NCBI RefSeq assembly: GCF_019204025.1
Contig: NZ_JAGSPB010000002.1
Span: forward strand, 62,001 to 126,000
Direction of reading: 5' to 3'
Source of the DNA: Erythrobacter ani
Lineage (GTDB): Bacteria > Pseudomonadota > Alphaproteobacteria > Sphingomonadales > Sphingomonadaceae
Length of the DNA: 64,000 nucleotides
Made by a program: the position numbers and the translations under genes. Shown here one piece after another: positions 1 to 64,000 of this stretch (its first letter is position 1; the number at the start of each line of letters is the position of its first letter). Under the pieces are notes generated by a model. It saw nothing but the letters and a program-made list of their open reading frames with translations, did not search any database and was not told the origin of the DNA.

Positions 1-629
1 AGCACCTTCTTGCGGAAGCTGCACAGGTCGACAACCGGACAGCGCCAGCATTCCGGAGTGCGCGCCTTGCAGATATAACGGCCGTGCAGGATCAGCCAGT
101 GATGCGCGTGGAGACGGAAGGGCTGCGGCACGCGCTTTTCCAGCTTCGCCTCGACCTGCTCCGGTGTCTTGCCTTTGGCGAGGCCGGTGCGATTGCCGAC
201 GCGCAGGATGTGCGTATCGACTGCAAAAGTCTCCTGCTTGAACCAGCAGTTGAGCACGACATTGGCCGTCTTGCGGCCCACTCCTGGCAGCCGCACGAGG
301 TCTTCGCGAGTGTCCGGCACCTCGCCGCCATACTCGTCGATCAGGAGGTGAGAGAGCGCGATGACGTTTTTCGCCTTCGAGTTAAACAGACCGATTGTCT
401 TGATATGCTCGATCAGTCCCTCAAGCCCCAGATCGACCATCTGCTGCGGAGTCGCCACCTTGGCAAACAGCGGCCGTGTCGCTTTGTTGACACCGACATC
501 GGTTGCCTGCGCAGACAAAGCGACCGCAACGACGAGTTGATAGGCGTTGCCGTATTCCAGTTCGGTCTCGGGTTCGGGATTGTCCTCCGCGAGACGGCGG
601 AAGAATTCGAAAATCTGGTCCTTGGTCAT
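1..629 (-). CDS. nth: Endonuclease III (partial, 3' end beyond window)
   Basis: DNA glycosylase/AP lyase that removes oxidised pyrimidines in base-excision repair. The visible 209 residues start MTKDQIFEFF and contain the helix-hairpin-helix LPGVGRKTAN, the catalytic Lys within that motif and the catalytic Asp in FAVDTHILR. The four iron-sulphur cysteines follow as CKARTPEC-WRC-PVVDLC, the C-x6-C-x2-C-x5-C pattern of the family. Only the last few residues are missing off the left edge. It lies 14 bases downstream of dapB on the same strand and is probably cotranscribed with it. The plus-strand ORF opposite is a shadow. Confidence 0.96.
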   Translation of the reverse strand, partial: MTKDQIFEFFRRLAEDNPEPETELEYGNAYQLVVAVALSAQATDVGVNKATRPLFAKVATPQQMVDLGLEGLIEHIKTIGLFNSKAKNVIALSHLLIDEYGGEVPDTREDLVRLPGVGRKTANVVLNCWFKQETFAVDTHILRVGNRTGLAKGKTPEQVEAKLEKRVPQPFRLHAHHWLILHGRYICKARTPECWRCPVVDLCSFRKKV

Positions 630-643
630 GGCTGCTCTGCCGG

Positions 644-1375
644 TCAGCCCAAACCGAGTACGTCGTTCATGGAATAGCGGCCCGGAGCTTTGCCGATCAG
701 CCATTCGGCACCGCGCACGGCGCCGCGCGCAAAGATGCTGCGATCCTCGGCAGTGTGCGAAAGGGTAAGGCGTTCCTCCTTGCCCGCAAAGATGACCGAA
801 TGCTCGCCCGCAACGGTTCCGCCGCGTAGGGTGGCGAAGCCGATCGCCCCTTCACGCCGTTCGCCGGTCTGCCCATGGCGCCCGCTTTCCATGTTGTCGG
901 GCAGATCGATCCCGCGCGCATCTGCGGCCGCTTCGCCAAGCAGCTTTGCCGTGCCCGACGGCGCATCGACCTTCATGCGGTGATGCATTTCCAGGATCTC
1001 GATATCCCACTCGGCACCCAGCTTGGCCGAAGCTTCCCGCACCAGATGGGCAAGCAGAGTTACGCCCAATGACGTGTTCCCCGTTTGCAAGACGGGGATG
1101 GTTTCGGACGCCGCCGACAGCAGCACGAAGTGCTTTTCCTCCAACCCGGTTGTCCCGATCAGGATTGGTATTCCCGCCAGCTTCGCCGATCGGAGGTTCT
1201 GTTCCAGCGCTTCTGGTGAGGAAAAGTCGACCACCACATCGCACTGGCCAAGCAGCGGCGCGGGATCACCGCCGAGATCGACGCCGACGCAAAATTCGTG
1301 ACCCGCTTCCTCGATAGCATCGATAATTGCGCGGCCCATGCGACCCTTGTGTCCGATAATGCCAAACTGTGCCAT
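644..1375 (-). CDS. dapB: 4-hydroxy-tetrahydrodipicolinate reductase
   Basis: Reduces 4-hydroxy-tetrahydrodipicolinate with NAD(P)H in the lysine and diaminopimelate pathway, so it feeds peptidoglycan synthesis. The 243 residues, usual for the family, open with the Rossmann motif GHKGRMG and carry the catalytic signature HHRMKVDAPSGTA around residues 135-147, including the paired histidines and the lysine. The start MAQFGIIGHKG sits right at the nucleotide-binding fold, so no longer start is needed. It is upstream of nth in one transcription unit and divergent from the sirtuin gene; only 36 bases separate the two starts, so their promoters must overlap. Confidence 0.97.
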   Translation of the reverse strand: MAQFGIIGHKGRMGRAIIDAIEEAGHEFCVGVDLGGDPAPLLGQCDVVVDFSSPEALEQNLRSAKLAGIPILIGTTGLEEKHFVLLSAASETIPVLQTGNTSLGVTLLAHLVREASAKLGAEWDIEILEMHHRMKVDAPSGTAKLLGEAAADARGIDLPDNMESGRHGQTGERREGAIGFATLRGGTVAGEHSVIFAGKEERLTLSHTAEDRSIFARGAVRGAEWLIGKAPGRYSMNDVLGLG

Positions 1376-1411
1376 TGATCCCTAACCGATTGCCGTGCTT
1401 CTTATGCGATC

Positions 1412-2110
1412 ATGGCAGAGATCGCACGCATCGTCATCCTTACCGGGGCCGGAATTTCCGCTGAAAGCGGCATTGACACCTTTCGTTCGGCGGGAGGGCT
1501 GTGGGAACAGCACAAGGTCGAGGATGTCGCGACGCCGGAGGGGTTCGCGCGCGATCCTGATCTCGTGCTGAGTTTCTACGACATGCGGCGCGAGGCGCTG
1601 TCAAAGGTCGAACCGAATGCCGCTCATGTTGCGATTGCGCGGCTGGAGCGGGAGTTCGCCGGCGAGCTGCTGTTGGTAACGCAGAATGTCGACGATCTGC
1701 ACGAACGAGGCGGATCGGACCGGGTGCTGCATATGCATGGTGAGTTAAAAAGCGCCCTGTGCGGAGCGTGCGGAATGCGCAGCCGGTGGGAAGGGCGCAT
1801 GATCGAGCGCCCTCCATGTCCCATATGCCAGGCTCCGAGCCTGCGGCCCGACGTCGTGTGGTTTGGAGAAATGCCGTATCAAATGGAACGCATCTACACG
1901 GCGCTTGGCAGGTGCGATCTCTTCGTCAGCATTGGTACGAGCGGCGCGGTCTACCCGGCCGCAGGTTTCGTCCAGGAAGCTCGCCAGTCGGGTGCGCACA
2001 CGCTGGAAGTCAATCTGGAACCGAGCGAGGGAACGCACCTTTTCCATGAGGCGCGGCACGGCCCAGCCGGGCGGCTTGTACCCGACTGGACCGAGGAATT
2101 GTTAAGTTAG
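1412..2110 (+). CDS. cobB: NAD-dependent protein deacylase, sirtuin family
   Basis: Sirtuin that removes acyl groups from lysines at the expense of NAD. The 232 residues show the NAD-binding motifs GAGISAESGI and FRSAGGLW near the N-terminus, TQNVDDLHERGG with HMHGEL carrying the catalytic histidine, and two CxxC pairs (CGAC and CPIC) for the structural zinc. WFGEMPY and GTSGAVYPAAG complete the fold. The size matches the compact class III bacterial CobB enzymes, so desuccinylase or demalonylase activity is possible. It stands alone, divergent from dapB. Confidence 0.95.
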   Translation: MAEIARIVILTGAGISAESGIDTFRSAGGLWEQHKVEDVATPEGFARDPDLVLSFYDMRREALSKVEPNAAHVAIARLEREFAGELLLVTQNVDDLHERGGSDRVLHMHGELKSALCGACGMRSRWEGRMIERPPCPICQAPSLRPDVVWFGEMPYQMERIYTALGRCDLFVSIGTSGAVYPAAGFVQEARQSGAHTLEVNLEPSEGTHLFHEARHGPAGRLVPDWTEELLS

Positions 2111-2122
2111 CGATGGCCTCGT

Positions 2123-2425
2123 TCAGGCGTTTTCGGACACTGTTGGAGTATCGAAAGCTGCTGCTGTCTTCGACTTGCGAGGTGCCTTGGCAGGCGATTT
2201 GATCGCTTTCCGCGGGTTCTTGCGCTCTTGGCGCGTGCCGGGAAGCTCCGCGTCGTCTTTGTACGGCGATTTCATTTTGACCCCCACCGGATCGGTTTCG
2301 CTGTCTGCGAACGGTCCGGATTCGCCGGTTTTCTTGGCTTTCTTCGCCTTGAGATACTGGCTGCCACCAAAGGCTGCAGCGGCTCCGAGGGTTACGAGTG
2401 ATAATGCGGCGACGGGTAGTGCCAT
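2123..2425 (-). CDS. Small single-span membrane protein, hypothetical
   Basis: 100 residues of unknown function. The first 20 or so (VAALSLVTLGAAAAFGG) form one hydrophobic segment. The rest is a lysine-rich, low-complexity tail with many KK, KS and PRK runs, so a membrane-anchored basic cytoplasmic or nucleic-acid-facing tail is possible. The start is well supported: GGAG lies 8 bases before the ATG. It converges with the sirtuin gene, 12 bases apart. I do not recognise a family. Confidence 0.7.
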   Translation of the reverse strand: MALPVAALSLVTLGAAAAFGGSQYLKAKKAKKTGESGPFADSETDPVGVKMKSPYKDDAELPGTRQERKNPRKAIKSPAKAPRKSKTAAAFDTPTVSENA

Positions 2426-2554
2426 GATGTAATCTCCTTTTGTTTCAAAGGAATAATGCGCACCCTTCGCGCTTGGTTCCGCCGCAAGCGCTGCGGCTGG
2501 ACAACCTGAGCCACGGATGCGCCGAGCTGACTCATTGCTGCGAATCCCGCGCTG

Positions 2555-3319
2555 CTACCCGCACCCCTTGCAGGCTGGATCCTTGGACAGATTGAGCGTC
2601 CTGAGCCCAGGTTTGAGCCCATCCAGAATGTGCAGTTTGCCATATTGCGGATCGCCAAGGGCGCTCACACCGTTCAGCAAAGCGCGCACCGCCTGCAAAG
2701 CGGCAAAACTTCCCGCCCAACCGGCCATCGCGCCGAGCATGCCGTCTTCGGCGCAGGTGTCGCAGTCCTCGGCATCGAACGCATCGCCGACAAAACAGCG
2801 GTAGCACGGCTCGTCAGCCAGATGCCCGGCGAATGCACCGACCTGCCCCTGGAAACGGCCAACGGCGGCCGAAAGAAGCGGGGTGCGTTCAGCGACGCAG
2901 GCATCCGAAACGGCGAGCCGGGTCGCGAAATTGTCCGTGCCGTCGAGCACGAGATCTGCGCCCGCGATCAGCTCACCTGCGTTTTCAGACGAGATGCGTG
3001 AATCCGATATCGACGCGTCGAGTGCATCATCGAAATTGGCGAGCCAGCGACGCGCGCTCGTGGCCTTGCCATGGCCGACGTCGCGGTTCGTAAAGATCGT
3101 CTGGCGTTGAAGATTGCTGCCTTCGACAACGTCGTCATCGACCAGCGTGAAGCGCCCGATGCCGCTCGCTGCAAGATATTGCAACGCAGGCGAACCGATG
3201 CCGCCGAGGCCGATCACCGCGACATGCTTGCTCGCGAGCGCGACCTGACCCGCTCCGCCGATTTCAGGCAGGACAATATGGCGGGCGAACCGGTCCAGTC
3301 TGGCTGGTGATAAGCTCAT
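2555..3319 (-). CDS. HesA/MoeB/ThiF family adenylyltransferase
   Basis: E1-like enzyme that adenylates the C-terminal glycine of a small sulphur-carrier protein such as MoaD or ThiS. From the chosen start MSLSPARLDRF it is 254 residues long. It has the ATP-binding loop GLGGIGSPALQYLA, the family motif LVDDDVVEGSNLQRQ, LDGTDNF, and two CxxC zinc pairs (CYRC and the terminal CKGC). CDTCAEDG holds the likely catalytic cysteine. An in-frame ATG 63 bases upstream exists, but it would extend the protein into the palindromic spacer next to dnaA and adds no conserved sequence. No moa or thi gene is adjacent, so MoeB and ThiF cannot be told apart. Confidence 0.92.
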   Translation of the reverse strand: MSLSPARLDRFARHIVLPEIGGAGQVALASKHVAVIGLGGIGSPALQYLAASGIGRFTLVDDDVVEGSNLQRQTIFTNRDVGHGKATSARRWLANFDDALDASISDSRISSENAGELIAGADLVLDGTDNFATRLAVSDACVAERTPLLSAAVGRFQGQVGAFAGHLADEPCYRCFVGDAFDAEDCDTCAEDGMLGAMAGWAGSFAALQAVRALLNGVSALGDPQYGKLHILDGLKPGLRTLNLSKDPACKGCG

Positions 3320-3337
3320 GGAGAAGCTGTTTACAGC

Positions 3338-3381
3338 CTGTGCACAGCCTGTCGACAGGGCTGTTGATGGCCCTGTCGACA
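3338..3381. repeat. Cluster of GTCGAC/GTGCAC-centred palindromes between dnaA and the ThiF gene
   Basis: Three nested symmetric elements lie in the short gap downstream of dnaA. A perfect 10-base palindrome CTGTGCACAG is at 3338-3347. A perfect 12-base palindrome CCTGTCGACAGG is at 3348-3359. A perfect 12-base inverted repeat TGTCGACAGGGC / GCCCTGTCGACA is at 3350-3361 and 3370-3381, with an 8-base spacer. No T-run follows on either strand, so it is not a standard intrinsic terminator, though the long hairpin could still end or attenuate dnaA transcription. A protein-binding site is the other possibility. Confidence 0.75.
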
Positions 3382-3414
3382 AACGGTTCGCAAGTTGTGG
3401 GTGCCCTGTGGAGC

Positions 3415-4818
3415 TTAGCTTTCAAGCTGGCGCAGAAGGCTGCGTACATCGCCGTCCATATCGGCGTCGCGCTGGCGCAGGTCTTCGATCAGCCGGACGG
3501 CGTGGATAACCGTCGAATGGTCGCGTCCGCCGAATTTGCGCCCGATCTCTGGATAAGAGCGCGGTGTCAGCACTTTCGAAAGGTACATCGCAACCTGCCG
3601 CGGACGCACGACCGCGCGTGCGCGGCGCTTCGACGACATTTCGCTGCGGTCGATCCGGTAGAACTGGCAGACCGTGCGCTGGATCTCGTCGATCGTGATC
3701 CGGCGGCGATTGGCCGACAGGATATCGGTGAGCTGTTCCTCGGCAAGATTGAGCGAGACTTCCTGCCCTGTCAGCTGTGCATAGGCGATCAGCTTGTTCA
3801 GCCCGCCGCACAGCTCCCGCACGTTGCGAGTGATCGTGCGGGCAAGGAAATCGAGCACGTCATCCGGCACTGAAAGCGGCGCGAATCGCGACAGCTTGGA
3901 TTCAAGGATCTTCTTGCGCAGCTCGATATCGGCGGCCTGGATATCGGCGACCAGGCCCATCGAAAGCCGCGAAAGCAGGCGCGGTTCCACCCCGTCCAGG
4001 GCCTGCGGTGCGCGGTCGGCGGCGAAGACCAGCCGCTTGCCTTCGGCCAGCAGCGCGTCGATCGTGTAGAGCAATTCTTCCTGAGCGCTCGCTTTGCCGA
4101 TGATGAACTGGATATCATCCACGAGCAGCAGATCGAAGCTGCGCAGGCGCGCCTTGAATTCCATCATCTGGTTGGCTTTGAGCGCCTGGACGAACTCGAC
4201 CATGAACCGCTCTGCGCTGCAGTAGAAAATGCGTGCACGCGGATGCGCCTGAAGGAAGGCGTGACCGATCGCGTGGAGCAGGTGCGTTTTTCCCTGACCG
4301 GTAGCGGCCTTGAGATAGAGCGGCGAGAACTGCGGCTGTTCGGTCGCGGCCATGCGCTGCGCTGCATTGCAGGCGAGCACATTGGCCTCCCCGGTCACGA
4401 ACGCGGCAAAGGTCAAGGATGGATCGAGACCGACCGAGCTTGTGAACCCGGCATCGCCGATCGTGCCTGCGGCTACGGCAATCGCGCTGGCACCGTCATT
4501 CGCAGGACGGCGGCTGTTGTCGAGCCTGAGTTCGGGCAATTGTCGACGGCCAGGATGAACCTGAATGTTGATGGTGCGCACTTCGCTGCGCGCAATCTTC
4601 CATGCCAGCTGGAGGCGGTCGTGGAAGCGATCCTTGACCCAATTTGCCGAGAATTCGGTCGGAAGGAAAAGATCGAGAACTCCGGTTTCCTTGTCGATGA
4701 CGCCGACTTGGATCGGCTTGATCCACTGGCTGTGCAATTGGTGACCCAGATCCTTACGAAGACCCTGGCTGATATCGGCCCAATCTGCAGCGAGGTTTAC
4801 GGCTTCGGCATCTTCCAT
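3415..4818 (-). CDS. dnaA: Chromosomal replication initiator protein DnaA
   Basis: Initiates replication by binding DnaA boxes and melting the origin. From the start MEDAEAVNLAADW it has 467 residues: an N-terminal DnaB-interaction domain (about 1-85), a linker, the AAA+ domain with Walker A ATGQGKTHLL (about 172-181) and Walker B LLLVDDIQF, and the C-terminal DNA-binding domain with the box-recognition signature GGRDHSTVIHAVR. The reading frame stays open to an earlier ATG at 4911, which would add 31 residues of low-complexity basic sequence. I prefer 4818 because conserved sequence begins there, but neither start has a strong ribosome-binding site. rpsT lies upstream on the same strand, as in related genomes. 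Confidence 0.97.
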   Translation of the reverse strand: MEDAEAVNLAADWADISQGLRKDLGHQLHSQWIKPIQVGVIDKETGVLDLFLPTEFSANWVKDRFHDRLQLAWKIARSEVRTINIQVHPGRRQLPELRLDNSRRPANDGASAIAVAAGTIGDAGFTSSVGLDPSLTFAAFVTGEANVLACNAAQRMAATEQPQFSPLYLKAATGQGKTHLLHAIGHAFLQAHPRARIFYCSAERFMVEFVQALKANQMMEFKARLRSFDLLLVDDIQFIIGKASAQEELLYTIDALLAEGKRLVFAADRAPQALDGVEPRLLSRLSMGLVADIQAADIELRKKILESKLSRFAPLSVPDDVLDFLARTITRNVRELCGGLNKLIAYAQLTGQEVSLNLAEEQLTDILSANRRRITIDEIQRTVCQFYRIDRSEMSSKRRARAVVRPRQVAMYLSKVLTPRSYPEIGRKFGGRDHSTVIHAVRLIEDLRQRDADMDGDVRSLLRQLES

Positions 4819-5320
4819 CAAATCATCGTCTGCTTTCCGACGCGTGGCCCGCGCCTTATCGGTATTATGCACTTTCGCTTCCCCAATACTTTCCCGTCTC
4901 CGGAGCCGCATCCGGAGTGCATTTTCACCACGCGATAGGTAAAGCTCACCCGTCCCCGAAAACCGCAGTTTTCAGGATCCCCCCTATCGACCAGATTGTT
5001 AAAACCCGAGCTGTCCCGACCCGGGTGAGTGATGAATAAAGAGCGCATCGGCCCTCAGTGCAAGCGCTGAATTTTAAAAAAACTGAAATATTCCGGTTGA
5101 CTCAGTGCTATCCCGCAGAGCTGCGTTGAAGTTACTGATTTCGCTGGAGAATCGTGTTTTCCACAATGCGAATCGCGGGGATTCCGTGGCTTAGCCCGGG
5201 CGACTTCTGTCACATTCGTCATAAACGAAAAGGGCCGCGCCAATTCAGCGCGGCCCCAAGACCTTACCTAACGTAATTTTGCGTATCGCAAACGGCGAAT
5301 CGCCATCCGCGAAAAGCGAA
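4819..5320. other. dnaA-rpsT intergenic region
   Basis: About 500 bases without a gene. It must hold the dnaA promoter (dnaA reads leftward from here) and it contains the rpsT terminator at its right end. At 5069-5092 there is an A+T-rich stretch unusual for this genome. At 5157-5165 there is one DnaA-box-like sequence, TTTTCCACA, one mismatch from TTATCCACA. One box and one A+T-rich tract fit dnaA autoregulation and are too little to call an origin. Confidence 0.5.
5221..5257 (-). terminator. Rho-independent terminator of rpsT
   Basis: A perfect 9-base-pair stem GGGCCGCGC / GCGCGGCCC (5232-5240 and 5248-5256) with a 7-base loop. Read on the minus strand it is followed by TTTTCGTTT. It lies 64 bases past the rpsT stop codon and in the right orientation for that gene. 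Confidence 0.9.
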
Positions 5321-5581
5321 TCAGAGCGCAGCGACGCGCTTTGAAAGGCGCGACATCTTCCGCGCGACCGTGTTCTTGTGCATCACGCCGCGAGCGACAC
5401 CGCGGGCCATTTCTGGCTGAGCAGCCTTGAGCGCTTCGGCGGCCGCTTTCTTGTCGCCTGCCTCACAGGCAGCTTCAACCTTCTTCACGAAACCACGAAT
5501 GCGGCTCATGCGGGCGGTGTTGACTTCCGTCCGGCTTGCATTGCGGCGGATGCGCTTACGGGCTTGCGGCGAATTGGCCAT
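5321..5581 (-). CDS. rpsT: 30S ribosomal protein S20
   Basis: Small-subunit protein that binds 16S rRNA. The 86 residues begin [14 protein letters not shown], the standard S20 N-terminus. They continue with a basic helical body ([20 protein letters not shown]) and end AVGRKMSRL-like, here [14 protein letters not shown]. An in-frame ATG 36 bases upstream is ignored because S20 proteins start at MANS. It has its own terminator downstream. A spacer of about 150 bases separates it from mutM upstream and presumably contains its promoter. Confidence 0.98.
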
Positions 5582-5731
5582 ATTCTTGTCTGTCTCGCGT
5601 TCTGTGAAGGCCGCCACGGGGCGACCGAATGTCTAAATCGGTAATGCTCGAAAAATCGGCGCAGAGGATTCGCCCCAACTGCCGGAAAGCGCGCGACATA
5701 AGGCGAAGGGGTGCGAAGGTCAAGGATTCGC

Positions 5732-6547
5732 TTATCTCTGGCACTTCGCGCAGTACCACGTGCTGCGCCCGCCTTGGGCTATGCGGCGGATCATACCTCC
5801 ATCGGCGCGCCGGCATGGCTGGTCCGTCCGGCCATACGCATCGAAACGCGTTGCGAAATAGCCCAGCTCCCCATCGGGCTGCGCGTAATCTCTCAGCGAT
5901 GATCCGCCATCCCTGATCGAGGTTTCCAGCACATCCCTTATGGCCGGTACAAGCCGGGCGAGTTGAGGCTTCGTCACCTTGCCTCCGGCCTTGCGCGGAT
6001 GGATACCCGCCCGCCAAAGCGCTTCGCACACATAAATATTGCCAAGCCCGGCCACGATCCGCTGGTCGAGCAGGCACAGCTTGATGCTCTGGACCTTTTC
6101 TTTCAGCGCGCTCTGCAAATGCTCTGGCGTCAATCCGGGGCCCAGTGGCTCAGGCCCGAGCGCAGCGAATTGCGGCCACGCGTCGAGAGCATGGGCCGCG
6201 ACGAGATCGACCGACCCGAAGCGGCGCGGATCGCACAAGGCGAACCGGTGTCCTTCGGTTTCCAGTACAAGATGATCGTGCGTGTCGGGCTCTTCCGGGT
6301 CGATCCTCCAGCGCCCGCTCATGCCGAGGTGGAAGATCATCGCCGATCCGCGGTCGAGATGGAGCAGCCCGTACTTTGCCCGGCGCGAAAGCTGTGTGAC
6401 CCGCGCCCCGGTCATCACTTGTACGAGTTCGGGCGGGAAGGGTCGACGCAGGTCGGGCCTGTTCAATTGGACGCGGGTTATTCGCTCGCCATCCAGAAAA
6501 CGCGCCAGGCCGCGCACCGTGGTTTCGACTTCGGGTAGTTCGGGCAT
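5732..6547 (-). CDS. mutM: Formamidopyrimidine-DNA glycosylase with an incomplete zinc finger
   Basis: Removes 8-oxoguanine and formamidopyrimidines from DNA. The start is fixed by MPELPEVETTVRGL: Pro2 becomes the catalytic N-terminus after Met removal and Glu3 assists. The protein has 271 residues, normal for the family. The C-terminal finger should have four zinc cysteines, but only three are present: Cys245, Cys266 and Cys269. The stretch reads C-R-R-A-D-G-G where related enzymes have C-x2-C or C-x4-C. The DNA-contacting loop QGGRSTWYC is intact, so the enzyme may still work. It is divergent from ubiE; only 55 bases separate the two starts. Confidence 0.95.
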   Translation of the reverse strand: MPELPEVETTVRGLARFLDGERITRVQLNRPDLRRPFPPELVQVMTGARVTQLSRRAKYGLLHLDRGSAMIFHLGMSGRWRIDPEEPDTHDHLVLETEGHRFALCDPRRFGSVDLVAAHALDAWPQFAALGPEPLGPGLTPEHLQSALKEKVQSIKLCLLDQRIVAGLGNIYVCEALWRAGIHPRKAGGKVTKPQLARLVPAIRDVLETSIRDGGSSLRDYAQPDGELGYFATRFDAYGRTDQPCRRADGGMIRRIAQGGRSTWYCAKCQR

Positions 6548-6602
6548 CTCTTTCCCTCTAACACCCTTTGCCGAACCGGCAATTCCATCTAGGGCACATC
6601 GC

Positions 6603-7358
6603 ATGAGCGAAACATCAGAAGAAACAGTCTCCTTCGGTTACGAAGACGTCACTCCGCAGGAAAAGACCCGGCGTGTCGGCGAGGTGTTCAGCAGCGTCGC
6701 ACGCAAATACGATATCATGAACGATGCCATGTCGATCGGGATGCATCGCGGCTGGAAGGACCGCTTCGTCAAACGCGTGAAGCCGCAGCCCGGTGAGCAG
6801 ATCCTGGACATGGCGGGCGGAACGGGAGACATCGCGTTTCGCATGGCGGATCGCGGGGCTGATATTACCGTCGCCGATATCAATCAGGACATGCTGGATG
6901 TTGGCGCAGAGCGCGCGATGGACCGCGCGGAAAGTGAAGAAACAGGAAGCCTCGTCTTCACGTGCCAAAACGCCGAAGACATCAGCTTCGCATCGAACAG
7001 TTTCGATGCGTACACAATCGTGTTCGGCATTCGCAATGTGACCTTCAAGGACAAGGCGCTGGCCGAAGCGCACCGGGTGCTTCGGCCCGGAGGGCGTTTT
7101 TACTGCATGGAATTTTCGACCACCGAATGGTCCGGGTTCAAGGAAATCTACGATGTCTATTCGGACAAGTTGCTGCCGCGGATGGGGCAGGCGATTGCAG
7201 GCGATGCCGATTCGTACCGCTATCTGGTCGAGTCGATCCGCAAATTTCCGTCTATGCCGGAATTCGAAAGCATGATCCGCGCGGCAGGTTTTGCGAACAC
7301 ACGTGTCGAGCCGATTCTGGGCGGGGCGGTCGCGATCCATTCTGGCTGGAAAATTTGA
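6603..7358 (+). CDS. ubiE: Ubiquinone/menaquinone biosynthesis C-methyltransferase
   Basis: SAM-dependent C-methylation of the benzoquinol ring (2-polyprenyl-6-methoxy-benzoquinol) in ubiquinone synthesis. The 251 residues begin MSETSEETVSFGYEDV. The family signatures are KYDIMNDAMSIGMHRGWKD (about 37-55), the SAM loop LDMAGGTGDIAF and FGIRNVTFKDKAL. The reading frame is open about 320 bases further upstream, but that part lies opposite mutM and is not coding. ubiB follows after 46 bases; the pair is a common alphaproteobacterial unit. Confidence 0.97.
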   Translation: MSETSEETVSFGYEDVTPQEKTRRVGEVFSSVARKYDIMNDAMSIGMHRGWKDRFVKRVKPQPGEQILDMAGGTGDIAFRMADRGADITVADINQDMLDVGAERAMDRAESEETGSLVFTCQNAEDISFASNSFDAYTIVFGIRNVTFKDKALAEAHRVLRPGGRFYCMEFSTTEWSGFKEIYDVYSDKLLPRMGQAIAGDADSYRYLVESIRKFPSMPEFESMIRAAGFANTRVEPILGGAVAIHSGWKI

Positions 7359-7404
7359 GGGGCGGAAGACTGGAACCGTTCCCGGCTTCAACCGCACTAC
7401 ATCC

Positions 7405-8967
7405 ATGACCTCTCCCGCCACTCATCTCTCTCGCCTGGCCCGTTGGGGCGTCACACTGGCGCGCCGCCGCGCGCTGGTGGGTATCGAGGACGATCCGAAC
7501 GCCCCGACGCAGCTCAAACGCCTGGTGAAACTGGCGCGCTGGACGACATTCACGAGCAAGAACGGCACTCGCGATTATGGCGAGGCGTTTCGCGCGATCG
7601 GCCCGGCGGCGATCAAGCTGGGCCAATCGCTCGCAACCCGGCCCGATCTGGTCGGCGAAGAGGCTGCCGAGAACCTGCTCAGTCTGCAAGACAGCCTGCC
7701 GCCCGTCCCATTTGCAGAGATCAAGGCCTCGATCGAGGCAAGCTTCGACCAACCGCTCGAAACGTTATTTGCGGAGGTCGATCCCGTTCCGGTGGGTGCA
7801 GCATCGATCGCTCAGGTCCATAAGGGCACGACCACCGAGGGAGGCAGCGTCGCGATCAAGGTGCTGCGTCCGGGCATTCGTGAGAAATTTGCGCGCGATA
7901 TCCAGACCTACGAATGGGCGGCTGCGCATGTCGAGGAAATGGGCAGCGAAGCGGCGCGCCTCCGGCCGCGTTTGACCATCGCCAATTTCAAACGCTGGAC
8001 CAATTCGGAACTGGATCTGCGGCGAGAGGCAGCCTCCGCGTCCGAGCTGACCGAAGCCATGGCGGGTATCGGTGGTTACCGTATCCCGGCGATCGACTGG
8101 GACCGCACCAATGGCCGGGTGCTGACGGTCGAATGGGTGGACGGGGTCAAGATCTCCAATCGCGATGAACTGATCGCGCGCGGCCATGATCTCAATGCGA
8201 TTGCAGAGAAACTCGTCATAAGCTTTCTGACACAGGCGATAAGCGCCGGGTTCTTCCACGCCGACATGCACCAGGGCAATCTGTTCGTGGAAGACGATGG
8301 CACCATCGTGGCGATCGATTTCGGGATCATGGGCCGGATCGATCGGCGTGCGCGGCAATGGCTTGCGGAAATCCTCTACGGGCTCACCACCGGCAATTAC
8401 AAACGCGTCGCCGAGATCCATTTCGAAGCGCAGTATGTGCCCAGCTATCATTCTGTTGGCGAATTCGCGACTGCGCTGCGTGCGGTAGGTGAGCCGATGC
8501 GCGGTAAACCGGTCAAGGAATTGAGCGTCGGCCAGATGCTCGACGGGTTATTCGCGATCACCCGCGATTTCGACATGCAGACGCAGCCGCATCTGCTGCT
8601 GCTGCAGAAAACCATGGTGATGGTCGAAGGCATCGCGACCCAGCTCAACCCCGACATCAATATGTGGGACACCGCCGCGCCCTATGTACGCAGCTGGATC
8701 CGCGACGAGCTGGGTCCTGAAGCGGCGGTTGCGGATCGGATCAAGGAAGACACCGAAACGCTGTTTCGCTTGCCTGGCCTGATTCGCCGGCTCGAAGAAC
8801 AATTCCCGCCCAAAGGCGGCGCGCCCGAACCTCCGCCACTCCCGGAAATCAGGCTGCTTACCGATCGCAAGGAGCGGACCGGCGGCTCCCGCTTCGGCTA
8901 TCTCCTCGCGCTGATCGCGGGCGCTGGCGCGATGTGGGGCGCGGTAAGCATGGGATGGCTGGGCTAA
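7405..8967 (+). CDS. ubiB: Ubiquinone biosynthesis protein kinase-like UbiB
   Basis: Atypical ABC1/ADCK-family ATPase needed for ubiquinone synthesis at the inner membrane. The 520 residues start MTSPATHLSRLARWG. They show the family KxGQ motif (AAIKLGQSLATRPDL), the A-rich nucleotide loop region VGAASIAQVHKG with VAIKVLRPGI, the catalytic-loop HADMHQGNLF and the metal-binding AIDFGIMGRID. One or two C-terminal membrane spans (YLLALIAGAGAMWGAVSMGW) anchor it. Cotranscribed with ubiE. Confidence 0.96.
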   Translation: MTSPATHLSRLARWGVTLARRRALVGIEDDPNAPTQLKRLVKLARWTTFTSKNGTRDYGEAFRAIGPAAIKLGQSLATRPDLVGEEAAENLLSLQDSLPPVPFAEIKASIEASFDQPLETLFAEVDPVPVGAASIAQVHKGTTTEGGSVAIKVLRPGIREKFARDIQTYEWAAAHVEEMGSEAARLRPRLTIANFKRWTNSELDLRREAASASELTEAMAGIGGYRIPAIDWDRTNGRVLTVEWVDGVKISNRDELIARGHDLNAIAEKLVISFLTQAISAGFFHADMHQGNLFVEDDGTIVAIDFGIMGRIDRRARQWLAEILYGLTTGNYKRVAEIHFEAQYVPSYHSVGEFATALRAVGEPMRGKPVKELSVGQMLDGLFAITRDFDMQTQPHLLLLQKTMVMVEGIATQLNPDINMWDTAAPYVRSWIRDELGPEAAVADRIKEDTETLFRLPGLIRRLEEQFPPKGGAPEPPPLPEIRLLTDRKERTGGSRFGYLLALIAGAGAMWGAVSMGWLG

Positions 8968-9187
8968 GCGTGCACCGGCTGAGCGTGAAAACCGCTATGG
9001 TTCAGGCAAATTTTAACCATTGTGTACCATGGCATTGTGCGAGTTTGCGTATGCTCTTGGCTGGACAAGGATGCCCGGCTAGGCTGCTGCGCGTAATTGG
9101 CCGGCACCATTCCGGCAAAATGGAGACGTACACGCGCATGATCGGCTGGGACGGCCTTTTCGACTTGAGCATTCGCGGAGCTGTGAA

Positions 9188-10891
9188 GTGAGCAAGGCCT
9201 CACCGAAAGTGCTGCTGGTCGTGGGCGGCGGGATCGCAGCCTACAAATCGTGCGAGCTCGTGCGGCTTATCCGCAAGGGCGGCGGCGACGTCACTTGCGT
9301 TGTGACCAAGGGCGGACAGCAATTTGTCACGCCCATGTCGCTCGCCGCGCTCAGCGAAAACCAGGTCTATACTAACCTCTTCGACCTCAAGAACGAGGCG
9401 GAGATGGGCCATATCCAGCTGAGCCGGGAGGCAGACCTTGTGGTTGTGTGCCCGGCAACCGCTGATCTGATGGCCAAAATGGCCGCCGGGATCGCCGATG
9501 ATCTTGCGACCACGCTGATCTTGGCGACGGACAAGCCCGTGATGGCTGTGCCCGCAATGAATGTGCGGATGTGGGAGCACGAAGCAACGCAGCGCAATCT
9601 CGATCTGCTCGGGCAGGCGGGTGTGAACGTCCTGCATCCCGACGAAGGCCAGATGGCATGCGGCGAATTCGGGTATGGCCGTTTGCCCGAACCGGGCGCG
9701 ATCTGGCGCGAGATTGCGGCCCATTTCGGCATCGAAGTCGAAGACGAACAGCCTGCACCAATTCCGGCCAACGACCAGCAGGACGAAGCCGGCGACGAAG
9801 AATTCGAAGTCGAGGCGCTTGAACCGGAAGAGGACGAGGGCGCTCTGAGCGGTCTCGGCGGCCTGCTTGCGCGGATCATCCCGCGCTCCACCGCTAAGCG
9901 CTCGCATGAAGATCTGGAGGCAGAATATGCCGAACTCGATGAGCAGATCGATGGCGAATTCGGCGAGGAAGAGCTGAGCGAAGAAGAGCTCGCCGATCTC
10001 ACCGAGGAGGAAGCCCCGGAATTCAACCCCGATCTCGGCGGGCCATTGCTGGCCAAGAAAGGCGCGGCCGGCGCTGCCCCGCCGATCGATCTCAGCGCAA
10101 TCAATCACGAAGTCGACGACCGTAAAGCCGCACCTGAGCGGATCGAAGGCGCTGCGCCTGCCGCAACCGGCGAGATCGAAATTGTCGAAGACGATGCGCT
10201 TGGCGGTCAAGGTTTCGATATCGATGCAGGTTACAGGCCGCTTGATGGACGGCATGTGCTTGTCACTGCTGGTCCGACATGGGAAGCGCTCGATCCGGTG
10301 CGTTACCTCGCCAACCGTTCCAGCGGGAAACAGGGCTTTGCCATCGCCGCAGCCGCAGCGGCGCTCGGGGCGAAGGTGACACTGGTCGCAGGACCAGTCT
10401 CGCTGAAGACTCCTGCGGGCGTCGACCGGATTGACGTCGAAAGCGCGGAAGACATGAACAAGGCGGTCAAGCAGGCTCTGCCTGCCGATGCAGCGGTGAT
10501 GGTTGCAGCCGTCGCCGATTGGCGGCCGAAAGAATATATCGGAGCCAAGATCAAAAAGCGCGGATCAGCGCCGCCAGCACTGATGCTGACCGAGAACCCG
10601 GACATCCTCACCAATGTTGCGAGCGGCAAGAACCGGCCCGAGCTGGTCGTCGGCTTTGCTGCTGAAACCGACGATGTGCTGGCCAACGCCAAGGCGAAAC
10701 GTAAACGCAAGGCTGCCGACTGGATCGTCGCGAACGATGTTTCGGGAGACGTCATGGGCGGCGACGACAACCGCGTCCACATCGTCAGCGCCAATGGGGT
10801 GGAAAGCCTTGACGAAATGCCGAAAAGCGCCGTCGCGATGGCCTTGGTCGAGCGCATCGCCGCTTCGTTTAAGGCCGAGGCGGCGGAATGA
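9188..10891 (+). CDS. coaBC: Bifunctional phosphopantothenoylcysteine decarboxylase/synthetase with long acidic linker
   Basis: Makes 4'-phosphopantetheine for coenzyme A from phosphopantothenate and cysteine. The CoaC half (about 1-180) is a flavoprotein with [15 protein letters not shown], the substrate-binding PAMNVRMW and the active-site flap [14 protein letters not shown] with its cysteine. The CoaB half (about 350-567) starts [13 protein letters not shown] and has [12 protein letters not shown] and VAAVADWRP. Between them lies an insert of some 160 residues rich in Glu and Asp, which brings the protein to 567 residues against about 400 in most species. The start is GTG; the stop overlaps the dut start by 4 bases. 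Confidence 0.95.
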
Positions 10892-11382
10892 GCGTGCGCC
10901 ACGTCGGTGCCGAAGGCGACCAGACAAGCGTGTCCATCCCGGTAGAAGTCAAACGCCTGCCGCATGGCGAAGGCCTCGATCTGCCGGCCTATGCGACTGA
11001 CGGCGCCGCAGGCATGGATATTGTTTCCGCAGAGGATGTTACTCTGGATCCTGGAATGCGGCATGCGGTTGCCACCGGGCTCGCTGTGGCTATCCCGCCC
11101 GGCTACGAAATTCAGGTCCGCCCCCGCTCCGGTCTGGCGTTCAAGCACGGCATCACCGTTCCGAATACGCCCGGTACGATCGACAGCGATTATCGCGGCG
11201 AATTGAAAGTGCTGCTGATCAATCATGGCACCGACCCATTCGTGATAGCGCGCGGCGACCGCGTCGCGCAGCTGGTCCTCGCACCCGTTACTCAGGCGAG
11301 CTGGAATGAAGTCGAGGAACTCGGCGCGACGGAGCGCGGGGCAGGCGGCTTCGGATCGACTGGCGGGCACGCCAGGCTTTAG
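10888..11382 (+). CDS. dut: dUTP diphosphatase
   Basis: Hydrolyses dUTP to dUMP, keeping uracil out of DNA and supplying thymidylate synthesis. The 164 residues contain the five trimeric dUTPase motifs in order: [41 protein letters not shown] and the glycine-rich C-terminal arm [10 protein letters not shown]. The ATG overlaps the coaBC stop (ATGA), so translation is probably coupled; coaBC-dut is a widely conserved pair. Confidence 0.98.
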
Positions 11383-11383
11383 A

Positions 11384-11812
11384 TCATCGCGTGAGGAAGC
11401 CGGGATCGAACGCGCGCGCTTCCGCGGCAGTCAGTTCGAGCCATGGCCGGAAACGCCCAAGCCTGTCTTTCCAGAAATACAACACCCATCGATCGCCCTT
11501 TTCGGGTAGCGATGGCAGGTTCCACTCGCATGCCGCTGATCCCCAGCCGCGCTCGAACTGGATCGATTCCGGCAGGCCCGAGCCCTGCAAGATTTCCGTG
11601 ATCTTGGCGGTGGCGATCCAGGGGTGGGTGTCGCCTTCCGGTTCTCGAATATGCCGCGCATCGATGATTTGGACCGCCGCGACCGCCTGAATGGTACCGC
11701 TCGCGAGCCCCTGCTCGATCCGTGCCGCGGGTTCGATAAAGACCGCGCAGGCAGAAGCAGCTGCAGGAAATACGGCGAAGAGAATGCTGCTGAGGCAGAT
11801 GTAGCGGCGCAT
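11384..11812 (-). CDS. Secreted hypothetical protein
   Basis: 142 residues with a clear signal peptide (MRRYICLSSILFAVFPAAASA) and a mature part with two cysteines (SACAV and SAACEW). The latter half has an Ile/Trp-rich pattern (GDRWVLYFWKDRLGRF) that suggests a small beta-rich periplasmic domain. It converges with dut with only 1 base between stops. I recognise no family. Confidence 0.7.
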   Translation of the reverse strand: MRRYICLSSILFAVFPAAASACAVFIEPAARIEQGLASGTIQAVAAVQIIDARHIREPEGDTHPWIATAKITEILQGSGLPESIQFERGWGSAACEWNLPSLPEKGDRWVLYFWKDRLGRFRPWLELTAAEARAFDPGFLTR

Positions 11813-11928
11813 TACAGGATTGTTGACCGTGCTGGCTGAATAATCCCGGAATCAAAAAGGGCGACGCTGATCCCTTGCGCCGCCCTTTCGTTCCCGTCCA
11901 AGGGTTGTAACAATTGCAACCTAGCCGA

Positions 11929-12597
11929 TTAATCGACCTGGCGCACGGTCTTTTCGTCTTCCTTGATAGTGATCCGCAGGGTTTCACCCGAATTGCCAGG
12001 GAAATCAGTGAACAAGGCTTCTACCAGGTTCGGCACAAGGCTCTGCAATCGGTTCGACCTGGAGGCGGCCTGCGCCTGACCCTCGAACAAGCGCTCTCCC
12101 GTTTCCGTCGAATCGATCTTCAGATCGATATCGCTGACATAGACCGTGTAGCTGCGGACCTGCGGTCCGGCGAGGAACGGGTCATGGAACCCGAAAGCGA
12201 AGCCGCGGCGGAAGCCATAGCCCCGGCCCCACGGGCCGAAGAACGGGTCGTAAAATCCTGCCGCACCAATACCGGTCGAGCGAATGCGTTCTCGCCCGTT
12301 ATCGACCCCGTAATCGAAACGAACCAGAAGGTTCGCGTCGGACGGCGATGCAGCTTCGCTATAGCCGAGGCGTGCCATCTCTTCCGCGACCAGATCTGCG
12401 TAAAGCCCGAATTCCAGACCTCCTGCGAGCTGCGGATCCTCCGCCACGACGGCGAAAGTCTGACCCTGAGGCGCGGGAAGCGTGGTCGCAAAGCGCGAAA
12501 CGTCGGCCTTGAACGAAGGTGCGCAGGCAGAAAGCCCCGCTGCAAGCAGCAGTGGCAACGCGAGCCGCGCAGCGGTGGTCTTGAGAGGTTGTGTCAT
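11929..12597 (-). CDS. DUF4136-type lipoprotein
   Basis: 222 residues starting MTQPLKTTAARLALP, with a lipoprotein signal ending LSAC, so the mature protein is lipid-anchored in the envelope. The pattern that follows (LPAPQGQTFAVV, LGYSEAASPSDANLLVRFDYGV, a Gly/Phe/Tyr-rich middle, VSDIDLKIDSTETGERLFEGQAQA, and a C-terminal VPNLVEALFTDFPG) matches DUF4136 proteins, whose function is unknown. An ATG 30 bases further upstream is in frame but would bury the signal peptide. Confidence 0.8.
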   Translation of the reverse strand: MTQPLKTTAARLALPLLLAAGLSACAPSFKADVSRFATTLPAPQGQTFAVVAEDPQLAGGLEFGLYADLVAEEMARLGYSEAASPSDANLLVRFDYGVDNGRERIRSTGIGAAGFYDPFFGPWGRGYGFRRGFAFGFHDPFLAGPQVRSYTVYVSDIDLKIDSTETGERLFEGQAQAASRSNRLQSLVPNLVEALFTDFPGNSGETLRITIKEDEKTVRQVD

Positions 12598-12766
12598 AAC
12601 GTACCCTATTGATTGATCACGCAGCAAAAGTGTCCACCAGTGAAGTCATGCAGTCCCCTCGCATGATCCCGCACGGCAGGATCCGACCTCAAACGTCAAT
12701 CTGTCACTGAGCGCCCCGACTGTAAAGCATTGGTCTGAACCGCGTTTGAACGCATCCAGAAGGCGA

Positions 12767-13786
12767 TTAGCCGCGCAAGAGGCCCAATGCCTTGTACGCC
12801 TTGTCGAGCGTCGGCAGGCCGTGTTCCCGCGCCTGCGCAGCGCCGCGAGCGAGGATCGCGTCGAGCGTTTCCCGGTCGTCCTTCAGTTCCACGAAGCGGG
12901 CATTGACAGGCGCCAGCGTTTCCACGAGCACCTCGCCCAAAGCAGGCTTGAACGCGCCGAACCCATGCCCACCGTGATCGGCGAGCACTTGGTCGACGGT
13001 TTTGCCGGTCAATGCGCTGAAGATACCGACGAGGTTTTGCGCCTCTGCGCGGCCCTCCAGCCCCTTCGCCTCGCTTGGCAGAGGCTCAGGATCGGTCTTC
13101 GCCTTCTTGACCTTCTTGATGATCGTATCGGCATCGTCGGTGAGGCTGATACGGCTCATCTCGGACGGATCGGACTTGCTCATCTTCGCCGTGCCATCGC
13201 GCAGGCTCATGATGCGGGCAGCGGCGGGCGGGATATAGGGATCGGGCAGGGTGAACAGCGGCGCGTCCTCTGCACAGAAATCAGTGTTGAATTTCTGCGC
13301 GATGTCGCGGGCAAGCTCCAGGTGCTGTTTCTGGTCTTCGCCTACCGGCACATGCGTAGCCTGGTAGAGCAGCACGTCTGCAGCCTGCAGCACGGGGTAG
13401 GTGAACAGGGCAATCGACTGGCCTTCGCGGTTCTTGCCCGCCTTGTCCTTCCACTGGGTCATGCGGTTGAGCCAGCCCATTCGAGCCGTCCCGTTGAGCA
13501 GCCATTGCAGCTCTGCGTGAGCCGGAACCTGTGCCTGGTTGAACAGGACGGTTTTCGCCGGATCCACCCCGCAGGCGACAAGTGTGGCGACCATTTCGCG
13601 GGTGTTCTGAGTGAGTTCTACCGGATCATGCGGCTGCGAGATCGCATGGAGATCGGCAAGGAAGATGAAGCATTCACCGCCCGAGGCATGCGCCTCTTCC
13701 TGAAGCTTCACAAAATTGACGATCGCGCCGAGATAATTGCCAAGATGCGGCTTGCCCGTGGGCTGGATGCCGGAGACGACTCTCAT
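12767..13786 (-). CDS. trpS: Tryptophanyl-tRNA synthetase
   Basis: Class I aminoacyl-tRNA synthetase charging tRNA-Trp. The 339 residues contain the HIGH-type signature PTGKPHLGNYLGA near the N-terminus and the KMSKS loop as KMSKSDPSEMSR around residue 199. GEDQKQHLELARDIAQKFN is the usual dimer and tryptophan-pocket region. The gene lies 15 bases after murJ on the same strand, a pairing seen in other alphaproteobacteria. Confidence 0.97.
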   Translation of the reverse strand: MRVVSGIQPTGKPHLGNYLGAIVNFVKLQEEAHASGGECFIFLADLHAISQPHDPVELTQNTREMVATLVACGVDPAKTVLFNQAQVPAHAELQWLLNGTARMGWLNRMTQWKDKAGKNREGQSIALFTYPVLQAADVLLYQATHVPVGEDQKQHLELARDIAQKFNTDFCAEDAPLFTLPDPYIPPAAARIMSLRDGTAKMSKSDPSEMSRISLTDDADTIIKKVKKAKTDPEPLPSEAKGLEGRAEAQNLVGIFSALTGKTVDQVLADHGGHGFGAFKPALGEVLVETLAPVNARFVELKDDRETLDAILARGAAQAREHGLPTLDKAYKALGLLRG

Positions 13787-13801
13787 GGAAATGCTTTCTA
13801 T

Positions 13802-15373
13802 CTAACCTTGCCGGCGCATTAGGCGCCGAAACGTGGCCTTGTCGAGGACGCCGAGCACCACCGTGCCAACGCCGTACGTGATCACGCCGATAACAAGGAT
13901 CGCGGCGATCCCGGCCGCCTTTTCACCGATCGTGCCGATAAACCATGGATCGATCTGGAGCATCAGGAAATACAGCGCCGCTCCCATCGCCGCCGCGGCG
14001 AGTGCAATGCGGGCCACACGCCCGAACAGGCGCGCCTCGATCCGGTAGAAATTCTTGGCGTGCAGAATTCCGGCGAGCATCAGAATATTGCACCACGCCC
14101 CGACAGCCCCGGAAATTGCAAGTCCGGTGACGCCGTAGATCGGAACCAACACTATGTTGAGGCCGACCGTCACAACCAGAGAGATCGCCGCAGTGATAAC
14201 CGGAGTGCGGGTGTCTTTGCGAGCGAAGAAATTCGGCGTGAGCACCTTCACGAGTACGTAGGCGGGAAGCCCCACGACCAGTCCCTGCACGACCATCCCG
14301 GTGACGGACGCATCCTCTTGGGTGAAGGCCTGCCCGGCCATGAACACGCGCACGAATGCGGTGCCGGTGAAGAACAGCGCGACAGCGCACGGCACAGTGA
14401 GCAGCATCGCCAGTTCGATCGCATTCGATTGCAGGCGGGCGGCCTCATCGCTTTCTTCACGCCCGAGATAGCGTGAGAGCGCGGGCAGGATCGCCGTGCC
14501 GAGCGCGATGCCGATAATTCCGAGCGGAAGCTGGTTCCAGCGATCGGCCATCTGCAAATAGGTGTAGCTGCCAACCGGTAGGGTCGAGAGGAAAAACAGG
14601 TCGACGAAGCGGCTTATCTGGTAAACGCCCGCACCGAAAATGGCCGGGACCACCAGAATGCCGAGCTCTTTTACGCCTGGCGTCATCCGCGGAAACACCA
14701 GCGACAGGCGAAAGCCTGCTCGGCGCATGAAATATCCGAGCCACACGACCTGCAGCAGACCCGACAGCGACAGCGCCCATGCCATTGTCTGCGCAGTCAT
14801 GCGGCGAGCCTCGAGATCGCTGCCCAGCGTGAGGCCGTACGTTAGCGCTGCTATCAGGCAGATGTTGAGCAGCACCGGCGCCGCGGCTGCGGCGGCGAAG
14901 CGCGAAAGCGAATTGAGCACCGCTGCAACCAGCGTCGCAACGCTCATGAACAGCAGGTAAGGAAACGTCACCCGCCCCATGAAGACGGCGATCTCGAGGT
15001 TGCCGGATTCGTCTGTGAGGCCCTCGGGCGCGAAAAATTCGATCACCCAAGGCATCGCGATGAGGGCGGCGGCGCCGAACACGATCAGGATCGGCAGCAA
15101 CACCGCGAGCACCGAGGTTGCGAATTTCTCTGCCTCGCCCATATCGCCGTCCTCTTTCATCCGCCGGTTGAACAGCGGGACGAAAGCGCTGGCGAAGGCT
15201 CCTTCTGCAAACAGCCGGCGAAATATGTTCGGCAGCATGAACGCCAGCTGCCACGCATCGCCCATCGCCGTCGCGCCGAGCACGCGGGCGATCAGGATAT
15301 CACGTACGAAGCCGAAGACGCGGCTGACCGCCGTCAGCCCGCCAATCGTTCCGACGTTCTTAAGCAGGCTCAT
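13802..15373 (-). CDS. murJ: Lipid II flippase MurJ
   Basis: Moves the peptidoglycan precursor lipid II across the inner membrane. The 523 residues begin MSLLKNVGTIGGLTAVSRVFGFVRD, typical of MviN/MurJ, and carry FRRLFAEGAFASAFVPLF, another hallmark. About 13-14 hydrophobic segments fill the protein. It sits between secB (25 bases upstream) and trpS on the minus strand. Confidence 0.96.
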   Translation of the reverse strand: MSLLKNVGTIGGLTAVSRVFGFVRDILIARVLGATAMGDAWQLAFMLPNIFRRLFAEGAFASAFVPLFNRRMKEDGDMGEAEKFATSVLAVLLPILIVFGAAALIAMPWVIEFFAPEGLTDESGNLEIAVFMGRVTFPYLLFMSVATLVAAVLNSLSRFAAAAAAPVLLNICLIAALTYGLTLGSDLEARRMTAQTMAWALSLSGLLQVVWLGYFMRRAGFRLSLVFPRMTPGVKELGILVVPAIFGAGVYQISRFVDLFFLSTLPVGSYTYLQMADRWNQLPLGIIGIALGTAILPALSRYLGREESDEAARLQSNAIELAMLLTVPCAVALFFTGTAFVRVFMAGQAFTQEDASVTGMVVQGLVVGLPAYVLVKVLTPNFFARKDTRTPVITAAISLVVTVGLNIVLVPIYGVTGLAISGAVGAWCNILMLAGILHAKNFYRIEARLFGRVARIALAAAAMGAALYFLMLQIDPWFIGTIGEKAAGIAAILVIGVITYGVGTVVLGVLDKATFRRLMRRQG

Positions 15374-15398
15374 GCGTCAGGCCCGCGCTTTCATGCGA

Positions 15399-15932
15399 TC
15401 AGGTATTGCCTTCAACGGGAGGTGCCGCGCCCTCAGCGCCTTCTTGCTGGCGGCGTTGCTGAAGCTGCTGAACATAAAGACCGTTGAAGTCGATCGGATC
15501 GACCATCAGCGGCGCAAAACCGGCATCGCGGACTGCATCGGCAACGATGCGGCGCGCGAACGGGAAAAGGATGCGCGGCGCTTCGGCAAACAGGAATGCG
15601 TGCGCCTGCTCATCCGGGACGTTGCGAATGCCGACGAGACCGCAATAGGAAAGCTCGATCAGATAGGCTGTGCCTTCAGCCGCGCTTGCCGAGACGTTGA
15701 TCTTGAGCGTGACCTCATGGACTTCATCGGTCTGCGCTTCCGATCCGATGTTGAACTGGACGTCGATCTTCGGCTGCTCTTTCCACTGATAAACAGCAGG
15801 GGCATTCGGGTTCTCGACCGAAAGGTCCTTTACGTATTGCGTGATGATGGCAGCGGTTGGCTGCGTGTCGGCACCGTTTGCGCCCGGGTTCTGGTTGTCG
15901 AGGTTGGTGAGGATGTCGCCTTCGTCGGCCAT
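15399..15932 (-). CDS. secB: Protein-export chaperone SecB
   Basis: Cytosolic tetrameric chaperone that holds preproteins unfolded for SecA. The 177 residues start MADEGDILTNLDNQ. The conserved core runs from YVKDLSVENPNAP to APRILFPFARRIVADAVRDAGF and GLYVQQLQQR. An open frame upstream with an ATG at 16046 is ignored because SecB homology begins at the chosen start. It diverges from timA, the standard alphaproteobacterial arrangement. Confidence 0.97.
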   Translation of the reverse strand: MADEGDILTNLDNQNPGANGADTQPTAAIITQYVKDLSVENPNAPAVYQWKEQPKIDVQFNIGSEAQTDEVHEVTLKINVSASAAEGTAYLIELSYCGLVGIRNVPDEQAHAFLFAEAPRILFPFARRIVADAVRDAGFAPLMVDPIDFNGLYVQQLQQRRQQEGAEGAAPPVEGNT

Positions 15933-16257
15933 GATGTCTGTGTCTTTCGCAAATAGGTAATGATATTCAGGAATTCGGGTTAGGACCTGTGGTCTCGCGC
16001 CGTGAAATCTGTTGCGGCGCGCGCCTAGCAGGCGCAGGACGTGCAAGCAACCGGACGAAACTCGCCAAAACCGGATGGAAGTGCAACCTATTGCCCGTTG
16101 GCGAATTGTAATTGATGCCTATTTAAGGCACGTAACGTTTCTTCGGGAGAATCTCGGGGGATCCGGGGTGATGAAAAGGCGAGGTTAATGCCTGATCGTA
16201 TAACCTGAAGATGACAAGGTCGGGCTGACCGGCTGCAAAGGTAATCGGACCAATATC
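15933..16257. other. secB-timA divergent intergenic region
   Basis: 325 bases between the starts of secB (leftward) and timA (rightward). It should hold both promoters. It contains the short repeat-rich piece GCGGCGCGCGCC near 16013-16024 and an A+T-richer part at 16110-16135. I see no small gene, tRNA or riboswitch in it. Confidence 0.5.
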
Positions 16258-16917
16258 GTGATTTTAGAAATCGTCATTCTCGCCATGATCGCCGCATTCC
16301 TGGGCCTTCGACTGTATTCCGTGCTGGGCCGCCGGGCCGAGCATGAGGAAGAAGCGATCCCGCAGCGTTTCGACGCTGGCGATAATTCGCAGCCCAAACC
16401 TCAGCAGGCGCAGGGCGCGGCACCCACCGCCCCGCAGCGCGTTGTCGAACTGGAAGGGGTCATGCCTGCGGTCGAGCGCGGCATTCGCGAAATCGGCGAG
16501 GCGGATCGCGGTTTCGATCTGACGGGCTTCATCGAAGGCGCGAAGGGCGCTTACGAAATGATCCTCGAGGCGTTCTGGACCGGCGACCGGGAAACGCTGC
16601 GCGAATTGTGTGATGACGACGTGTATGCCGGTTTCAGCGCGGCAATCGACGCGCGCGAAGAAGCTGGCCATACCTTGGACAATAAACTGATCCGGGTCGA
16701 AGAGACGCGTGTTCACTCCGCATCGATGGATGGCCGCATGGCGCGCATCGCGATGCTGTTCGTGGCCGATATTGCCGCCGTGACCCGTGACAAGGATGGC
16801 AATGTTGTGGCCGGTTCGCTCGACGATGCGATCGAGAGCCGCGATGTCTGGACCTTCTCACGCAATGTCGGCGCGCGCGACCCGAACTGGGTCCTCGACG
16901 AAACCGACGAAGGCTGA
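16258..16917 (+). CDS. Tim44/TimA family membrane-anchored adaptor protein
   Basis: 219 residues with one N-terminal membrane span (ILEIVILAMIAAFLGLRLYSVLG), a Pro/Gln-rich linker and a C-terminal Tim44-like domain (from about residue 90: GFIEGAKGAYEMILEAFWTGDRETL to VWTFSRNVGARDPNWVLDET). The domain is related to the mitochondrial import-motor subunit Tim44; in bacteria it is thought to act at the inner membrane, but its partner is not established. The start is GTG. mltA follows after 42 bases, then smr, forming an operon. Confidence 0.9.
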   Translation: MILEIVILAMIAAFLGLRLYSVLGRRAEHEEEAIPQRFDAGDNSQPKPQQAQGAAPTAPQRVVELEGVMPAVERGIREIGEADRGFDLTGFIEGAKGAYEMILEAFWTGDRETLRELCDDDVYAGFSAAIDAREEAGHTLDNKLIRVEETRVHSASMDGRMARIAMLFVADIAAVTRDKDGNVVAGSLDDAIESRDVWTFSRNVGARDPNWVLDETDEG

Positions 16918-16959
16918 TTATCGCCGGGGCATCGACCCCTCAAATCACAGGGAAATAGC

Positions 16960-18198
16960 ATGCGCATCGGTTTGGCATTGGCTTTCCTGCTCGTGCTGGC
17001 CGGTTGCGGACGGATGATCCCCGATGCTGCACCGCCGGTCACGAGCCTTCCGGCACCTAGTCCCAGCGCCTCTGCGACAACCGTGGCCGCAGCACCTCCC
17101 GCTCCCGCCTATTCGGGTGGCACCGCGATCCAGATGGGCGCGTTTGCGCTCTCCCCACTTCTCCTCAACAGCATCAGCTCTGTCGATGCGGCGGCGGACC
17201 TTGATGCCTTTCTGTTGTCCTGTCCGGTTGCCACCCGGCGAGACGATACGTCGGGATTGACCCGGCCATCCGATTGGCAGGAGCCATGCCGCGCTGCGGC
17301 GAGCTGGCCGCGCGTACGCGCGGCGCAATTTTTCTCGACGCAGTTTACTCCGGTTCGCGTTGGCGATGGCCGCGCTTTCGCCACAGGCTATTTCGAGCCG
17401 GAGATCAGCGGTAACCTCACGCGCCGCTCATCGACCGACGTACCGGTCTACGGCGTGCCGAACGATCTCGAGCGGTGCTGGCGCGACGACATTCCGGAAA
17501 GCGAGCGGACCGGCCGCGCACCGCTTTCCCGGCGCACGGCCAGCGGCAGCTGTGTTCCGCATTACACCCGCGCAGAAATCGAGGCAGGCGCTCTCGATGG
17601 CAGCGCGCCGGTGCTCGCCTATGCGAGCGACCCGGTCGAACTCTTCTTCCTCCAGATTCAAGGCTCCGGCCGCCTCGTTACCGACACCGGCGAAGTCATC
17701 CGCATCGGTTATGCTGGCCAGAACGGTCATGGCTACACCGGGATCGGCGGGGTTATGCGCGAGCGCGGTTTGCTGGGTGACGGACCGGGCCAATATGCGG
17801 CCTCGATGCAGGGCATCATGCAATATCTGCGCGAAAACCCGCATGAGGGCGCCGACCTGATGCGCATGAATGAAAGCTGGGTGTTTTTCCGCGAGCTTGA
17901 TGGTGAAGGTCCGCTCGGTTCGATCGGAGTGCCGGTGCGCGCCCGCAATGCCGTGGCGGTCGATCCCAGATACGTGCCCTACGGTGCGCCGGTCTATCTC
18001 GATCTCGACCGCGATGTTGCTGATGGCTTGTGGATCGCGCAGGATACGGGCGGCGCGATCAAGGGCGCGAACCGGTTCGACACGTTTTGGGGCGCAGGCG
18101 ATGACGCACGCTCGATTGCGGGCGGCATGAGCGGTCGCGGGGAAGCGCTGGTCCTGCTGCCGAAAGTGAGCGCCGAGCGTCTGCGCCAAGTTCCATGA
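16960..18198 (+). CDS. mltA: Membrane-bound lytic murein transglycosylase A
   Basis: Cleaves peptidoglycan glycan strands to 1,6-anhydro products. The 412 residues start with a lipoprotein signal (LAFLLVLAGC), so the enzyme is lipid-anchored. The MltA domain shows FATGYFEPEI and VELFFLQIQGSGRL. The C-terminal 3D domain shows QDTGGAIKGANRFDTFWG, which includes the catalytic Asp. Second gene of the timA-mltA-smr operon; its stop overlaps the smr start by 4 bases. Confidence 0.96.
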   Translation: MRIGLALAFLLVLAGCGRMIPDAAPPVTSLPAPSPSASATTVAAAPPAPAYSGGTAIQMGAFALSPLLLNSISSVDAAADLDAFLLSCPVATRRDDTSGLTRPSDWQEPCRAAASWPRVRAAQFFSTQFTPVRVGDGRAFATGYFEPEISGNLTRRSSTDVPVYGVPNDLERCWRDDIPESERTGRAPLSRRTASGSCVPHYTRAEIEAGALDGSAPVLAYASDPVELFFLQIQGSGRLVTDTGEVIRIGYAGQNGHGYTGIGGVMRERGLLGDGPGQYAASMQGIMQYLRENPHEGADLMRMNESWVFFRELDGEGPLGSIGVPVRARNAVAVDPRYVPYGAPVYLDLDRDVADGLWIAQDTGGAIKGANRFDTFWGAGDDARSIAGGMSGRGEALVLLPKVSAERLRQVP

Positions 18199-18767
18199 GT
18201 TTCCCGCGCGGGCTGAGCAGCGAAGAACAGCAGGCATGGGCGCGTTTGGCACAAAGCGTGACGCCGCTGGCCGGGCGCAAGGCTCCGCCAGTCTCCAAGA
18301 CACCCGCCAAGGTCGCGTCTTCAACGGTGAAGCCCGCACCTGCTCCCATCGCTCCGACCCCGCCCAAACGTGCACCTTTGCCAGCCCGTCAACCGCCACC
18401 TTCGCCGCGCCGGATGTTCTCATCCGAGCTTGATTCGCACTGGAACAGAAAGTTGAAAGCGGGACAAATCGCTCCCGATTATACGCTCGACCTGCACGGT
18501 CACACGCTCGACAGCGCATACGGCCGGATCGTCAGCGGCCTTGACCAGGCGCGCGCGATGGATGCGCGGGTTGTTCTCGTGATCGCCGGGCGGGAACGTC
18601 CCGTTGATCCGGCCGATCGCGGTAATAAGCGCGGCGCGATCCGGGCAAAGCTGCTGGATTGGCTTGCCGCCAGCCATCACGCCGACAGCATCGCCGCTGT
18701 GCGCCGCGCGCATATCCGCCATGGCGGCGAGGGCGCGCTCTATTTGGTGCTGAAACGGCGGCGTTAG
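18195..18767 (+). CDS. Smr-domain protein
   Basis: 190 residues. The N-terminal third is Pro/Ala/Lys-rich and probably unstructured. The Smr domain follows: YTLDLHGHTLDSAY (about 95-108), VLVIAGRERP and the C-terminal HGGEGALYLVLKRR. The Smr fold resembles MutS2 C-termini and can cut nucleic acids; the LDxHG motif is intact. It overlaps mltA by ATGA, so it is translated from the same message. Confidence 0.93.
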   Translation: MSFPRGLSSEEQQAWARLAQSVTPLAGRKAPPVSKTPAKVASSTVKPAPAPIAPTPPKRAPLPARQPPPSPRRMFSSELDSHWNRKLKAGQIAPDYTLDLHGHTLDSAYGRIVSGLDQARAMDARVVLVIAGRERPVDPADRGNKRGAIRAKLLDWLAASHHADSIAAVRRAHIRHGGEGALYLVLKRRR

Positions 18768-18923
18768 AGAGAACGAAACACGAGCGACCATCGCCACTAG
18801 TTTGAATCGCAAAAATTGCGCCTTGTGCTAGTTTCGCTAACTGAAAACAGTCGGTTCAATCGTTTCAATTGTCGAGACTCGGCAGGTTCACGAAAAATAG
18901 AATTAGACAGGGGTTTGAATAGG

Positions 18924-21035
18924 ATGCTGATGCGAGCCATTTATGTATTGGCATGCCTGTGCGCTGCTGCCCCTCTAGCCGCCGAGACAGAGCAGAAAGT
19001 CTATGAATTCAAGTATGAGGATCTGAAGGCGTCGCCATGTTTTCGGGAATATGACAATCTTGACGACCGTCCCTTGGGTAAGTGTGTTCAGACGATATTA
19101 GACGCGTCCCCCCGGATGCAGCTGTTTCATCTCGATGCAATGCTTGGGAACTTTCTGTTGCCGGCGGCCGACGGTATCCCTGCATTGAAGCTCGAGGCTC
19201 TGGCTCCTGAGGCGCGATTTAAGGCTGCGCTTGCCAAAGCGACCGTATCGCCTGGAACTGACGCGACCCGCCAGCGCTCGCAACTGCGCAAGCGTGTAGC
19301 TGAGGCTCGCGAGCGGGGGGATTTGGTTGCTGAAAACTTCGCGCTGCGGTCTCTATCCGACTATTTGCGGGATTCCTCTAGCCAGGATGGACTGCCCGAA
19401 ATTGCCGCTCGCTTTCGCGAACTGCATGTACTGCTCGATAGTCCGGTCCCGTTGGTGAACGCTCTGATGGCTGAAGCGTTTGTCGCGCGGTTAAACCAGG
19501 ATACCGTGACGGCGATCGAAAAAACCCAACAACGTATCCAGGTTCTGGAAAACGCCGGGGAGTCCGCTTTAGCGGGGACCGCTAACCTTAGCTTGGGAAA
19601 GGCTATATTCGACCTCGGGGATTATGAACTGGCTATTTCGATCTATGAAACCGCCGCTCGTGAGCTTGAACAAGGCAACCTGAAGTCTTCCGTGAACTAT
19701 GCGTCTGCAACCCTAAGTATAGGCTATAGCCTACTGGAGTTGGAGCGATACGAAGAAGCTATGGCGATTTTCGATGAAGTCACCCAGCTGGAAGAATCAA
19801 ACGATAGTACAGTGCTCGCAAGCTATATAGACACTGCTCGCGCGAAAACTCTTTACGGGATGGGACAACCCGACGCGGCCTTCAGGGTCGCCGACCGTGT
19901 ATTGGAGCGCGGCCTGGATTTCCTACCTGCTCCGGTATACGCGGAATTTTCTGTATGGAAAGCAGCACGGCTGCTGGACGCAAACCGCATCGTGGAAGCG
20001 GAGCAGGCTCTCAAGTTCGGGGCAACTGCCATCGATCTCGATAGCGGAGAAACTATCGAGACCAAACTCGACGGAGTGGATCCCTTTTATGCCGTGAACT
20101 ATGCGAGGAACATGGCGATCGTGATGGATCGTCTCGGTCGGCCGTCGGAAGCTCTGCGATATGCCCGTTATGCTCTGTCCAACTATGCCGACTGGATGCA
20201 GGCCGAAAAACTGCAGGCAACGGTCAATGTAGAGACGTTGATGCAGATCCGGTCGCGCGACGAGGCGATCGCAGGACTGGAGCGGGACCGCTTGCTGCAA
20301 GCGGCGCGGTTGGACCGCGCGCAATTGCGGCAGAATTCGGCGATCCTCGGCGCGCTTGCAGTGGCGATTATCGCCGTGCTGATCTTTGTCGCCTATCGCA
20401 ACCAGAAGCGCGCTGCCACGCTGCAAACGTTGATCGTTTCGGAAGAACAGCACCGCACGAAGAATGCCCTCCAGCTCGCCGCAAGTCTCATTCGCGCCGA
20501 AGCACGTCAGAGAAACCAGGGAGCCGATGCGCTATCGGCCAGCGAGCCAAGCGAGGTGGCTCAGCGGATCAAAGTAATGTCGATGGTTTATGACAGGCTG
20601 CATAGATCGACCGAGGGTGCGAATGTCGATGCGCGCCCCTTCCTGACCGACTTGTCGCGCGAGGTACTAAGTGCTTTTCGCAGCGGTGGACCGATCGGCC
20701 TTGAGCTTGATGTGGAAGACAGGCAGCTTCATGCGAGCGTCGTAACACCGATAGGGCTAATCGTGTGTGAAGCGCTAATGAATGTATGCAAGCATGCTTT
20801 TGGTTCGAAAGAACCCGGCTCGGTAGCGGTAACTTTGCGAACCGAAGGTAGGCAGAGAGTCCTACTGATCTCGGACGATGGCGATGGACCGCCTGATCCA
20901 GATAAAATAAGCGGTGGCGGCACTCAATTAATCCACGATCTCGCTGATCAGCTTGGCGCTCAGGCGCAAATGCTGGACGATTGCGGGACGACTTGGCGCA
21001 TTGCGCCTATACCGGATAGGCTTCGCGGCGCCTGA
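18924..21035 (+). CDS. TPR-containing membrane sensor histidine kinase (orphan)
   Basis: 703 residues from MLMRAIYVLACLC. A signal peptide (about 1-20) is followed by a periplasmic tetratricopeptide region (about 60-440, repeats such as SLGKAIFDLGDYELAISIYE and LSIGYSLLELERYEEAMAIF). One membrane span follows (472-492, GALAVAIIAVLIFVAY), then a cytoplasmic kinase: H-box EEQHRTKNALQLAASLIRAE with phospho-acceptor His510, N-box EALMNVCKHAF with Asn620, and G-box SDDGDGPPDP near 651. The H-box resembles the HisKA_2/HWE type. No response regulator is nearby. Codon use looks more A/T-rich than its neighbours. Start choice (18924 or 18930) is uncertain. Confidence 0.9.
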   Translation: MLMRAIYVLACLCAAAPLAAETEQKVYEFKYEDLKASPCFREYDNLDDRPLGKCVQTILDASPRMQLFHLDAMLGNFLLPAADGIPALKLEALAPEARFKAALAKATVSPGTDATRQRSQLRKRVAEARERGDLVAENFALRSLSDYLRDSSSQDGLPEIAARFRELHVLLDSPVPLVNALMAEAFVARLNQDTVTAIEKTQQRIQVLENAGESALAGTANLSLGKAIFDLGDYELAISIYETAARELEQGNLKSSVNYASATLSIGYSLLELERYEEAMAIFDEVTQLEESNDSTVLASYIDTARAKTLYGMGQPDAAFRVADRVLERGLDFLPAPVYAEFSVWKAARLLDANRIVEAEQALKFGATAIDLDSGETIETKLDGVDPFYAVNYARNMAIVMDRLGRPSEALRYARYALSNYADWMQAEKLQATVNVETLMQIRSRDEAIAGLERDRLLQAARLDRAQLRQNSAILGALAVAIIAVLIFVAYRNQKRAATLQTLIVSEEQHRTKNALQLAASLIRAEARQRNQGADALSASEPSEVAQRIKVMSMVYDRLHRSTEGANVDARPFLTDLSREVLSAFRSGGPIGLELDVEDRQLHASVVTPIGLIVCEALMNVCKHAFGSKEPGSVAVTLRTEGRQRVLLISDDGDGPPDPDKISGGGTQLIHDLADQLGAQAQMLDDCGTTWRIAPIPDRLRGA

Positions 21036-21036
21036 C

Positions 21037-21072
21037 AAATAAAAAAGGCCCCCGACGAAGATGTCGGGGGCC
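21037..21072 (-). terminator. Rho-independent terminator of katG
   Basis: A perfect 10-base-pair stem GGCCCCCGAC / GTCGGGGGCC (21047-21056 and 21063-21072), loop GAAGAT. On the minus strand it is followed by TTTTTTATTT. It lies 25 bases beyond the katG stop. On the plus strand no T-run follows, so it serves katG more than the sensor kinase. Confidence 0.93.
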
Positions 21073-21097
21073 TCGTTAGCCACTGGGGGGATGTTCC

Positions 21098-23302
21098 TTA
21101 CTTGTGGTACTTGGCGTATTGAAGATCGAACCGGTCGGCGTCCATCACCTTGGTCCATGCCGCTACGAAATCGTTCACGAACTTCTCCTCGCTCCCGGCT
21201 TCGGCGTAAACCTCTGCCTGGGCGCGCAGCTGCGAATTCGATCCGAAGACCAGGTCGGTGCGAGTGGCGCGGAACTTCTCCTCGCCTGTCTTGCGATCGC
21301 TGCCGACATATTCCTCATCACCGCTACCGTCGACGATCACCCACTTGTTGCCCATGTCGAGCAGGTTGGTGAAGAAGTCCGGCGTCAGCTGGCCGACACG
21401 GTTGGTGAAAACGCCGTGGCTGGTGTTGCCTGAATTCGCGCCGAGCGCTCGCATCCCGCCGACCAGAACGGTCAGCTCGGGGATCGAAAGACCCAGCAGG
21501 TGCGCCTTGTCGATCAGCATGTCCTCCGTGCGGACGTTCGCCTTGGTCTTGAGGTAATTGCGGAAACCGTCGGCGAACGGTTCCAGCGGCTCGAAGCTTT
21601 CGGCATCGAATTGCTCTTCGGTCGCATCGCCGCGGCCTGTGGTGACATCGACGCTGACAGTGTGGCCGGCATCCTTGGCTGCCTTTTCAACCGCCGCTGC
21701 ACCGCCAAGCACGATGGCATCGGCCATCGAGATATCGCCGCGCAGCTCATCAAGCTTCGAAAGGACTTTACCGAGCTCGTCGGGATCATTCGCTGCCCAG
21801 TTCTTCATCGCATCGAAGCGGATATGTGCGCCGTTCGCACCGCCGCGGTGATCCGAATTGCGGTAGGTCGAAGCCGAGGCCCAGGCCGCTTTAACCAGCG
21901 CCGAGACGCTGAGGCCGCTATCGATCACCTTCGACTTGAAATCGGCGACCGCGCTGTCCGATGGCTGGGTTCCAGCGGGGATCGGATCCTGCCAGATCAA
22001 CTCTTCGCTCGGGACTTCCGGGCCGAGATAGCGAATCTTGGGACCCATGTCGCGGTGGCACAGTTTGAACCACGCGCGCGCGAAAGCATCGTCGAGCTGC
22101 TCCGGGTTTTCGAGGAAGCGTTCCGAAATCTTGCGGTAATCCGGATCCATTTTCAGCGCCATATCAGCGGTGGTCATCATGGTTGGCACCTTCTTCGAAG
22201 GATCGCGGGCGTCCGGAGCCATATCCGCCTCATCGGGATTGATCGGCGTCCATTGCTGTGCGCCCGCCGGGCTTTTCACCAGTTCGAATTCGTATTTGAA
22301 CAGGATGCGGAAATAATCGTGGCTCCACGATGTCGGGTTGTTCGACCAAGACCCTTCGATGCCCGAGGTCGTGATGTGGCCTTTGCCGATCTCGTCCTCA
22401 TCGTTGAGCCAGCCGAAGCCCTGCAATTCCAGCGCTTCGCTTTCTGGTGAGCCGCCGAACGTGTCGGAAGGCTCTGCGCCATGCGCCTTGCCGAATGCGT
22501 GACCGCCAGCAGTCAGGGCGACGGTTTCTTCATCATTCATCGCCATGCGCGCGAACGTTTCGCGCATGTCGCGCGCGCTCTGGAGCGGATCGGGATTGCC
22601 GCCCGGACCTTCCGGATTGACGTAGATCAGGCCCATCTGGATCGCGGCGAGCGGATTTTCGAGTGCTTTGCCAGCATCGGGTTCGATGCGCGTCGCGGCG
22701 CCCTGGTCCACCCACTGTTCCTCGGTACCCCAGTAAACGCTTTCAGGCTCGAACACGTCCTTGCGTCCGCCGCCAAACCCGAAGACCGGACCGCCCATGC
22801 TTTCGATCGCGACATTGCCTGTCAGTATGAAAAGGTCGGCCCAGCTGATGTTGCGCCCATATTTCTGCTTGATCGGCCATAGCAGTCGGCGCGCCTTGTC
22901 GAGGTTGCCGTTGTCGGGCCAGCTGTTGAGCGGGGCGAAACGCTGCTGCCCCGTGCCTGCACCGCCGCGGCCATCGCCGGTGCGATAGGTGCCTGCCGCG
23001 TGCCACGCCATGCGGATGAAGAACGGGCCGTAATGACCGTAATCGGCCGGCCACCAATCCTGGCTGTCGGTCATCAGCGCAGTCAGGTCGCCCTTCAGCG
23101 CTTTATAATCGACCGTGTTGAATGCTTCTGCGTAATCGAAATCTTCGCCGTAGGGATTGGCGCTCTTGCCTTGCTCGGTCAGGATGTCGAGCTGCGTTGC
23201 TTCGGGCCACCAGTCCTTGTTCGTCCGGCCCAGCAGCGTGCGCATTGCGCCATCACCGTGGAATGGGCAGCCACCGCTCATTTCGCCCGTTTTCGCATCC
23301 AT
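21098..23302 (-). CDS. katG: Catalase-peroxidase
   Basis: Haem enzyme that destroys hydrogen peroxide. The 734 residues start [16 protein letters not shown]. The distal haem motif is [13 protein letters not shown], whose Trp forms the Met-Tyr-Trp adduct with the Tyr in [16 protein letters not shown] and a later Met; the proximal haem motif [13 protein letters not shown] is also intact. Two tandem ATGs (23305 and 23302) exist; the second has the better spacing from GGAGAG. ahpF lies upstream on the same strand with a 153-base gap that likely holds a separate promoter. A strong terminator ends the gene. Confidence 0.97.
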
Positions 23303-23455
23303 CATTCTCTCCTTTGACACTCTCAAGACTCGGGACCCACCCGAGATCGACAATATCATGATGATGCATGCGCGCTAATCAGTCCAATCGATTAATGCGC
23401 CGGGTTTGATTAAGTTTTTCGCTCAAGACCGACTGTCCGCGCGAGCCAAGGGCAA

Positions 23456-25045
23456 TCAAGCCGCCTGCGCGATATCCTCGACCGGCTCGTTGCGGATGAG
23501 ATAATCGAATGCGCCAAGACCTGCGGTTGCGCCGGTGCCCATTGCGACCACGATCTGCTTGTCCTTCACGGTGGTAGCGTCGCCTGCCGCGTAGATACCG
23601 GGCAGATTGGTCGCACCGTGATCGTCTACGATAATCTCGCCGTATTGCGAAAGCTCGACACCGCTGTCGGCAAGCCATTCGGTGTTCGGCACGAGCCCTA
23701 TCTGGACGAACACGCCTTCGAGGTCGATCCGTCGCTCCTCGCCGCTTGTCCGGTCCTTGAGCACGAGCCCGCCTACGCGCGAGCCATCGCCCGTTATCTC
23801 GGTGGTCTGGCCATTGGTGATGATTTCGGCATTGGCCAGACTGCGCAGCTTACGCTGGAGAACCTCGTCGGCGCGCAGCTTGCTGTCATATTCGATCAGC
23901 GTGACGTGGCCGACGATTTTGGCGAGGTCGATAGCCGCCTCGACACCCGAATTGCCGCCGCCGATCACTGCAATCCGTTTGCCTTTGAACAGTGGCCCGT
24001 CGCAGTGAGGGCAATAGGCGACGCCCTTGTTGCGGTATTCGGCTTCACCGGGAACGCCAAGATTGCGCCAGCGGGCGCCGGTCGAAAGGATCAACGCGCG
24101 CGATTTTAGTGCGGCGCCATTTGCTAACGTCACTTCGTGGAATCCGCCCGCTTCGCTCGCCGGCTTGAGCTGGACGGCGCGGGCGAGATCCATCAGATCG
24201 ACGTCGTTTTCGCCGATCTGTTTCTTCAGATCGTCTGAAAGCTTCGGCCCTTCGGTGTAGCTGGTGCCGGGCAGGTTCTCGATCCCGAGCGTATCCTGCA
24301 ACTGCCCGCCGAAGCGCTCGGCCGCGATGCCAGTACGAAAGCCCTTGCGCGCCGTATACACAGCGGAGGCCGCACCTGCCGGGCCGCCGCCGATAATCAG
24401 CACCTCGAATGGGTCTTTCGAGGCGAGCTTTTCAGCTGCCTTCGCATCTGCGCCGCTGTCGAGTTTCGAAAGGATCTCGGCGAGCTCCATCTTGCCGTTG
24501 AAGAAACTCTCGCCGTTGAGGAAAGTCGCAGGCACAGCGAGTACACCGCGCTCCTCGACCTCGTTCTGGAAGGTGCCGCCTTCGATCAGCGTGGCAGTGA
24601 TATGCGTGTTCTCGAGCGCCATCAGCGTAAGCGCCTGCACCACGTCTGGACAATTGTGGCAACTCAGCGAGAAGAACATCTCGAAATCGTAATCGCCTTC
24701 GAGCGCACGGACCTGCTCGATCAGGTCGGCATCTACTTTCGGCGGATGGCCACCCGCCCACAGCAGTGCGAGTACCAGTGACGTGAACTCATGGCCCATC
24801 GGCAGGCCGGCGAAGCGCACCCACTTGTTGGCATCGCTTGCGCGGCGGATGATGAAGCTGGGCTTGCGATCATGCGTGCCGTCGAAACTTGCGGTGACCA
24901 TGTCATGCAGTTCGGCAATTTCCGTCAGGAGCTCGCGCGTCTGCGCGGATTTCGCCCCGTCGTCCAGCGATGCGACCAGTTCGATCGGTTCGCGAAGATT
25001 GGCGAGGTATTGCCTGAGCTGGGCCTGCATGTTGGCATCGAGCAT
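23456..25045 (-). CDS. ahpF: Alkyl hydroperoxide reductase subunit F
   Basis: NADH-dependent flavoprotein that recharges AhpC. The 529 residues start [14 protein letters not shown]. The N-terminal thioredoxin-like double domain has the redox pair SCHNCPD. The thioredoxin-reductase-like part has the FAD loop [18 protein letters not shown], the active pair CPHCDGP, the NADH loop [16 protein letters not shown] and the FAD-closing [15 protein letters not shown]. The frame is open far upstream but without AhpF homology. It lies downstream of ahpC, separated by a 203-base spacer containing two inverted repeats. Confidence 0.96.
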
Positions 25046-25104
25046 GGATGGTCTCTTCCGGTTGCTGAAGGGAGAAACCGAATTCCCCCGTAACGTCGTA
25101 AAGT

Positions 25105-25164
25105 GGGTCCGGCACGTGCTCCGCCCGAGGGAGGGGGAGTGGGCAGCAGCATGTGGCCGGACCC
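25105..25164. repeat. Inverted repeat in the ahpC-ahpF spacer (outer)
   Basis: Perfect 9-base arms GGGTCCGGC (25105-25113) and GCCGGACCC (25156-25164) with a 42-base spacer rich in G runs. Position between a highly expressed peroxiredoxin gene and its reductase suggests mRNA processing or partial read-through control, but the sequence alone does not show this. Confidence 0.5.
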
Positions 25165-25199
25165 TGTCGCAACCCGAACGTTGCCGCTCGGGGCTATGT

Positions 25200-25236
25200 G
25201 ACAGCGCGGCAAAAAGGGAGGGGGTGCCGCGCTGTC
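25200..25236. repeat. Strong hairpin immediately downstream of ahpC
   Basis: Perfect 12-base arms GACAGCGCGGCA (25200-25211) and TGCCGCGCTGTC (25225-25236) with a 13-base loop, starting 12 bases after the ahpC stop. There is no T-run after it on the minus strand, so it looks like an mRNA-stabilising or attenuating hairpin that lets ahpC message exceed ahpF message. Confidence 0.75.
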
Positions 25237-25248
25237 TCTTCGTATGGC

Positions 25249-25815
25249 TTAGATCTTGCCGACAAGATCGAGCGAGGGGGCGAGCGTTTCGCTGCCTTCT
25301 TCCCACGCCGCCGGGCAGACCTGGCCGGGATTGGCGCGGACATATTGCGCCGCCTTGATCTTGCGGGTGAGTTCGTTGGCATTTCGGCCCACGCCTTCAC
25401 AGGTGATTTCCATGATCTGGATCACGCCGTCGGGATCGATCACGAAGGTCGCACGGTCAGCAAGACCGCTGTCTTCGCGCAGCACGCCGAAATTGTTTGC
25501 CAGCGTGTGCATCTGGTCGCCCAGGAAAGCGAACTTCAGTTTTCCGATCTTGTCCGACGTGTCGTGCCAGGCCTTGTGGCTGAAATGCGTGTCGGTCGAC
25601 ACGGCGTAGACGTCGACGCCCATGTTTTGAAGCATGTCGTATTTTTCACCGAGGTCTTCGAGTTCGGTCGGGCACACAAATGTGAAGTCAGCCGGATAGA
25701 AGAAGAACACCGCCCATTTGCCGGAAAGATCTTCCTGCGTGACTTCGTAAAAGTCTTCGCCTGCCTTGAACGCGGTGGCTTTGAACGGTTTGATGCTCGA
25801 GCCGATAATGCCCAT
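25249..25815 (-). CDS. ahpC: Alkyl hydroperoxide reductase subunit C (peroxiredoxin)
   Basis: Two-cysteine peroxiredoxin that reduces hydrogen peroxide and organic peroxides. The 188 residues begin [16 protein letters not shown]. The peroxidatic cysteine is in [12 protein letters not shown] (about residue 47) and the resolving cysteine in [11 protein letters not shown] (about 166). The length is that of the AhpC1 group, which uses AhpF, encoded just downstream. An open frame upstream to 25926 is not coding. Confidence 0.97.
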
Positions 25816-26419
25816 GATAGATGTCCCCTTGGTAGGATTGGTTGAAACTGATGCGTCCCATGTAGGCCGCGTTGCACCGCACAAAAGCGCAATTGTGCGA
25901 TTGCGAAGATCGGATTTTTCAATCACTCAAACGGGAACTTTTCAATTTCGTTCCTGGGCTGTGGAGGCGCGGACGGGGTTGCCTTCGGGTTCTCTCTGAT
26001 TGCCGATTTCCGGCGCGAAATCGGCGCTGCCCATTTCAAGGACCGCCAGAGAATCGGTTGAGCCGGTGCCGGATTGCGCCCGATAACTGCCGATGGTTAA
26101 CGCGCGCGGGTCGGATTCCGCTTCGGCAAAACCGCATTCGGCTCAACTCGTCGCACGGGCCGCTCCAATTACCCTCTCAACGGTTGGTCGCCTCTTTTCG
26201 GTTCATGTGGGAGCAAGGTAGAGGTGACAACTCACGCGTCGCATGGTGAGCAAGTGCGACATCCATGCCACGCATCTTGTTCAAGAGATGACAGGGGTTC
26301 TGACAGCCGGGCCGCCTAATTTCCAGGCCATAAAAATCGAAGACGGTCGTCTTGGGGGCGTGCGGTGGTTGTGCCGCAAAGACGCCGGACCGGTTGAAAA
26401 GTTTTTCAAGGAGTAACCA
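25816..26419. other. ahpC-ompA divergent intergenic region
   Basis: 604 bases between ahpC (leftward) and the OmpA-domain gene (rightward), with promoters for both. A perfect 9-base inverted repeat GCCGATTTC / GAAATCGGC lies at 26002-26010 and 26017-26025, and GGAAC/GTTCC half-sites with a 10-base gap lie near 25933-25953. I see no convincing small gene. The ORFs here run into ompA in the wrong frame and are shadows. Confidence 0.5.
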
Positions 26420-27343
26420 ATGAACTTTATTTCCAACGCGCCAAAAGCGCTGATTTTGCCGGCGATGCTGCTGGCCTCTGCACCGGTCGGCCTTGCCGCC
26501 CAAGACGAAGTTGCCGCGGCAGAAGGTGCCGACGGCCAAGTGCTGACGACCGTCTACGGTTCGCCGCCGACCGATCTTTCCGGCCTTACCGAAGGACCTG
26601 AAATCGAAGGTCTGATCACCGCGCGCAACGACAACCAGATCCAGGTCACCGCAGCTGATGGTACCAGCACTGTCCTGATCCTCGGCCAATCGACCGAAAT
26701 CAAGTCTTCGGGCGGTTTCCTCGGCCTCGACCGCGATCAATTGAACGCGGATTCGCTGCTCAATGGCCTGCCGATCAAGGCTGAGACCGTGCAGTGGGGC
26801 CGCGGCCTGGTCGCGACCGAGATCGATCTCAAAAGCAAGGACCTGAGAACCGCAGCCATCGTGCGCGGCGGGACATCGCAGCAGTTTGCCCAGCAGGGCG
26901 CTGCTATCAGCGAAAACAAGGCCGCGACCGAAGCTCTGCGCGGACGGTTCGGCGCGATCGATCAGTACAACATCAAGGGCACGACCAACGTCTATTTCGA
27001 CACCGGCAAGTTCAACCTGTCGGATCAGGCCCGCACCGAGCTTTGCACCGCGGCCACCGAAGCCGAAGCCCTCGATAACGCACTGCTCCTCGTGGTCGGC
27101 TACACCGACTCTACGGGCACTTACGAGATCAACCAGGAACTCAGCGAGAAGCGCGCTGGCCGCGTGGTCAACTATCTCCAGCAGCAGTGCGGCTGGAAGC
27201 CTTGGCGGATGCTGACCCCGACGGGTCTGGCCGAATCCGATCCGGCGGCGAGCAACGACACCGACGAAGGCAAGGCGCAGAACCGCCGTGTCGCGGTGAA
27301 CATCCTCGTCAGCAAGAGTGTCGAAGGTTTGGGCAACAACTAA
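26420..27343 (+). CDS. OmpA-domain periplasmic/outer-membrane protein
   Basis: 307 residues. A signal peptide (about 1-30, ending VGLAAQ) is followed by a domain from about 55 to 150 that reads like a small OB/beta domain (GLITARNDNQIQVTAADGTS, LILGQSTEIKSS, LVATEIDLKSKDL). The C-terminal OmpA peptidoglycan-binding domain has VYFDTGKFNLSDQAR, VVGYTDSTGTYEINQELSEKRA and the closing KAQNRRVAVNI. There is no N-terminal beta barrel. Two cysteines (ELCTAA and QQCGWK) in the OmpA domain could form a disulphide. It stands alone, with a terminator downstream and a GGAG ribosome-binding site. Confidence 0.9.
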   Translation: MNFISNAPKALILPAMLLASAPVGLAAQDEVAAAEGADGQVLTTVYGSPPTDLSGLTEGPEIEGLITARNDNQIQVTAADGTSTVLILGQSTEIKSSGGFLGLDRDQLNADSLLNGLPIKAETVQWGRGLVATEIDLKSKDLRTAAIVRGGTSQQFAQQGAAISENKAATEALRGRFGAIDQYNIKGTTNVYFDTGKFNLSDQARTELCTAATEAEALDNALLLVVGYTDSTGTYEINQELSEKRAGRVVNYLQQQCGWKPWRMLTPTGLAESDPAASNDTDEGKAQNRRVAVNILVSKSVEGLGNN

Positions 27344-27374
27344 GCCTCTTCAAAACAAACATTCTATGAATTGA

Positions 27375-27404
27375 GGGGCGGGCCGGAAGGCTCGCCCCTT
27401 TTTT
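27375..27404 (+). terminator. Rho-independent terminator of the OmpA-domain gene
   Basis: Stem GGGGCGGGCC / GGCTCGCCCC (27375-27384 and 27389-27398, one mismatch) with loop GGAA, followed by TTTTTT on the plus strand. It lies 31 bases past the stop codon. Confidence 0.93.
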
Positions 27405-27515
27405 GTTGGAGCGCTGTTCTCCCATCAGGTTCAAATTGGGACGTTGCCACATTCGCTGTGTGCAAAAGCGGCAGCTCGTCTTGCAGCCGCGTTAGCCGGA
27501 TCGTAAGTTTACGGC

Positions 27516-27731
27516 ATGGAACCGATGCGCGACTCGATTCATTACCAACAGCTCGCGCGGAAGGCTCGGCAACTGGCCTCCGCGCACTCCGATCCCGTAG
27601 TCGCTCGCCGCCTGCGCGAGACTGCCGTCCAGCACGACAGGCTCGCCCGCAAGCTGGAGCGGGAGGAATCCGTCGGAGAAAAAAACCAGAGCGAATGGAA
27701 GAGCTTCATCAAGCAATTGAAGAAGCGTTAG
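27516..27731 (+). CDS. Small charged helical protein, hypothetical
   Basis: 71 residues, no membrane segment or signal. The sequence is almost entirely charged helix: YQQLARKARQLA, VVARRLRETAVQHDRLARKLE and a lysine-rich end SFIKQLKKR. The pattern resembles small cytoplasmic proteins common in sphingomonads, but I can name no function. A second in-frame ATG three codons in is an alternative start. It converges with aroC, 59 bases away. Confidence 0.65.
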   Translation: MEPMRDSIHYQQLARKARQLASAHSDPVVARRLRETAVQHDRLARKLEREESVGEKNQSEWKSFIKQLKKR

Positions 27732-27790
27732 TCGCTAGCGACTAACTTTCGGAACGGCTTTGCTCGGGTCAGGGCGCGCCGTAACGCGAG

Positions 27791-28882
27791 TCAGGGCTGC
27801 TCTATCTGGGCGCGGTGCAGCATTTTGTGATCGGCCAACACCAGCGCCATCATCGCCTCGACTACGGGAGTGCCGCGGATCCCGACGCAGGGATCGTGGC
27901 GCCCTTTCGTGCGGACCTTGGTCGCTTCGCCATCTGCGGTGATCGAATCGACCGGGGTGAGGATCGAACTTGTCGGTTTGAACGCCACGCGGCACACGAC
28001 CGGCTGTCCGGTTGAAATGCCGCCCGCAGTCCCGCCGGCATGATTGCTGGCATAGACGGGCTTGCCATCCGTGCCCGGTGACATCGCATCGGCGTTCTGC
28101 TCCCCGGTGAGCCGCGCAGCTTCGAAGCCATCGCCGATTTCCACGCCTTTGGTCGCGTTGATGCTCATCATGGCGGAGGCAAGATCACTGTCGAGCTTGC
28201 CGTAAACGGGCGCTCCCCATCCGGCAGGGACACCTTCCGCGACGCATTCGACAACCGCGCCGAGCGACGATCCGTTCTTGCGCGCATTTTCCACGAGTGT
28301 TTCCCAGCGTTTTGCAGCCCAGCTGTCGGGACAGAAGAACGGATTGTTACCGATCTCGTCGAAGTTGATCGCCTCGGGATCGATCTTGTCGCCGCCAAGC
28401 TCGCAGACATAGGCGGTAATTCTTACCTCCGGAATTATCAGGCGAGCCACAGCCCCTGCGGCCACGCGGGCGGCGGTTTCACGCGCACTCGACCGGCCGC
28501 CACCCCGGTAATCGCGGATGCCGTATTTCGCGTCATAGGTGTAATCGGCATGTCCGGGGCGATAGCTTTGCGCGATCTCGGAGTAATCCTTGGACCGCTG
28601 ATCGGTGTTTGCGATCATCAGGTGGATCGGCGTACCGGTCGTGACCTGTTCGCCGCTCGCATCGTCGAACACACCCGACAGGATCTTGACGAGGTCGTCT
28701 TCCTTGCGCTGCGTCGTGAAACGGTTCTGGCCAGGCTTCCGGGCGTCCATGAACGGCTGGATGTACCGTTCGTTCAAAGCCAGTCCAGGCGGGCACCCGT
28801 CTATCACGGCACCAAGACCCGGCCCGTGGCTTTCTCCCCATGTGGTGAAGCGCAGAACGCGCCCGAACGTGTTGACACTCAT
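27791..28882 (-). CDS. aroC: Chorismate synthase
   Basis: Last step of the shikimate pathway: makes chorismate from EPSP using reduced FMN. The 363 residues begin [20 protein letters not shown], with the conserved GESHG motif, and continue with [18 protein letters not shown], which includes the SARET motif. [10 protein letters not shown] and KPTSSI are also present. The 5' extension of the reading frame beyond 28882 has no homology. It diverges from ruvA. Confidence 0.97.
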
Positions 28883-29187
28883 GCGCCAAGCCATAGCGAA
28901 ATCATCGGGAGTGTCGAGACGGCGGTGACGGCGCATGGTTTTCCTACTGCGTTCGATCGCTGTAGGTGAGGCGTCGATGGCACCGCGCACCAATCACCGC
29001 AGTAATCGATTTAGGCGATGGAATGGCAGCGTTATAATCGATCCGTTTTCGGTCCCAGGACCGTGTAACATGCGGTCCATGTCTCCGCCTGGCCCCCGTT
29101 TCCGGCGATTGGTCAAGCGCTCGCTGGGATGACGATAACAGGCTCTGGGTGCTGGCAATCGCGGCGCAAATGGAGGACAAGCAGGCC
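28883..29187. other. aroC-ruvA divergent intergenic region
   Basis: 305 bases between the two starts, expected to hold both promoters. ORFs on both strands here are shorter than 110 codons, lack a ribosome-binding site and show no recognisable protein, so I read it as noncoding. No hairpin with a T-run is visible. Confidence 0.5.
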
Positions 29188-29793
29188 ATGATTGCAAAGC
29201 TATCAGGCAGGCTGGATGAGACCGGCGAGGACTGGGCCATCGTCGATGTGCAGGGCGTCGGCTATCTGGTCCACTGCTCGACCAAGACGCTCGCGGCCTT
29301 GGGTGACGTAGGCGAGGCATGCACCGTGCACACCGATCTGCAGGTAAGCGAGAACGACATGCGCCTCCTGGGCTTTGCCGAAAGCGCCGAGCGCGACTGG
29401 TTCCGGTTGCTCACTCAGGTGCAGGGCGTGGGGAGCAAGGTGGGCCTTGCAATCCTGTCCGCGCTTTCCACCGGCGAAGTGCGCGATGCGTGTGCCGGCG
29501 GCGATGCCGCGACCGTGGCGCGGGCGCAGGGCGTCGGGCCAAAGCTCGCCGGGCGCATCGTCAATGAGCTGAAGGACAAAGCCGGTGCGCTGCCCGGCGG
29601 CGGCATGGCAGACGGCGTTGCGGCAAGCGTGCCTGCAGGTGGTGCCAGCGCCGACGCCGTGAGCGCGCTCGAGAACCTTGGCTTCAAGCCCGCTATAGCC
29701 GCGCAGGCCGTCGCACGGGCGCAAACCGAGCTGGGCGAAGGCGCGAACGAGGGCGACCTGATCCGCGTTGCGCTGAAGAAGGCGGCTGGGTGA
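29188..29793 (+). CDS. ruvA: Holliday junction DNA helicase subunit RuvA
   Basis: Binds four-way junctions and loads RuvB for branch migration. The 201 residues start MIAKLSGRLDETGEDW after a GGAGG site. The OB domain has VDVQGVGYLVHCS. The two helix-hairpin-helix motifs are LLTQVQGVGSKVGLAILS and VARAQGVGPKLAGRIVNEL. The C-terminal RuvB-binding domain starts at DAVSALENLGFK. The upstream frame extension to 29149 is not part of the family. ruvB is in the same operon but three small genes lie between. Confidence 0.97.
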   Translation: MIAKLSGRLDETGEDWAIVDVQGVGYLVHCSTKTLAALGDVGEACTVHTDLQVSENDMRLLGFAESAERDWFRLLTQVQGVGSKVGLAILSALSTGEVRDACAGGDAATVARAQGVGPKLAGRIVNELKDKAGALPGGGMADGVAASVPAGGASADAVSALENLGFKPAIAAQAVARAQTELGEGANEGDLIRVALKKAAG

Positions 29794-30266
29794 TGGGGCA
29801 ACTTTCCGAAGAACAGAAGCAGGTCGCTCGGGACGAAGGCGAGCGATGGTGGAACTCAGCTCATGATCGCCTCCGTTTTTCTGTCGAGTATGCGCAGGCT
29901 GGAATCAAGAGTTTGTTCTTGGCCAATGGCGGGGGTATCGTTTCTCTCCTCACATTTGCAGGCAACACAAAAGCCATCGTCGAGCCAGATGCGCTTTTTT
30001 GGAGCTTCATTTGGTTCGGAATTGGCTGCTTCGCGGCACTTGTGATCTACATCGCTGGCTACGAGTCTCAAGGATACGTCATGCAGGCAGAGTATGAACG
30101 CTCAAGGCAGGCACTTTCGGATTCACTTGAGCTAGAGAGAGTATTCGATCCCTCGCCTCATGAGCACAAAAGCCATCGAGCGGAACGCTTGGGATTTGTT
30201 GCTGCGCTTGTGTCACTTAGCATGTTTTTGCTTGGTGCATTGGTAGGTCTGGACGCCATAACATGA
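29793..30266 (+). CDS. Multi-span membrane protein, hypothetical
   Basis: 157 residues with an acidic N-terminus (MGQLSEEQKQVARDEGERW), a hydrophobic block near 40-55, a strong span near 70-90 (FWSFIWFGIGCFAALVIYIA) and a C-terminal span (FVAALVSLSMFLLGALVG). The start ATG overlaps the ruvA stop (TGATG). Codon use is visibly more A/T-rich than ruvA or the DsrE gene, which hints at a different origin. No family recognised. Confidence 0.75.
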   Translation: MGQLSEEQKQVARDEGERWWNSAHDRLRFSVEYAQAGIKSLFLANGGGIVSLLTFAGNTKAIVEPDALFWSFIWFGIGCFAALVIYIAGYESQGYVMQAEYERSRQALSDSLELERVFDPSPHEHKSHRAERLGFVAALVSLSMFLLGALVGLDAIT

Positions 30267-30814
30267 TCAGAAGAACGCGATTGATAGTCGGATACGCCCT
30301 GGTTCTCGCCGCCCCCGCCGCAGGGCAAGAGCCAGACTTCAGCGCCTTCGACACCGGCCCGGTGTTCACCGAGTTCGGCCCGCATGCTCCGGTCCCCGGC
30401 GCCAATGCCATTGACCCGACAGCCGAGTTCCGCATTGCCTTCGACGTGGCGGACAAAGCCGATGACGGCGCGCGCAACCGCAAGTTCGAGAGCGCGGCGC
30501 GGTTCACCAACATGCATGTCGCAGCGGGCGTGCCCAAGGACCGGATCAGCCTCGCCGTGGTAGTGCATGGCAAGGCGGTGCTTGACCTTGTGACCGACGA
30601 AGTGCGCGGTGGGCGCGATATGGAACCGAACGCGAGCGCCCCGATGGTTGCCGCCATGCTCGACCAAGGCATCCGCTTCGTGGTCTGCGGCCAGAGCGCG
30701 AGCGTCTACGGCGTCAAGGCTGAGCACCTGATCGAAGGCGTAGAACTGGAGATCTCCGCTATGACCGCCCACGCGCTGCTGCAACAACGCGGCTATACGG
30801 TGAACCCGTTTTGA
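30263..30814 (+). CDS. Secreted DsrE-family protein
   Basis: 183 residues with a signal peptide (LIVGYALVLAAPAAG). The DsrE-like domain has FDVADKADD near the start, VVVHGKAVLDL in the middle and FVVCGQSASVYGV with the single conserved cysteine. DsrE-like folds take part in sulphur transfer; the exported versions have no known partner. The start overlaps the preceding gene by 4 bases and the stop overlaps the 47-codon ORF that follows. Confidence 0.88.
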   Translation: MIRRTRLIVGYALVLAAPAAGQEPDFSAFDTGPVFTEFGPHAPVPGANAIDPTAEFRIAFDVADKADDGARNRKFESAARFTNMHVAAGVPKDRISLAVVVHGKAVLDLVTDEVRGGRDMEPNASAPMVAAMLDQGIRFVVCGQSASVYGVKAEHLIEGVELEISAMTAHALLQQRGYTVNPF

Positions 30815-30957
30815 TGCGAAAGACTGCGATTGGATTTGTCGTGTTCGCGACCGGGATGATCGTCGGAGCCTTGGTCGATGACTGGCTCGACCGCGATAGC
30901 TGCTTGGATCGTGGGGGAGCCTTGGACCACCAAAGAGACAACTGCAGATACGAATGA
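30814..30957 (+). CDS. 47-residue single-span membrane peptide
   Basis: A very short gene packed between the DsrE gene and ruvB. It starts at the ATG overlapping the DsrE stop (TGATG) and its stop overlaps the ruvB ATG (ATGA). The peptide begins [20 protein letters not shown], one membrane span, and continues with an Asp/Arg-rich tail holding two cysteines (DSCLD and DNCRYE). Overlaps at both ends make it likely to be translated and needed for coupling ribosomes into ruvB. Confidence 0.7.
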
Positions 30958-31982
30958 CTGACCCCATCCCCCTCCACTCTCCCGATCGCCAACCTGGCGA
31001 CCCGGACGCGGCGCTCCGGCCCAAGTCGCTCGGCGAGTTCATCGGACAGGAGGCTGCGCGCGACAATCTGCGTGTCTTCATCGAGAGCGCCAAGTCGCGC
31101 GGCGAGGCGATGGACCACACGCTGTTCTTCGGGCCTCCCGGACTCGGCAAGACGACGCTGGCTCAGATCGTCGCAAACGAGCTGGGTGTGGGTTTCCGTG
31201 CGACCTCCGGCCCGGTGATCGCCAAGGCGGGCGACCTCGCGGCGCTCCTCACCAATCTCGAACCGCATGATGTGCTGTTCATTGACGAGATTCACCGGCT
31301 CAATCCGGTGGTCGAGGAAGTGCTCTATCCCGCGATGGAGGACCGCGCGCTCGACATCATCATCGGCGAAGGGCCCTCGGCGCGGAGTGTCCGGATCGAC
31401 CTTCCGCCTTTCACGCTGATCGGTGCGACAACGCGGCAGGGTCTGCTGACGACGCCACTGCGCGACCGCTTCGGCATTCCGGTGCGCCTGCAGTTCTACA
31501 CGCACGAAGAACTCGACCGGGTCGTCACGCGCGGCGCCCGGCTCTTGGGGCTCGAAATCGATGAGCAGGGCGCGAGGGAGATCGCCCGGCGTTCTCGCGG
31601 CACGCCGCGAGTTGCGGGCCGGCTGCTGCGGCGGGTGCGCGACTTCGCCCATGTGGCGGGCCAGGCGGTCGTGACACGGGCCGCTGCGGACGACGCTCTC
31701 ACCCGTCTGGAAATCGACAGCCTCGGTCTCGACGTGATGGACCGGCGGTATCTCTCGATGATTGCCACCACGTACAAAGGCGGGCCGGTCGGTGTTGAAA
31801 CTCTCGCCGCGGGATTGGCCGAGCCGCGCGATACGGTCGAGGACGTGATCGAGCCCTATCTCATCCAACTCGGCCTGCTCGCGCGCACAGCGCGGGGCCG
31901 CATGCTCAACGATGCGGGCTGGGAGCATCTGGACATGCAGCCCCCTCGAAAACCTCAGGGAGGGTTATTCGAGGAAAGCTGA
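30954..31982 (+). CDS. ruvB: Holliday junction DNA helicase subunit RuvB
   Basis: AAA+ motor that drives branch migration with RuvA. The 342 residues have Walker [13 protein letters not shown], Walker [10 protein letters not shown], the sensor GATTRQGLL and the arginine-finger region [15 protein letters not shown]. The C-terminal winged helix has [10 protein letters not shown]. The start ATGA overlaps the stop of the 47-codon ORF. It converges with the next gene, 4 bases apart. Confidence 0.98.
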
Positions 31983-31986
31983 GGGC

Positions 31987-32316
31987 TCAGCCGCCAGGTT
32001 GGCGAATGCTACGGCCCTTGCGCTGAAATTCCTGCGCGGTATCCCGGCTGCGATCGGACATTGCTTCCCACTGGGCCTTTGTGCCGCACAGCTTCTTGTT
32101 GAAGCGTGAACCGACCACGCGCGTGCGGCGGCAGATGATTTCATCCTCCTCGGCGGCGGCTGCAGTGACTTCAGGCTCGGCATCGACAGCTTCAGTCGGG
32201 TTCGCGCTTACCTCGCTTGCCTCGACGGCTTTCGGTTCGTCCTCGCTCGTCTGCGGCGCGGCCTGTGCCTGCAGCGATACCAGCAAAGCGGACCCGATTA
32301 GCAATGCAATGGCCAT
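31987..32316 (-). CDS. Secreted small protein, hypothetical
   Basis: 109 residues from MAIALLIGSALL. A signal peptide (to about residue 20, QAQA) is followed by an acidic Ala/Glu-rich stretch (residues 22-60) and a C-terminal motif with two cysteines: IICRRTRVVGSRFNKKLCGTKAQW. The C-terminal motif is one I associate with small secreted sphingomonad proteins of unknown role. The longer frame to 32361 is rejected since it hides the signal peptide. Confidence 0.75.
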   Translation of the reverse strand: MAIALLIGSALLVSLQAQAAPQTSEDEPKAVEASEVSANPTEAVDAEPEVTAAAAEEDEIICRRTRVVGSRFNKKLCGTKAQWEAMSDRSRDTAQEFQRKGRSIRQPGG

Positions 32317-32449
32317 GAATACCCTCCTGTCGATATAACTAGCCCCATGATTCCGAAGCATAGTTGGATGACGCCCGCATGCAAGCCGGGCGAATTAGGG
32401 ACTGCAAGGAGCTTGACCATCCCGCCGCGATCTCTCGAACTGGACCAGT

Positions 32450-32887
32450 TTACGGCGACGCCGTCGGCAGGCCCGCTTCCTGCCACGCGGATATCCCGCC
32501 CGAAAGATGCGGCACAGGGCGCCCGAGATGTTCTGCTAGCCTCGTTGCGGCGATACCCGACCGGCGACCTGAGCGGCAGTAGAGCACTATCTCGCGTCCA
32601 TCGCCTGTATCCAGCGCCGAGGGATCGAATGAATCAAGGGCGATGTGTTGTGCGCCGCCAATCATTCCTCCAGCGACCTCTTCGGCCGTGCGCACATCGA
32701 TCAGCCGCACATCGCCGCGATCGATCCGCGAACGAAGCTGCGCAGCCGTCAGATCGATCACAGCGCCCGATACTTCGCTGCGCGTCGCAGAATCGTTGAT
32801 CTCATCTTTGACCAGTTCGCTCACCGCCTCCTGCGGGCCGCACGCAGTCAGCGCGGCTCCGCATGAGAGGGTAAGCAGAAAGCGCAT
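32450..32887 (-). CDS. Rhodanese-domain lipoprotein
   Basis: 145 residues from MRFLLTLSCGAALTAC, a lipoprotein signal with lipobox LTAC. The rhodanese domain (about 50-145) has RLIDVRTAEEVAGG and the active loop YCRSGRRSG with the catalytic cysteine. Probably a periplasmic sulphurtransferase. The start lies 10 bases after the aconitase stop on the same strand, so the two are likely cotranscribed. Confidence 0.88.
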   Translation of the reverse strand: MRFLLTLSCGAALTACGPQEAVSELVKDEINDSATRSEVSGAVIDLTAAQLRSRIDRGDVRLIDVRTAEEVAGGMIGGAQHIALDSFDPSALDTGDGREIVLYCRSGRRSGIAATRLAEHLGRPVPHLSGGISAWQEAGLPTASP

Positions 32888-32897
32888 AGCCAGGCTA

Positions 32898-35570
<2,673 letters not shown>

Positions 35571-35738
35571 CGGGATATCCCATCCTTGTTGGCTGTCCCG
35601 CAACAGTGGAGGCTGCGCGGGGAGGGGGGTGCCGAAACTCTGCGAGTCCGGGCGCGAATTCTATGCTCAGCACCTGCTAGACATAACCCTTTGCGTCAAG
35701 GGTTTGAAAGCTGTTGCGAGTCGCTTGCGATTGCCGGT

Positions 35739-36641
35739 TCAGGTTGCCGCTGCGGGGGGCGGAATTCGGGGCCTTCGCGTTGCGATCCAGCACCCTGTCA
35801 CGATCAAGGCTGTGCCTGCCAGAGTCGGCAGGGTGACAGGCTCGCGAAAGAAGAGCCAACCGAGCAGACTCGCCCACAGAAACCCTGTATATTCGATTGG
35901 CACGAGCGCCTGCGCTTCCGAACGGGCATAGGCCCAGGCGATCGCCATCGCGCCGAAAACGGTTAGCGCCCCGGCACCCGCAATCGTCATCAGTGCCTCC
36001 GTTTTTGGCACTGTCGCGAGAAACGGTGCGAAAAGGAGCAGCACCAGCCCGCCGATCCCGCTATGAAAGGTGGCGATCTCGACGGGGCCGGCAACTTGGC
36101 TCTGGCGGCGGATGACTACAAAATTGTAGGCATAGAGCACCGCGGAGAACCCTAGCGATGCAATGCCCAGCCACACATCAGGCGACATGTCGCCCCTGCC
36201 GAACTTGCCGCCCACGATCACCATCGTGCCGATGAAACCGAGGATACTGGCGTAAATCGCCTTTGGCTGGATTTCTTCACCCAGCAGGACGCGTGCGAAA
36301 TAGAGAGCGATGAGCGGTGCAATGAAGCTGATCGCGATGGCTTCGGCGAGCGGCAGTTTCGTAAGTGCAAAGAAGAAACTCAGCGCCATGAAAGCGGAAA
36401 TTATCCCGCGCTCGACATGCAGTTTCATCACTGTTCTGTTTGGCCAGCCGGTGCGCCGAATCATCCATATCGGCGCGATGATCGCCGCCCCGAATAGCGA
36501 TCTGAGCACGGTCGCGGTGTAGGTGCCCGTCGCTAGGGCCGCATCTTTCATCAGCGCGTCCATCAGGGAAAGGAAGCCGACGCCCGCCGCAGCGGCGGCG
36601 AAGGGCATCAATCGGCGGACAGTGCTTGGCGACGCGGGCAT
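35739..36641 (-). CDS. EamA-family (DMT) transporter
   Basis: 300 residues with about ten membrane spans in two EamA repeats. The start MPASPSTVRRLMPFAAAAAGVG leads directly into the first span. The second repeat includes GFSAVLYAYNFVVIRR and ends with EYTGFLWASLLGWLFFREPV, the conserved EamA ending. Substrate unknown; many such proteins export metabolites. It diverges from the L,D-transpeptidase gene with 176 bases between. Confidence 0.9.
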   Translation of the reverse strand: MPASPSTVRRLMPFAAAAAGVGFLSLMDALMKDAALATGTYTATVLRSLFGAAIIAPIWMIRRTGWPNRTVMKLHVERGIISAFMALSFFFALTKLPLAEAIAISFIAPLIALYFARVLLGEEIQPKAIYASILGFIGTMVIVGGKFGRGDMSPDVWLGIASLGFSAVLYAYNFVVIRRQSQVAGPVEIATFHSGIGGLVLLLFAPFLATVPKTEALMTIAGAGALTVFGAMAIAWAYARSEAQALVPIEYTGFLWASLLGWLFFREPVTLPTLAGTALIVTGCWIATRRPRIPPPAAAT

Positions 36642-36817
36642 GGGCGGCAATGCATAGGGATAAGGCGCCCTGTCGTCACGCCGGATCGTGCACGGCCGCG
36701 CACAATTCATCGCAGGGCAAGCGCACTGGCTTGATAGAGGAGGGCAAGCAGGGATATACTGCAGAATTAGGGCATCACCCGCGCAAAGCGGTGAGAATTG
36801 GGACAAAAGAGACAGTT

Positions 36818-38218
36818 ATGCGCAAATGGATCGGCACTTTGGCCAGCGGGATCGCGGCCACGGCTCTGATTTCGAGCGGGGCTTTCGCTCAGGACGAGCA
36901 GGCCGCGGGATCCGAGGATACCGTCGGGGCGCAAGCGGGCGAAGAACCTGAGACGGCACCCGACGCGACATTCGATGAAGCGTTCCCCCAGATGGTGTCC
37001 TCCGAAGTGGTGCAGGGCGACCTCGCGCCTCCGGGGCCGATCATCCAGCCATGGACCGTAGATGCGGCGCGCGAACTTATCGCGGTGATCGACGGGATTG
37101 GAGCAGAGGGCCTCGATCCGCGAGACTACGACCTGCAGGCCCTGCAGGTTGCGGTGCAGTCCGGGCCTTCAGAAGAGCTGAATGCACTGGCGTCGAAGAA
37201 CTTCGTCTGGCTGGTCGAAGATCTCCGCGATGGTCGCACGCCGATGGATGCCCGCGAGCAATGGTTCGTGGTCGATCCCGATCGCGACTTCTTCCGCACC
37301 GGCGACCTGCTGACCGAAGCGATGGAAAGCGGAAATGTCGCCGGCACCCTCGCTAAACTGAACCCGACGCACCCCGACTATGCCCGGCTCAAGGCAGAGC
37401 TTGCCGCGACGCCCGACAGCGACACCGACAAGCGCAAGCTGATCCGTGCGAATATGGACCGCTGGCGCTGGCTCGCGCGTGATCTTGGGCGCAAGTACCT
37501 GATCACGAATGTCCCTGAATATCAGCTAAGGCTGACGGTCGGTGACAGCATAATCAGCACATATCGCACGGTCGTTGGCAAACCGGGCCGTACCGCAACG
37601 CCGCAGCTTGCGGAGAAAGTATCGGGCGTAGTCTTCAATCCGACATGGACCGTGCCGCAATCCATTGTGAAGGGGGAAGGGCTCGGCAACAAGGTTCTGA
37701 GCAATCCTGCCTGGGCGAAGCGCAACGGGTACAAGGCGACACGCGGCGAAAACGGGTGGATCACTGTGGTCCAACAGCCGGGACCGGGCAATTCGCTGGG
37801 CCGGATGAAGCTCGAAATGCCGAACCCGCATGCCATTTTCTTCCATGACACGCCTTCGCGACACCTGTTCGCGAATGACAACCGCGCGCTCAGCCATGGC
37901 TGCATCCGAACGGAGCGCGCGCTGGAGCTGGCGATCACGATGGCGATCCTGGGGAAGGCGACCAGCAAAGATGAAGCCGTGGAGATTGCGACCTCGGGCG
38001 AATACACCAAGGTTTACATGAAAGACGAACTGCCCGCGTACATCACCTATTTCACGATGGCGTCCGATATTGACGGGGAAATGCAGACCTTCGACGACAT
38101 CTACGGACGCGATGCGCCGGTCCTCGCGAGCCTCGACAAGCCGCGCGAGCGCGACCGGAGCAACGTTATCGACGATGAGGTTATCGTTATCGAAGACGAT
38201 CCGCGGATCGGCGGTTAG
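36818..38218 (+). CDS. L,D-transpeptidase (YkuD family, LdtD/YcbB-like)
   Basis: Forms 3-3 cross-links in peptidoglycan or attaches proteins to it. The 466 residues start with a signal peptide (MRKWIGTLASGIAATALISSGAFAQ), an acidic linker, a putative peptidoglycan-binding-like helical domain (about 80-200) and the YkuD catalytic domain with FHDTPSRHLFANDNRALSHGCIR; the catalytic Cys is at 362. It converges with the second L,D-transpeptidase gene; the stop codons overlap by 4 bases. Confidence 0.92.
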   Translation: MRKWIGTLASGIAATALISSGAFAQDEQAAGSEDTVGAQAGEEPETAPDATFDEAFPQMVSSEVVQGDLAPPGPIIQPWTVDAARELIAVIDGIGAEGLDPRDYDLQALQVAVQSGPSEELNALASKNFVWLVEDLRDGRTPMDAREQWFVVDPDRDFFRTGDLLTEAMESGNVAGTLAKLNPTHPDYARLKAELAATPDSDTDKRKLIRANMDRWRWLARDLGRKYLITNVPEYQLRLTVGDSIISTYRTVVGKPGRTATPQLAEKVSGVVFNPTWTVPQSIVKGEGLGNKVLSNPAWAKRNGYKATRGENGWITVVQQPGPGNSLGRMKLEMPNPHAIFFHDTPSRHLFANDNRALSHGCIRTERALELAITMAILGKATSKDEAVEIATSGEYTKVYMKDELPAYITYFTMASDIDGEMQTFDDIYGRDAPVLASLDKPRERDRSNVIDDEVIVIEDDPRIGG

Positions 38219-38895
38219 AACGATCCCGGCGCGTAACGCTGCGTAGCGTTGGGCTCTTCCGGCTGGAGTAATTCCAGCGAATTGTCCGACCAGCCGAGGC
38301 TGTCGGCGTACAACAGCCGCCCGCCGGAAAGGTTAAGCAGAGCGATGCGAAATTGTTCTTCGCCAAGTGCGAAGCACCCGTTCGACCTGCCAAGGCGACC
38401 CCAGCGGTCGATATGCGATGGCTCGGCATAGTTGGCGCGGTGCATCACGATGTAGCGGCGCAGCGCTGCATCGTTGGTTGAGTCAAGACCGCCAAGCCGC
38501 ACCGACGTGCCATATCGCCCGACATACCATTCCCAGGTGATGTACGCCCCCTTGCTGGTCGCATTGGAGCCTTCGACGTTCGAATAATTGTTGAGCCATC
38601 CGTCGTGTTCCGGGTCGGAGCCGGTGCCATGGCTGACATGGAAACTCTGCACTTCCTCCCGGTCGAGATTGACGAAGTGAAAGCGTTTTTCCGCGGAATG
38701 GACGCCGAAATCGGCAATGCCCACGATGTCTTTCTTCCAGATAACGTCGCCCGCGCGGTCGAGCTCGCGCTTGGCAAGAGCGAACAGCTTTCTGTCCCGC
38801 TCGGTGCCTTTCCGCGGCGCAGCCGCAATTTTGGGTGGCAGGGCGAGCGCCGCCCCCGCTGCTACAGAAGACTTGAGAAGATCGCGCCGGTTCAT
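38215..38895 (-). CDS. Tat-exported L,D-transpeptidase catalytic-domain protein
   Basis: 226 residues. The N-terminus MNRRDLLKSSVAAGAALALPP is a twin-arginine signal, so the enzyme is exported folded. The catalytic domain contains HVSHGTGSDPEHDGW, IVMHRANYAEPSHIDRWG and RSNGCFALGEEQF with Cys174 as the likely nucleophile. This is the murein L,D-transpeptidase catalytic-domain family, different from the YkuD protein encoded opposite. Confidence 0.88.
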   Translation of the reverse strand: MNRRDLLKSSVAAGAALALPPKIAAAPRKGTERDRKLFALAKRELDRAGDVIWKKDIVGIADFGVHSAEKRFHFVNLDREEVQSFHVSHGTGSDPEHDGWLNNYSNVEGSNATSKGAYITWEWYVGRYGTSVRLGGLDSTNDAALRRYIVMHRANYAEPSHIDRWGRLGRSNGCFALGEEQFRIALLNLSGGRLLYADSLGWSDNSLELLQPEEPNATQRYAPGSF

Positions 38896-38964
38896 AACGT
38901 CAATACTAATAGCGCAAATCTTATGTTCCCGTGAACAGCAATTCCGCCGCGATGCATGGGATTT

Positions 38965-40413
38965 TCACGAGGCCTCGTGAATGGCTTTTGCCGCCATTCC
39001 CAACCTGACAACTTCGGGCATGAGTTTCTGGATTTTCGGACCGACCTTTGACAGCGTGGCGAGCCTTGGGTCCTTTTCTTCGATCAGACGCGCGACAGCA
39101 GGGCCGGTTGGATGCAGGCGGCTTTTCGCATTGAATTGGTCGGTCTTCTTATTGTTGGAGAGGATCGCGGTGCTCATCAGATTGGCCATTACTGCATAGG
39201 GATAGGTGTCGGTCGAATCTGTGAGCGGTGCGGGTGGGCAAAGCGCGTTTTTCTCTTCGTCCGTGTCGAAATTTGCCTCAAGGAAGGCAGCGAGAGCAGC
39301 GCTGTAAGGCACGAACGGGGTCTGCGCGAGTTGCAGGGTAATCGTGTCACCTTCGAAAAACGGCCGGACGTTCTCCCGAGCCTCGAAGGGAACGGCAGTA
39401 GCGGTGCAATCGATGAAAAGCGTGTTGTCAGGCACGTCGATCGCGTCATCGCCGAAGTGCATTTTTCCAGGTTCAATTCGCGTCACCCGCCCTTGACGAT
39501 AGACGGTTTCGATTCTTCGCAGCATTTCCACTTCGCCTTCTGAAATCACAGCGAAATGAAACATTTTTGGAGTCACGCTCTCATCGAGCCTAAGCATCGT
39601 GCCGCGCTGACCCAGCTTGGCCAGCATCTCGTCACCGGTTTTCGACGAGGCGGCGCACTCGACCAGATCGATCTGGAATTGGATCAGCCCTTCAATTCGG
39701 TGGTATGCTGGTTGGAGCAGTTTGCGGTTAAACATCCAGCTGTCGCGCGGACGCACCCAGCCGATCTTTTCAGGTGAGACGCCCGCTTCGATCAGCCAGA
39801 CACCAGTGTCCATCGCCGTCTTGCCCGCGCCGAGGATAATGTAGTGATCCGGAAGGTTATCCGTTTCTTTCCAAAGTGCGGGCAGATCGCCCGGAATGGC
39901 AAAGCGCGCGCCTTCGGCAATGGCAAAGGTTGGCTTATGGGTCGAGGGCACGGAGGTTTGGAAATATGTCCCATCGACAAGCTTCCGGCGGACCCTCACC
40001 GTCTGCTCATCGCCCGAAAGGATGCCGCGTATACGGTGCTCACCCACATCTCCGCCGAGATATTCAGTCAGCGGGTGGTAGCTCACGCGTCCGCTGGGGA
40101 TCATGCGCTCGCTCATCAGCTTGCTGTAATAAGAGAGGATTTCGGCGTGTTTAGCGAGCGGAAACATACCCGCGTTGTGACCGTGCTCATCCACCCGGTC
40201 GGGGCATAGTTCCATCGAATTGACGCCATAAGTCGCGCTCGGCTGGTGCAGGGCGACGAACGGATAGGCATCGTTCCAGTGCCCGCCGGGGCGCGCGTGC
40301 TTGTCGACAATGGTGATATGGCAATCCGGGTCTTCATCGAGCAGCGTGTCCGCAAAAGCGAGGCCGACAGCGCCTGCGCCCACGATCAGGTAGTCGGTTT
40401 CGAAATCGGACAT
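38965..40413 (-). CDS. FAD/NAD(P)-binding oxidoreductase (flavin monooxygenase-like)
   Basis: 482 residues. The N-terminal FAD loop is YLIVGAGAVGLAFAD, followed by the acidic strand end TIVDKHARPGGHWNDAYPF. A second nucleotide loop, YIILGAGKTAMDTGVWL, sits near residue 190. This two-loop layout is that of flavin-containing or N-hydroxylating monooxygenases. The C-terminal half has TLFIDCTATAVPFE. No substrate can be inferred from context: the neighbours are an L,D-transpeptidase and a deacetylase. Confidence 0.85.
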   Translation of the reverse strand: MSDFETDYLIVGAGAVGLAFADTLLDEDPDCHITIVDKHARPGGHWNDAYPFVALHQPSATYGVNSMELCPDRVDEHGHNAGMFPLAKHAEILSYYSKLMSERMIPSGRVSYHPLTEYLGGDVGEHRIRGILSGDEQTVRVRRKLVDGTYFQTSVPSTHKPTFAIAEGARFAIPGDLPALWKETDNLPDHYIILGAGKTAMDTGVWLIEAGVSPEKIGWVRPRDSWMFNRKLLQPAYHRIEGLIQFQIDLVECAASSKTGDEMLAKLGQRGTMLRLDESVTPKMFHFAVISEGEVEMLRRIETVYRQGRVTRIEPGKMHFGDDAIDVPDNTLFIDCTATAVPFEARENVRPFFEGDTITLQLAQTPFVPYSAALAAFLEANFDTDEEKNALCPPAPLTDSTDTYPYAVMANLMSTAILSNNKKTDQFNAKSRLHPTGPAVARLIEEKDPRLATLSKVGPKIQKLMPEVVRLGMAAKAIHEAS

Positions 40414-40454
40414 TCAAAGCACTCCAGCGGGCGACCCGGCAACAACGCTTACCA

Positions 40455-41378
40455 TCAAGAGGACGGATACGGGAACGATGAATTTGTGCGCGCCATTTCC
40501 AGCATCGAGCGCGCATGCCGACCTGCGACTTCGCGTTGGTTGTCCCCATATCCTCCGCCGAGTGCCGAGGCGATGGGCAGTCCGCGTTCGCGCGCTTGGC
40601 GGACCACAAAATTGTCGCGGACCTCAATCCCGGCATCGCTCAGCGCGAGCCGCCCGAGCTTGTCGTCGACGTGCGGATCGACGCCAGCCTGATAGAGCAC
40701 GAGGTCGGGTGCAAACTCGGCGATAATCGCGGGAAGGTGCCGGTCGAGCACCTCCATATAACCATCGTCATCCACTGCATCGGGCAATCCGACGTCGCGG
40801 CTCGAGCGCGCTTTGCGAACGGGAAAGTTCTTCTCGGCGTGCAGGGACAGCGTGAAGATGTCTTCGCGTCCGGCGGTCAGGCTGGCTGTGCCATCGCCCT
40901 GATGCACATCGAGGTCGACGATCAGGATACGTGTTGCGTCACCTTCGGCGATCAGCCTGTGCGAGGCCACTGCGAGATCGTTGAACACGCAATAGCCAGC
41001 TCCGGTGTCGGCGAGCGCGTGATGGCTGCCAGCGGCGCTGTTTGCGGCGTATCCGTGCTGCTGCGCGAGCCGCGCAGCGAGCCAGGTGCCGCCATTGGTG
41101 TGCCGCACGCGGTCCCGTATTCGCTCCGTTACCGGAAACCCGATCCGCCGTTCCTTTTCGCGCGGAACTTCGGCGCGGAACACTTCGTCGACATATTGCG
41201 GATCGTGGACCGCCTCCAGCCATTCGCGCGGCATCGGGGTGGGCGCATGTTCGGTGATGGCTGCGCCGCTTTCCCGCAGCGCTTCCATGACGAGGTAGTA
41301 CTTGTCGAACTTGAAAGTCCCGCGCTCAGGGCGGGGCGCAATGTAGTCAGCGTGATGGACGACGTGGAGCAGGGTCAA
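40455..41378 (-). CDS. Histone deacetylase family protein
   Basis: Zinc-dependent amide hydrolase of the arginase-deacetylase fold; bacterial members act on acetylpolyamines or acetylated metabolites. From a TTG start (41378) it has 307 residues, opening [13 protein letters not shown]. The catalytic histidine pair is in AAGSHHALADTGAGYCVFND, zinc ligands in VDLDVHQGDGT and YQAGVDPHVDDKLGRL. No ATG or GTG gives a full-length fold: the nearest upstream ATG is in the thioredoxin gene. The TTG overlaps the thioredoxin-like gene's stop as TTGA, so translation is coupled. Confidence 0.9.
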   Translation of the reverse strand: MTLLHVVHHADYIAPRPERGTFKFDKYYLVMEALRESGAAITEHAPTPMPREWLEAVHDPQYVDEVFRAEVPREKERRIGFPVTERIRDRVRHTNGGTWLAARLAQQHGYAANSAAGSHHALADTGAGYCVFNDLAVASHRLIAEGDATRILIVDLDVHQGDGTASLTAGREDIFTLSLHAEKNFPVRKARSSRDVGLPDAVDDDGYMEVLDRHLPAIIAEFAPDLVLYQAGVDPHVDDKLGRLALSDAGIEVRDNFVVRQARERGLPIASALGGGYGDNQREVAGRHARSMLEMARTNSSFPYPSS

Positions 41379-41893
41379 GTTGCCTTGTCTGCCAGTGTGG
41401 CGAGCTCTTCGTAGATTGCATTTTCGCTGCGGCTGGCTGCATTTCGCCAGGTGGTCGCCGTCTCGGCGTTTACCAGGTCCCCATCCGGCGTCACGACAAG
41501 CAGATTTGGTGTGCCCGGGACTTCTTCCAGACCGAAGCGCTCGGCGATCTTCAGATTGTGACCGTCGCCCGACTGCGGCATCCCGATATTGACGAATACC
41601 AATTCGTAATGCGCGTCTATCAGTTCGGCAAAACGGTCGGTGCCAAGCCATCCGGCCAGGGCGCGGCTGTCATGACACCAGTTTGCGCCCATGACGATCA
41701 TCGCGCGGGTTCCGTTTTCAGCAGCAAGGCTCAGCGCAGCGTCGACATCTGCGCTGGCATCGGACGTGACACGGTACGATTTTGCTTCAGGATAGTCGTG
41801 CGCCGCGCCGTTTTCAGGCAGGAAATGATCCGCGGCAAGGATTCCTGCCGCCAGCACCAGCGCCGGGCCCATGCTGAAAAGCGGACGGATCAC
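41375..41893 (-). CDS. Thioredoxin-like protein with a single active-site cysteine
   Basis: 172 residues with an N-terminal membrane or signal segment ([14 protein letters not shown]). The thioredoxin-fold active site reads [13 protein letters not shown]: the first cysteine is kept and the second of the usual CxxC is replaced (WCHDS). The cis-proline follows in [15 protein letters not shown]. It is probably periplasmic. It overlaps ispG by 4 bases upstream and the deacetylase by 4 bases downstream, so the three genes form one coupled unit. Confidence 0.85.
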
Positions 41894-43038
41894 TCGGCGG
41901 CTTCTACCTCGGGAGCGTGCGGATCGAACGCAGTGGCTTCGCCTGCTTCGATCCTGGCCGCTTTTTCTTCGACCAGCCGCACGATGTGATCGAGCATGTC
42001 GCCATCCTGCACCGTGTGGTCGGTAACACCAGACAGATAGACCATGTGCTTGCCATTGCCGCCGCCGGTGAGGCCGATATCCGTCTCGCGCGCTTCACCC
42101 GGTCCGTTGACCACGCAGCCGAGCACCGAAAGGCTCATCGGCGTCTTGATATGTTCGAGCCGTTTCTCGAGCGCTTCGACCGTGCGGATCACATCGAAAC
42201 CCTGGCGGGAGCAGCTCGGGCAGGACACGACCCGAACGCCGCGCGTGCGCAGGCCGAGCGCTTTCAGCATCTCGTAGCCGACCTTGACCTCTTCCTCCGG
42301 CTCGGCGGAGAGCGAGACGCGGATCGTGTCGCCGATCCCGGCCCACAGCAGCGAACCCATGCCGATGGAGGACTTCACCGTCCCGCCGATTAGCCCGCCT
42401 GCTTCGGTGATGCCCAGATGCAGCGGGCAGTCCACCGTTTCGGCGAGCCCGTGATAGGCGGCGACGGCGAGGAACACGTCGCTCGCTTTGACCGCGACCT
42501 TGAACTCGTGGAAGTCGTGATCCTGCAACAGCTTGATATGATCGAGCGCGCTTTCGATGAGCGCTTCGGGGCATGGCTCGCCGTATTTTTCGAGCAGGTC
42601 CTTTTCAAGAGAGCCAGCATTTACACCGATGCGGATCGCGCAGCCGTTGGCCTTCGCGGCACGGACTACTTCGGCAACGCGCTGCGAAGACCCGATATTG
42701 CCGGGATTAATACGCAAACAGGCGGCGCCTGCGTCAGCAGCTTCGAGCGCACGCTTATAGTGAAAATGGATGTCGGCCACGACCGGAATGCGCGAGGCCT
42801 TCGTTATCTTGCCGAACGCTGCGGTCGCTTCTTCCGTCGGGCAAGACACGCGAATGATATCGCAGCCAACCTCTTCGCAGCGGCGGATCTGATCGATCGT
42901 CGCCACCGCATCTTCGGTCGGGGTGTTGGTCATGGTCTGTACCGTGATGGGCGCGTCGCCGCCCACCGGCACATCGCCGACCATTATCTGGCGGCATTGC
43001 CGCCGCTCGATATCGCGCCAGGGCCTTACTGAAGACAT
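41890..43038 (-). CDS. ispG: 4-hydroxy-3-methylbut-2-en-1-yl diphosphate synthase
   Basis: Iron-sulphur enzyme making HMBPP in the MEP isoprenoid pathway, which supplies the quinone and carotenoid chains. The 382 residues start [14 protein letters not shown]. The 4Fe-4S ligands are in [13 protein letters not shown] and [11 protein letters not shown] with the Glu of NGPGE. The TIM-barrel part has [18 protein letters not shown] and [10 protein letters not shown] longer frame to 43080 is not homologous. Confidence 0.97.
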
Positions 43039-43108
43039 GACGCTGCATATAGTCGCGCTTCGATGAAGGGGCAATGACAAGCGGGGCTTGCTGAGGCATG
43101 GTACAGCG

Positions 43109-44113
43109 ATGGATCAGCTTGATACCGATGCGACTGGCGGAATGGAGCCACTGATTTTTGGTCACGTGCTCGATGGAAAAGGCGGTTCCAGGTCCATAGG
43201 ACGGTCCGAGGTCGATAATTGGCAGCCTGAGGCGCCGGGCGAGATCTTGTGGCTTCACCTGCGCCGCCACGCCCCTGAGGTGGAACCCTGGCTCGTGGCC
43301 GATCTCGGCATTCCAGAAGTGACCGCAGAATTGCTCGTTTCGGATTCCACGCGCCCGAGGGCACTCAGAGAGGGTGATGCTCTGGTGGCAACGCTGCGCG
43401 GCATCAACTTCAATCCCCAGGCCGAACCGGAGGACATGATTTCGCTGCAGCTATGGTCGGACGGTACGCGGCTCATCACACTGCGAAAACTTCCGATGCA
43501 AACGCCCCGCGATGTGAGTTTGATGCTCGAAAACGGCAAAGGTCCGCATGACGCCGGCGGTACGATAACGCAGATCGTTGAGCAGCTCGTTGTCCGTATG
43601 GGACAGACGATTGTCGATATGAACCTTCAGATCGACGAGTTGGAAGAGATGGACGTAGAGGACGATTACGAGCAAATCCTGCCCAAAATCACATCGATCA
43701 GGCGCAATTGCCTGGCTTTGAAACGTCATATGTCGCCCCAGCATGAGGCTCTTGAGCGAATTTCTCGCGATGCTCCCTCTTGGTTCGAAGACCACGATCG
43801 GCGCGAGATTGCGGAATCGATCGACCGTTTGAGGCGCTATCTCGATGATATCGACATCAGCAAGGAGAGCGCCGTCGTGCTGCAGGATGAGCTTCGCGCA
43901 CGCAGTCTGGCCTCCAATGAGCATGCGACTTACATGCTCACAATTGTGGCAGGGATATTCCTGCCACTGGGCTTTCTCACAGGATTAATGGGGATCAATG
44001 TCGGCGGAATGCCCGGTATCGACAACTCGCAAGCATTCTGGGTCGTCGCAGGTATCTGTTTCGCGATCATTGCGATCCAGTTGCTGCTGTTCTGGCGCTG
44101 GAAATGGTTGTGA
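43109..44113 (+). CDS. CorA-family ZntB-like divalent cation transporter
   Basis: 334 residues from the ATG at 43109 (a TTG at 43088 is a weaker alternative). A large cytoplasmic funnel domain precedes two C-terminal spans. The loop between the spans reads [12 protein letters not shown]. CorA magnesium channels have GMN here; ZntB zinc transporters have GIN followed by VGG, so I favour a ZntB-type zinc or cation transporter. It diverges from ispG and ends at a hairpin shared with nrsF. Confidence 0.9.
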
Positions 44114-44143
44114 GCCGCCAGCGCCAGCGGCTCACACATTTTT
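44111..44143 (+). terminator. Hairpin terminator after the ZntB-like gene
   Basis: Perfect 8-base stem TGAGCCGC / GCGGCTCA (44111-44118 and 44127-44134), loop CAGCGCCA, then CACATTTTTC. The stop codon TGA forms the first three bases of the stem. The stem sits right between the ends of this gene and nrsF and may act for both, but only the plus strand has a T-run. Confidence 0.75.
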
Positions 44144-44797
44144 CTACCAGCGGATAAGCGGCGGGACGACCAGCCGGCCGATCACTGCTGAAATCGCAAC
44201 CGGGGCGACGTGCCACAGGCCGACATGGGAGAACGTGTCGAGCGGGCAGGTGATGCCGTAGGCCAGCGTTCCCAGCGAACCAGCGGCGAGACCCGTGAGC
44301 CAGCCCGAGCGTTCGATCGAAACCGGAGCGCCGCGGCGCAGCCAAAGGACAGAGGCGATGCCGACCAGCGCGCCCGCCGAGAGCGAGGCAGTCGTGCACA
44401 TGAAGGCGACCGGATCGTTCAACCCTGAACTGGCGTGGGACTCATGCCCGGAGAGCAGGCTGAGCACGGCACCTATCGGCAGGGTCGCAAGCATGGCCGC
44501 GCCCCACATCGGCGCAGTCGCGCGCGCTCCAACCCGAGGCAAAGCGCCCGATACGAGCGAAGCCGTGCTTGCAGCGCCCAAGATGAGCAAAAGGCCGTGC
44601 GTGATCAGGAAGTATCCTGATGCTTCGCCAGTGAGCAGTCCCGACCACCATTCGAACACCGCGATTGATGCAACTGCGGCAACCACAGTGGTAAATGCGA
44701 TAAGCGCTATGCCATCGGATCGCTTAACCCGGCGCACCGGGGTCAGGTCCTCTGTCATGGCGGCGATCAAATCCGCGCGGTTATTGTACTTTTCCAT
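44144..44797 (-). CDS. NrsF/DUF1109-family anti-sigma factor
   Basis: Membrane protein that holds the adjacent ECF sigma factor inactive until the stress signal arrives. The 217 residues carry an N-terminal sequence facing the cytoplasm (MEKYNNRADLIAAMTEDL) and six membrane spans. Two cysteines, Cys134 in FMCTTASLS and Cys184 in GITCPLDTFSH, stand about 50 residues apart. In Caulobacter crescentus the homologue needs two conserved cysteines at similar positions to release SigF upon chromate or cadmium exposure; I recall this from the literature. It starts 1 base after the sigF stop. Confidence 0.92.
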   Translation of the reverse strand: MEKYNNRADLIAAMTEDLTPVRRVKRSDGIALIAFTTVVAAVASIAVFEWWSGLLTGEASGYFLITHGLLLILGAASTASLVSGALPRVGARATAPMWGAAMLATLPIGAVLSLLSGHESHASSGLNDPVAFMCTTASLSAGALVGIASVLWLRRGAPVSIERSGWLTGLAAGSLGTLAYGITCPLDTFSHVGLWHVAPVAISAVIGRLVVPPLIRW

Positions 44798-44798
44798 A

Positions 44799-45329
44799 TC
44801 ATTCAGCTTTCTCGACCAGGGTGGCCATCTTTTTTAGGCCACGATGGATATTCACTTTGACCAGGCTTTCACTTTGCCCGGTCTTTTCGGCGGCTTCACG
44901 GATCGAAAGCCCTCCAATTTTGACCATTTCGATCACCTCTGCCTGCTTTTCCGGTAACTGACCGAAAAGCCGATCGAGGCTGACGCGGGCGAGCACAACT
45001 TCTTCTTCGCTGTCCTGCGCTGCGTCGTCGTCCATCAGTTCCTGACTGTCATGCTTGTAGACCTTACGCAGATGATCGACCCAGCGATATCGCGCGATGG
45101 CTGCAAGCCAAGGCAGAAACGGTCGCGCGGGATCCCAAGTTCCGCGCTTTGTATAAAATGCGATGAGCACCTCTTGAACCAGATCGTCGATCTGATGGGG
45201 TGGCACCCGCCTGCGGAAATACCGCTCCAGCCAGACGCCAGCCTCGGACAGCAACACATTCCCGGCGGCCTTGTCGCCGTTCTGTGTCGCCGCCATGAGG
45301 CGGGCGAAGGTGGGTTCGTCAGCAACCAT
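44799..45329 (-). CDS. sigF: ECF sigma factor, SigF type
   Basis: RNA polymerase sigma factor of 176 residues with only regions 2 and 4. Region 2 has DDLVQEVLIAFY and PWLAAIARYRWVDHLR. Region 4 has LPEKQAEVIEMVKIGGLSIREAAEKTGQSESLVKVN (helix-turn-helix). The pair sigma-NrsF and the neighbouring DoxX and DUF2282/692/2063 genes match the Caulobacter SigF locus, which answers heavy metals. Two copies of a GTAACC-N16-CGAA motif nearby are its likely target. Its start abuts the doxX stop with no gap. Confidence 0.93.
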   Translation of the reverse strand: MVADEPTFARLMAATQNGDKAAGNVLLSEAGVWLERYFRRRVPPHQIDDLVQEVLIAFYTKRGTWDPARPFLPWLAAIARYRWVDHLRKVYKHDSQELMDDDAAQDSEEEVVLARVSLDRLFGQLPEKQAEVIEMVKIGGLSIREAAEKTGQSESLVKVNIHRGLKKMATLVEKAE

Positions 45330-45803
45330 TTATGCGGTCTTCAGGCCCATTACCCTGGCAATCAGGGCGTCGAGCGAGAAGAGCCCGGCTCCGCGGCTCA
45401 GCAAGAACCCGCCAAGACCAAGAACCGTAATCGCCCAGCCAAAGAAGTGTGCTGCATCAGGGAACACGAAGAGCTGGATGACGAGCGCCATGATCATCAG
45501 GGCGAGCGCCGAGAACCGAGTGCCAAGACCCAGTACGAGCAGGATCGGGAAGAAGAATTCTGCATAGGTCGCCATCGGCACCGCCAAATCGGTCGGTATG
45601 GGCAACCCTGAGAATTCGTTCTCGAAAATGAAGTACTGCGTTTCGTCGATTTGCAACCATGTGCCATCGACAACCTTTGTCTGGTAGGACCGCCAGAAAA
45701 TTCCGGCGAGCGCAATGCGAGCGAGCAGCTGCATTATGCTTTCGACAAAGGTGCCTGACAGCAAATCTGTCAAACGGTTATACATCGAAACTAATCCGCT
45801 CAT
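45330..45803 (-). CDS. DoxX-family membrane protein
   Basis: 157 residues with four membrane spans and the DoxX pattern: LLARIALAGIFWRSYQTKV, then a loop, PMATYAEFFFPILLVLGLGTRF and ITVLGLGGFLLSR. DoxX proteins are of uncertain function and are often found with redox or thiol stress genes. A very strong GGAGG site lies 6 bases before the ATG, stronger than that of its neighbours. Second gene of the bufA-doxX-sigF-nrsF unit. Confidence 0.9.
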   Translation of the reverse strand: MSGLVSMYNRLTDLLSGTFVESIMQLLARIALAGIFWRSYQTKVVDGTWLQIDETQYFIFENEFSGLPIPTDLAVPMATYAEFFFPILLVLGLGTRFSALALMIMALVIQLFVFPDAAHFFGWAITVLGLGGFLLSRGAGLFSLDALIARVMGLKTA

Positions 45804-45860
45804 CGTGTTCCTCCTAGATAAGCCATAAATCTTCGGCTGCGCTGCCTCGGCGCAGTCGCT

Positions 45861-46142
45861 TTAGCGTTTGATTTCTTTCAGCGATCCATTGCCTTTAGGC
45901 GTCTTGATTTTCACGCAGGTGCCCTTGTCGACATAGGTCCAGGCATTGCCTTGGTAATCGCGGGTCGATGTTCCGGCGCAGCTTGTACCGGGACCGGCGG
46001 CGCAGTCGTTCTTGCCCGCTTTCGAAACGCCGTAGCATTTCTCTTTCGGACCGGCGGCCGTAACCGGTGTTGTTGCGAGGCCAGCGGCGATGCCCGCGGT
46101 AAGAGCGAGACCCGCGATGTTCGCGATTGTCTTGGCATTCAT
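45861..46142 (-). CDS. bufA: Bufferin-type DUF2282 precursor peptide (BufA)
   Basis: 93 residues. A signal peptide (about 1-30, [20 protein letters not shown]) is followed by a short mature part with exactly four cysteines: Cys36 in KEKCYGV, Cys47 in GKNDCAAG, Cys55 in GTSCAGTS and Cys76 in KGTCVKI, with the DUF2282 signature YQGNAWTYV between. In bufferins, cysteines of such exported peptides are modified by a DUF692 enzyme, and the product binds copper. That modification is inferred here from homology. GGAGA lies 6 bases before the ATG. The likely SigF promoter lies about 60 bases upstream. Confidence 0.9.
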
Positions 46143-46203
46143 GGGTTTTCTCCAGATTTATCAAAAAACTTGCGTCCAGCATCACACCGGACTTGTCAGG
46201 TCA

Positions 46204-46229
46204 TTCGCGCCGGAACACCCGGCGGTTAC
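46204..46229 (-). promoter_or_regulatory. Predicted SigF promoter for bufA-doxX-sigF-nrsF
   Basis: On the minus strand: GTAACC (46229-46224), 16 bases, CGAA (46207-46204). The same two blocks with the same 16-base spacing occur on the plus strand in this gap. Predicted start of transcription is about 46197, giving a bufA leader of about 55 bases. Promoters of this ECF type have a GTAACC-like -35 and CGAA-like -10 as I recall from Caulobacter SigF. Confidence 0.7.
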
Positions 46230-46276
46230 AGAATTTCTGAAAAAATTTGCGGGCCTCTCCCTCGGCTGGGTGATGT

Positions 46277-46302
46277 GTAACCCGGTAGCTCGCCCATGCG
46301 AA
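46277..46302 (+). promoter_or_regulatory. Predicted SigF promoter for bufB-bufC
   Basis: GTAACC (46277-46282), 16 bases, CGAA (46299-46302). It is the divergent twin of the site at 46204-46229; the two -35 blocks are 47 bases apart. Predicted start of transcription about 46309, giving bufB a leader of about 180 bases. Confidence 0.7.
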
Positions 46303-46363
46303 GACCCCCATGTCGGTCGATATGAGGATGTGGAACGCTATTCGGTGATGGGCGCGATGGCAA

Positions 46364-46400
46364 AGGTTGGCGGATCTAATCCGGTGGGCCGCCCTAACCT
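46364..46400 (+). repeat. Hairpin in the bufB leader
   Basis: Arms AGGTTGGCGG (46364-46373) and CCGCC-CT-AACCT (46389-46400) pair over 10 base pairs with a 2-base bulge and a 15-base loop. A 12-base palindrome AGGTTCGAACCT follows at 46422-46433. The AGGTT and AACCT blocks occur twice, so alternative pairings are possible. Confidence 0.5.
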
Positions 46401-46487
46401 GGTGAAGGACGCTCTCGTTGAAGGTTCGAACCTGCCGGACCAGACTGCCACATCGACATTTGCAGGTTTCTGCTATGAAAGAACATC

Positions 46488-47357
46488 ATGACGCAGCATC
46501 ACGACCCCATACGGCCATTCGGCGGCTTCGGACTTGGCCTTCGCAAAACACATTATGACGATTTTCTCGCGGGCCCCGGTGAGGCAGGTGTGCCGGTCGA
46601 TTTCGCCGAAGTCATCAGCGAAAACTACATGGTCGAGGGCGGCCGACAATTGCGAGTTCTCGAACAGGTACGTGAGCGGTTCCCGGTCATCCTTCACGGC
46701 GTGTCCATGTCGATCGGATCGGCAGGTGGGCTCGACACCGATCATCTCGAAAAGCTGAAACGGCTGGAACGCCGGATCGACCCGCTATGGGTGTCTGACC
46801 ACCTGTGCTGGACCCGGACAAGCGCGCATAACAGCCATGATCTGTTGCCTATGCCGCTGACCGAGGCGGCGCTCAGCGCTGTCTGTGCCAACATCGATCA
46901 GGCTCAGGATCATCTCGGCCGGGCCATGTTGTTCGAAAATCCCTCGAGCTATCTCACGTTTCCCGAGGATGATCTTTCCGAGTGGGAATTCATGGCGGAG
47001 ATGACCCGGCGAACGGGGTGCTATCTGCTGCTCGATGTGAACAACATCTACGTAAGTGCGCGCAATCACGGGTTTGCAGCGGAGGATTATCTCGCCGGTC
47101 TGCCGCTCGAACGTATCCGCCAGATACACCTCGCGGGACATGATCCGGCGACCCCTGAACGGGACATCATTATCGATACGCATGACCGTAAGGTCGCGGA
47201 CGGTGTGTGGGACCTCTATGCCAAGGCTATCGCCATGCTGCCTCATCCGGTGGCGACGATGATCGAACGCGATGAGCACATTCCGCCAATAGCCGAGCTG
47301 CTCGCTGAGCTCGACCGTGCGCGCGGGATTGCCGATGAGGCTCTTGTCCCTGCATGA
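46488..47357 (+). CDS. bufB: DUF692 multinuclear iron oxygenase (MNIO), bufferin maturation enzyme BufB
   Basis: TIM-barrel iron enzyme that modifies cysteines of the DUF2282 peptide. The 289 residues have Glu45 in VISENYMVEGG, His70 in VILHGVSMSIGS, SDH at 103-105, Glu150 in LFENPSSYL, Asp183 in LLDVNNIYVSARNHG, HLAGHD at 214-219 and Asp230 in IIIDTHD, the expected set of His, Glu and Asp metal ligands. The precursor gene bufA faces away on the other strand. The stop overlaps bufC by 4 bases. Confidence 0.93.
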   Translation: MTQHHDPIRPFGGFGLGLRKTHYDDFLAGPGEAGVPVDFAEVISENYMVEGGRQLRVLEQVRERFPVILHGVSMSIGSAGGLDTDHLEKLKRLERRIDPLWVSDHLCWTRTSAHNSHDLLPMPLTEAALSAVCANIDQAQDHLGRAMLFENPSSYLTFPEDDLSEWEFMAEMTRRTGCYLLLDVNNIYVSARNHGFAAEDYLAGLPLERIRQIHLAGHDPATPERDIIIDTHDRKVADGVWDLYAKAIAMLPHPVATMIERDEHIPPIAELLAELDRARGIADEALVPA

Positions 47358-48151
47358 GCGAGGCCGCCGATCTCAAGGCACGTCAGGAAGCGTTTCTGCG
47401 CGCCATCCTCGACGAAGGCGCGCCCCTCCCGGAGGATTGGACCAATCGGCAGGCTGCGGGCTTGGCCGTGTATCGTGGCAATTACCGATCGGCTCTTGTC
47501 GGGGCGCTCGAAAGCACGTTCGAACGGACCGCGCGCTATGTCGGTGAAAGCGCGTTCAAACAGGCTAGCGCGCACCACGCGATCACCCACCCTCCGGCGG
47601 GCTGGACCATCGACGAGGTGGGCATCGGTTTCGATGCGACCTGCGCGCAATTGTTCGCAAAGAACCCGGAGGTGGCCGATCTCGCATGGCTCGAATGGAC
47701 AATGCTCCAAGTGGCCACCGGACCGGACGTCGAACCCTTCGGCCCGGGAGCCTTCGCGGAAGCGACCGGCGGGTTCGGTGACGAAGACTGGATGGAGCTG
47801 CGGCTGGAATTCCAGGCGCGATCGTCTGCGCGGATTGTGGAAACCAATTTGACCATCCTTTGGAAAGCGCTCGAAGAGGCGTCAGACCTCGACCGGCCAG
47901 ACCCACGTTTGGCGGAACCGCAAGGTTGCCTCGTCTGGCGTGAGGGCGAGCGTCCAACTTTTCAGTTGCTCGCCCCCGATGCCGTGACCGCCTTTACCGC
48001 AATGCAGGACGGCGCGGCCTACGGGGAAATCGTCACCACGTTCGCTGGCTCCGATCCCGAGCCTGAGCAGGTGCAGGACGCGGCCATGCGCGCCGGTGCG
48101 CTGCTGGGCGAATGGCTCAAGGAAGGGCTGGTTGTCGGCCTGAAGACTTGA
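47354..48151 (+). CDS. bufC: DUF2063 protein, bufferin partner BufC
   Basis: 265 residues. The N-terminal DUF2063 domain (about 1-100) opens with LKARQEAFLRAILD and has LAVYRGNYRSALVGALESTFERTARYVGE. The C-terminal half has LDRPDPRLAEPQGCLVWREGERP. In MNIO systems the partner protein is required with the DUF692 enzyme and is thought to recognise the precursor. Overlap by 4 bases with bufB implies coupled translation and a complex. Confidence 0.92.
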   Translation: MSEAADLKARQEAFLRAILDEGAPLPEDWTNRQAAGLAVYRGNYRSALVGALESTFERTARYVGESAFKQASAHHAITHPPAGWTIDEVGIGFDATCAQLFAKNPEVADLAWLEWTMLQVATGPDVEPFGPGAFAEATGGFGDEDWMELRLEFQARSSARIVETNLTILWKALEEASDLDRPDPRLAEPQGCLVWREGERPTFQLLAPDAVTAFTAMQDGAAYGEIVTTFAGSDPEPEQVQDAAMRAGALLGEWLKEGLVVGLKT

Positions 48152-48196
48152 CGTCAAAACGCCATCCTCCATGGTCGCCCATCAGGGAGAACCAGA

Positions 48197-49135
48197 ATGC
48201 TGAGCGACACCTCGATCGAATTGCGCACCGCCAAGCCAAGCTTGCTCATGCGCACAATCAGATGGCTCATGGCGAAGCGCAAGCCCGTCTTTCCGCATAC
48301 AGCACGCGAATTCGAAGCCCATATGGCGCGGCGCGACCTTCCCACTGACGCGCCGATGCCAGACAAGTTCGCGGACAAGTTCACCGTCGAGCGGTGGGAG
48401 GCTGCCGATCAAATGGTCGTGACACTGCACCCGAAGGCTGGTCCCGGTGCATGGCACATGATCTATTTCCACGGCGGCGGCTTTATCCTTCCGATGTTCA
48501 AGGAACACTGGCCGCTTGTCGCTGCGATGGTTGAACGGCTCGGCCTGAGCGTCACGGTTCCGCTGTATGAGGTGGTTCCGGAAAGCTCGCATGAGTTGCA
48601 GGATGACCTCGCCGACGAGGTGTTTGCCAAGCTTGCCGGATCGCACGATCCATCACGCATCATCCTCAATGGCGACAGCGCTGGCGGGCATATGGCATTG
48701 AGCCTGGCCCTGCGATTGGCGCGCGCCGGAGGGCCGCAGCCCGGCAAGCTCGCCTTGTTTGCACCTTGGCTTGACCTAACGATGGCGGACGAAGCCATAC
48801 GCGCTGTAGAGCCGCATGACATCATGCTGAAGATCGGCACCTTGCGCAGTTGCGGCGAGATGTTTGCTGGAGATCGCGACCCGGGGAGCGCGGAGTGCAG
48901 CCCGCTCTATTCGAGCAAGGAAGACCTCGCTCTGTTGCCGCCGACCCGGATTTGGACCGGGCGGCACGATCTCTTCATTGTCGACAGCCGCACTTTCACG
49001 GGCAAGCTGCGCGATGCCGGGATCGACGCGAAGCTTTACGAATATGAGGGAGCGCCGCACGTCTTCATGGCCATAACGCCGACGAAGGAATCCAAGGATA
49101 CCGTGAAGTTGCTCGGTGATTTTCTCGCCGCCTAG
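48197..49135 (+). CDS. HSL-type alpha/beta hydrolase
   Basis: 312 residues. The oxyanion-hole motif is FHGGGFI (92-95), the nucleophile Ser161 lies in NGDSAGGHM, the acid is Asp258 in TGRHDLF and the base His288 in APHVFM, all expected for hormone-sensitive-lipase-like esterases. It follows bufC by 45 bases on the same strand with its own GGAG site, so it may be cotranscribed or independent. Substrate unknown. Its stop overlaps the SDR gene's end by 4 bases (convergent). Confidence 0.9.
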   Translation: MLSDTSIELRTAKPSLLMRTIRWLMAKRKPVFPHTAREFEAHMARRDLPTDAPMPDKFADKFTVERWEAADQMVVTLHPKAGPGAWHMIYFHGGGFILPMFKEHWPLVAAMVERLGLSVTVPLYEVVPESSHELQDDLADEVFAKLAGSHDPSRIILNGDSAGGHMALSLALRLARAGGPQPGKLALFAPWLDLTMADEAIRAVEPHDIMLKIGTLRSCGEMFAGDRDPGSAECSPLYSSKEDLALLPPTRIWTGRHDLFIVDSRTFTGKLRDAGIDAKLYEYEGAPHVFMAITPTKESKDTVKLLGDFLAA

Positions 49136-50082
49136 GCGGTGAAACGATCGCCCACAAGGCTTTCACTCATGGCCCACAGGCGGTTGGCGTTGTCCTGGTC
49201 GATGGCGTAGCTGCGGACACCGCCTTTTGCGGAATTATCGTCAACCTCTGCAACGTGGCAGTCTTCGCAGTACACTCCGCCTGTGCCTTCGACTTGGTTG
49301 TCCGTGGCCGCCCAGCACTGCGTCGCAGCGCCTTGTGGAATTGTCTTCCACGCAAAGTCCGGATCGCTCGCCGAGACCCGTGATATGAGCGCGGCTGTCT
49401 GCTCTTCTGTCATATGACGTCCAAGATTTGTTTGAATGCCGCCAGGATGAACAGCGTAGGCGTGAATGCCCTTGTCGGAGAAGCGCTGTTCCAGACCGAC
49501 CGTGAACAGGATATTCGCGGTCTTCGATTGGCCGTAGGCCACCCACGGATCGTAAGACGTGGTCTCGAAATTCGGGTCTCCGAGACTAACAGGCGCAAAA
49601 TGATGCCCGCGGCTGGACAGGTTCACGATGCGCTTGGCCGTGCCTTTCTCGATCAGCGGCATCAGCTCCTTTGTTAGCAAGAAGTGCCCGAGATGATTGG
49701 TGCCGAACTGCGTTTCGAAACCGTCGGCGGTCGTGCTTTTCGGACACGCCATTACGCCTGCATTGTTGATGAGCAGGTCGATCTTGTCGAATCGGTTCCG
49801 TGCCTCTGTGCCGCAATTTAGCACGCTTTTCAGCGACCCCAGATCGCAGATGATCTTTTCAACCTCGCCGTCCGAGTGATCCGATCGAATGATGCGCATC
49901 GCTTCAGCGAGCTTGCCGTGGTCGCGCCCCGCAAGGATGACATGCGCGCCGCGTGCAGACATGGCTCGCCCCGTTTCGAGGCCGAGGCCCGAATTTCCGC
50001 CGGTGATGAATACCGTTCTTCCGGTCAAATCTTTTTCCGCCAGAACATCATCCGTGGTGGATTGCGCGCCAAATTTGCTCAT
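49132..50082 (-). CDS. Short-chain dehydrogenase/reductase
   Basis: 316 residues with the NAD(P)-binding TGGNSGLGLETGRAM near residue 27, NNAGVMA, and the catalytic Ser-Tyr-Lys set in VNLSSRGHHF and VAYGQSKTAN. The order and the extended N-terminus are those of retinol-dehydrogenase-like SDRs. It may act on fatty or isoprenoid alcohols; context gives no clue. It converges with the esterase gene. Confidence 0.9.
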   Translation of the reverse strand: MSKFGAQSTTDDVLAEKDLTGRTVFITGGNSGLGLETGRAMSARGAHVILAGRDHGKLAEAMRIIRSDHSDGEVEKIICDLGSLKSVLNCGTEARNRFDKIDLLINNAGVMACPKSTTADGFETQFGTNHLGHFLLTKELMPLIEKGTAKRIVNLSSRGHHFAPVSLGDPNFETTSYDPWVAYGQSKTANILFTVGLEQRFSDKGIHAYAVHPGGIQTNLGRHMTEEQTAALISRVSASDPDFAWKTIPQGAATQCWAATDNQVEGTGGVYCEDCHVAEVDDNSAKGGVRSYAIDQDNANRLWAMSESLVGDRFTA

Positions 50083-50153
50083 CCAGTCTGTTCCCTTGTT
50101 TCTCTTCGGCTTCCGGTGGCGTCATGCCCGCGATTGGGTTAGTCCTTCAACTC

Positions 50154-51152
50154 ATGAAAACAATGATCCGACTGTTTGTCGCCGCCGCCTTTGCCGTTTC
50201 CGCTCCAGCATTAGCGCAGGACCGCGCTGAACCGCGCTGGTCGCTGGCCATTCATGGAGGCGCGGGGACGCTTGACCCGGAGAAGATTACGCCCGAGCGC
50301 CGCGCCGCTTACGAGGCTTCGCTTCAGAACGCGCTTGATGCTGGGAAGGCCATCTTGGCGAGCGGTGGCAGCGCAATGGACGCGGTGAAGGCTGCGATCA
50401 TCCCGCTCGAAGACGATCCGCTTTTCAATGCCGGGCGTGGGGCGGTCTTTACGTGGGAGGGGCGCAACGAACTCGACGCCTCGATCATGGATGGACGCGA
50501 TCGCAGCGCGGGGGCGGTCACGGGCGTTACCTCGATCAAGAATCCGATCCTGCTGGCGGACAAGGTTCGCACCGATAGTCCACATGTTTTCCTGATGGGC
50601 GAGGGCGCGGAAGAATTTGCCTCGCAGGTGCAGCTTGAAACGGCTTCGCCCGAATGGTTCGCGACCGAACCGCGCCGGGAATCGCTGGAGCGGATGAAAG
50701 CGGATGCGCTGTCATCAATCGATGTTGATCACAAATTCGGGACGGTTGGCGCGGTCGCGCTCGACATGGACGGCAATCTTGCGGCGGGTACATCAACCGG
50801 TGGGATGACCGGGAAACGCTGGGGCAGGATCGGCGACGCGCCCGTCATCGGCGCGGGCACCTATGCCGACAATCGTAGCTGTGCGGTATCGGCGACGGGG
50901 TGGGGTGAGTTTTTCATCCGCGTTGGGGTGGCAAAGGAGATATGCAGCCGGTTGCGTCTGTCGAACGCCGATCAGCCGCACGTGGCCGCCGACGAGGTCA
51001 TGGCCGAGGTCAAGGAACTTGGCGGCGATGGCGGGGTGATTGTCGTTACTCCCAAGGGCGAAGCACTCTACAGCTTCAACACCACTGGCATGTACCGCGG
51101 CCGCGCAACGAGCGAAGGCGTGAATGAAGTGGCGATCTTCGCTGCGGAATAA
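50154..51152 (+). CDS. Secreted isoaspartyl peptidase/L-asparaginase (Ntn hydrolase)
   Basis: 332 residues with a signal peptide (IRLFVAAAFAVSAPALAQ). The precursor is expected to cleave itself before Thr197 in DHKFGTVGAVALD, the nucleophile. LAIHGGAGTLDP near the N-terminus and ASIMDGRDRSAGAV are family signatures. It removes isoaspartyl or asparagine residues from peptides in the periplasm. The ATG at 50163 is a possible alternative start. Confidence 0.93.
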   Translation: MKTMIRLFVAAAFAVSAPALAQDRAEPRWSLAIHGGAGTLDPEKITPERRAAYEASLQNALDAGKAILASGGSAMDAVKAAIIPLEDDPLFNAGRGAVFTWEGRNELDASIMDGRDRSAGAVTGVTSIKNPILLADKVRTDSPHVFLMGEGAEEFASQVQLETASPEWFATEPRRESLERMKADALSSIDVDHKFGTVGAVALDMDGNLAAGTSTGGMTGKRWGRIGDAPVIGAGTYADNRSCAVSATGWGEFFIRVGVAKEICSRLRLSNADQPHVAADEVMAEVKELGGDGGVIVVTPKGEALYSFNTTGMYRGRATSEGVNEVAIFAAE

Positions 51153-51155
51153 CCG

Positions 51156-52043
51156 CTAATTATCGCCGAGCCTGCAGCCACGCGCCTCGAGGATGGGGCG
51201 CATTTCCCAATAGGCCGCTGGGGTCAAATGCAACGGGATATACGGGTGCAGGTGGTGCACGATGTGAAACTGCATCCCCATAGAACCGATATTCCCAACC
51301 GACGACTTCCAGCTGCGTGTGTTTGTGTAGCGTGATCTGTGCGATCCGGGGTGATGCGGCGCCCACGACAGGAAAAACACGATATAGGTCATCGCGATCT
51401 GATATGGCAGCCACCAGAGGAACAGAGCCTCGAGCGCGTAGCCGTTCCATGCCAGCCCGCCGAGGACGGCGATGAAGCCAATGCGATAGAGCAGTGAAAG
51501 AACGACCAGATCCTCGCGTCCATTGCGTACAAGGCTGGCGAGGTAATCCTGATTGCGTTTTGCTGCTGGCTGGCGGCCCTGGATAGCCCGCCAGATTGCA
51601 TTCCATGGTCCGGTCGCGCTTGAAGTGATGTCGACATCAAGGTCGGGATCATTTGTGTGGCGGTGATGATCGAGATGCGTAACCCGCAGCACCTCGAAAG
51701 GCATGACAATCATCCAACTGGTTGCGTGGCCCACCAGTTCATTAAGCCAGCGTAGCTTCGTGCCTGGCCGCGCGATAATGTCATGCTGCGCCTCATGCGT
51801 GGGCAGATAGACCAAGGAAAGGTTGACGACCGCGACCGGGGACGCCAGCCAAATTGGGACAACGCCTGAAATTACCAGCGGCCACAGCGCGATCCAGACG
51901 GCGAGATTTCCGAACGCCCAAACCACCGCAATCCACGGAACGCGGCCTGAATGCTTGCGTGCAATCTTGAGTTCGAGCCTGCGCAACTCCGGTTCTGAAA
52001 GCGATGACAAATCGATTGCCAGGCTGGGCGGGTGCGCGTTCAT
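51156..52043 (-). CDS. Membrane fatty-acid-desaturase-family protein
   Basis: 295 residues from MNAHPPSLAID. The three histidine boxes that bind the di-iron centre are HEAQHDI, HLDHHRHTND and IVHHLHP. Several membrane spans surround them. Carotenoid hydroxylases and ketolases share this layout, so a role in carotenoid or fatty-acid modification cannot be separated. The start overlaps the stop of the small membrane gene before it. Confidence 0.88.
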   Translation of the reverse strand: MNAHPPSLAIDLSSLSEPELRRLELKIARKHSGRVPWIAVVWAFGNLAVWIALWPLVISGVVPIWLASPVAVVNLSLVYLPTHEAQHDIIARPGTKLRWLNELVGHATSWMIVMPFEVLRVTHLDHHRHTNDPDLDVDITSSATGPWNAIWRAIQGRQPAAKRNQDYLASLVRNGREDLVVLSLLYRIGFIAVLGGLAWNGYALEALFLWWLPYQIAMTYIVFFLSWAPHHPGSHRSRYTNTRSWKSSVGNIGSMGMQFHIVHHLHPYIPLHLTPAAYWEMRPILEARGCRLGDN

Positions 52044-52234
52044 ACCCACCGCCCTGTCACCTGCGCGAACAATCCCCAAGCGCCCCCGACGATCAACGCA
52101 AACGCGAGATGTGATAATCCGAAGGGAGCGGCAATGCCGAGCGCCTGCATTCCCTGCGAGATTACGGGCACCAGGAATGCGAAGGCAAAAGCCAAGGGCA
52201 AGATACCCGCAATGGTCTTGAATACGCGTTCCAT
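52040..52234 (-). CDS. Small two-span membrane protein, hypothetical
   Basis: 64 residues with two membrane segments (ILPLAFAFAFLVPVISQGM and LAFALIVGGAWGLFAQVT). It lies 36 bases downstream of the beta-lactamase stop and overlaps the desaturase start by 4 bases (ATGA), so the two are translated from one message. It may help place or regulate the desaturase. No family recognised. Confidence 0.75.
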   Translation of the reverse strand: MERVFKTIAGILPLAFAFAFLVPVISQGMQALGIAAPFGLSHLAFALIVGGAWGLFAQVTGRWV

Positions 52235-52270
52235 GGCCCTCTTCCGGTGAAAATAGGTATCATATCGCTA

Positions 52271-53185
52271 CTAGAATGGGAATGGACGGTCCCGTTTTAC
52301 AAAGTCGGCAACGACTTCGCCGACGCGCGCGAGAGCCTGCTCAGATGCGGGGTCCATTCCCGTATGCGTGTCGTGCGACCTGAAATAGGCCGCGAAAGCG
52401 ATCGGAGCGTGATCATCAGGCTCGACGAACCCGATATCGACATAGAGGCTGCCCATGCCGGGCCAGATGGACGTGCCGGTCTTGTCACCCGCGATCCAGC
52501 CTTCAGGCAGACCAGCGCGGACACGGTTGGCGCCGGTCGGCGTGTCGCTCATCCATTGACGCAGGACAGCTTGTTGCGCCTCCGGCAGCACGTTTCCGTA
52601 GACGAGCCTTGAGACAGTACGCGCCATGGCGGCGGGGGTGGTCGTATCGCGCACTTCGGTGACTGGCACGTTATTAAGCGCGGGTTCGATCCGATCGAGA
52701 CGGCTGACATTGTCGCCAATGCTGCGCCAAAAATCGGTGAGCGCGCCCGGCCCTCCCAATTCACGCAGCAGAATGTTGGCCGCCGCATTGTCGGAATATT
52801 TCTGCGTAAACTCGGCCAACTCTCTCAGCGTCGCACCCTCTTCCAGGCGTCGGGTGGTAAAGGGCGAGACGAACATCAGATCGTCCTCGGTCCAGGTCAC
52901 GCGTTTGTCCGCATCGATCTGACCCGCGGCATTGCGCGCGAGCACCATCGCCGCCAGCGAAAGCTTGAACGAAGAACAGTGCCCGAAGCGCCTGTCGCGG
53001 TTGATGCCGACGGCAATGCCTGTGCGCGTGTCGAGGATTTCCGCGCCCAGCGTCCCGTCGGCAGCAGCCTCGACGATGCGCAGCTTGGCCTGAAGCCGAC
53101 CGATCGGACTCTGATCGGGAGGTATGCAAGCGCCTGCGCCGAGCGCCAGCGTTCCGCCCAGAAACCGGCGGCGATCGAAAGTCAC
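52271..53185 (-). CDS. Class A beta-lactamase, Tat lipoprotein type
   Basis: 304 residues from a GTG start. The N-terminus FDRRRFLGGTLALGAGAC joins a twin-arginine signal to a lipobox, so it is a lipid-anchored, Tat-exported enzyme. Class A motifs are present: SSFK with nucleophile Ser71 and Lys74, SDN at 131-133, EPALN with general base Glu167, and KTG at 235-237. Beta-lactam breakdown or a peptidoglycan role fit. The GTG overlaps the GNAT stop (GTGA), placing it as the last gene of the MoxR/SpoIIM operon. Confidence 0.92.
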   Translation of the reverse strand: MTFDRRRFLGGTLALGAGACIPPDQSPIGRLQAKLRIVEAAADGTLGAEILDTRTGIAVGINRDRRFGHCSSFKLSLAAMVLARNAAGQIDADKRVTWTEDDLMFVSPFTTRRLEEGATLRELAEFTQKYSDNAAANILLRELGGPGALTDFWRSIGDNVSRLDRIEPALNNVPVTEVRDTTTPAAMARTVSRLVYGNVLPEAQQAVLRQWMSDTPTGANRVRAGLPEGWIAGDKTGTSIWPGMGSLYVDIGFVEPDDHAPIAFAAYFRSHDTHTGMDPASEQALARVGEVVADFVKRDRPFPF

Positions 53186-53646
53186 AGATGTTTCTCCATG
53201 CACATGCTGTATTCGTCGGATACGTATTCGGCAAATGCCGGGCACTCGCTAAAACCGTATTTGCGATAGAGCCGTTTTGCCGGAATGAAATTGTCAGGTC
53301 GACCAGTTTCCAGCCCCAGCCAATTGTAGCCGCGTTTGCGCGCTTCGGCGATCAGATGGCGCAGGATCGCCTCGCCCGCGCCCCTGCCGCGATATTCAGG
53401 CGCGGCCCGCATGGATTTGATCTCGCCGCGCTTCCCGTCCAGTTCCTTGAGCGCGCCGACGGCGGCCAGGATTTGGCCATCCCGTGCGGCGAAAAACGCG
53501 ATGTCGGCCTCTCGCAGTCGTTCGGGTGGCAATGCGTGAACCTTGCAAGTGGGTGACCAGCCATGCACTTCGTCGAGATGGTACTGGAGCAGGCCGAGCA
53601 CATCGGGGCTGGTGAGATCGTCCGGCTCGATACGATAGCTTGTCAT
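53182..53646 (-). CDS. GNAT-family N-acetyltransferase
   Basis: 154 residues. The acetyl-CoA loop is YRGRGAGEAIL (about 93-103), followed by the helix LIAEARKRGYNWLGLETG and the terminal strand LYRKYGFSECPAF. Target unknown. It overlaps the RDD gene upstream and the beta-lactamase downstream by 4 bases each. Confidence 0.93.
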   Translation of the reverse strand: MTSYRIEPDDLTSPDVLGLLQYHLDEVHGWSPTCKVHALPPERLREADIAFFAARDGQILAAVGALKELDGKRGEIKSMRAAPEYRGRGAGEAILRHLIAEARKRGYNWLGLETGRPDNFIPAKRLYRKYGFSECPAFAEYVSDEYSMCMEKHL

Positions 53647-54563
53647 GAGAACTTGTCCGCCTTGCGCTTGCCGAACCGCATATTCCCCTCCAGCCGCGCC
53701 CGGAGCTGGCTATAGAACGCTTCAAGAAATGCTCTTTCATCGCCCGCACCTGGATCCCAGCCGATCTTCTTGCATATCGTCGCGTGCACCGCCGAAAGCG
53801 CGTCGGGGTCTGCATCGCGCAGCATCCGCTCAAGCGTCTGCAGCTCGCGCTCACCATAAACCGACAATTCATCCTCTCCGAAATCGTAGCGCATACCGGT
53901 GATTTCACTGGTTCCGCGCGAGGCGGCCGCGGTAACGGAAATCGCATCGGCGAGCTTGGTTCGTGGTGCCTCGACCACCCAGGTCCCTGCGATGACGTCG
54001 CCAGCGCGCAGCGCGTCCTTGTTGAAGAAGGGGAAGGCCATGAAGATCAGAAACCAGATCAGTCCGGCAATCCCGGCATTGCCCGAATCCCCGCCGGGTG
54101 CCATTGAGAGGAACACGAGTGGCATGAAAAGCTCGATATCGCGGAGCAGGTTGCGGGCGATTACGGCTTCGGGCGTCAGCCTGCCGCCGCCGCGCGCAGC
54201 CACGCGAATGCCGACGATCCGCTTCCCGAAAGTCGCACCTCGCGGGCCCAGCTCCATCACCAGAAAATACGCGTAGCGCGCCAGAAAGATGATCAGCACA
54301 AGGAGGATAAACAGGAATTCCGCAGCGCCCGAAATGCTCTCTTCCGCCGCCTGAACGGCCTCATCGAGCAGGCCGCCCGCAATCAGAAAGAGGAAGAGCT
54401 GGATCGCGACAAGAGCGAGGAACACGATTGCAAAATCGAGCACGAGCGCCCCGAGGCGCGATCCCCGCGAGGCGATGATCACCGGAACCGCGATGCCTTC
54501 GGGCGTGATTAGCTGCCGCTGACGAGTGTTGTCCGGGCTCAGCGCCGGTGCTGCCGCGTTCAT
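53643..54563 (-). CDS. RDD-family membrane protein
   Basis: 306 residues. The RDD domain lies near the N-terminus (RGSRLGALVLDFAIVF) with several spans, and GATFGKRIVGIRVAARGG. The C-terminal part (from about 205) is soluble, with TGMRYDFGEDELSVYGERELQTLER. RDD proteins are sometimes linked to ion transport; the function here is unknown. Part of the MoxR operon, overlapping SpoIIM and GNAT genes. Confidence 0.9.
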   Translation of the reverse strand: MNAAAPALSPDNTRQRQLITPEGIAVPVIIASRGSRLGALVLDFAIVFLALVAIQLFLFLIAGGLLDEAVQAAEESISGAAEFLFILLVLIIFLARYAYFLVMELGPRGATFGKRIVGIRVAARGGGRLTPEAVIARNLLRDIELFMPLVFLSMAPGGDSGNAGIAGLIWFLIFMAFPFFNKDALRAGDVIAGTWVVEAPRTKLADAISVTAAASRGTSEITGMRYDFGEDELSVYGERELQTLERMLRDADPDALSAVHATICKKIGWDPGAGDERAFLEAFYSQLRARLEGNMRFGKRKADKFS

Positions 54564-55651
54564 GACTGGTACTCTTCGGTGAATTCAGGCCGGTAGAGGA
54601 AGAAGTAAACTAGCCAGAACGTCAGGAACATCCCGCCGATCAGGAACCGGGTTTCCGTGCCGCCCACGAGTTGGCGCGGGAACGCTTCCAGGATCGCTGC
54701 GACCACCATCATCAAAACGACCCCGACCATGATGACCGCGCTGCGCCGCCCGCTCTCCGATGCCGCTTGCAGGACGGACCTCGAACCGGGAAAGGCCATG
54801 GACCGGCCGATATGCAGCCCCGCCGCACCCGAAAGCAGGATGCCGAACAATTCAGTGGTCCCGTGCACGCTGAGCCATGCTGTAAATTCCCAGCCTAGTC
54901 CCTGACCGGCGAACAGCCAGATCATCGCGCCGAGCATAGCCATGTTGTGGACGAGCAGCATCAAGGACGGGATGCCGAAAGCAAATCCCAGCGCAAAGGC
55001 GAGTATGCACACCCCGGCGTTGTTGCTGAAAAGGTAGGCGGCAAATGCAGTCAGTCCGCCCGAATCGTTCTCGGCCCGGAGCGTCTCAAGCAGAACGTCG
55101 CGGCTTGCACCGGGTACGCGGGTATCGGCGAGTCCGGTCGGGACAAGCCTGTAATACCAGTCGTTATCCTGCGCGACGAGCAGCCAGCCCACGGCCGCAC
55201 CGGACACCATCACGAACAAGGCGATGCAGATGTCGAGCCAGATTTCGCGAACCGCACGGCTCCAACCGCCAAGGATGAACTCGCGCAGCCAGCCGAACAG
55301 ACCCTTGCGCGGCCCGTAGACCTGGAACCACGCGCGTTGCACGAGGCCTTCGAGGTAGCTGAGCGTTGAGGCATCAAGCGATGTCTCGCGCGCGACCGAG
55401 AGGCTGGATGCGGCTGTCCGATATAGGGTGGGGAGGGCGAGCAAATCCTCGTCGCCGATCTTGCGAAGTCCTCCGCGTTCCATCCGCGAAACGACATCTT
55501 CGAGCCGCCGCCAATCGCCCTCTCGTTCGAGGCGGAAACGATCCGAGCGAAGCGCTGCGCTCTCGATGTCCGCTGGTGGGGCAACATCGCCGCGGCCGAA
55601 CCAGGTATCGATCTTCCGTGCGAAAACGCTGGAGGGGGCGGGGGACTTCAA
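54560..55651 (-). CDS. Stage II sporulation protein M (SpoIIM) family membrane protein
   Basis: 363 residues from a TTG start that overlaps the DUF58 stop (TTGA); no ATG or GTG lies close to the start of homology. An N-terminal soluble helix region (to about 140) is followed by the SpoIIM domain with a set of spans, including GWEFTAWLSVHGTTELFGILLSGAAGL. In this organism there is no sporulation; such proteins travel with MoxR/DUF58 clusters. Confidence 0.9.
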   Translation of the reverse strand: MKSPAPSSVFARKIDTWFGRGDVAPPADIESAALRSDRFRLEREGDWRRLEDVVSRMERGGLRKIGDEDLLALPTLYRTAASSLSVARETSLDASTLSYLEGLVQRAWFQVYGPRKGLFGWLREFILGGWSRAVREIWLDICIALFVMVSGAAVGWLLVAQDNDWYYRLVPTGLADTRVPGASRDVLLETLRAENDSGGLTAFAAYLFSNNAGVCILAFALGFAFGIPSLMLLVHNMAMLGAMIWLFAGQGLGWEFTAWLSVHGTTELFGILLSGAAGLHIGRSMAFPGSRSVLQAASESGRRSAVIMVGVVLMMVVAAILEAFPRQLVGGTETRFLIGGMFLTFWLVYFFLYRPEFTEEYQS

Positions 55652-56988
55652 CCTATCGCCTCGCTGTTCTTTGCAAGGAGGTAGCGATCGATCAGGCGAT
55701 AACCGATTTGCTCCCACGGAGCCTCGATCACATCCACACCCAGTCTGCGGAGCCGCTGCAGGACGATGCTTCGCTGGTGAGCGAGCGTATCGGCTGTCAC
55801 GCTGCGGGCGAGGGTTGCGATGTCGCTTGGTTCTTCCTCGACAAAAGCGCCGAGTTCGCTGTCTGCGATGGTCACGAATACGATGAGGTGTTTGCCGACC
55901 AGTCGCTCGATGCTTTCGATCATGAGTTCGGCTGCCGTCGCATCGGTGAAATCCGAAAACAGCACGATCAGCGAGCGACGCCGAAGCTTGGCGGTCAGGG
56001 TTGCGAGCGCCAGAGTGAAGTTGGGCTCCGCGGTGCTGTAATCGAGCGCGGCGGCGGAGCTTTGCAGACGATTAAAGGCGCGCGGGTCCGTGATGAACGG
56101 CGTCATGACCTGCGGCCTTTGCGCAAAACCGAACAGTGCGGCCCGATCACCGCTCTTCAGCGCGACATACGCGCATGTGAGTGCTGCAGATACGGCCCGG
56201 TCTATCCTGGGCATCCCATCCACCGGCTCGCACATCGCTTGCCCGCAATCGAATGCGAAGACGATCTGGTTGTCCCGCTCGCTCTCATTTTCGCGGGCGT
56301 AAAGGTGGTTGTGGCGGGCGCTGGCTTTCCAGTCGATCCGGCGGCGGTCCATGCCAGGTTCGTATTCTGACAATGCTTCGAACTGAGTGCCTTCGCCGCG
56401 AATACGCCGCGCGATAATGCCGGTCTGCGAATTTCGCAGGAATGTCTGCAATTCGCGGCTGCGCACAGGAGAAAGGTCTGGCCAGATGCGAATTTGCTTT
56501 TCAACCGGGAAACCAATCTGGCGCGCGCCAAGCCCGAATGGCCCCTCCCAGCGCAGCCACGCGCGGATGATGCTTGCAGTGCCGCGTCTTTCGGGATGGA
56601 GCTCGACTGATCCGTCATACGTCCCGCCTGAAGTGCTGCTGGCCAATTTGACATGTGCCATTCCCGATCCACCCAAGCGCGGATCGAAGTCCAGTGCGGC
56701 TATCGGCCCGGTTGGCGCCGTGCGGGAAAACGCGGCTGCGACCTTGATGGAAATGGCCTGGCCGATTTCAGCATCTTCGGGCGCCTGCACCGACCAATCC
56801 CTGCACGATCCAGCTAGCCATCCATCGAGGATCACCAGCAGAAGCACCGTAGCTGCAAGGATCGGAGCGGTGATCCATAATCCGGGCGCGACCGCCGCGA
56901 CGAGGATGGCCGCCGGAGCGAGCCCGGCGATGAGCCATGCGCTGCGCCCGGTGGGCACAATGGGAAATCGAGGAAAGGTCCGTTGCAA
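55648..56988 (-). CDS. DUF58 domain protein with VWA-like region
   Basis: 446 residues: two N-terminal spans (SAWLIAGLAPAAILVAAV and ILAATVLLLVILDG), a soluble region, the DUF58 signature GTQFEALSEYEPGMDRRRIDWKASAR and a von Willebrand A-like part with VFAFDCGQAM and LIVLFSDFTD. The fold and pairing with MoxR suggest a membrane-linked assembly that MoxR remodels. Lies 15 bases after moxR. Confidence 0.92.
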   Translation of the reverse strand: MQRTFPRFPIVPTGRSAWLIAGLAPAAILVAAVAPGLWITAPILAATVLLLVILDGWLAGSCRDWSVQAPEDAEIGQAISIKVAAAFSRTAPTGPIAALDFDPRLGGSGMAHVKLASSTSGGTYDGSVELHPERRGTASIIRAWLRWEGPFGLGARQIGFPVEKQIRIWPDLSPVRSRELQTFLRNSQTGIIARRIRGEGTQFEALSEYEPGMDRRRIDWKASARHNHLYARENESERDNQIVFAFDCGQAMCEPVDGMPRIDRAVSAALTCAYVALKSGDRAALFGFAQRPQVMTPFITDPRAFNRLQSSAAALDYSTAEPNFTLALATLTAKLRRRSLIVLFSDFTDATAAELMIESIERLVGKHLIVFVTIADSELGAFVEEEPSDIATLARSVTADTLAHQRSIVLQRLRRLGVDVIEAPWEQIGYRLIDRYLLAKNSEAIG

Positions 56989-57003
56989 TTTCCCGGCAGC
57001 CTA

Positions 57004-57966
57004 TCAGCGTGGAGCTTCCGTGCTCTCGACGAGCTCAGCGACCAGCGCTTCGATGTCGCGACCCTCGATCTCGGCTGCGGGGCTCAGCGTGAGGCGGTGA
57101 CGCAGGACCGGAATCGCTAGCGCTTTCACATCGTCGGGTATGACGTAATTGCGCCCGGCGAGCGCAGCTCTGGCCCGCGCCGCGTTTGCCAACATGACTG
57201 CTGCGCGTGGTGATGCTCCGACGGAAAGGTCGGCGTGGTCGCGGGTCGCACGCACGAGGCGAACAACATAGTGGGTGATCTCTTCGGCGACGGTGATCTC
57301 GTCCAGCGCGCGGCTAGCAGCTTCCAGCGTCTCTGCGTTCGCGACCGCCGTCACACCGAGTTCTGCAGGTTGCTGCGGACCTTGTCGCTTGCCGAATTCC
57401 TCGACGATCCGCGCCTCTTCGCTTTCGCCGGGATAGGGGACCAGCAATTTGAACAGAAACCGGTCAAGCTGCGCCTCGGGAAGGGGATAAACCCCTTGGT
57501 TTTCGATTGGGTTCTGGGTTGCGATCACCATGAAGCGCGATGGAAGCTCGTGGGTTTCACCATCGAGCGTCACCCGTCGTTCCTGCATCGCCTCGAGCAG
57601 GGCTGCCTGTGTTTTGGGAGGCGTCCGGTTGATCTCGTCACCGAGCAACAACTCGCAGAAGATCGGGCCGCGCGTGAGAGTGAACTGGCTGGTCTGGAAA
57701 TTGAACAGGTTTGATCCGAGAATATCACCCGGCAGAAGGTCCGGCGTGAACTGGATCCGGCCGAAGCCCAGACCCAATGCGGCGGCGAAACTGTTGGCAA
57801 GAAACGTTTTGGCAGTGCCTGGCGGACCTTCGAGCAAGACATGCCCCTCGCTGATCAACGCGACGAGCAATTGATCGATCATCTCGTTCTGACCGACAAT
57901 CGCCTTGGACACCTCGGTCCGGATCGCCTCGGCTAAAACGCGTAATTCATCTAGACTCATGCTCAT
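57004..57966 (-). CDS. MoxR-family AAA+ ATPase
   Basis: 320 residues. Walker A is LEGPPGTAKTFLA, Walker B is LLGDEINRTPPKTQAALLEAM, sensor 1 is ATQNPIENQGVYPLPEAQLDRF. MoxR ATPases act as chaperones for partners such as DUF58/VWA proteins, here encoded immediately downstream. The start overlaps the DUF4350 stop by 4 bases. Confidence 0.96.
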   Translation of the reverse strand: MSMSLDELRVLAEAIRTEVSKAIVGQNEMIDQLLVALISEGHVLLEGPPGTAKTFLANSFAAALGLGFGRIQFTPDLLPGDILGSNLFNFQTSQFTLTRGPIFCELLLGDEINRTPPKTQAALLEAMQERRVTLDGETHELPSRFMVIATQNPIENQGVYPLPEAQLDRFLFKLLVPYPGESEEARIVEEFGKRQGPQQPAELGVTAVANAETLEAASRALDEITVAEEITHYVVRLVRATRDHADLSVGASPRAAVMLANAARARAALAGRNYVIPDDVKALAIPVLRHRLTLSPAAEIEGRDIEALVAELVESTEAPR

Positions 57967-59222
57967 CGAGTGAGTTTCCCTTCAAGCTCTTTCATCGCCT
58001 GTGCAGCGTGCAATATCTCGGGTGCCGTCTCGGCCCTTATCAGCCGGTTCAGGCGGTGTGAGTATGGTTCTTCATCGGGCAGACGCGCTGCCACAGCGGC
58101 GTCGATAGTGCCTGGATCAGGGCGGTTGATCCCGAGCGCGTGAGCGATGCGCCGCTGAGACAAGACGGCATAAGGTTCGGCGAGCAGACCGAATCTCTTT
58201 GCTCGCACTATCAGCCCGGCGCCATTGCGGACGAGGCGATCCTTGCCAAAGGCGATTTCGGAAGGGGCTGCGCTCACCGGCCCAAACCGCATGAATGCGC
58301 GCCAACCCACGATCAGGCTTGCAAGGATCAGGCACAGGGTAGCCGCCAGAAATGGCGGCTGGAACGCGAGGGTCAGCAAATTGCTCGCGCCGCCCAATCC
58401 GTTGAGGGTGAGGTCGAACACGATCGTGCTCGCATCTCCGCCCGCGGCCTCTCGCACCAGCGCTATTGCTGCAGCTGCCCGCGTGGCATCTGCCAGTCCG
58501 TAATTGTTGACGATATCGGGTTCGACAAGGACGGTAACTGTATGGAGATCCTCAGCGAAGTTGTGATCTCCCTGACCGATCACATGGAAAGCGAGAATTC
58601 GGCCCTGACTATCGGACATCAGAGGGTCGTGGCTTCCGCTTGGCACCGCGTAGGCGACCAGCTCGCTGGACAAATCGCCGGCAAGACCAAAACCCGACCA
58701 CATCGCGCCAGGCTCGGTCCGCCGCGTCAGAGTGAACGGCGCTGGCAATCCTTGTGTCCAATCGAGATCGGGGATTCCCGTGAAGCGTACCCAGCCATCC
58801 TTGAACTCTTCGGCCACTTCATCCGAAATCTGGCGAGGGGGACCGGCAGTCTGCCATTTCGGCAGGATCACGAGCGTAGGGCCCATGTATCTGCGCCTTT
58901 CAAGCATCTCGCCCAGTTCATCCGGGTCGGCATCGAAGCCGGGCGTCAGAACCAGGAGCGCGCTCGTCTCCAGTCCGCCAGGGCTGCGAGACAATTCTAC
59001 CTCGGCGCCTTCGGCCTCCAGCAGGCGTGTCAATCCGGCATAGCCATTCAGCCCGACTGCCGAACCGTGGGCAGCCCCATCACCGCGTCTCTCTCCGGTG
59101 TCGCCGGCCCCAATGAAGTAAAGCAGTGCGAGAAATGCGGCGAACCCGATGAGGATCACGGCAAGCACCGTGCCGCGGCTGAAGGGAGAGGCTTCTCTGC
59201 CGGTTTGGGCCGGAGCTGTCAT
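57963..59222 (-). CDS. DUF4350 domain membrane protein
   Basis: 419 residues from MTAPAQTGREASPF. One N-terminal span (GTVLAVILIGFAAFLALLYFIG), a periplasmic DUF4350-like domain (from YAGLTRLLEAEGAEVELSRSP to LSAVTVLVEPDIVNNYGLAD-like, here TVTVLVEPDIVNNYGLADA), a second span near 290-310 and a cytoplasmic tail. Function unknown; conserved in MoxR clusters. Start overlaps DUF4129 stop by 4 bases. Confidence 0.85.
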   Translation of the reverse strand: MTAPAQTGREASPFSRGTVLAVILIGFAAFLALLYFIGAGDTGERRGDGAAHGSAVGLNGYAGLTRLLEAEGAEVELSRSPGGLETSALLVLTPGFDADPDELGEMLERRRYMGPTLVILPKWQTAGPPRQISDEVAEEFKDGWVRFTGIPDLDWTQGLPAPFTLTRRTEPGAMWSGFGLAGDLSSELVAYAVPSGSHDPLMSDSQGRILAFHVIGQGDHNFAEDLHTVTVLVEPDIVNNYGLADATRAAAAIALVREAAGGDASTIVFDLTLNGLGGASNLLTLAFQPPFLAATLCLILASLIVGWRAFMRFGPVSAAPSEIAFGKDRLVRNGAGLIVRAKRFGLLAEPYAVLSQRRIAHALGINRPDPGTIDAAVAARLPDEEPYSHRLNRLIRAETAPEILHAAQAMKELEGKLTR

Positions 59223-59920
59223 GAGCGAGCCCCGATCCGCTCTTCGGCGAATTGCGCATAGGCTGCGCGTGCTGCCTCCCAATCCGCAGCGTCGAGCGAT
59301 CGCAGCGCGAACAGGCTTCGCTCCACGCGCTGCGATATCGTGCGGAAAGCGTCGCGCGCTTGCAGTGTCAGCGTAGGTAATTCAGCCAGCTCGCGCGCAG
59401 TGCTCGACGGTTCGACCCACTCGGGACGTGCCGACGCGATATGCCCCACGCTGCGCTGAAGCAGCAGATGCGTTGCCGCATCATAATGGCCTTCTGCCGC
59501 AAGCCTGTCAGCATCTTCAAGCAGGGCGAGGCTTTCCGCGCGGCTCGGCTCCCATTCGGGTTCGCTCTCTCCATCGGCGAGTGTGCGCACGTTGCGGCGC
59601 GAGGTTCCATACAGGTTTATCAGGGAGTAGATTACAAATACCGCGAGCGCTGCGAGCAAAACCCATTTGAGAACCGGCCAGCTGTTTGCCAGAAATCCGC
59701 CGACCGGTCCCAAAATTTCACCCAAGAACTGGAAAAACGCCTCGAGAGCACGCTCGAATGCGCTCGGCGGTTCGATCACCGGCTCGGGGATTTCAATCGG
59801 CGCGAACTGGATATCGGTGTCACTGCGGACACGCGTCCAGCTCTCCGTTATCGGCTCGCTGATCGTGGCGGCAGACGAAGGCGGAATCTCGGTAGGTGGA
59901 TTGGGCGCCGCATTGGTCAT
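59219..59920 (-). CDS. DUF4129 domain membrane protein
   Basis: 233 residues: an N-terminal soluble segment, one span (WPVLKWVLLAALAVFVIYSLINLYG, about 85-108) and a C-terminal DUF4129 domain with LLEDADRLAAEGHYDAATHLLLQRSVGHIA. First gene of the operon ending in the beta-lactamase. Function unknown. Confidence 0.85.
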   Translation of the reverse strand: MTNAAPNPPTEIPPSSAATISEPITESWTRVRSDTDIQFAPIEIPEPVIEPPSAFERALEAFFQFLGEILGPVGGFLANSWPVLKWVLLAALAVFVIYSLINLYGTSRRNVRTLADGESEPEWEPSRAESLALLEDADRLAAEGHYDAATHLLLQRSVGHIASARPEWVEPSSTARELAELPTLTLQARDAFRTISQRVERSLFALRSLDAADWEAARAAYAQFAEERIGARS

Positions 59921-59989
59921 TCAGCGCAAGTGGTGGCACGGCCTATCGAGTGGCGCAACAGCGAATGCCCCTGTGTTTGGCGGAGAGGC

Positions 59990-60883
59990 TCAGCCGCGCG
60001 CGCGCCCTTGGGCATAAGTGCCGAGAATCCGCAGTTCCTTGGAATGGAATGCGCATTCTTCCAAAGCGCGGTCGACAGCTGGGTCGCCGGGTGCGCCCAT
60101 GATGTCGGCATAGAATTTCGAGGCGGAGAAGCTGGCGCCTTCCTGATAGCTCTCAAGCTTGGTCATGTTCACGCCATTGGTCGCGAACCCGCCCAGCGCC
60201 TTGTAAAGCGCGGCGGGAATGTTTTTGACTTCGAACACGAACGTCGTGATCGCCGGAGTGTCCCCAAGCGCCGCGAGCGAGAGCTGATCTGCGGCGAGGA
60301 TGACGAAGCGTGTCATGTTGTCTGCGCTGTCTTCGACATGGGTTTCCACGATGTCGAGCCCGTATAGCTCAGCCGCGATCGCTGGGGCGATGGCGGAAAT
60401 CTTTGGATCGCCTTTTTCCGCAACGAACGCCGCCGCGCCTGCCGTATCCGCGTGGCTGAGAGGCACAATGCCTCTTTCCCGCAAGAACAACCGCGACTGG
60501 CCGAGAGCCTGCGGGTGGCTATAAGCCGCCTCGAACGGACCATGACCCAGCCCCATCAAGGCGTGATGGATCGGCATGAAATACTCGCCCACGATCGAAA
60601 GGCCGCTCTCTGGAAGCAGGAAATGAATGTCGGCGACGCGGCCATGCTGCGAATTTTCTATTGGGATGATCGCCTGTCCCGCCCGGCCATCCTTTACCGC
60701 TTCCAGCGCATCTTCGAAGCTGAAACAGGGCAGAGGGAGGGCATCGGGACGAGCCTCGGTCGCGGCGCGGTGCGAATTGGCACCGGGCGAGCCCTGGAAT
60801 GCAATTGCGCACGCCGGATCCTGTTCCGCAGCGGCGCGAAGTTTGTCGACAATGGCGAGGGCTGGTCCGGGAAAGCTGCGCAT
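59990..60883 (-). CDS. pheA: Prephenate dehydratase
   Basis: Converts prephenate to phenylpyruvate for phenylalanine synthesis. The 297 residues start MRSFPGPALAIVDKL. The catalytic domain has AFQGSPGANSHRAA, IPIENSQHGRV and NMTRFVIL (the TRF motif). The C-terminal ACT domain, which senses phenylalanine, has TTFVFEVKNIPAALYKALGGFA and KLESYQEG. It diverges from the cytochrome c gene, a conserved neighbour pair in alphaproteobacteria. Confidence 0.96.
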   Translation of the reverse strand: MRSFPGPALAIVDKLRAAAEQDPACAIAFQGSPGANSHRAATEARPDALPLPCFSFEDALEAVKDGRAGQAIIPIENSQHGRVADIHFLLPESGLSIVGEYFMPIHHALMGLGHGPFEAAYSHPQALGQSRLFLRERGIVPLSHADTAGAAAFVAEKGDPKISAIAPAIAAELYGLDIVETHVEDSADNMTRFVILAADQLSLAALGDTPAITTFVFEVKNIPAALYKALGGFATNGVNMTKLESYQEGASFSASKFYADIMGAPGDPAVDRALEECAFHSKELRILGTYAQGRARG

Positions 60884-61003
60884 GTTCGCCTGCGTTGCTA
60901 GAACCGGAGCGACGATGCGGCAAGCCTGCTTGCACCGCCCGCAACAAATGATGATGCGATCGCTCTTGCGCACGCGCGTAGGCGGCATTAATGGAGCGCC
61001 GGG

Positions 61004-61714
61004 ATGACACAAGAAAACTCTTCAGACACGAATCCCGCGACCGACAATGGTGGCGGCGATCTCTTCAACACCGCAGCGGGATGGGTACTGTTCGCAGCAG
61101 GCCTTGGTCTCGGGCTGTCGATCCTGAGCGACAAATACTTCCACGGCTATGATCCGGAAATGCCTGAACAGCCGGGTTACTTCATCGAAGCTGCCGAAGA
61201 AGAAGGTGGTGCCGAGCCCGAAATGACCATGGCGGCTGCGCTCAATATGATGCCGCAAGACGATTTGGTTGCCCAGGGTGAGAAGGTTTTTGCCAAGTGC
61301 CAGGCGTGTCACAATGTCGCGCAGGGCGGACCCAACGGCGTTGGCCCGAACCTGCACGCGATCATGGGCGCGCCCTTCGCCAGCAAGGCGGGCTTTAATT
61401 ATTCGTCGGCATTGTCAGGCGCCAGCGGCAATTGGGGCTGGGAAGAGATGAACGAATGGCTCCTTAATCCCAAGCGTTACATTGAAGGCACCTCGATGAG
61501 CTTTGCCGGCCTCGGCAAGATCGAAGATCGCGCGGCGGTTGCGCTTTACCTCAACGCCAATGGTTCGAACCTTCCGGTTCCCGAATATGTAGAGGAAGCC
61601 GCAGCCGAAGAATCGCCGGAAGGCGAAACCGAGGGTGAAGCTGAAGGTGCAGCCGAAGCAGAAGCCGAGCAGGATGCAGCGGCTGAAATCGAAGAAGTCG
61701 CAGCAGCCGAATAA
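61004..61714 (+). CDS. Membrane-anchored cytochrome c (CycM type)
   Basis: 236 residues with an N-terminal membrane anchor (GWVLFAAGLGLGLSILSDKYF) and a class I cytochrome c domain: haem attachment CQACHNV (around 98-104), GVGPNLHAIMG and the Met ligand in EGTSMSFAGLG. It passes electrons between respiratory complexes in the periplasm. After residue 196 there is an Ala/Glu-rich tail of about 40 residues. It converges with rlmE, 32 bases away. Confidence 0.95.
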   Translation: MTQENSSDTNPATDNGGGDLFNTAAGWVLFAAGLGLGLSILSDKYFHGYDPEMPEQPGYFIEAAEEEGGAEPEMTMAAALNMMPQDDLVAQGEKVFAKCQACHNVAQGGPNGVGPNLHAIMGAPFASKAGFNYSSALSGASGNWGWEEMNEWLLNPKRYIEGTSMSFAGLGKIEDRAAVALYLNANGSNLPVPEYVEEAAAEESPEGETEGEAEGAAEAEAEQDAAAEIEEVAAAE

Positions 61715-61746
61715 GCGCCGCCCAGCATCTTCGAGGTGGGCCTGCG

Positions 61747-62412
61747 TCAATCGCGGCCCTTGAATCCCTGAGCAACGACATACCATTCGGATGAGCCCTT
61801 GCGGCTCGCTGGAGGTTTGGCGTGTTTGACCGTCTTGAAATGCTGCTTGAGCAGGTTCAGCAGATCGGTGTCGGTGCCGCCCGCCAGCACTTTCGCCACG
61901 AACGCACCGCCCTTTTCCAGCGTCTCGGTCGCGAACCATGCGCCGGCTTCCACCAATGCCATGGTGCGCAAGTGATCGGTCTGTTTGTGGCCGACAGTGT
62001 TCGCTGCCATATCGGACAGGACGAGGTCCGGCGGCCCTTCGAGCGCCTCTTCGAGGGCACCGGGAGCCGCATCGTCCATGAAATCCATTTCGAAAATCGT
62101 CACGCCTTCGATCGCATCGGTGGGAAGCAGATCGATACCGACCACCTTGGCCTTCGGTGCACGCGCACGCACAATCTGGGACCAGCCTCCGGGTGCGATA
62201 CCCAGATCGACGACGCGCTTTGATCCGCGGATCAGTCCGAACCGATCGTCCAGTTCGAGCAGCTTGTATGCCGCACGGCTGCGATATCCATCGGCCTTCG
62301 CCTGCTTTACGTATGGATCGTTGAGCTGACGCTCGAGCCAGCGAGTCGAGGACGCAGTGCGTTTCTTCGCCGTTCTGACGCGGCGATCGGGATTGCGTCC
62401 TGAACGCGTCAC
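61747..62412 (-). CDS. rlmE: 23S rRNA (uridine-2'-O-)-methyltransferase
   Basis: SAM-dependent enzyme of the FtsJ/RrmJ family that methylates U2552 of 23S rRNA. The 221 residues have RSRAAYKLLELDDRFGLI, the SAM loop VVDLGIAPGGWSQIV and SDMAANTVGHKQTDHLR, covering the K-D-K-E catalytic set. The start overlaps the Ppx/GppA stop by 4 bases. Confidence 0.97.
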   Translation of the reverse strand: MTRSGRNPDRRVRTAKKRTASSTRWLERQLNDPYVKQAKADGYRSRAAYKLLELDDRFGLIRGSKRVVDLGIAPGGWSQIVRARAPKAKVVGIDLLPTDAIEGVTIFEMDFMDDAAPGALEEALEGPPDLVLSDMAANTVGHKQTDHLRTMALVEAGAWFATETLEKGGAFVAKVLAGGTDTDLLNLLKQHFKTVKHAKPPASRKGSSEWYVVAQGFKGRD

Positions 62413-63629
62413 GCGCCGGTCTGCCCGGATCGCGTTTCGTTCAGCGCCTTGAGCGCGCGGGCGCTCTGGCGTTCGGCCGCCATGAGGCTGCGCAGAATGC
62501 CTTCCCGGATGCCCCTGTCTGCGACACCCAGTTTTTCGGCGGGCCAGAGATCGAGGATGGAATCAAGAATGGCGCAGCCGGCCACGACCAGGTCTGCCCT
62601 GTCCTGACCGATGCAGGGCAATTGGCTGCGTTCCGAGGGTGACATGCCTGACAATTGCTGGCTGATATCGCGCATGGCGCTAGACGGGACGATCAGGCCG
62701 TCCACGGCGTTGCGATCATAATGCGGTAGTTCGAGGTGCAAGCTGGCGAGCGTGGTCACGGTGCCGCTGGTACCAAGCAGGCGAATGTCGTCCCTTGTCG
62801 CCTCACCGGCGATGCGGTCGGCGAACGGGGCGAAACTGCCTGACACGATTTTCCTCATGCGTGCATACCGATCAAGGCGCGCATCGCGGTTCTCTTCTCC
62901 GCGCCCGACCGTATCGGTGAGCGACACGACGCCCCACGGCACACTCTGCCAGTCGATAATGCGGGGAATTTTCCCGCCCGGTTCCAGCAGCACCAGTTCC
63001 GTCGATCCGCCACCAATATCGAAGATGACAGCTGGGCCCTCGCCGTTTTCGAGCAGGATGTGGCAGCCGAGCACCGCCAGCCGTGCCTCTTCTTCGGCGC
63101 TGATGATATCGAGCACTATGCCGGTTTCCTCGCGCACCCGCTCGATGAACTTGGGGCCATTGGCCGCACGGCGGCAGGCTTCGGTCGCGACAGACCGCGC
63201 GAGGCGGACATTGCGTCGGCGCAATTTGTCAGCGCAGACGGACAGCGCGCCTAGCGCGCGGTCCATAGCCTCGTCGGACAATCTCCCGGTCTTCGCCAGA
63301 TCCTCGCCGAGTTTCACCACCCGGCTGAATGCATCGATGACCGTGAAGTCACGTCCGGAGGGCCGCGCGATCAGCAAGCGACAATTGTTCGTGCCAAGGT
63401 CGAGCGCGGCGTAAGCCTCGCCGGGGCGATGCGGACGCTTTTCGTGGCTGGCAGGGGTCGAAGCGCGGTGCACACGGCCATTACTCTTGCCGCCGTCCTG
63501 GGCCTCGTCACGCTGGAAGGGACGCTTGTAGCGAAAATCGGCTACCTTGCCGGACTTGCCGCCCCTGTTCTTACCAGCCCTTTTGTCTTCGTCCGGCGGA
63601 GGCATGTCCGCCATAATCGTATCTTTCAT
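62409..63629 (-). CDS. Ppx/GppA phosphatase family protein
   Basis: Exopolyphosphatase or pppGpp phosphatase of the ASKHA fold. From the ATG at 63629 (63614 is possible) there are 406 residues: a basic, disordered N-terminus of about 65 residues, then ALDLGTNNCRLLIARP, SVATEACRRAANG, IFDIGGGSTELVLL and LGTSGTVTTLASLH. Only the first, catalytic half of long Ppx proteins is present, as in other alphaproteobacteria. Cotranscribed with rlmE. Confidence 0.92.
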   Translation of the reverse strand: MKDTIMADMPPPDEDKRAGKNRGGKSGKVADFRYKRPFQRDEAQDGGKSNGRVHRASTPASHEKRPHRPGEAYAALDLGTNNCRLLIARPSGRDFTVIDAFSRVVKLGEDLAKTGRLSDEAMDRALGALSVCADKLRRRNVRLARSVATEACRRAANGPKFIERVREETGIVLDIISAEEEARLAVLGCHILLENGEGPAVIFDIGGGSTELVLLEPGGKIPRIIDWQSVPWGVVSLTDTVGRGEENRDARLDRYARMRKIVSGSFAPFADRIAGEATRDDIRLLGTSGTVTTLASLHLELPHYDRNAVDGLIVPSSAMRDISQQLSGMSPSERSQLPCIGQDRADLVVAGCAILDSILDLWPAEKLGVADRGIREGILRSLMAAERQSARALKALNETRSGQTGA

Positions 63630-63848
63630 TCCACTCACGCGATTGTTGCGCGAGCACCTGACGTGGATGCTAACGGAAGCGAGGAGAGAGAGCAAGCAAG
63701 GGAGGTCTTGCGATAAGGGGCGTGCCCGAGCGGTCTTGAGGCGCAGGAACAATTGCGCTTGATGCTGCACAGGCCTTGACCTTGGCACGCGCCAAAACTA
63801 GGAGGCGCGCTCGCAAAGCGAGAGTCCCTGATCGGACCCGCTCGGCAT
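63630..63848. other. Upstream of Ppx/GppA gene and tRNA-Gln
   Basis: 219 bases. It must contain the promoter for the Ppx/GppA gene (leftward) and for tRNA-Gln (rightward). It also contains a stretch at 63717-63750 that resembles the 5' half of a tRNA-Ser but has no matching 3' half. No protein gene seen. Confidence 0.4.
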
Positions 63849-63922
63849 TGCCCCGTCGTCTAATGGTAAGACTACGGACTCTGACTCCGTCAATTGAGGT
63901 TCGAATCCTCACGGGGCATCCA
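63849..63922 (+). tRNA. tRNA-Gln (anticodon CUG), CCA encoded
   Basis: Acceptor stem TGCCCCG / CGGGGCA (63849-63855 and 63912-63918), D stem GTCT / AGAC, anticodon stem ACGGA / TCCGT with loop CTCTGAC, giving anticodon CTG, and T arm with GGTTCGAATCC. The discriminator T and CCA are encoded at 63919-63922. All four stems pair. It decodes CAG. Confidence 0.96.
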
Positions 63923-64000
63923 TTGCCACGGTATTGGGTAGCAAACGCACAAAGAGCTACCTAGCCGAGCAACCCGCTCAATTCGTAGATTCCTCCCGTT

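Follow-up and report, generated by a model that had tools for sequence, protein, structure and literature searches.

A SigF/NrsF-linked bufferin locus of Erythrobacter ani with back-to-back sigma-F promoters, and a possible lipoprotein-like second bufferin in its regulon

The stretch of Erythrobacter ani DNA analysed here (64,000 nt, referred to as the window) contains an ECF sigma factor operon lying opposite two genes of a peptide-maturation kind, which raises the question of whether both halves belong to one switched bufferin system and whether that system ends with the locus. Our preferred reading, to which we give a probability of about 0.75, is a SigF/NrsF-switched Buf1 system with twin promoters and a metal-chelating modified peptide, whose regulon would also include a second bufferin. 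Six genes make up the locus (window coordinates):

44144..44797, minus strand: nrsF, NrsF-family (DUF1109) anti-sigma factor; PF06532, 115.1 bits (cut-off 26.8)
44799..45329, minus strand: sigF, SigF-like ECF sigma factor, 1 nt from nrsF; Sigma70_r2 and Sigma70_r4_2; TIGR02937, 69.8 bits (cut-off 42.9)
45330..45803, minus strand: doxX, DoxX-family membrane protein, weakly HvfX-like; PF07681, 54.6 bits (cut-off 23.6)
45861..46142, minus strand: bufA, DUF2282 bufferin precursor; PF10048, 87.4 bits (cut-off 22.4)
46488..47357, plus strand: bufB, MNIO (DUF692) bufferin maturase; NF050167, 364.5 bits (cut-off 310); PF05114
47354..48151, plus strand: bufC, DUF2063 partner protein, 4-nt overlap with bufB; PF09836, 56.3 bits (cut-off 27.2)

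All six lie where the first-pass annotation had placed them and exceed their Pfam cut-offs, and the search it had proposed with DUF2282, DUF692, DUF2063 and DUF1109 profiles returned all four above the curated cut-offs. In the same Pfam profile search SigF scored 55 bits for Sigma70_r4_2 (cut-off 25.7) and 43 bits for Sigma70_r2 (cut-off 24), and BufB 349.2 bits for MbnB_TglH_ChrH against a curated cut-off of 25. Against NCBIfam, BufB is above the MNIO_BufB cut-off (364.5 versus 310 bits); the DoxX protein does not reach the HvfX equivalog (44.6 versus 80 bits), nor BufC the HvfC equivalog (22.3 versus 142 bits), the DUF2282 protein matches no NCBIfam family, and NrsF, at 30.4 versus 300 bits, is a member of its family and not the NF042994 equivalog. 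Among PDB chains the relatives of BufB by sequence are 3BWW, the DUF692 chain 8HCI and MbnB chains, and BufC has zero matches at E up to 1.

The cysteine patterns expected for the two key proteins were likewise found. BufA has four cysteines, at 36, 47, 55 and 76, within a basic core (net +7) that follows a Sec-type signal, as judged by eye, and NrsF has exactly two, Cys134 and Cys184, both invariant in 90/90 aligned NrsF proteins. With a DUF2282 precursor, an MNIO of the BufB kind, a DUF2063 protein and DoxX, the locus has the make-up of a Buf1 cluster and is a real bufferin locus, and an ECF sigma factor adjoining a two-cysteine NrsF, together with sigma-F target promoters, points to a SigF/NrsF (ECF16-type) switch. 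The locus had been called complete, which is true of its six genes but not of the genome, where a second DUF2282 gene lies elsewhere.

The two halves are separated by a 345-nt gap, in which two sites lie back to back:

46204-46230, minus strand: sigma-F promoter of bufA-doxX-sigF-nrsF, TGTAACC-N16-CGAA, perfect match
46276-46302, plus strand: sigma-F promoter of bufB-bufC, TGTAACC-N16-CGAA, perfect match

Both equal the published Caulobacter sigma-F site, GTAACC-N16-CGAA (PMC3511200), and also fit the ECF16 promoter consensus, (T/C)GTAAC-N17-CGAA (PMC8315932). No other perfect copy occurs in the window, where 16 matches are found at up to two mismatches (the other 14 with two), a number reached in 2/100 shuffles (mean 9.72). 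Perfect sites are not rare genome-wide, so a site alone is little proof: the genome has 16 copies of this 10-base pattern and 9 of the reversed control, which by itself would allow both matches to be accidents in a gap between unrelated transcription units. To that explanation we give almost no credence, and what makes it very unlikely is conservation rather than the genome-wide counts, which alone are not decisive. In 31 related divergent loci the bufA-side promoter is perfect in 25 and has one mismatch in 6, and the bufB-side promoter is perfect in 12, has one mismatch in 18 and two in 1 (probably spurious); both are kept at 0-1 mismatch, with orientation and spacing, in 30/31 despite variable 16-nt spacers, the exception being L114, which has no good bufB-side site. 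Because two sigma-F promoters are thus conserved, control of both halves by SigF, and with it the proposal that the sigma factor drives both the operon it belongs to and bufB-bufC, is well supported.

It does not follow that the arrangement is unusual, or that it forms a strong loop. The divergent layout, which Erythrobacter strain NAP1 and E. rubeus KMU-140 also have, was found in 14 of 60 NrsF neighbourhoods (chosen by hand, mostly one or two per genus) and is one of several layouts; since the others often carry sigma-F sites too, divergence is not needed for a loop. Moreover, according to PMC3511200 the Caulobacter sigF operon is not strongly auto-regulated, and a strong positive loop should therefore not be assumed here. 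Of the divergent positive loop that had been suggested, what stands is that each half has its sigma-F promoter. The further suggestion of a special system has to be given up: sigma/NrsF-linked Buf1 clusters are already published (PMC12452194), the divergent arrangement is ordinary in the family, and taken by itself the locus is a further example of a published system. The back-to-back promoters and the lipoprotein-like second bufferin were both absent from the first-pass annotation.

The strictness with which sigma-F sites are kept is also seen inside a gene. Where bufC lies directly before doxX/sigF, a perfect site occurs within its coding sequence in 23/23 loci, compared with 0/53 loci where bufC has other positions, and our literature search found no report of such a site. 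A cause at the protein level, namely a conserved GNLL segment, is not sufficient: the bases are constant even though the amino acid preceding N can be G, C, R or S, and L120 reads GRLL there and has the motif elsewhere in its bufC. Perfect sites also fall within ORFs called bufA (32), bufB (2), doxX (4) and sigF (7), probably because each ORF was taken from its first start codon, which makes many extend into the 5' region. The bufC site offers a clear natural example of a sigma-factor promoter whose presence inside a coding sequence depends on gene order.

The second DUF2282 gene of this genome, unlinked to the locus, has a lipobox and an acidic core, and is preceded by a further site:

G000:C1:778587-778613: perfect sigma-F site in front of the orphan DUF2282 gene

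Lipobox-bearing unlinked orphans of this type occur in 37/100 genomes of the genus, with net charges of -8 to -2 and a perfect sigma-F site in 32/37, whereas the 64 locus copies of the genus have no lipobox and net charges of -3 to +9 (median +6). The charge difference between 64 and 41 copies has a p of 7e-18, with kinship ignored and the G242 orphan left out. A site with 0-1 mismatch is absent at 5/37 orphan genes and 3/63 locus genes. The lipobox is a pattern only, its three accepted strings (AAAC, TAGC or LAAC, with Ser/Gly after Cys) having been picked after viewing the sequences; 37/41 unlinked copies have one, that of this genome included, and the 4 outside these classes include G258, which has unknown bases in its N-terminus. 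G242 L195 was counted as soluble, its lipoprotein flag coming from an over-long ORF, which brings the locus copies to 64 and the tandem lipoproteins to 5, and a broken copy in G200 is not in the counts. Four cysteines fall within the first 60 core residues in 109/110 DUF2282 copies, and five in the remaining one.

The orphan could be an unmodified metal-binding or decoy protein that is co-regulated with the locus without being a BufB/BufC substrate, since it is unlinked from bufBC, is acidic where BufA is basic, has a different N-terminus, and is missing from 24/60 MNIO genomes (4 of these 24 have a tandem lipoprotein copy). We consider this unlikely, while granting it some weight. The 15-residue segment around the central cysteines is identical in BufA and the orphan of this genome, which has one MNIO; 36/37 orphan genomes carry an MNIO; and in other genera soluble and lipoprotein DUF2282 copies form tandem pairs, with the lipoprotein copy in the buf operon itself. 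We therefore infer from the nearly identical core, the acidic charge and the lipobox that one BufB/BufC pair would serve both peptides and that the orphan would sit at the membrane. Our literature search found no report of soluble and lipoprotein bufferins paired under one switch. A tree built on 58 columns, with four starred branches, requires at least two changes for the lipoprotein bufferins, which may have had a single origin or several.

By analogy with the relatives named here, envelope stress would act on NrsF, probably via Cys134/Cys184, and release the sigma factor. In Caulobacter, substitution of NrsF C131/C181 derepresses the SigF regulon (PMC3511200), and these residues appear comparable to Cys134/Cys184. 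SigF would then fire the bufA-doxX-sigF-nrsF promoter, giving precursor and switch, and the back-to-back promoter of bufB-bufC, giving the maturation proteins; BufB with BufC would modify the central cysteines 47 and 55 of BufA before Sec export, and exported BufA would act in the periplasm as a chelator of surplus metal, copper being the likeliest. The third promoter (G000:C1:778587-778613) would probably be fired as well, and one BufB/BufC pair could thus supply a free periplasmic and a membrane-anchored chelator.

As to the signal, other ECF16 members are reported to answer to hypochlorous acid (HOCl/RCS) or ROS and to control Msr genes (PMC8315932), and the NrsF thiols might accordingly sense oxidants (HOCl, ROS) and not metals, the peptide being a thiol/oxidation buffer or part of a response to oxidant-released copper. 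We rate this as distinctly improbable, given that the Caulobacter SigF regulon is induced by copper, with a copper-sensitive sigF mutant (PMC8224329), and that its sigma-F genes are induced by Cr and Cd and not, as PMC3511200 describes, by ROS generators; according to the same account sigF is unnecessary for survival of Cr or Cd. Furthermore, a 3.4-kb stretch with the genome's single PF00174 gene contains no perfect sigma-F site, and on the strand of that gene just one site with one mismatch occurs, far upstream and inside another ORF; this MsrP-type gene is unsupported as the SigF target that it is in Caulobacter.

The analysis also yields a short list of further SigF target candidates. A DUF1223 gene (G000:C1:927453) has a similar sigma-F-like site that is kept in most relatives, but it is present too in nine genomes without an MNIO match (G208, G212, G215, G219, G235, G236, G237, G238 and G254), of which G208 and G254 (86% and 73% complete) also have no NrsF match and read CGTA at the -10; another sigma factor may therefore use this site.

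In sum, this is a real bufferin locus of a marine bacterium, probably part of a two-compartment variant. More broadly, we regard it as an even bet that in sphingomonad SigF regulons a basic free peptide and an acidic lipid-anchored one both owe their maturation to a single MNIO/DUF2063 pair, a pairing that perhaps arose more than once, and that sigma-F promoters are kept so strictly that one is written into bufC upstream of doxX-sigF, altering the protein there.

Compared with Caulobacter crescentus SigF/NrsF (PMC3511200, PMC8224329), the two-cysteine NrsF, the GTAACC-N16-CGAA site and the DUF2282, DUF692, DUF2063 and DoxX genes are alike. There, however, sigF-nrsF is transcribed from a promoter of its own and the DUF2282, DUF692, DUF2063 and DoxX genes (CC3254-CC3257) form a single operon, whereas in E. 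ani the sigF operon includes bufA and doxX, bufBC is divergent, and the PF00174 gene has no clear sigma-F site. The gig (dax) cluster of Cupriavidus is the same cluster according to the description in PMC8224329, on which, and not on a sequence comparison, the likeness rests; it is up-regulated by Au, Ag and Cu, and in strain CH34 has no effect on Cu resistance (PMC8224329). Also close are the published Buf1 clusters, which contain sigma/NrsF genes and in which the central cysteines are the modified residues (PMC12452194): a four-cysteine DUF2282 precursor, MNIO, DUF2063, DoxX, sigma factor and NrsF share one locus in both. The accessible text of PMC12452194 mentions tandem and stand-alone precursors without describing a soluble/lipoprotein split, and mentions a lipoprotein for Buf2, whereas E. 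ani has a lipobox-bearing Buf1 copy, preceded by a sigma-F site, away from the locus. If our reading is true, it would show where bufferins work, with soluble and anchored chelators of opposite charge holding metal in the periplasm and at a membrane.

The locus at 44144-48151 of the window is a Buf1 bufferin locus switched by SigF/NrsF. The first-pass annotation had read it as bufferin-type under this regulator pair, which was mostly right: all six genes that it named are present at the coordinates it gave and above their Pfam cut-offs, and two conserved sigma-F promoters lie between the halves. By analogy with its relatives, the locus would sense metal, modify its peptide and bind metal with it. 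The features are:

minus strand: nrsF (DUF1109 anti-sigma factor), sigF (ECF sigma factor), doxX and bufA (DUF2282 precursor)
plus strand: bufB (MNIO, DUF692, maturase) and bufC (DUF2063 partner)
46204-46230, minus strand: sigma-F site TGTAACC-N16-CGAA, perfect match
46276-46302, plus strand: sigma-F site TGTAACC-N16-CGAA, perfect match

Almost no sequence separates nrsF from sigF or sigF from doxX, and 4 nt are common to bufB and bufC. BufB scores 364.5 bits against the cut-off of 310 for the NCBIfam bufferin-maturase equivalog. By sequence it is a relative of 3BWW, a solved DUF692 protein, of the DUF692 chain 8HCI and of MbnB, and 21 of its His/Asp/Glu/Asn positions are conserved in 101 or more of the 103 proteins aligned; in NrsF, Cys134 and Cys184 are present in all 90 proteins of the alignment. 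Directly 3' of bufC lies an alpha/beta hydrolase gene (PF07859; 48197-49135, plus strand), which follows bufC in 15 of 17 Erythrobacter-group loci (in the other two, the stretch for L073 stops just past bufC and that for L074 roughly 1 kb farther on), and its position may be mere synteny.

The two perfect sigma-F sites stand back to back. No other perfect copy occurs in the window, which has 16 matches at up to two mismatches against a shuffle mean of 9.72. Across 31 divergent loci, with bufA-doxX-sigF-nrsF opposite bufB-bufC (17 of the first Erythrobacter-group set and 14 further), the bufA-side site matches fully in 25 and at all but one base in 6, and the bufB-side site is perfect in 12, with one mismatch in 18, at the last -35 base in 17 of these, and two in 1. 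Because the spacer bases differ among these loci, both sites look like conserved promoters.

The divergent arrangement is ordinary in the family. All 17 Erythrobacter-group loci, of 24 compared, share it, and in the 7 from other groups bufB was found in 7 and bufC in 6, query searches giving no further gene of the set. Among 60 NrsF neighbourhoods across the Sphingomonadaceae, 14 are divergent (3 in the window's own genus), 11 have everything in one operon (bufA not found in one), 10 carry buf genes around sigF-nrsF in other orders, and 25 have sigF and/or nrsF with no nearby buf gene found. In the 25 stretches without buf genes (e.g. L087, L089, L094, L110), a perfect sigma-F site occurs in 19.

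All 23 loci in which bufC comes immediately before doxX or sigF carry a perfect sigma-F site within bufC itself; by genus codes they represent 12 genera:

eleven loci: L096, L100, L104, L115, L117, L120, L123, L124, L128, L133, L138
twelve loci of the genus: L180, L186, L191, L194, L203, L210, L223, L224, L225, L247, L248, L249

The embedded site lies 98-155 nt before the end of bufC (227 nt in L120). No perfect site occurs in bufC of other gene orders (0/53, or 0/75 in a wider count including fragments), nor an embedded site in the window's own bufC, and when bufC was scanned for spacings of 12 to 20 none but N16 occurred. The motif bases are constant while the residue preceding Asn changes, and the same position in divergent loci mostly reads like YGEL or FGAL, not GNLL. 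The chance of these codons being chosen, given each gene's own usage, is 10^-44.9 as a product over the 23 genes, a figure that assumes independence among genes that, as relatives, are not independent. A search of the literature gave, among the papers listed, no account of an intragenic sigma-F promoter in these families.

Besides its single MNIO gene, the genome of the window carries a DUF2282 gene in addition to bufA. This second copy is an orphan, unlinked to the buf locus:

contig C1, 778672-779010 (L011, 1585-1923), plus strand: orphan DUF2282 gene with lipobox, acidic core and perfect sigma-F site

The gene begins 58 nt downstream of the site. The N-terminus is lipoprotein-like (LAAAC-S), and the core is almost the same as that of BufA, identical around the central cysteines, with a net charge of -5 versus +7 in BufA.

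Among 100 genomes of the genus, DUF2282 was found in 64, MNIO in 60 and NrsF in 84, and with a profile of our own 110 distinct DUF2282 copies were recovered from stretches around the matches. Locus-linked copies without a lipobox number 64 (net charge -3 to +9, median +6), including that of L195 in genome G242, counted as a soluble locus copy after correction; for the 63 so classed by script, the sigma-F site is perfect in 50, has one mismatch in 10 and is neither in 3. A further 37 copies, in 37 genomes, are unlinked, carry a lipobox and have a net charge of -8 to -2, with a perfect site in 32 and no close site in 5; MNIO is present in 36 of these genomes, the exception (G293) being 88% complete. 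Five copies, in 4 genomes, are tandem lipoproteins inside the operon, and four are unlinked and outside every class. Three further genera, represented by L120, L128 and L138, have tandem pairs as well; in each pair the copy with the lipobox is also the one of lower charge (-6 vs +5, -4 vs +6 and +1 vs +4, respectively). A weakly resolved tree of the cores requires two or more switches between the soluble and the lipoprotein form. Lipoprotein signals are reported for Buf2, and tandem precursors mentioned, in the available part of PMC12452194; among the papers listed on DUF2282, bufferins, MNIO and the sigma factor, represented mostly by abstracts, none gave an account of Buf1 lipoproteins.

Two further genes of the genome have such a site upstream:

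contig C3, 143038-143589 (L023), minus strand: YHS-domain lipoprotein-like gene, perfect sigma-F site
contig C1, 927453-928205 (L014), plus strand: DUF1223 secreted protein, (C/T)GTAACC-N16-CGAA site

The former is a candidate further sigma-F target. Its 22 close orthologues, itself included, have a perfect site in 12, one mismatch in 7 and none in 3, and among 61 genomes it occurs with the orphan bufferin in 20, alone in 2, the orphan alone in 1 and neither in 38 (Fisher p 7e-13, ignoring kinship). In G220, a weaker YHS homologue adjoins a DUF2282 gene. Most relatives retain the site before the DUF1223 gene, and some of these lack an MNIO match; it is uncertain whether SigF acts there, and a second sigma factor may use a near-identical site.

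The promoter pattern of the window is that of the Caulobacter sigma-F site, GTAACC-N16-CGAA, in the portion of PMC3511200 available, and agrees with the ECF16 consensus in the accessible text of PMC8315932. In Caulobacter, according to the section of PMC8224329 at hand, the regulon is induced by Cu and a sigF mutant is Cu-sensitive. By itself the window locus is one more case of an already known system; taken together with the lipoprotein form of the peptide and the strictly placed promoters, it is a variant worth testing.
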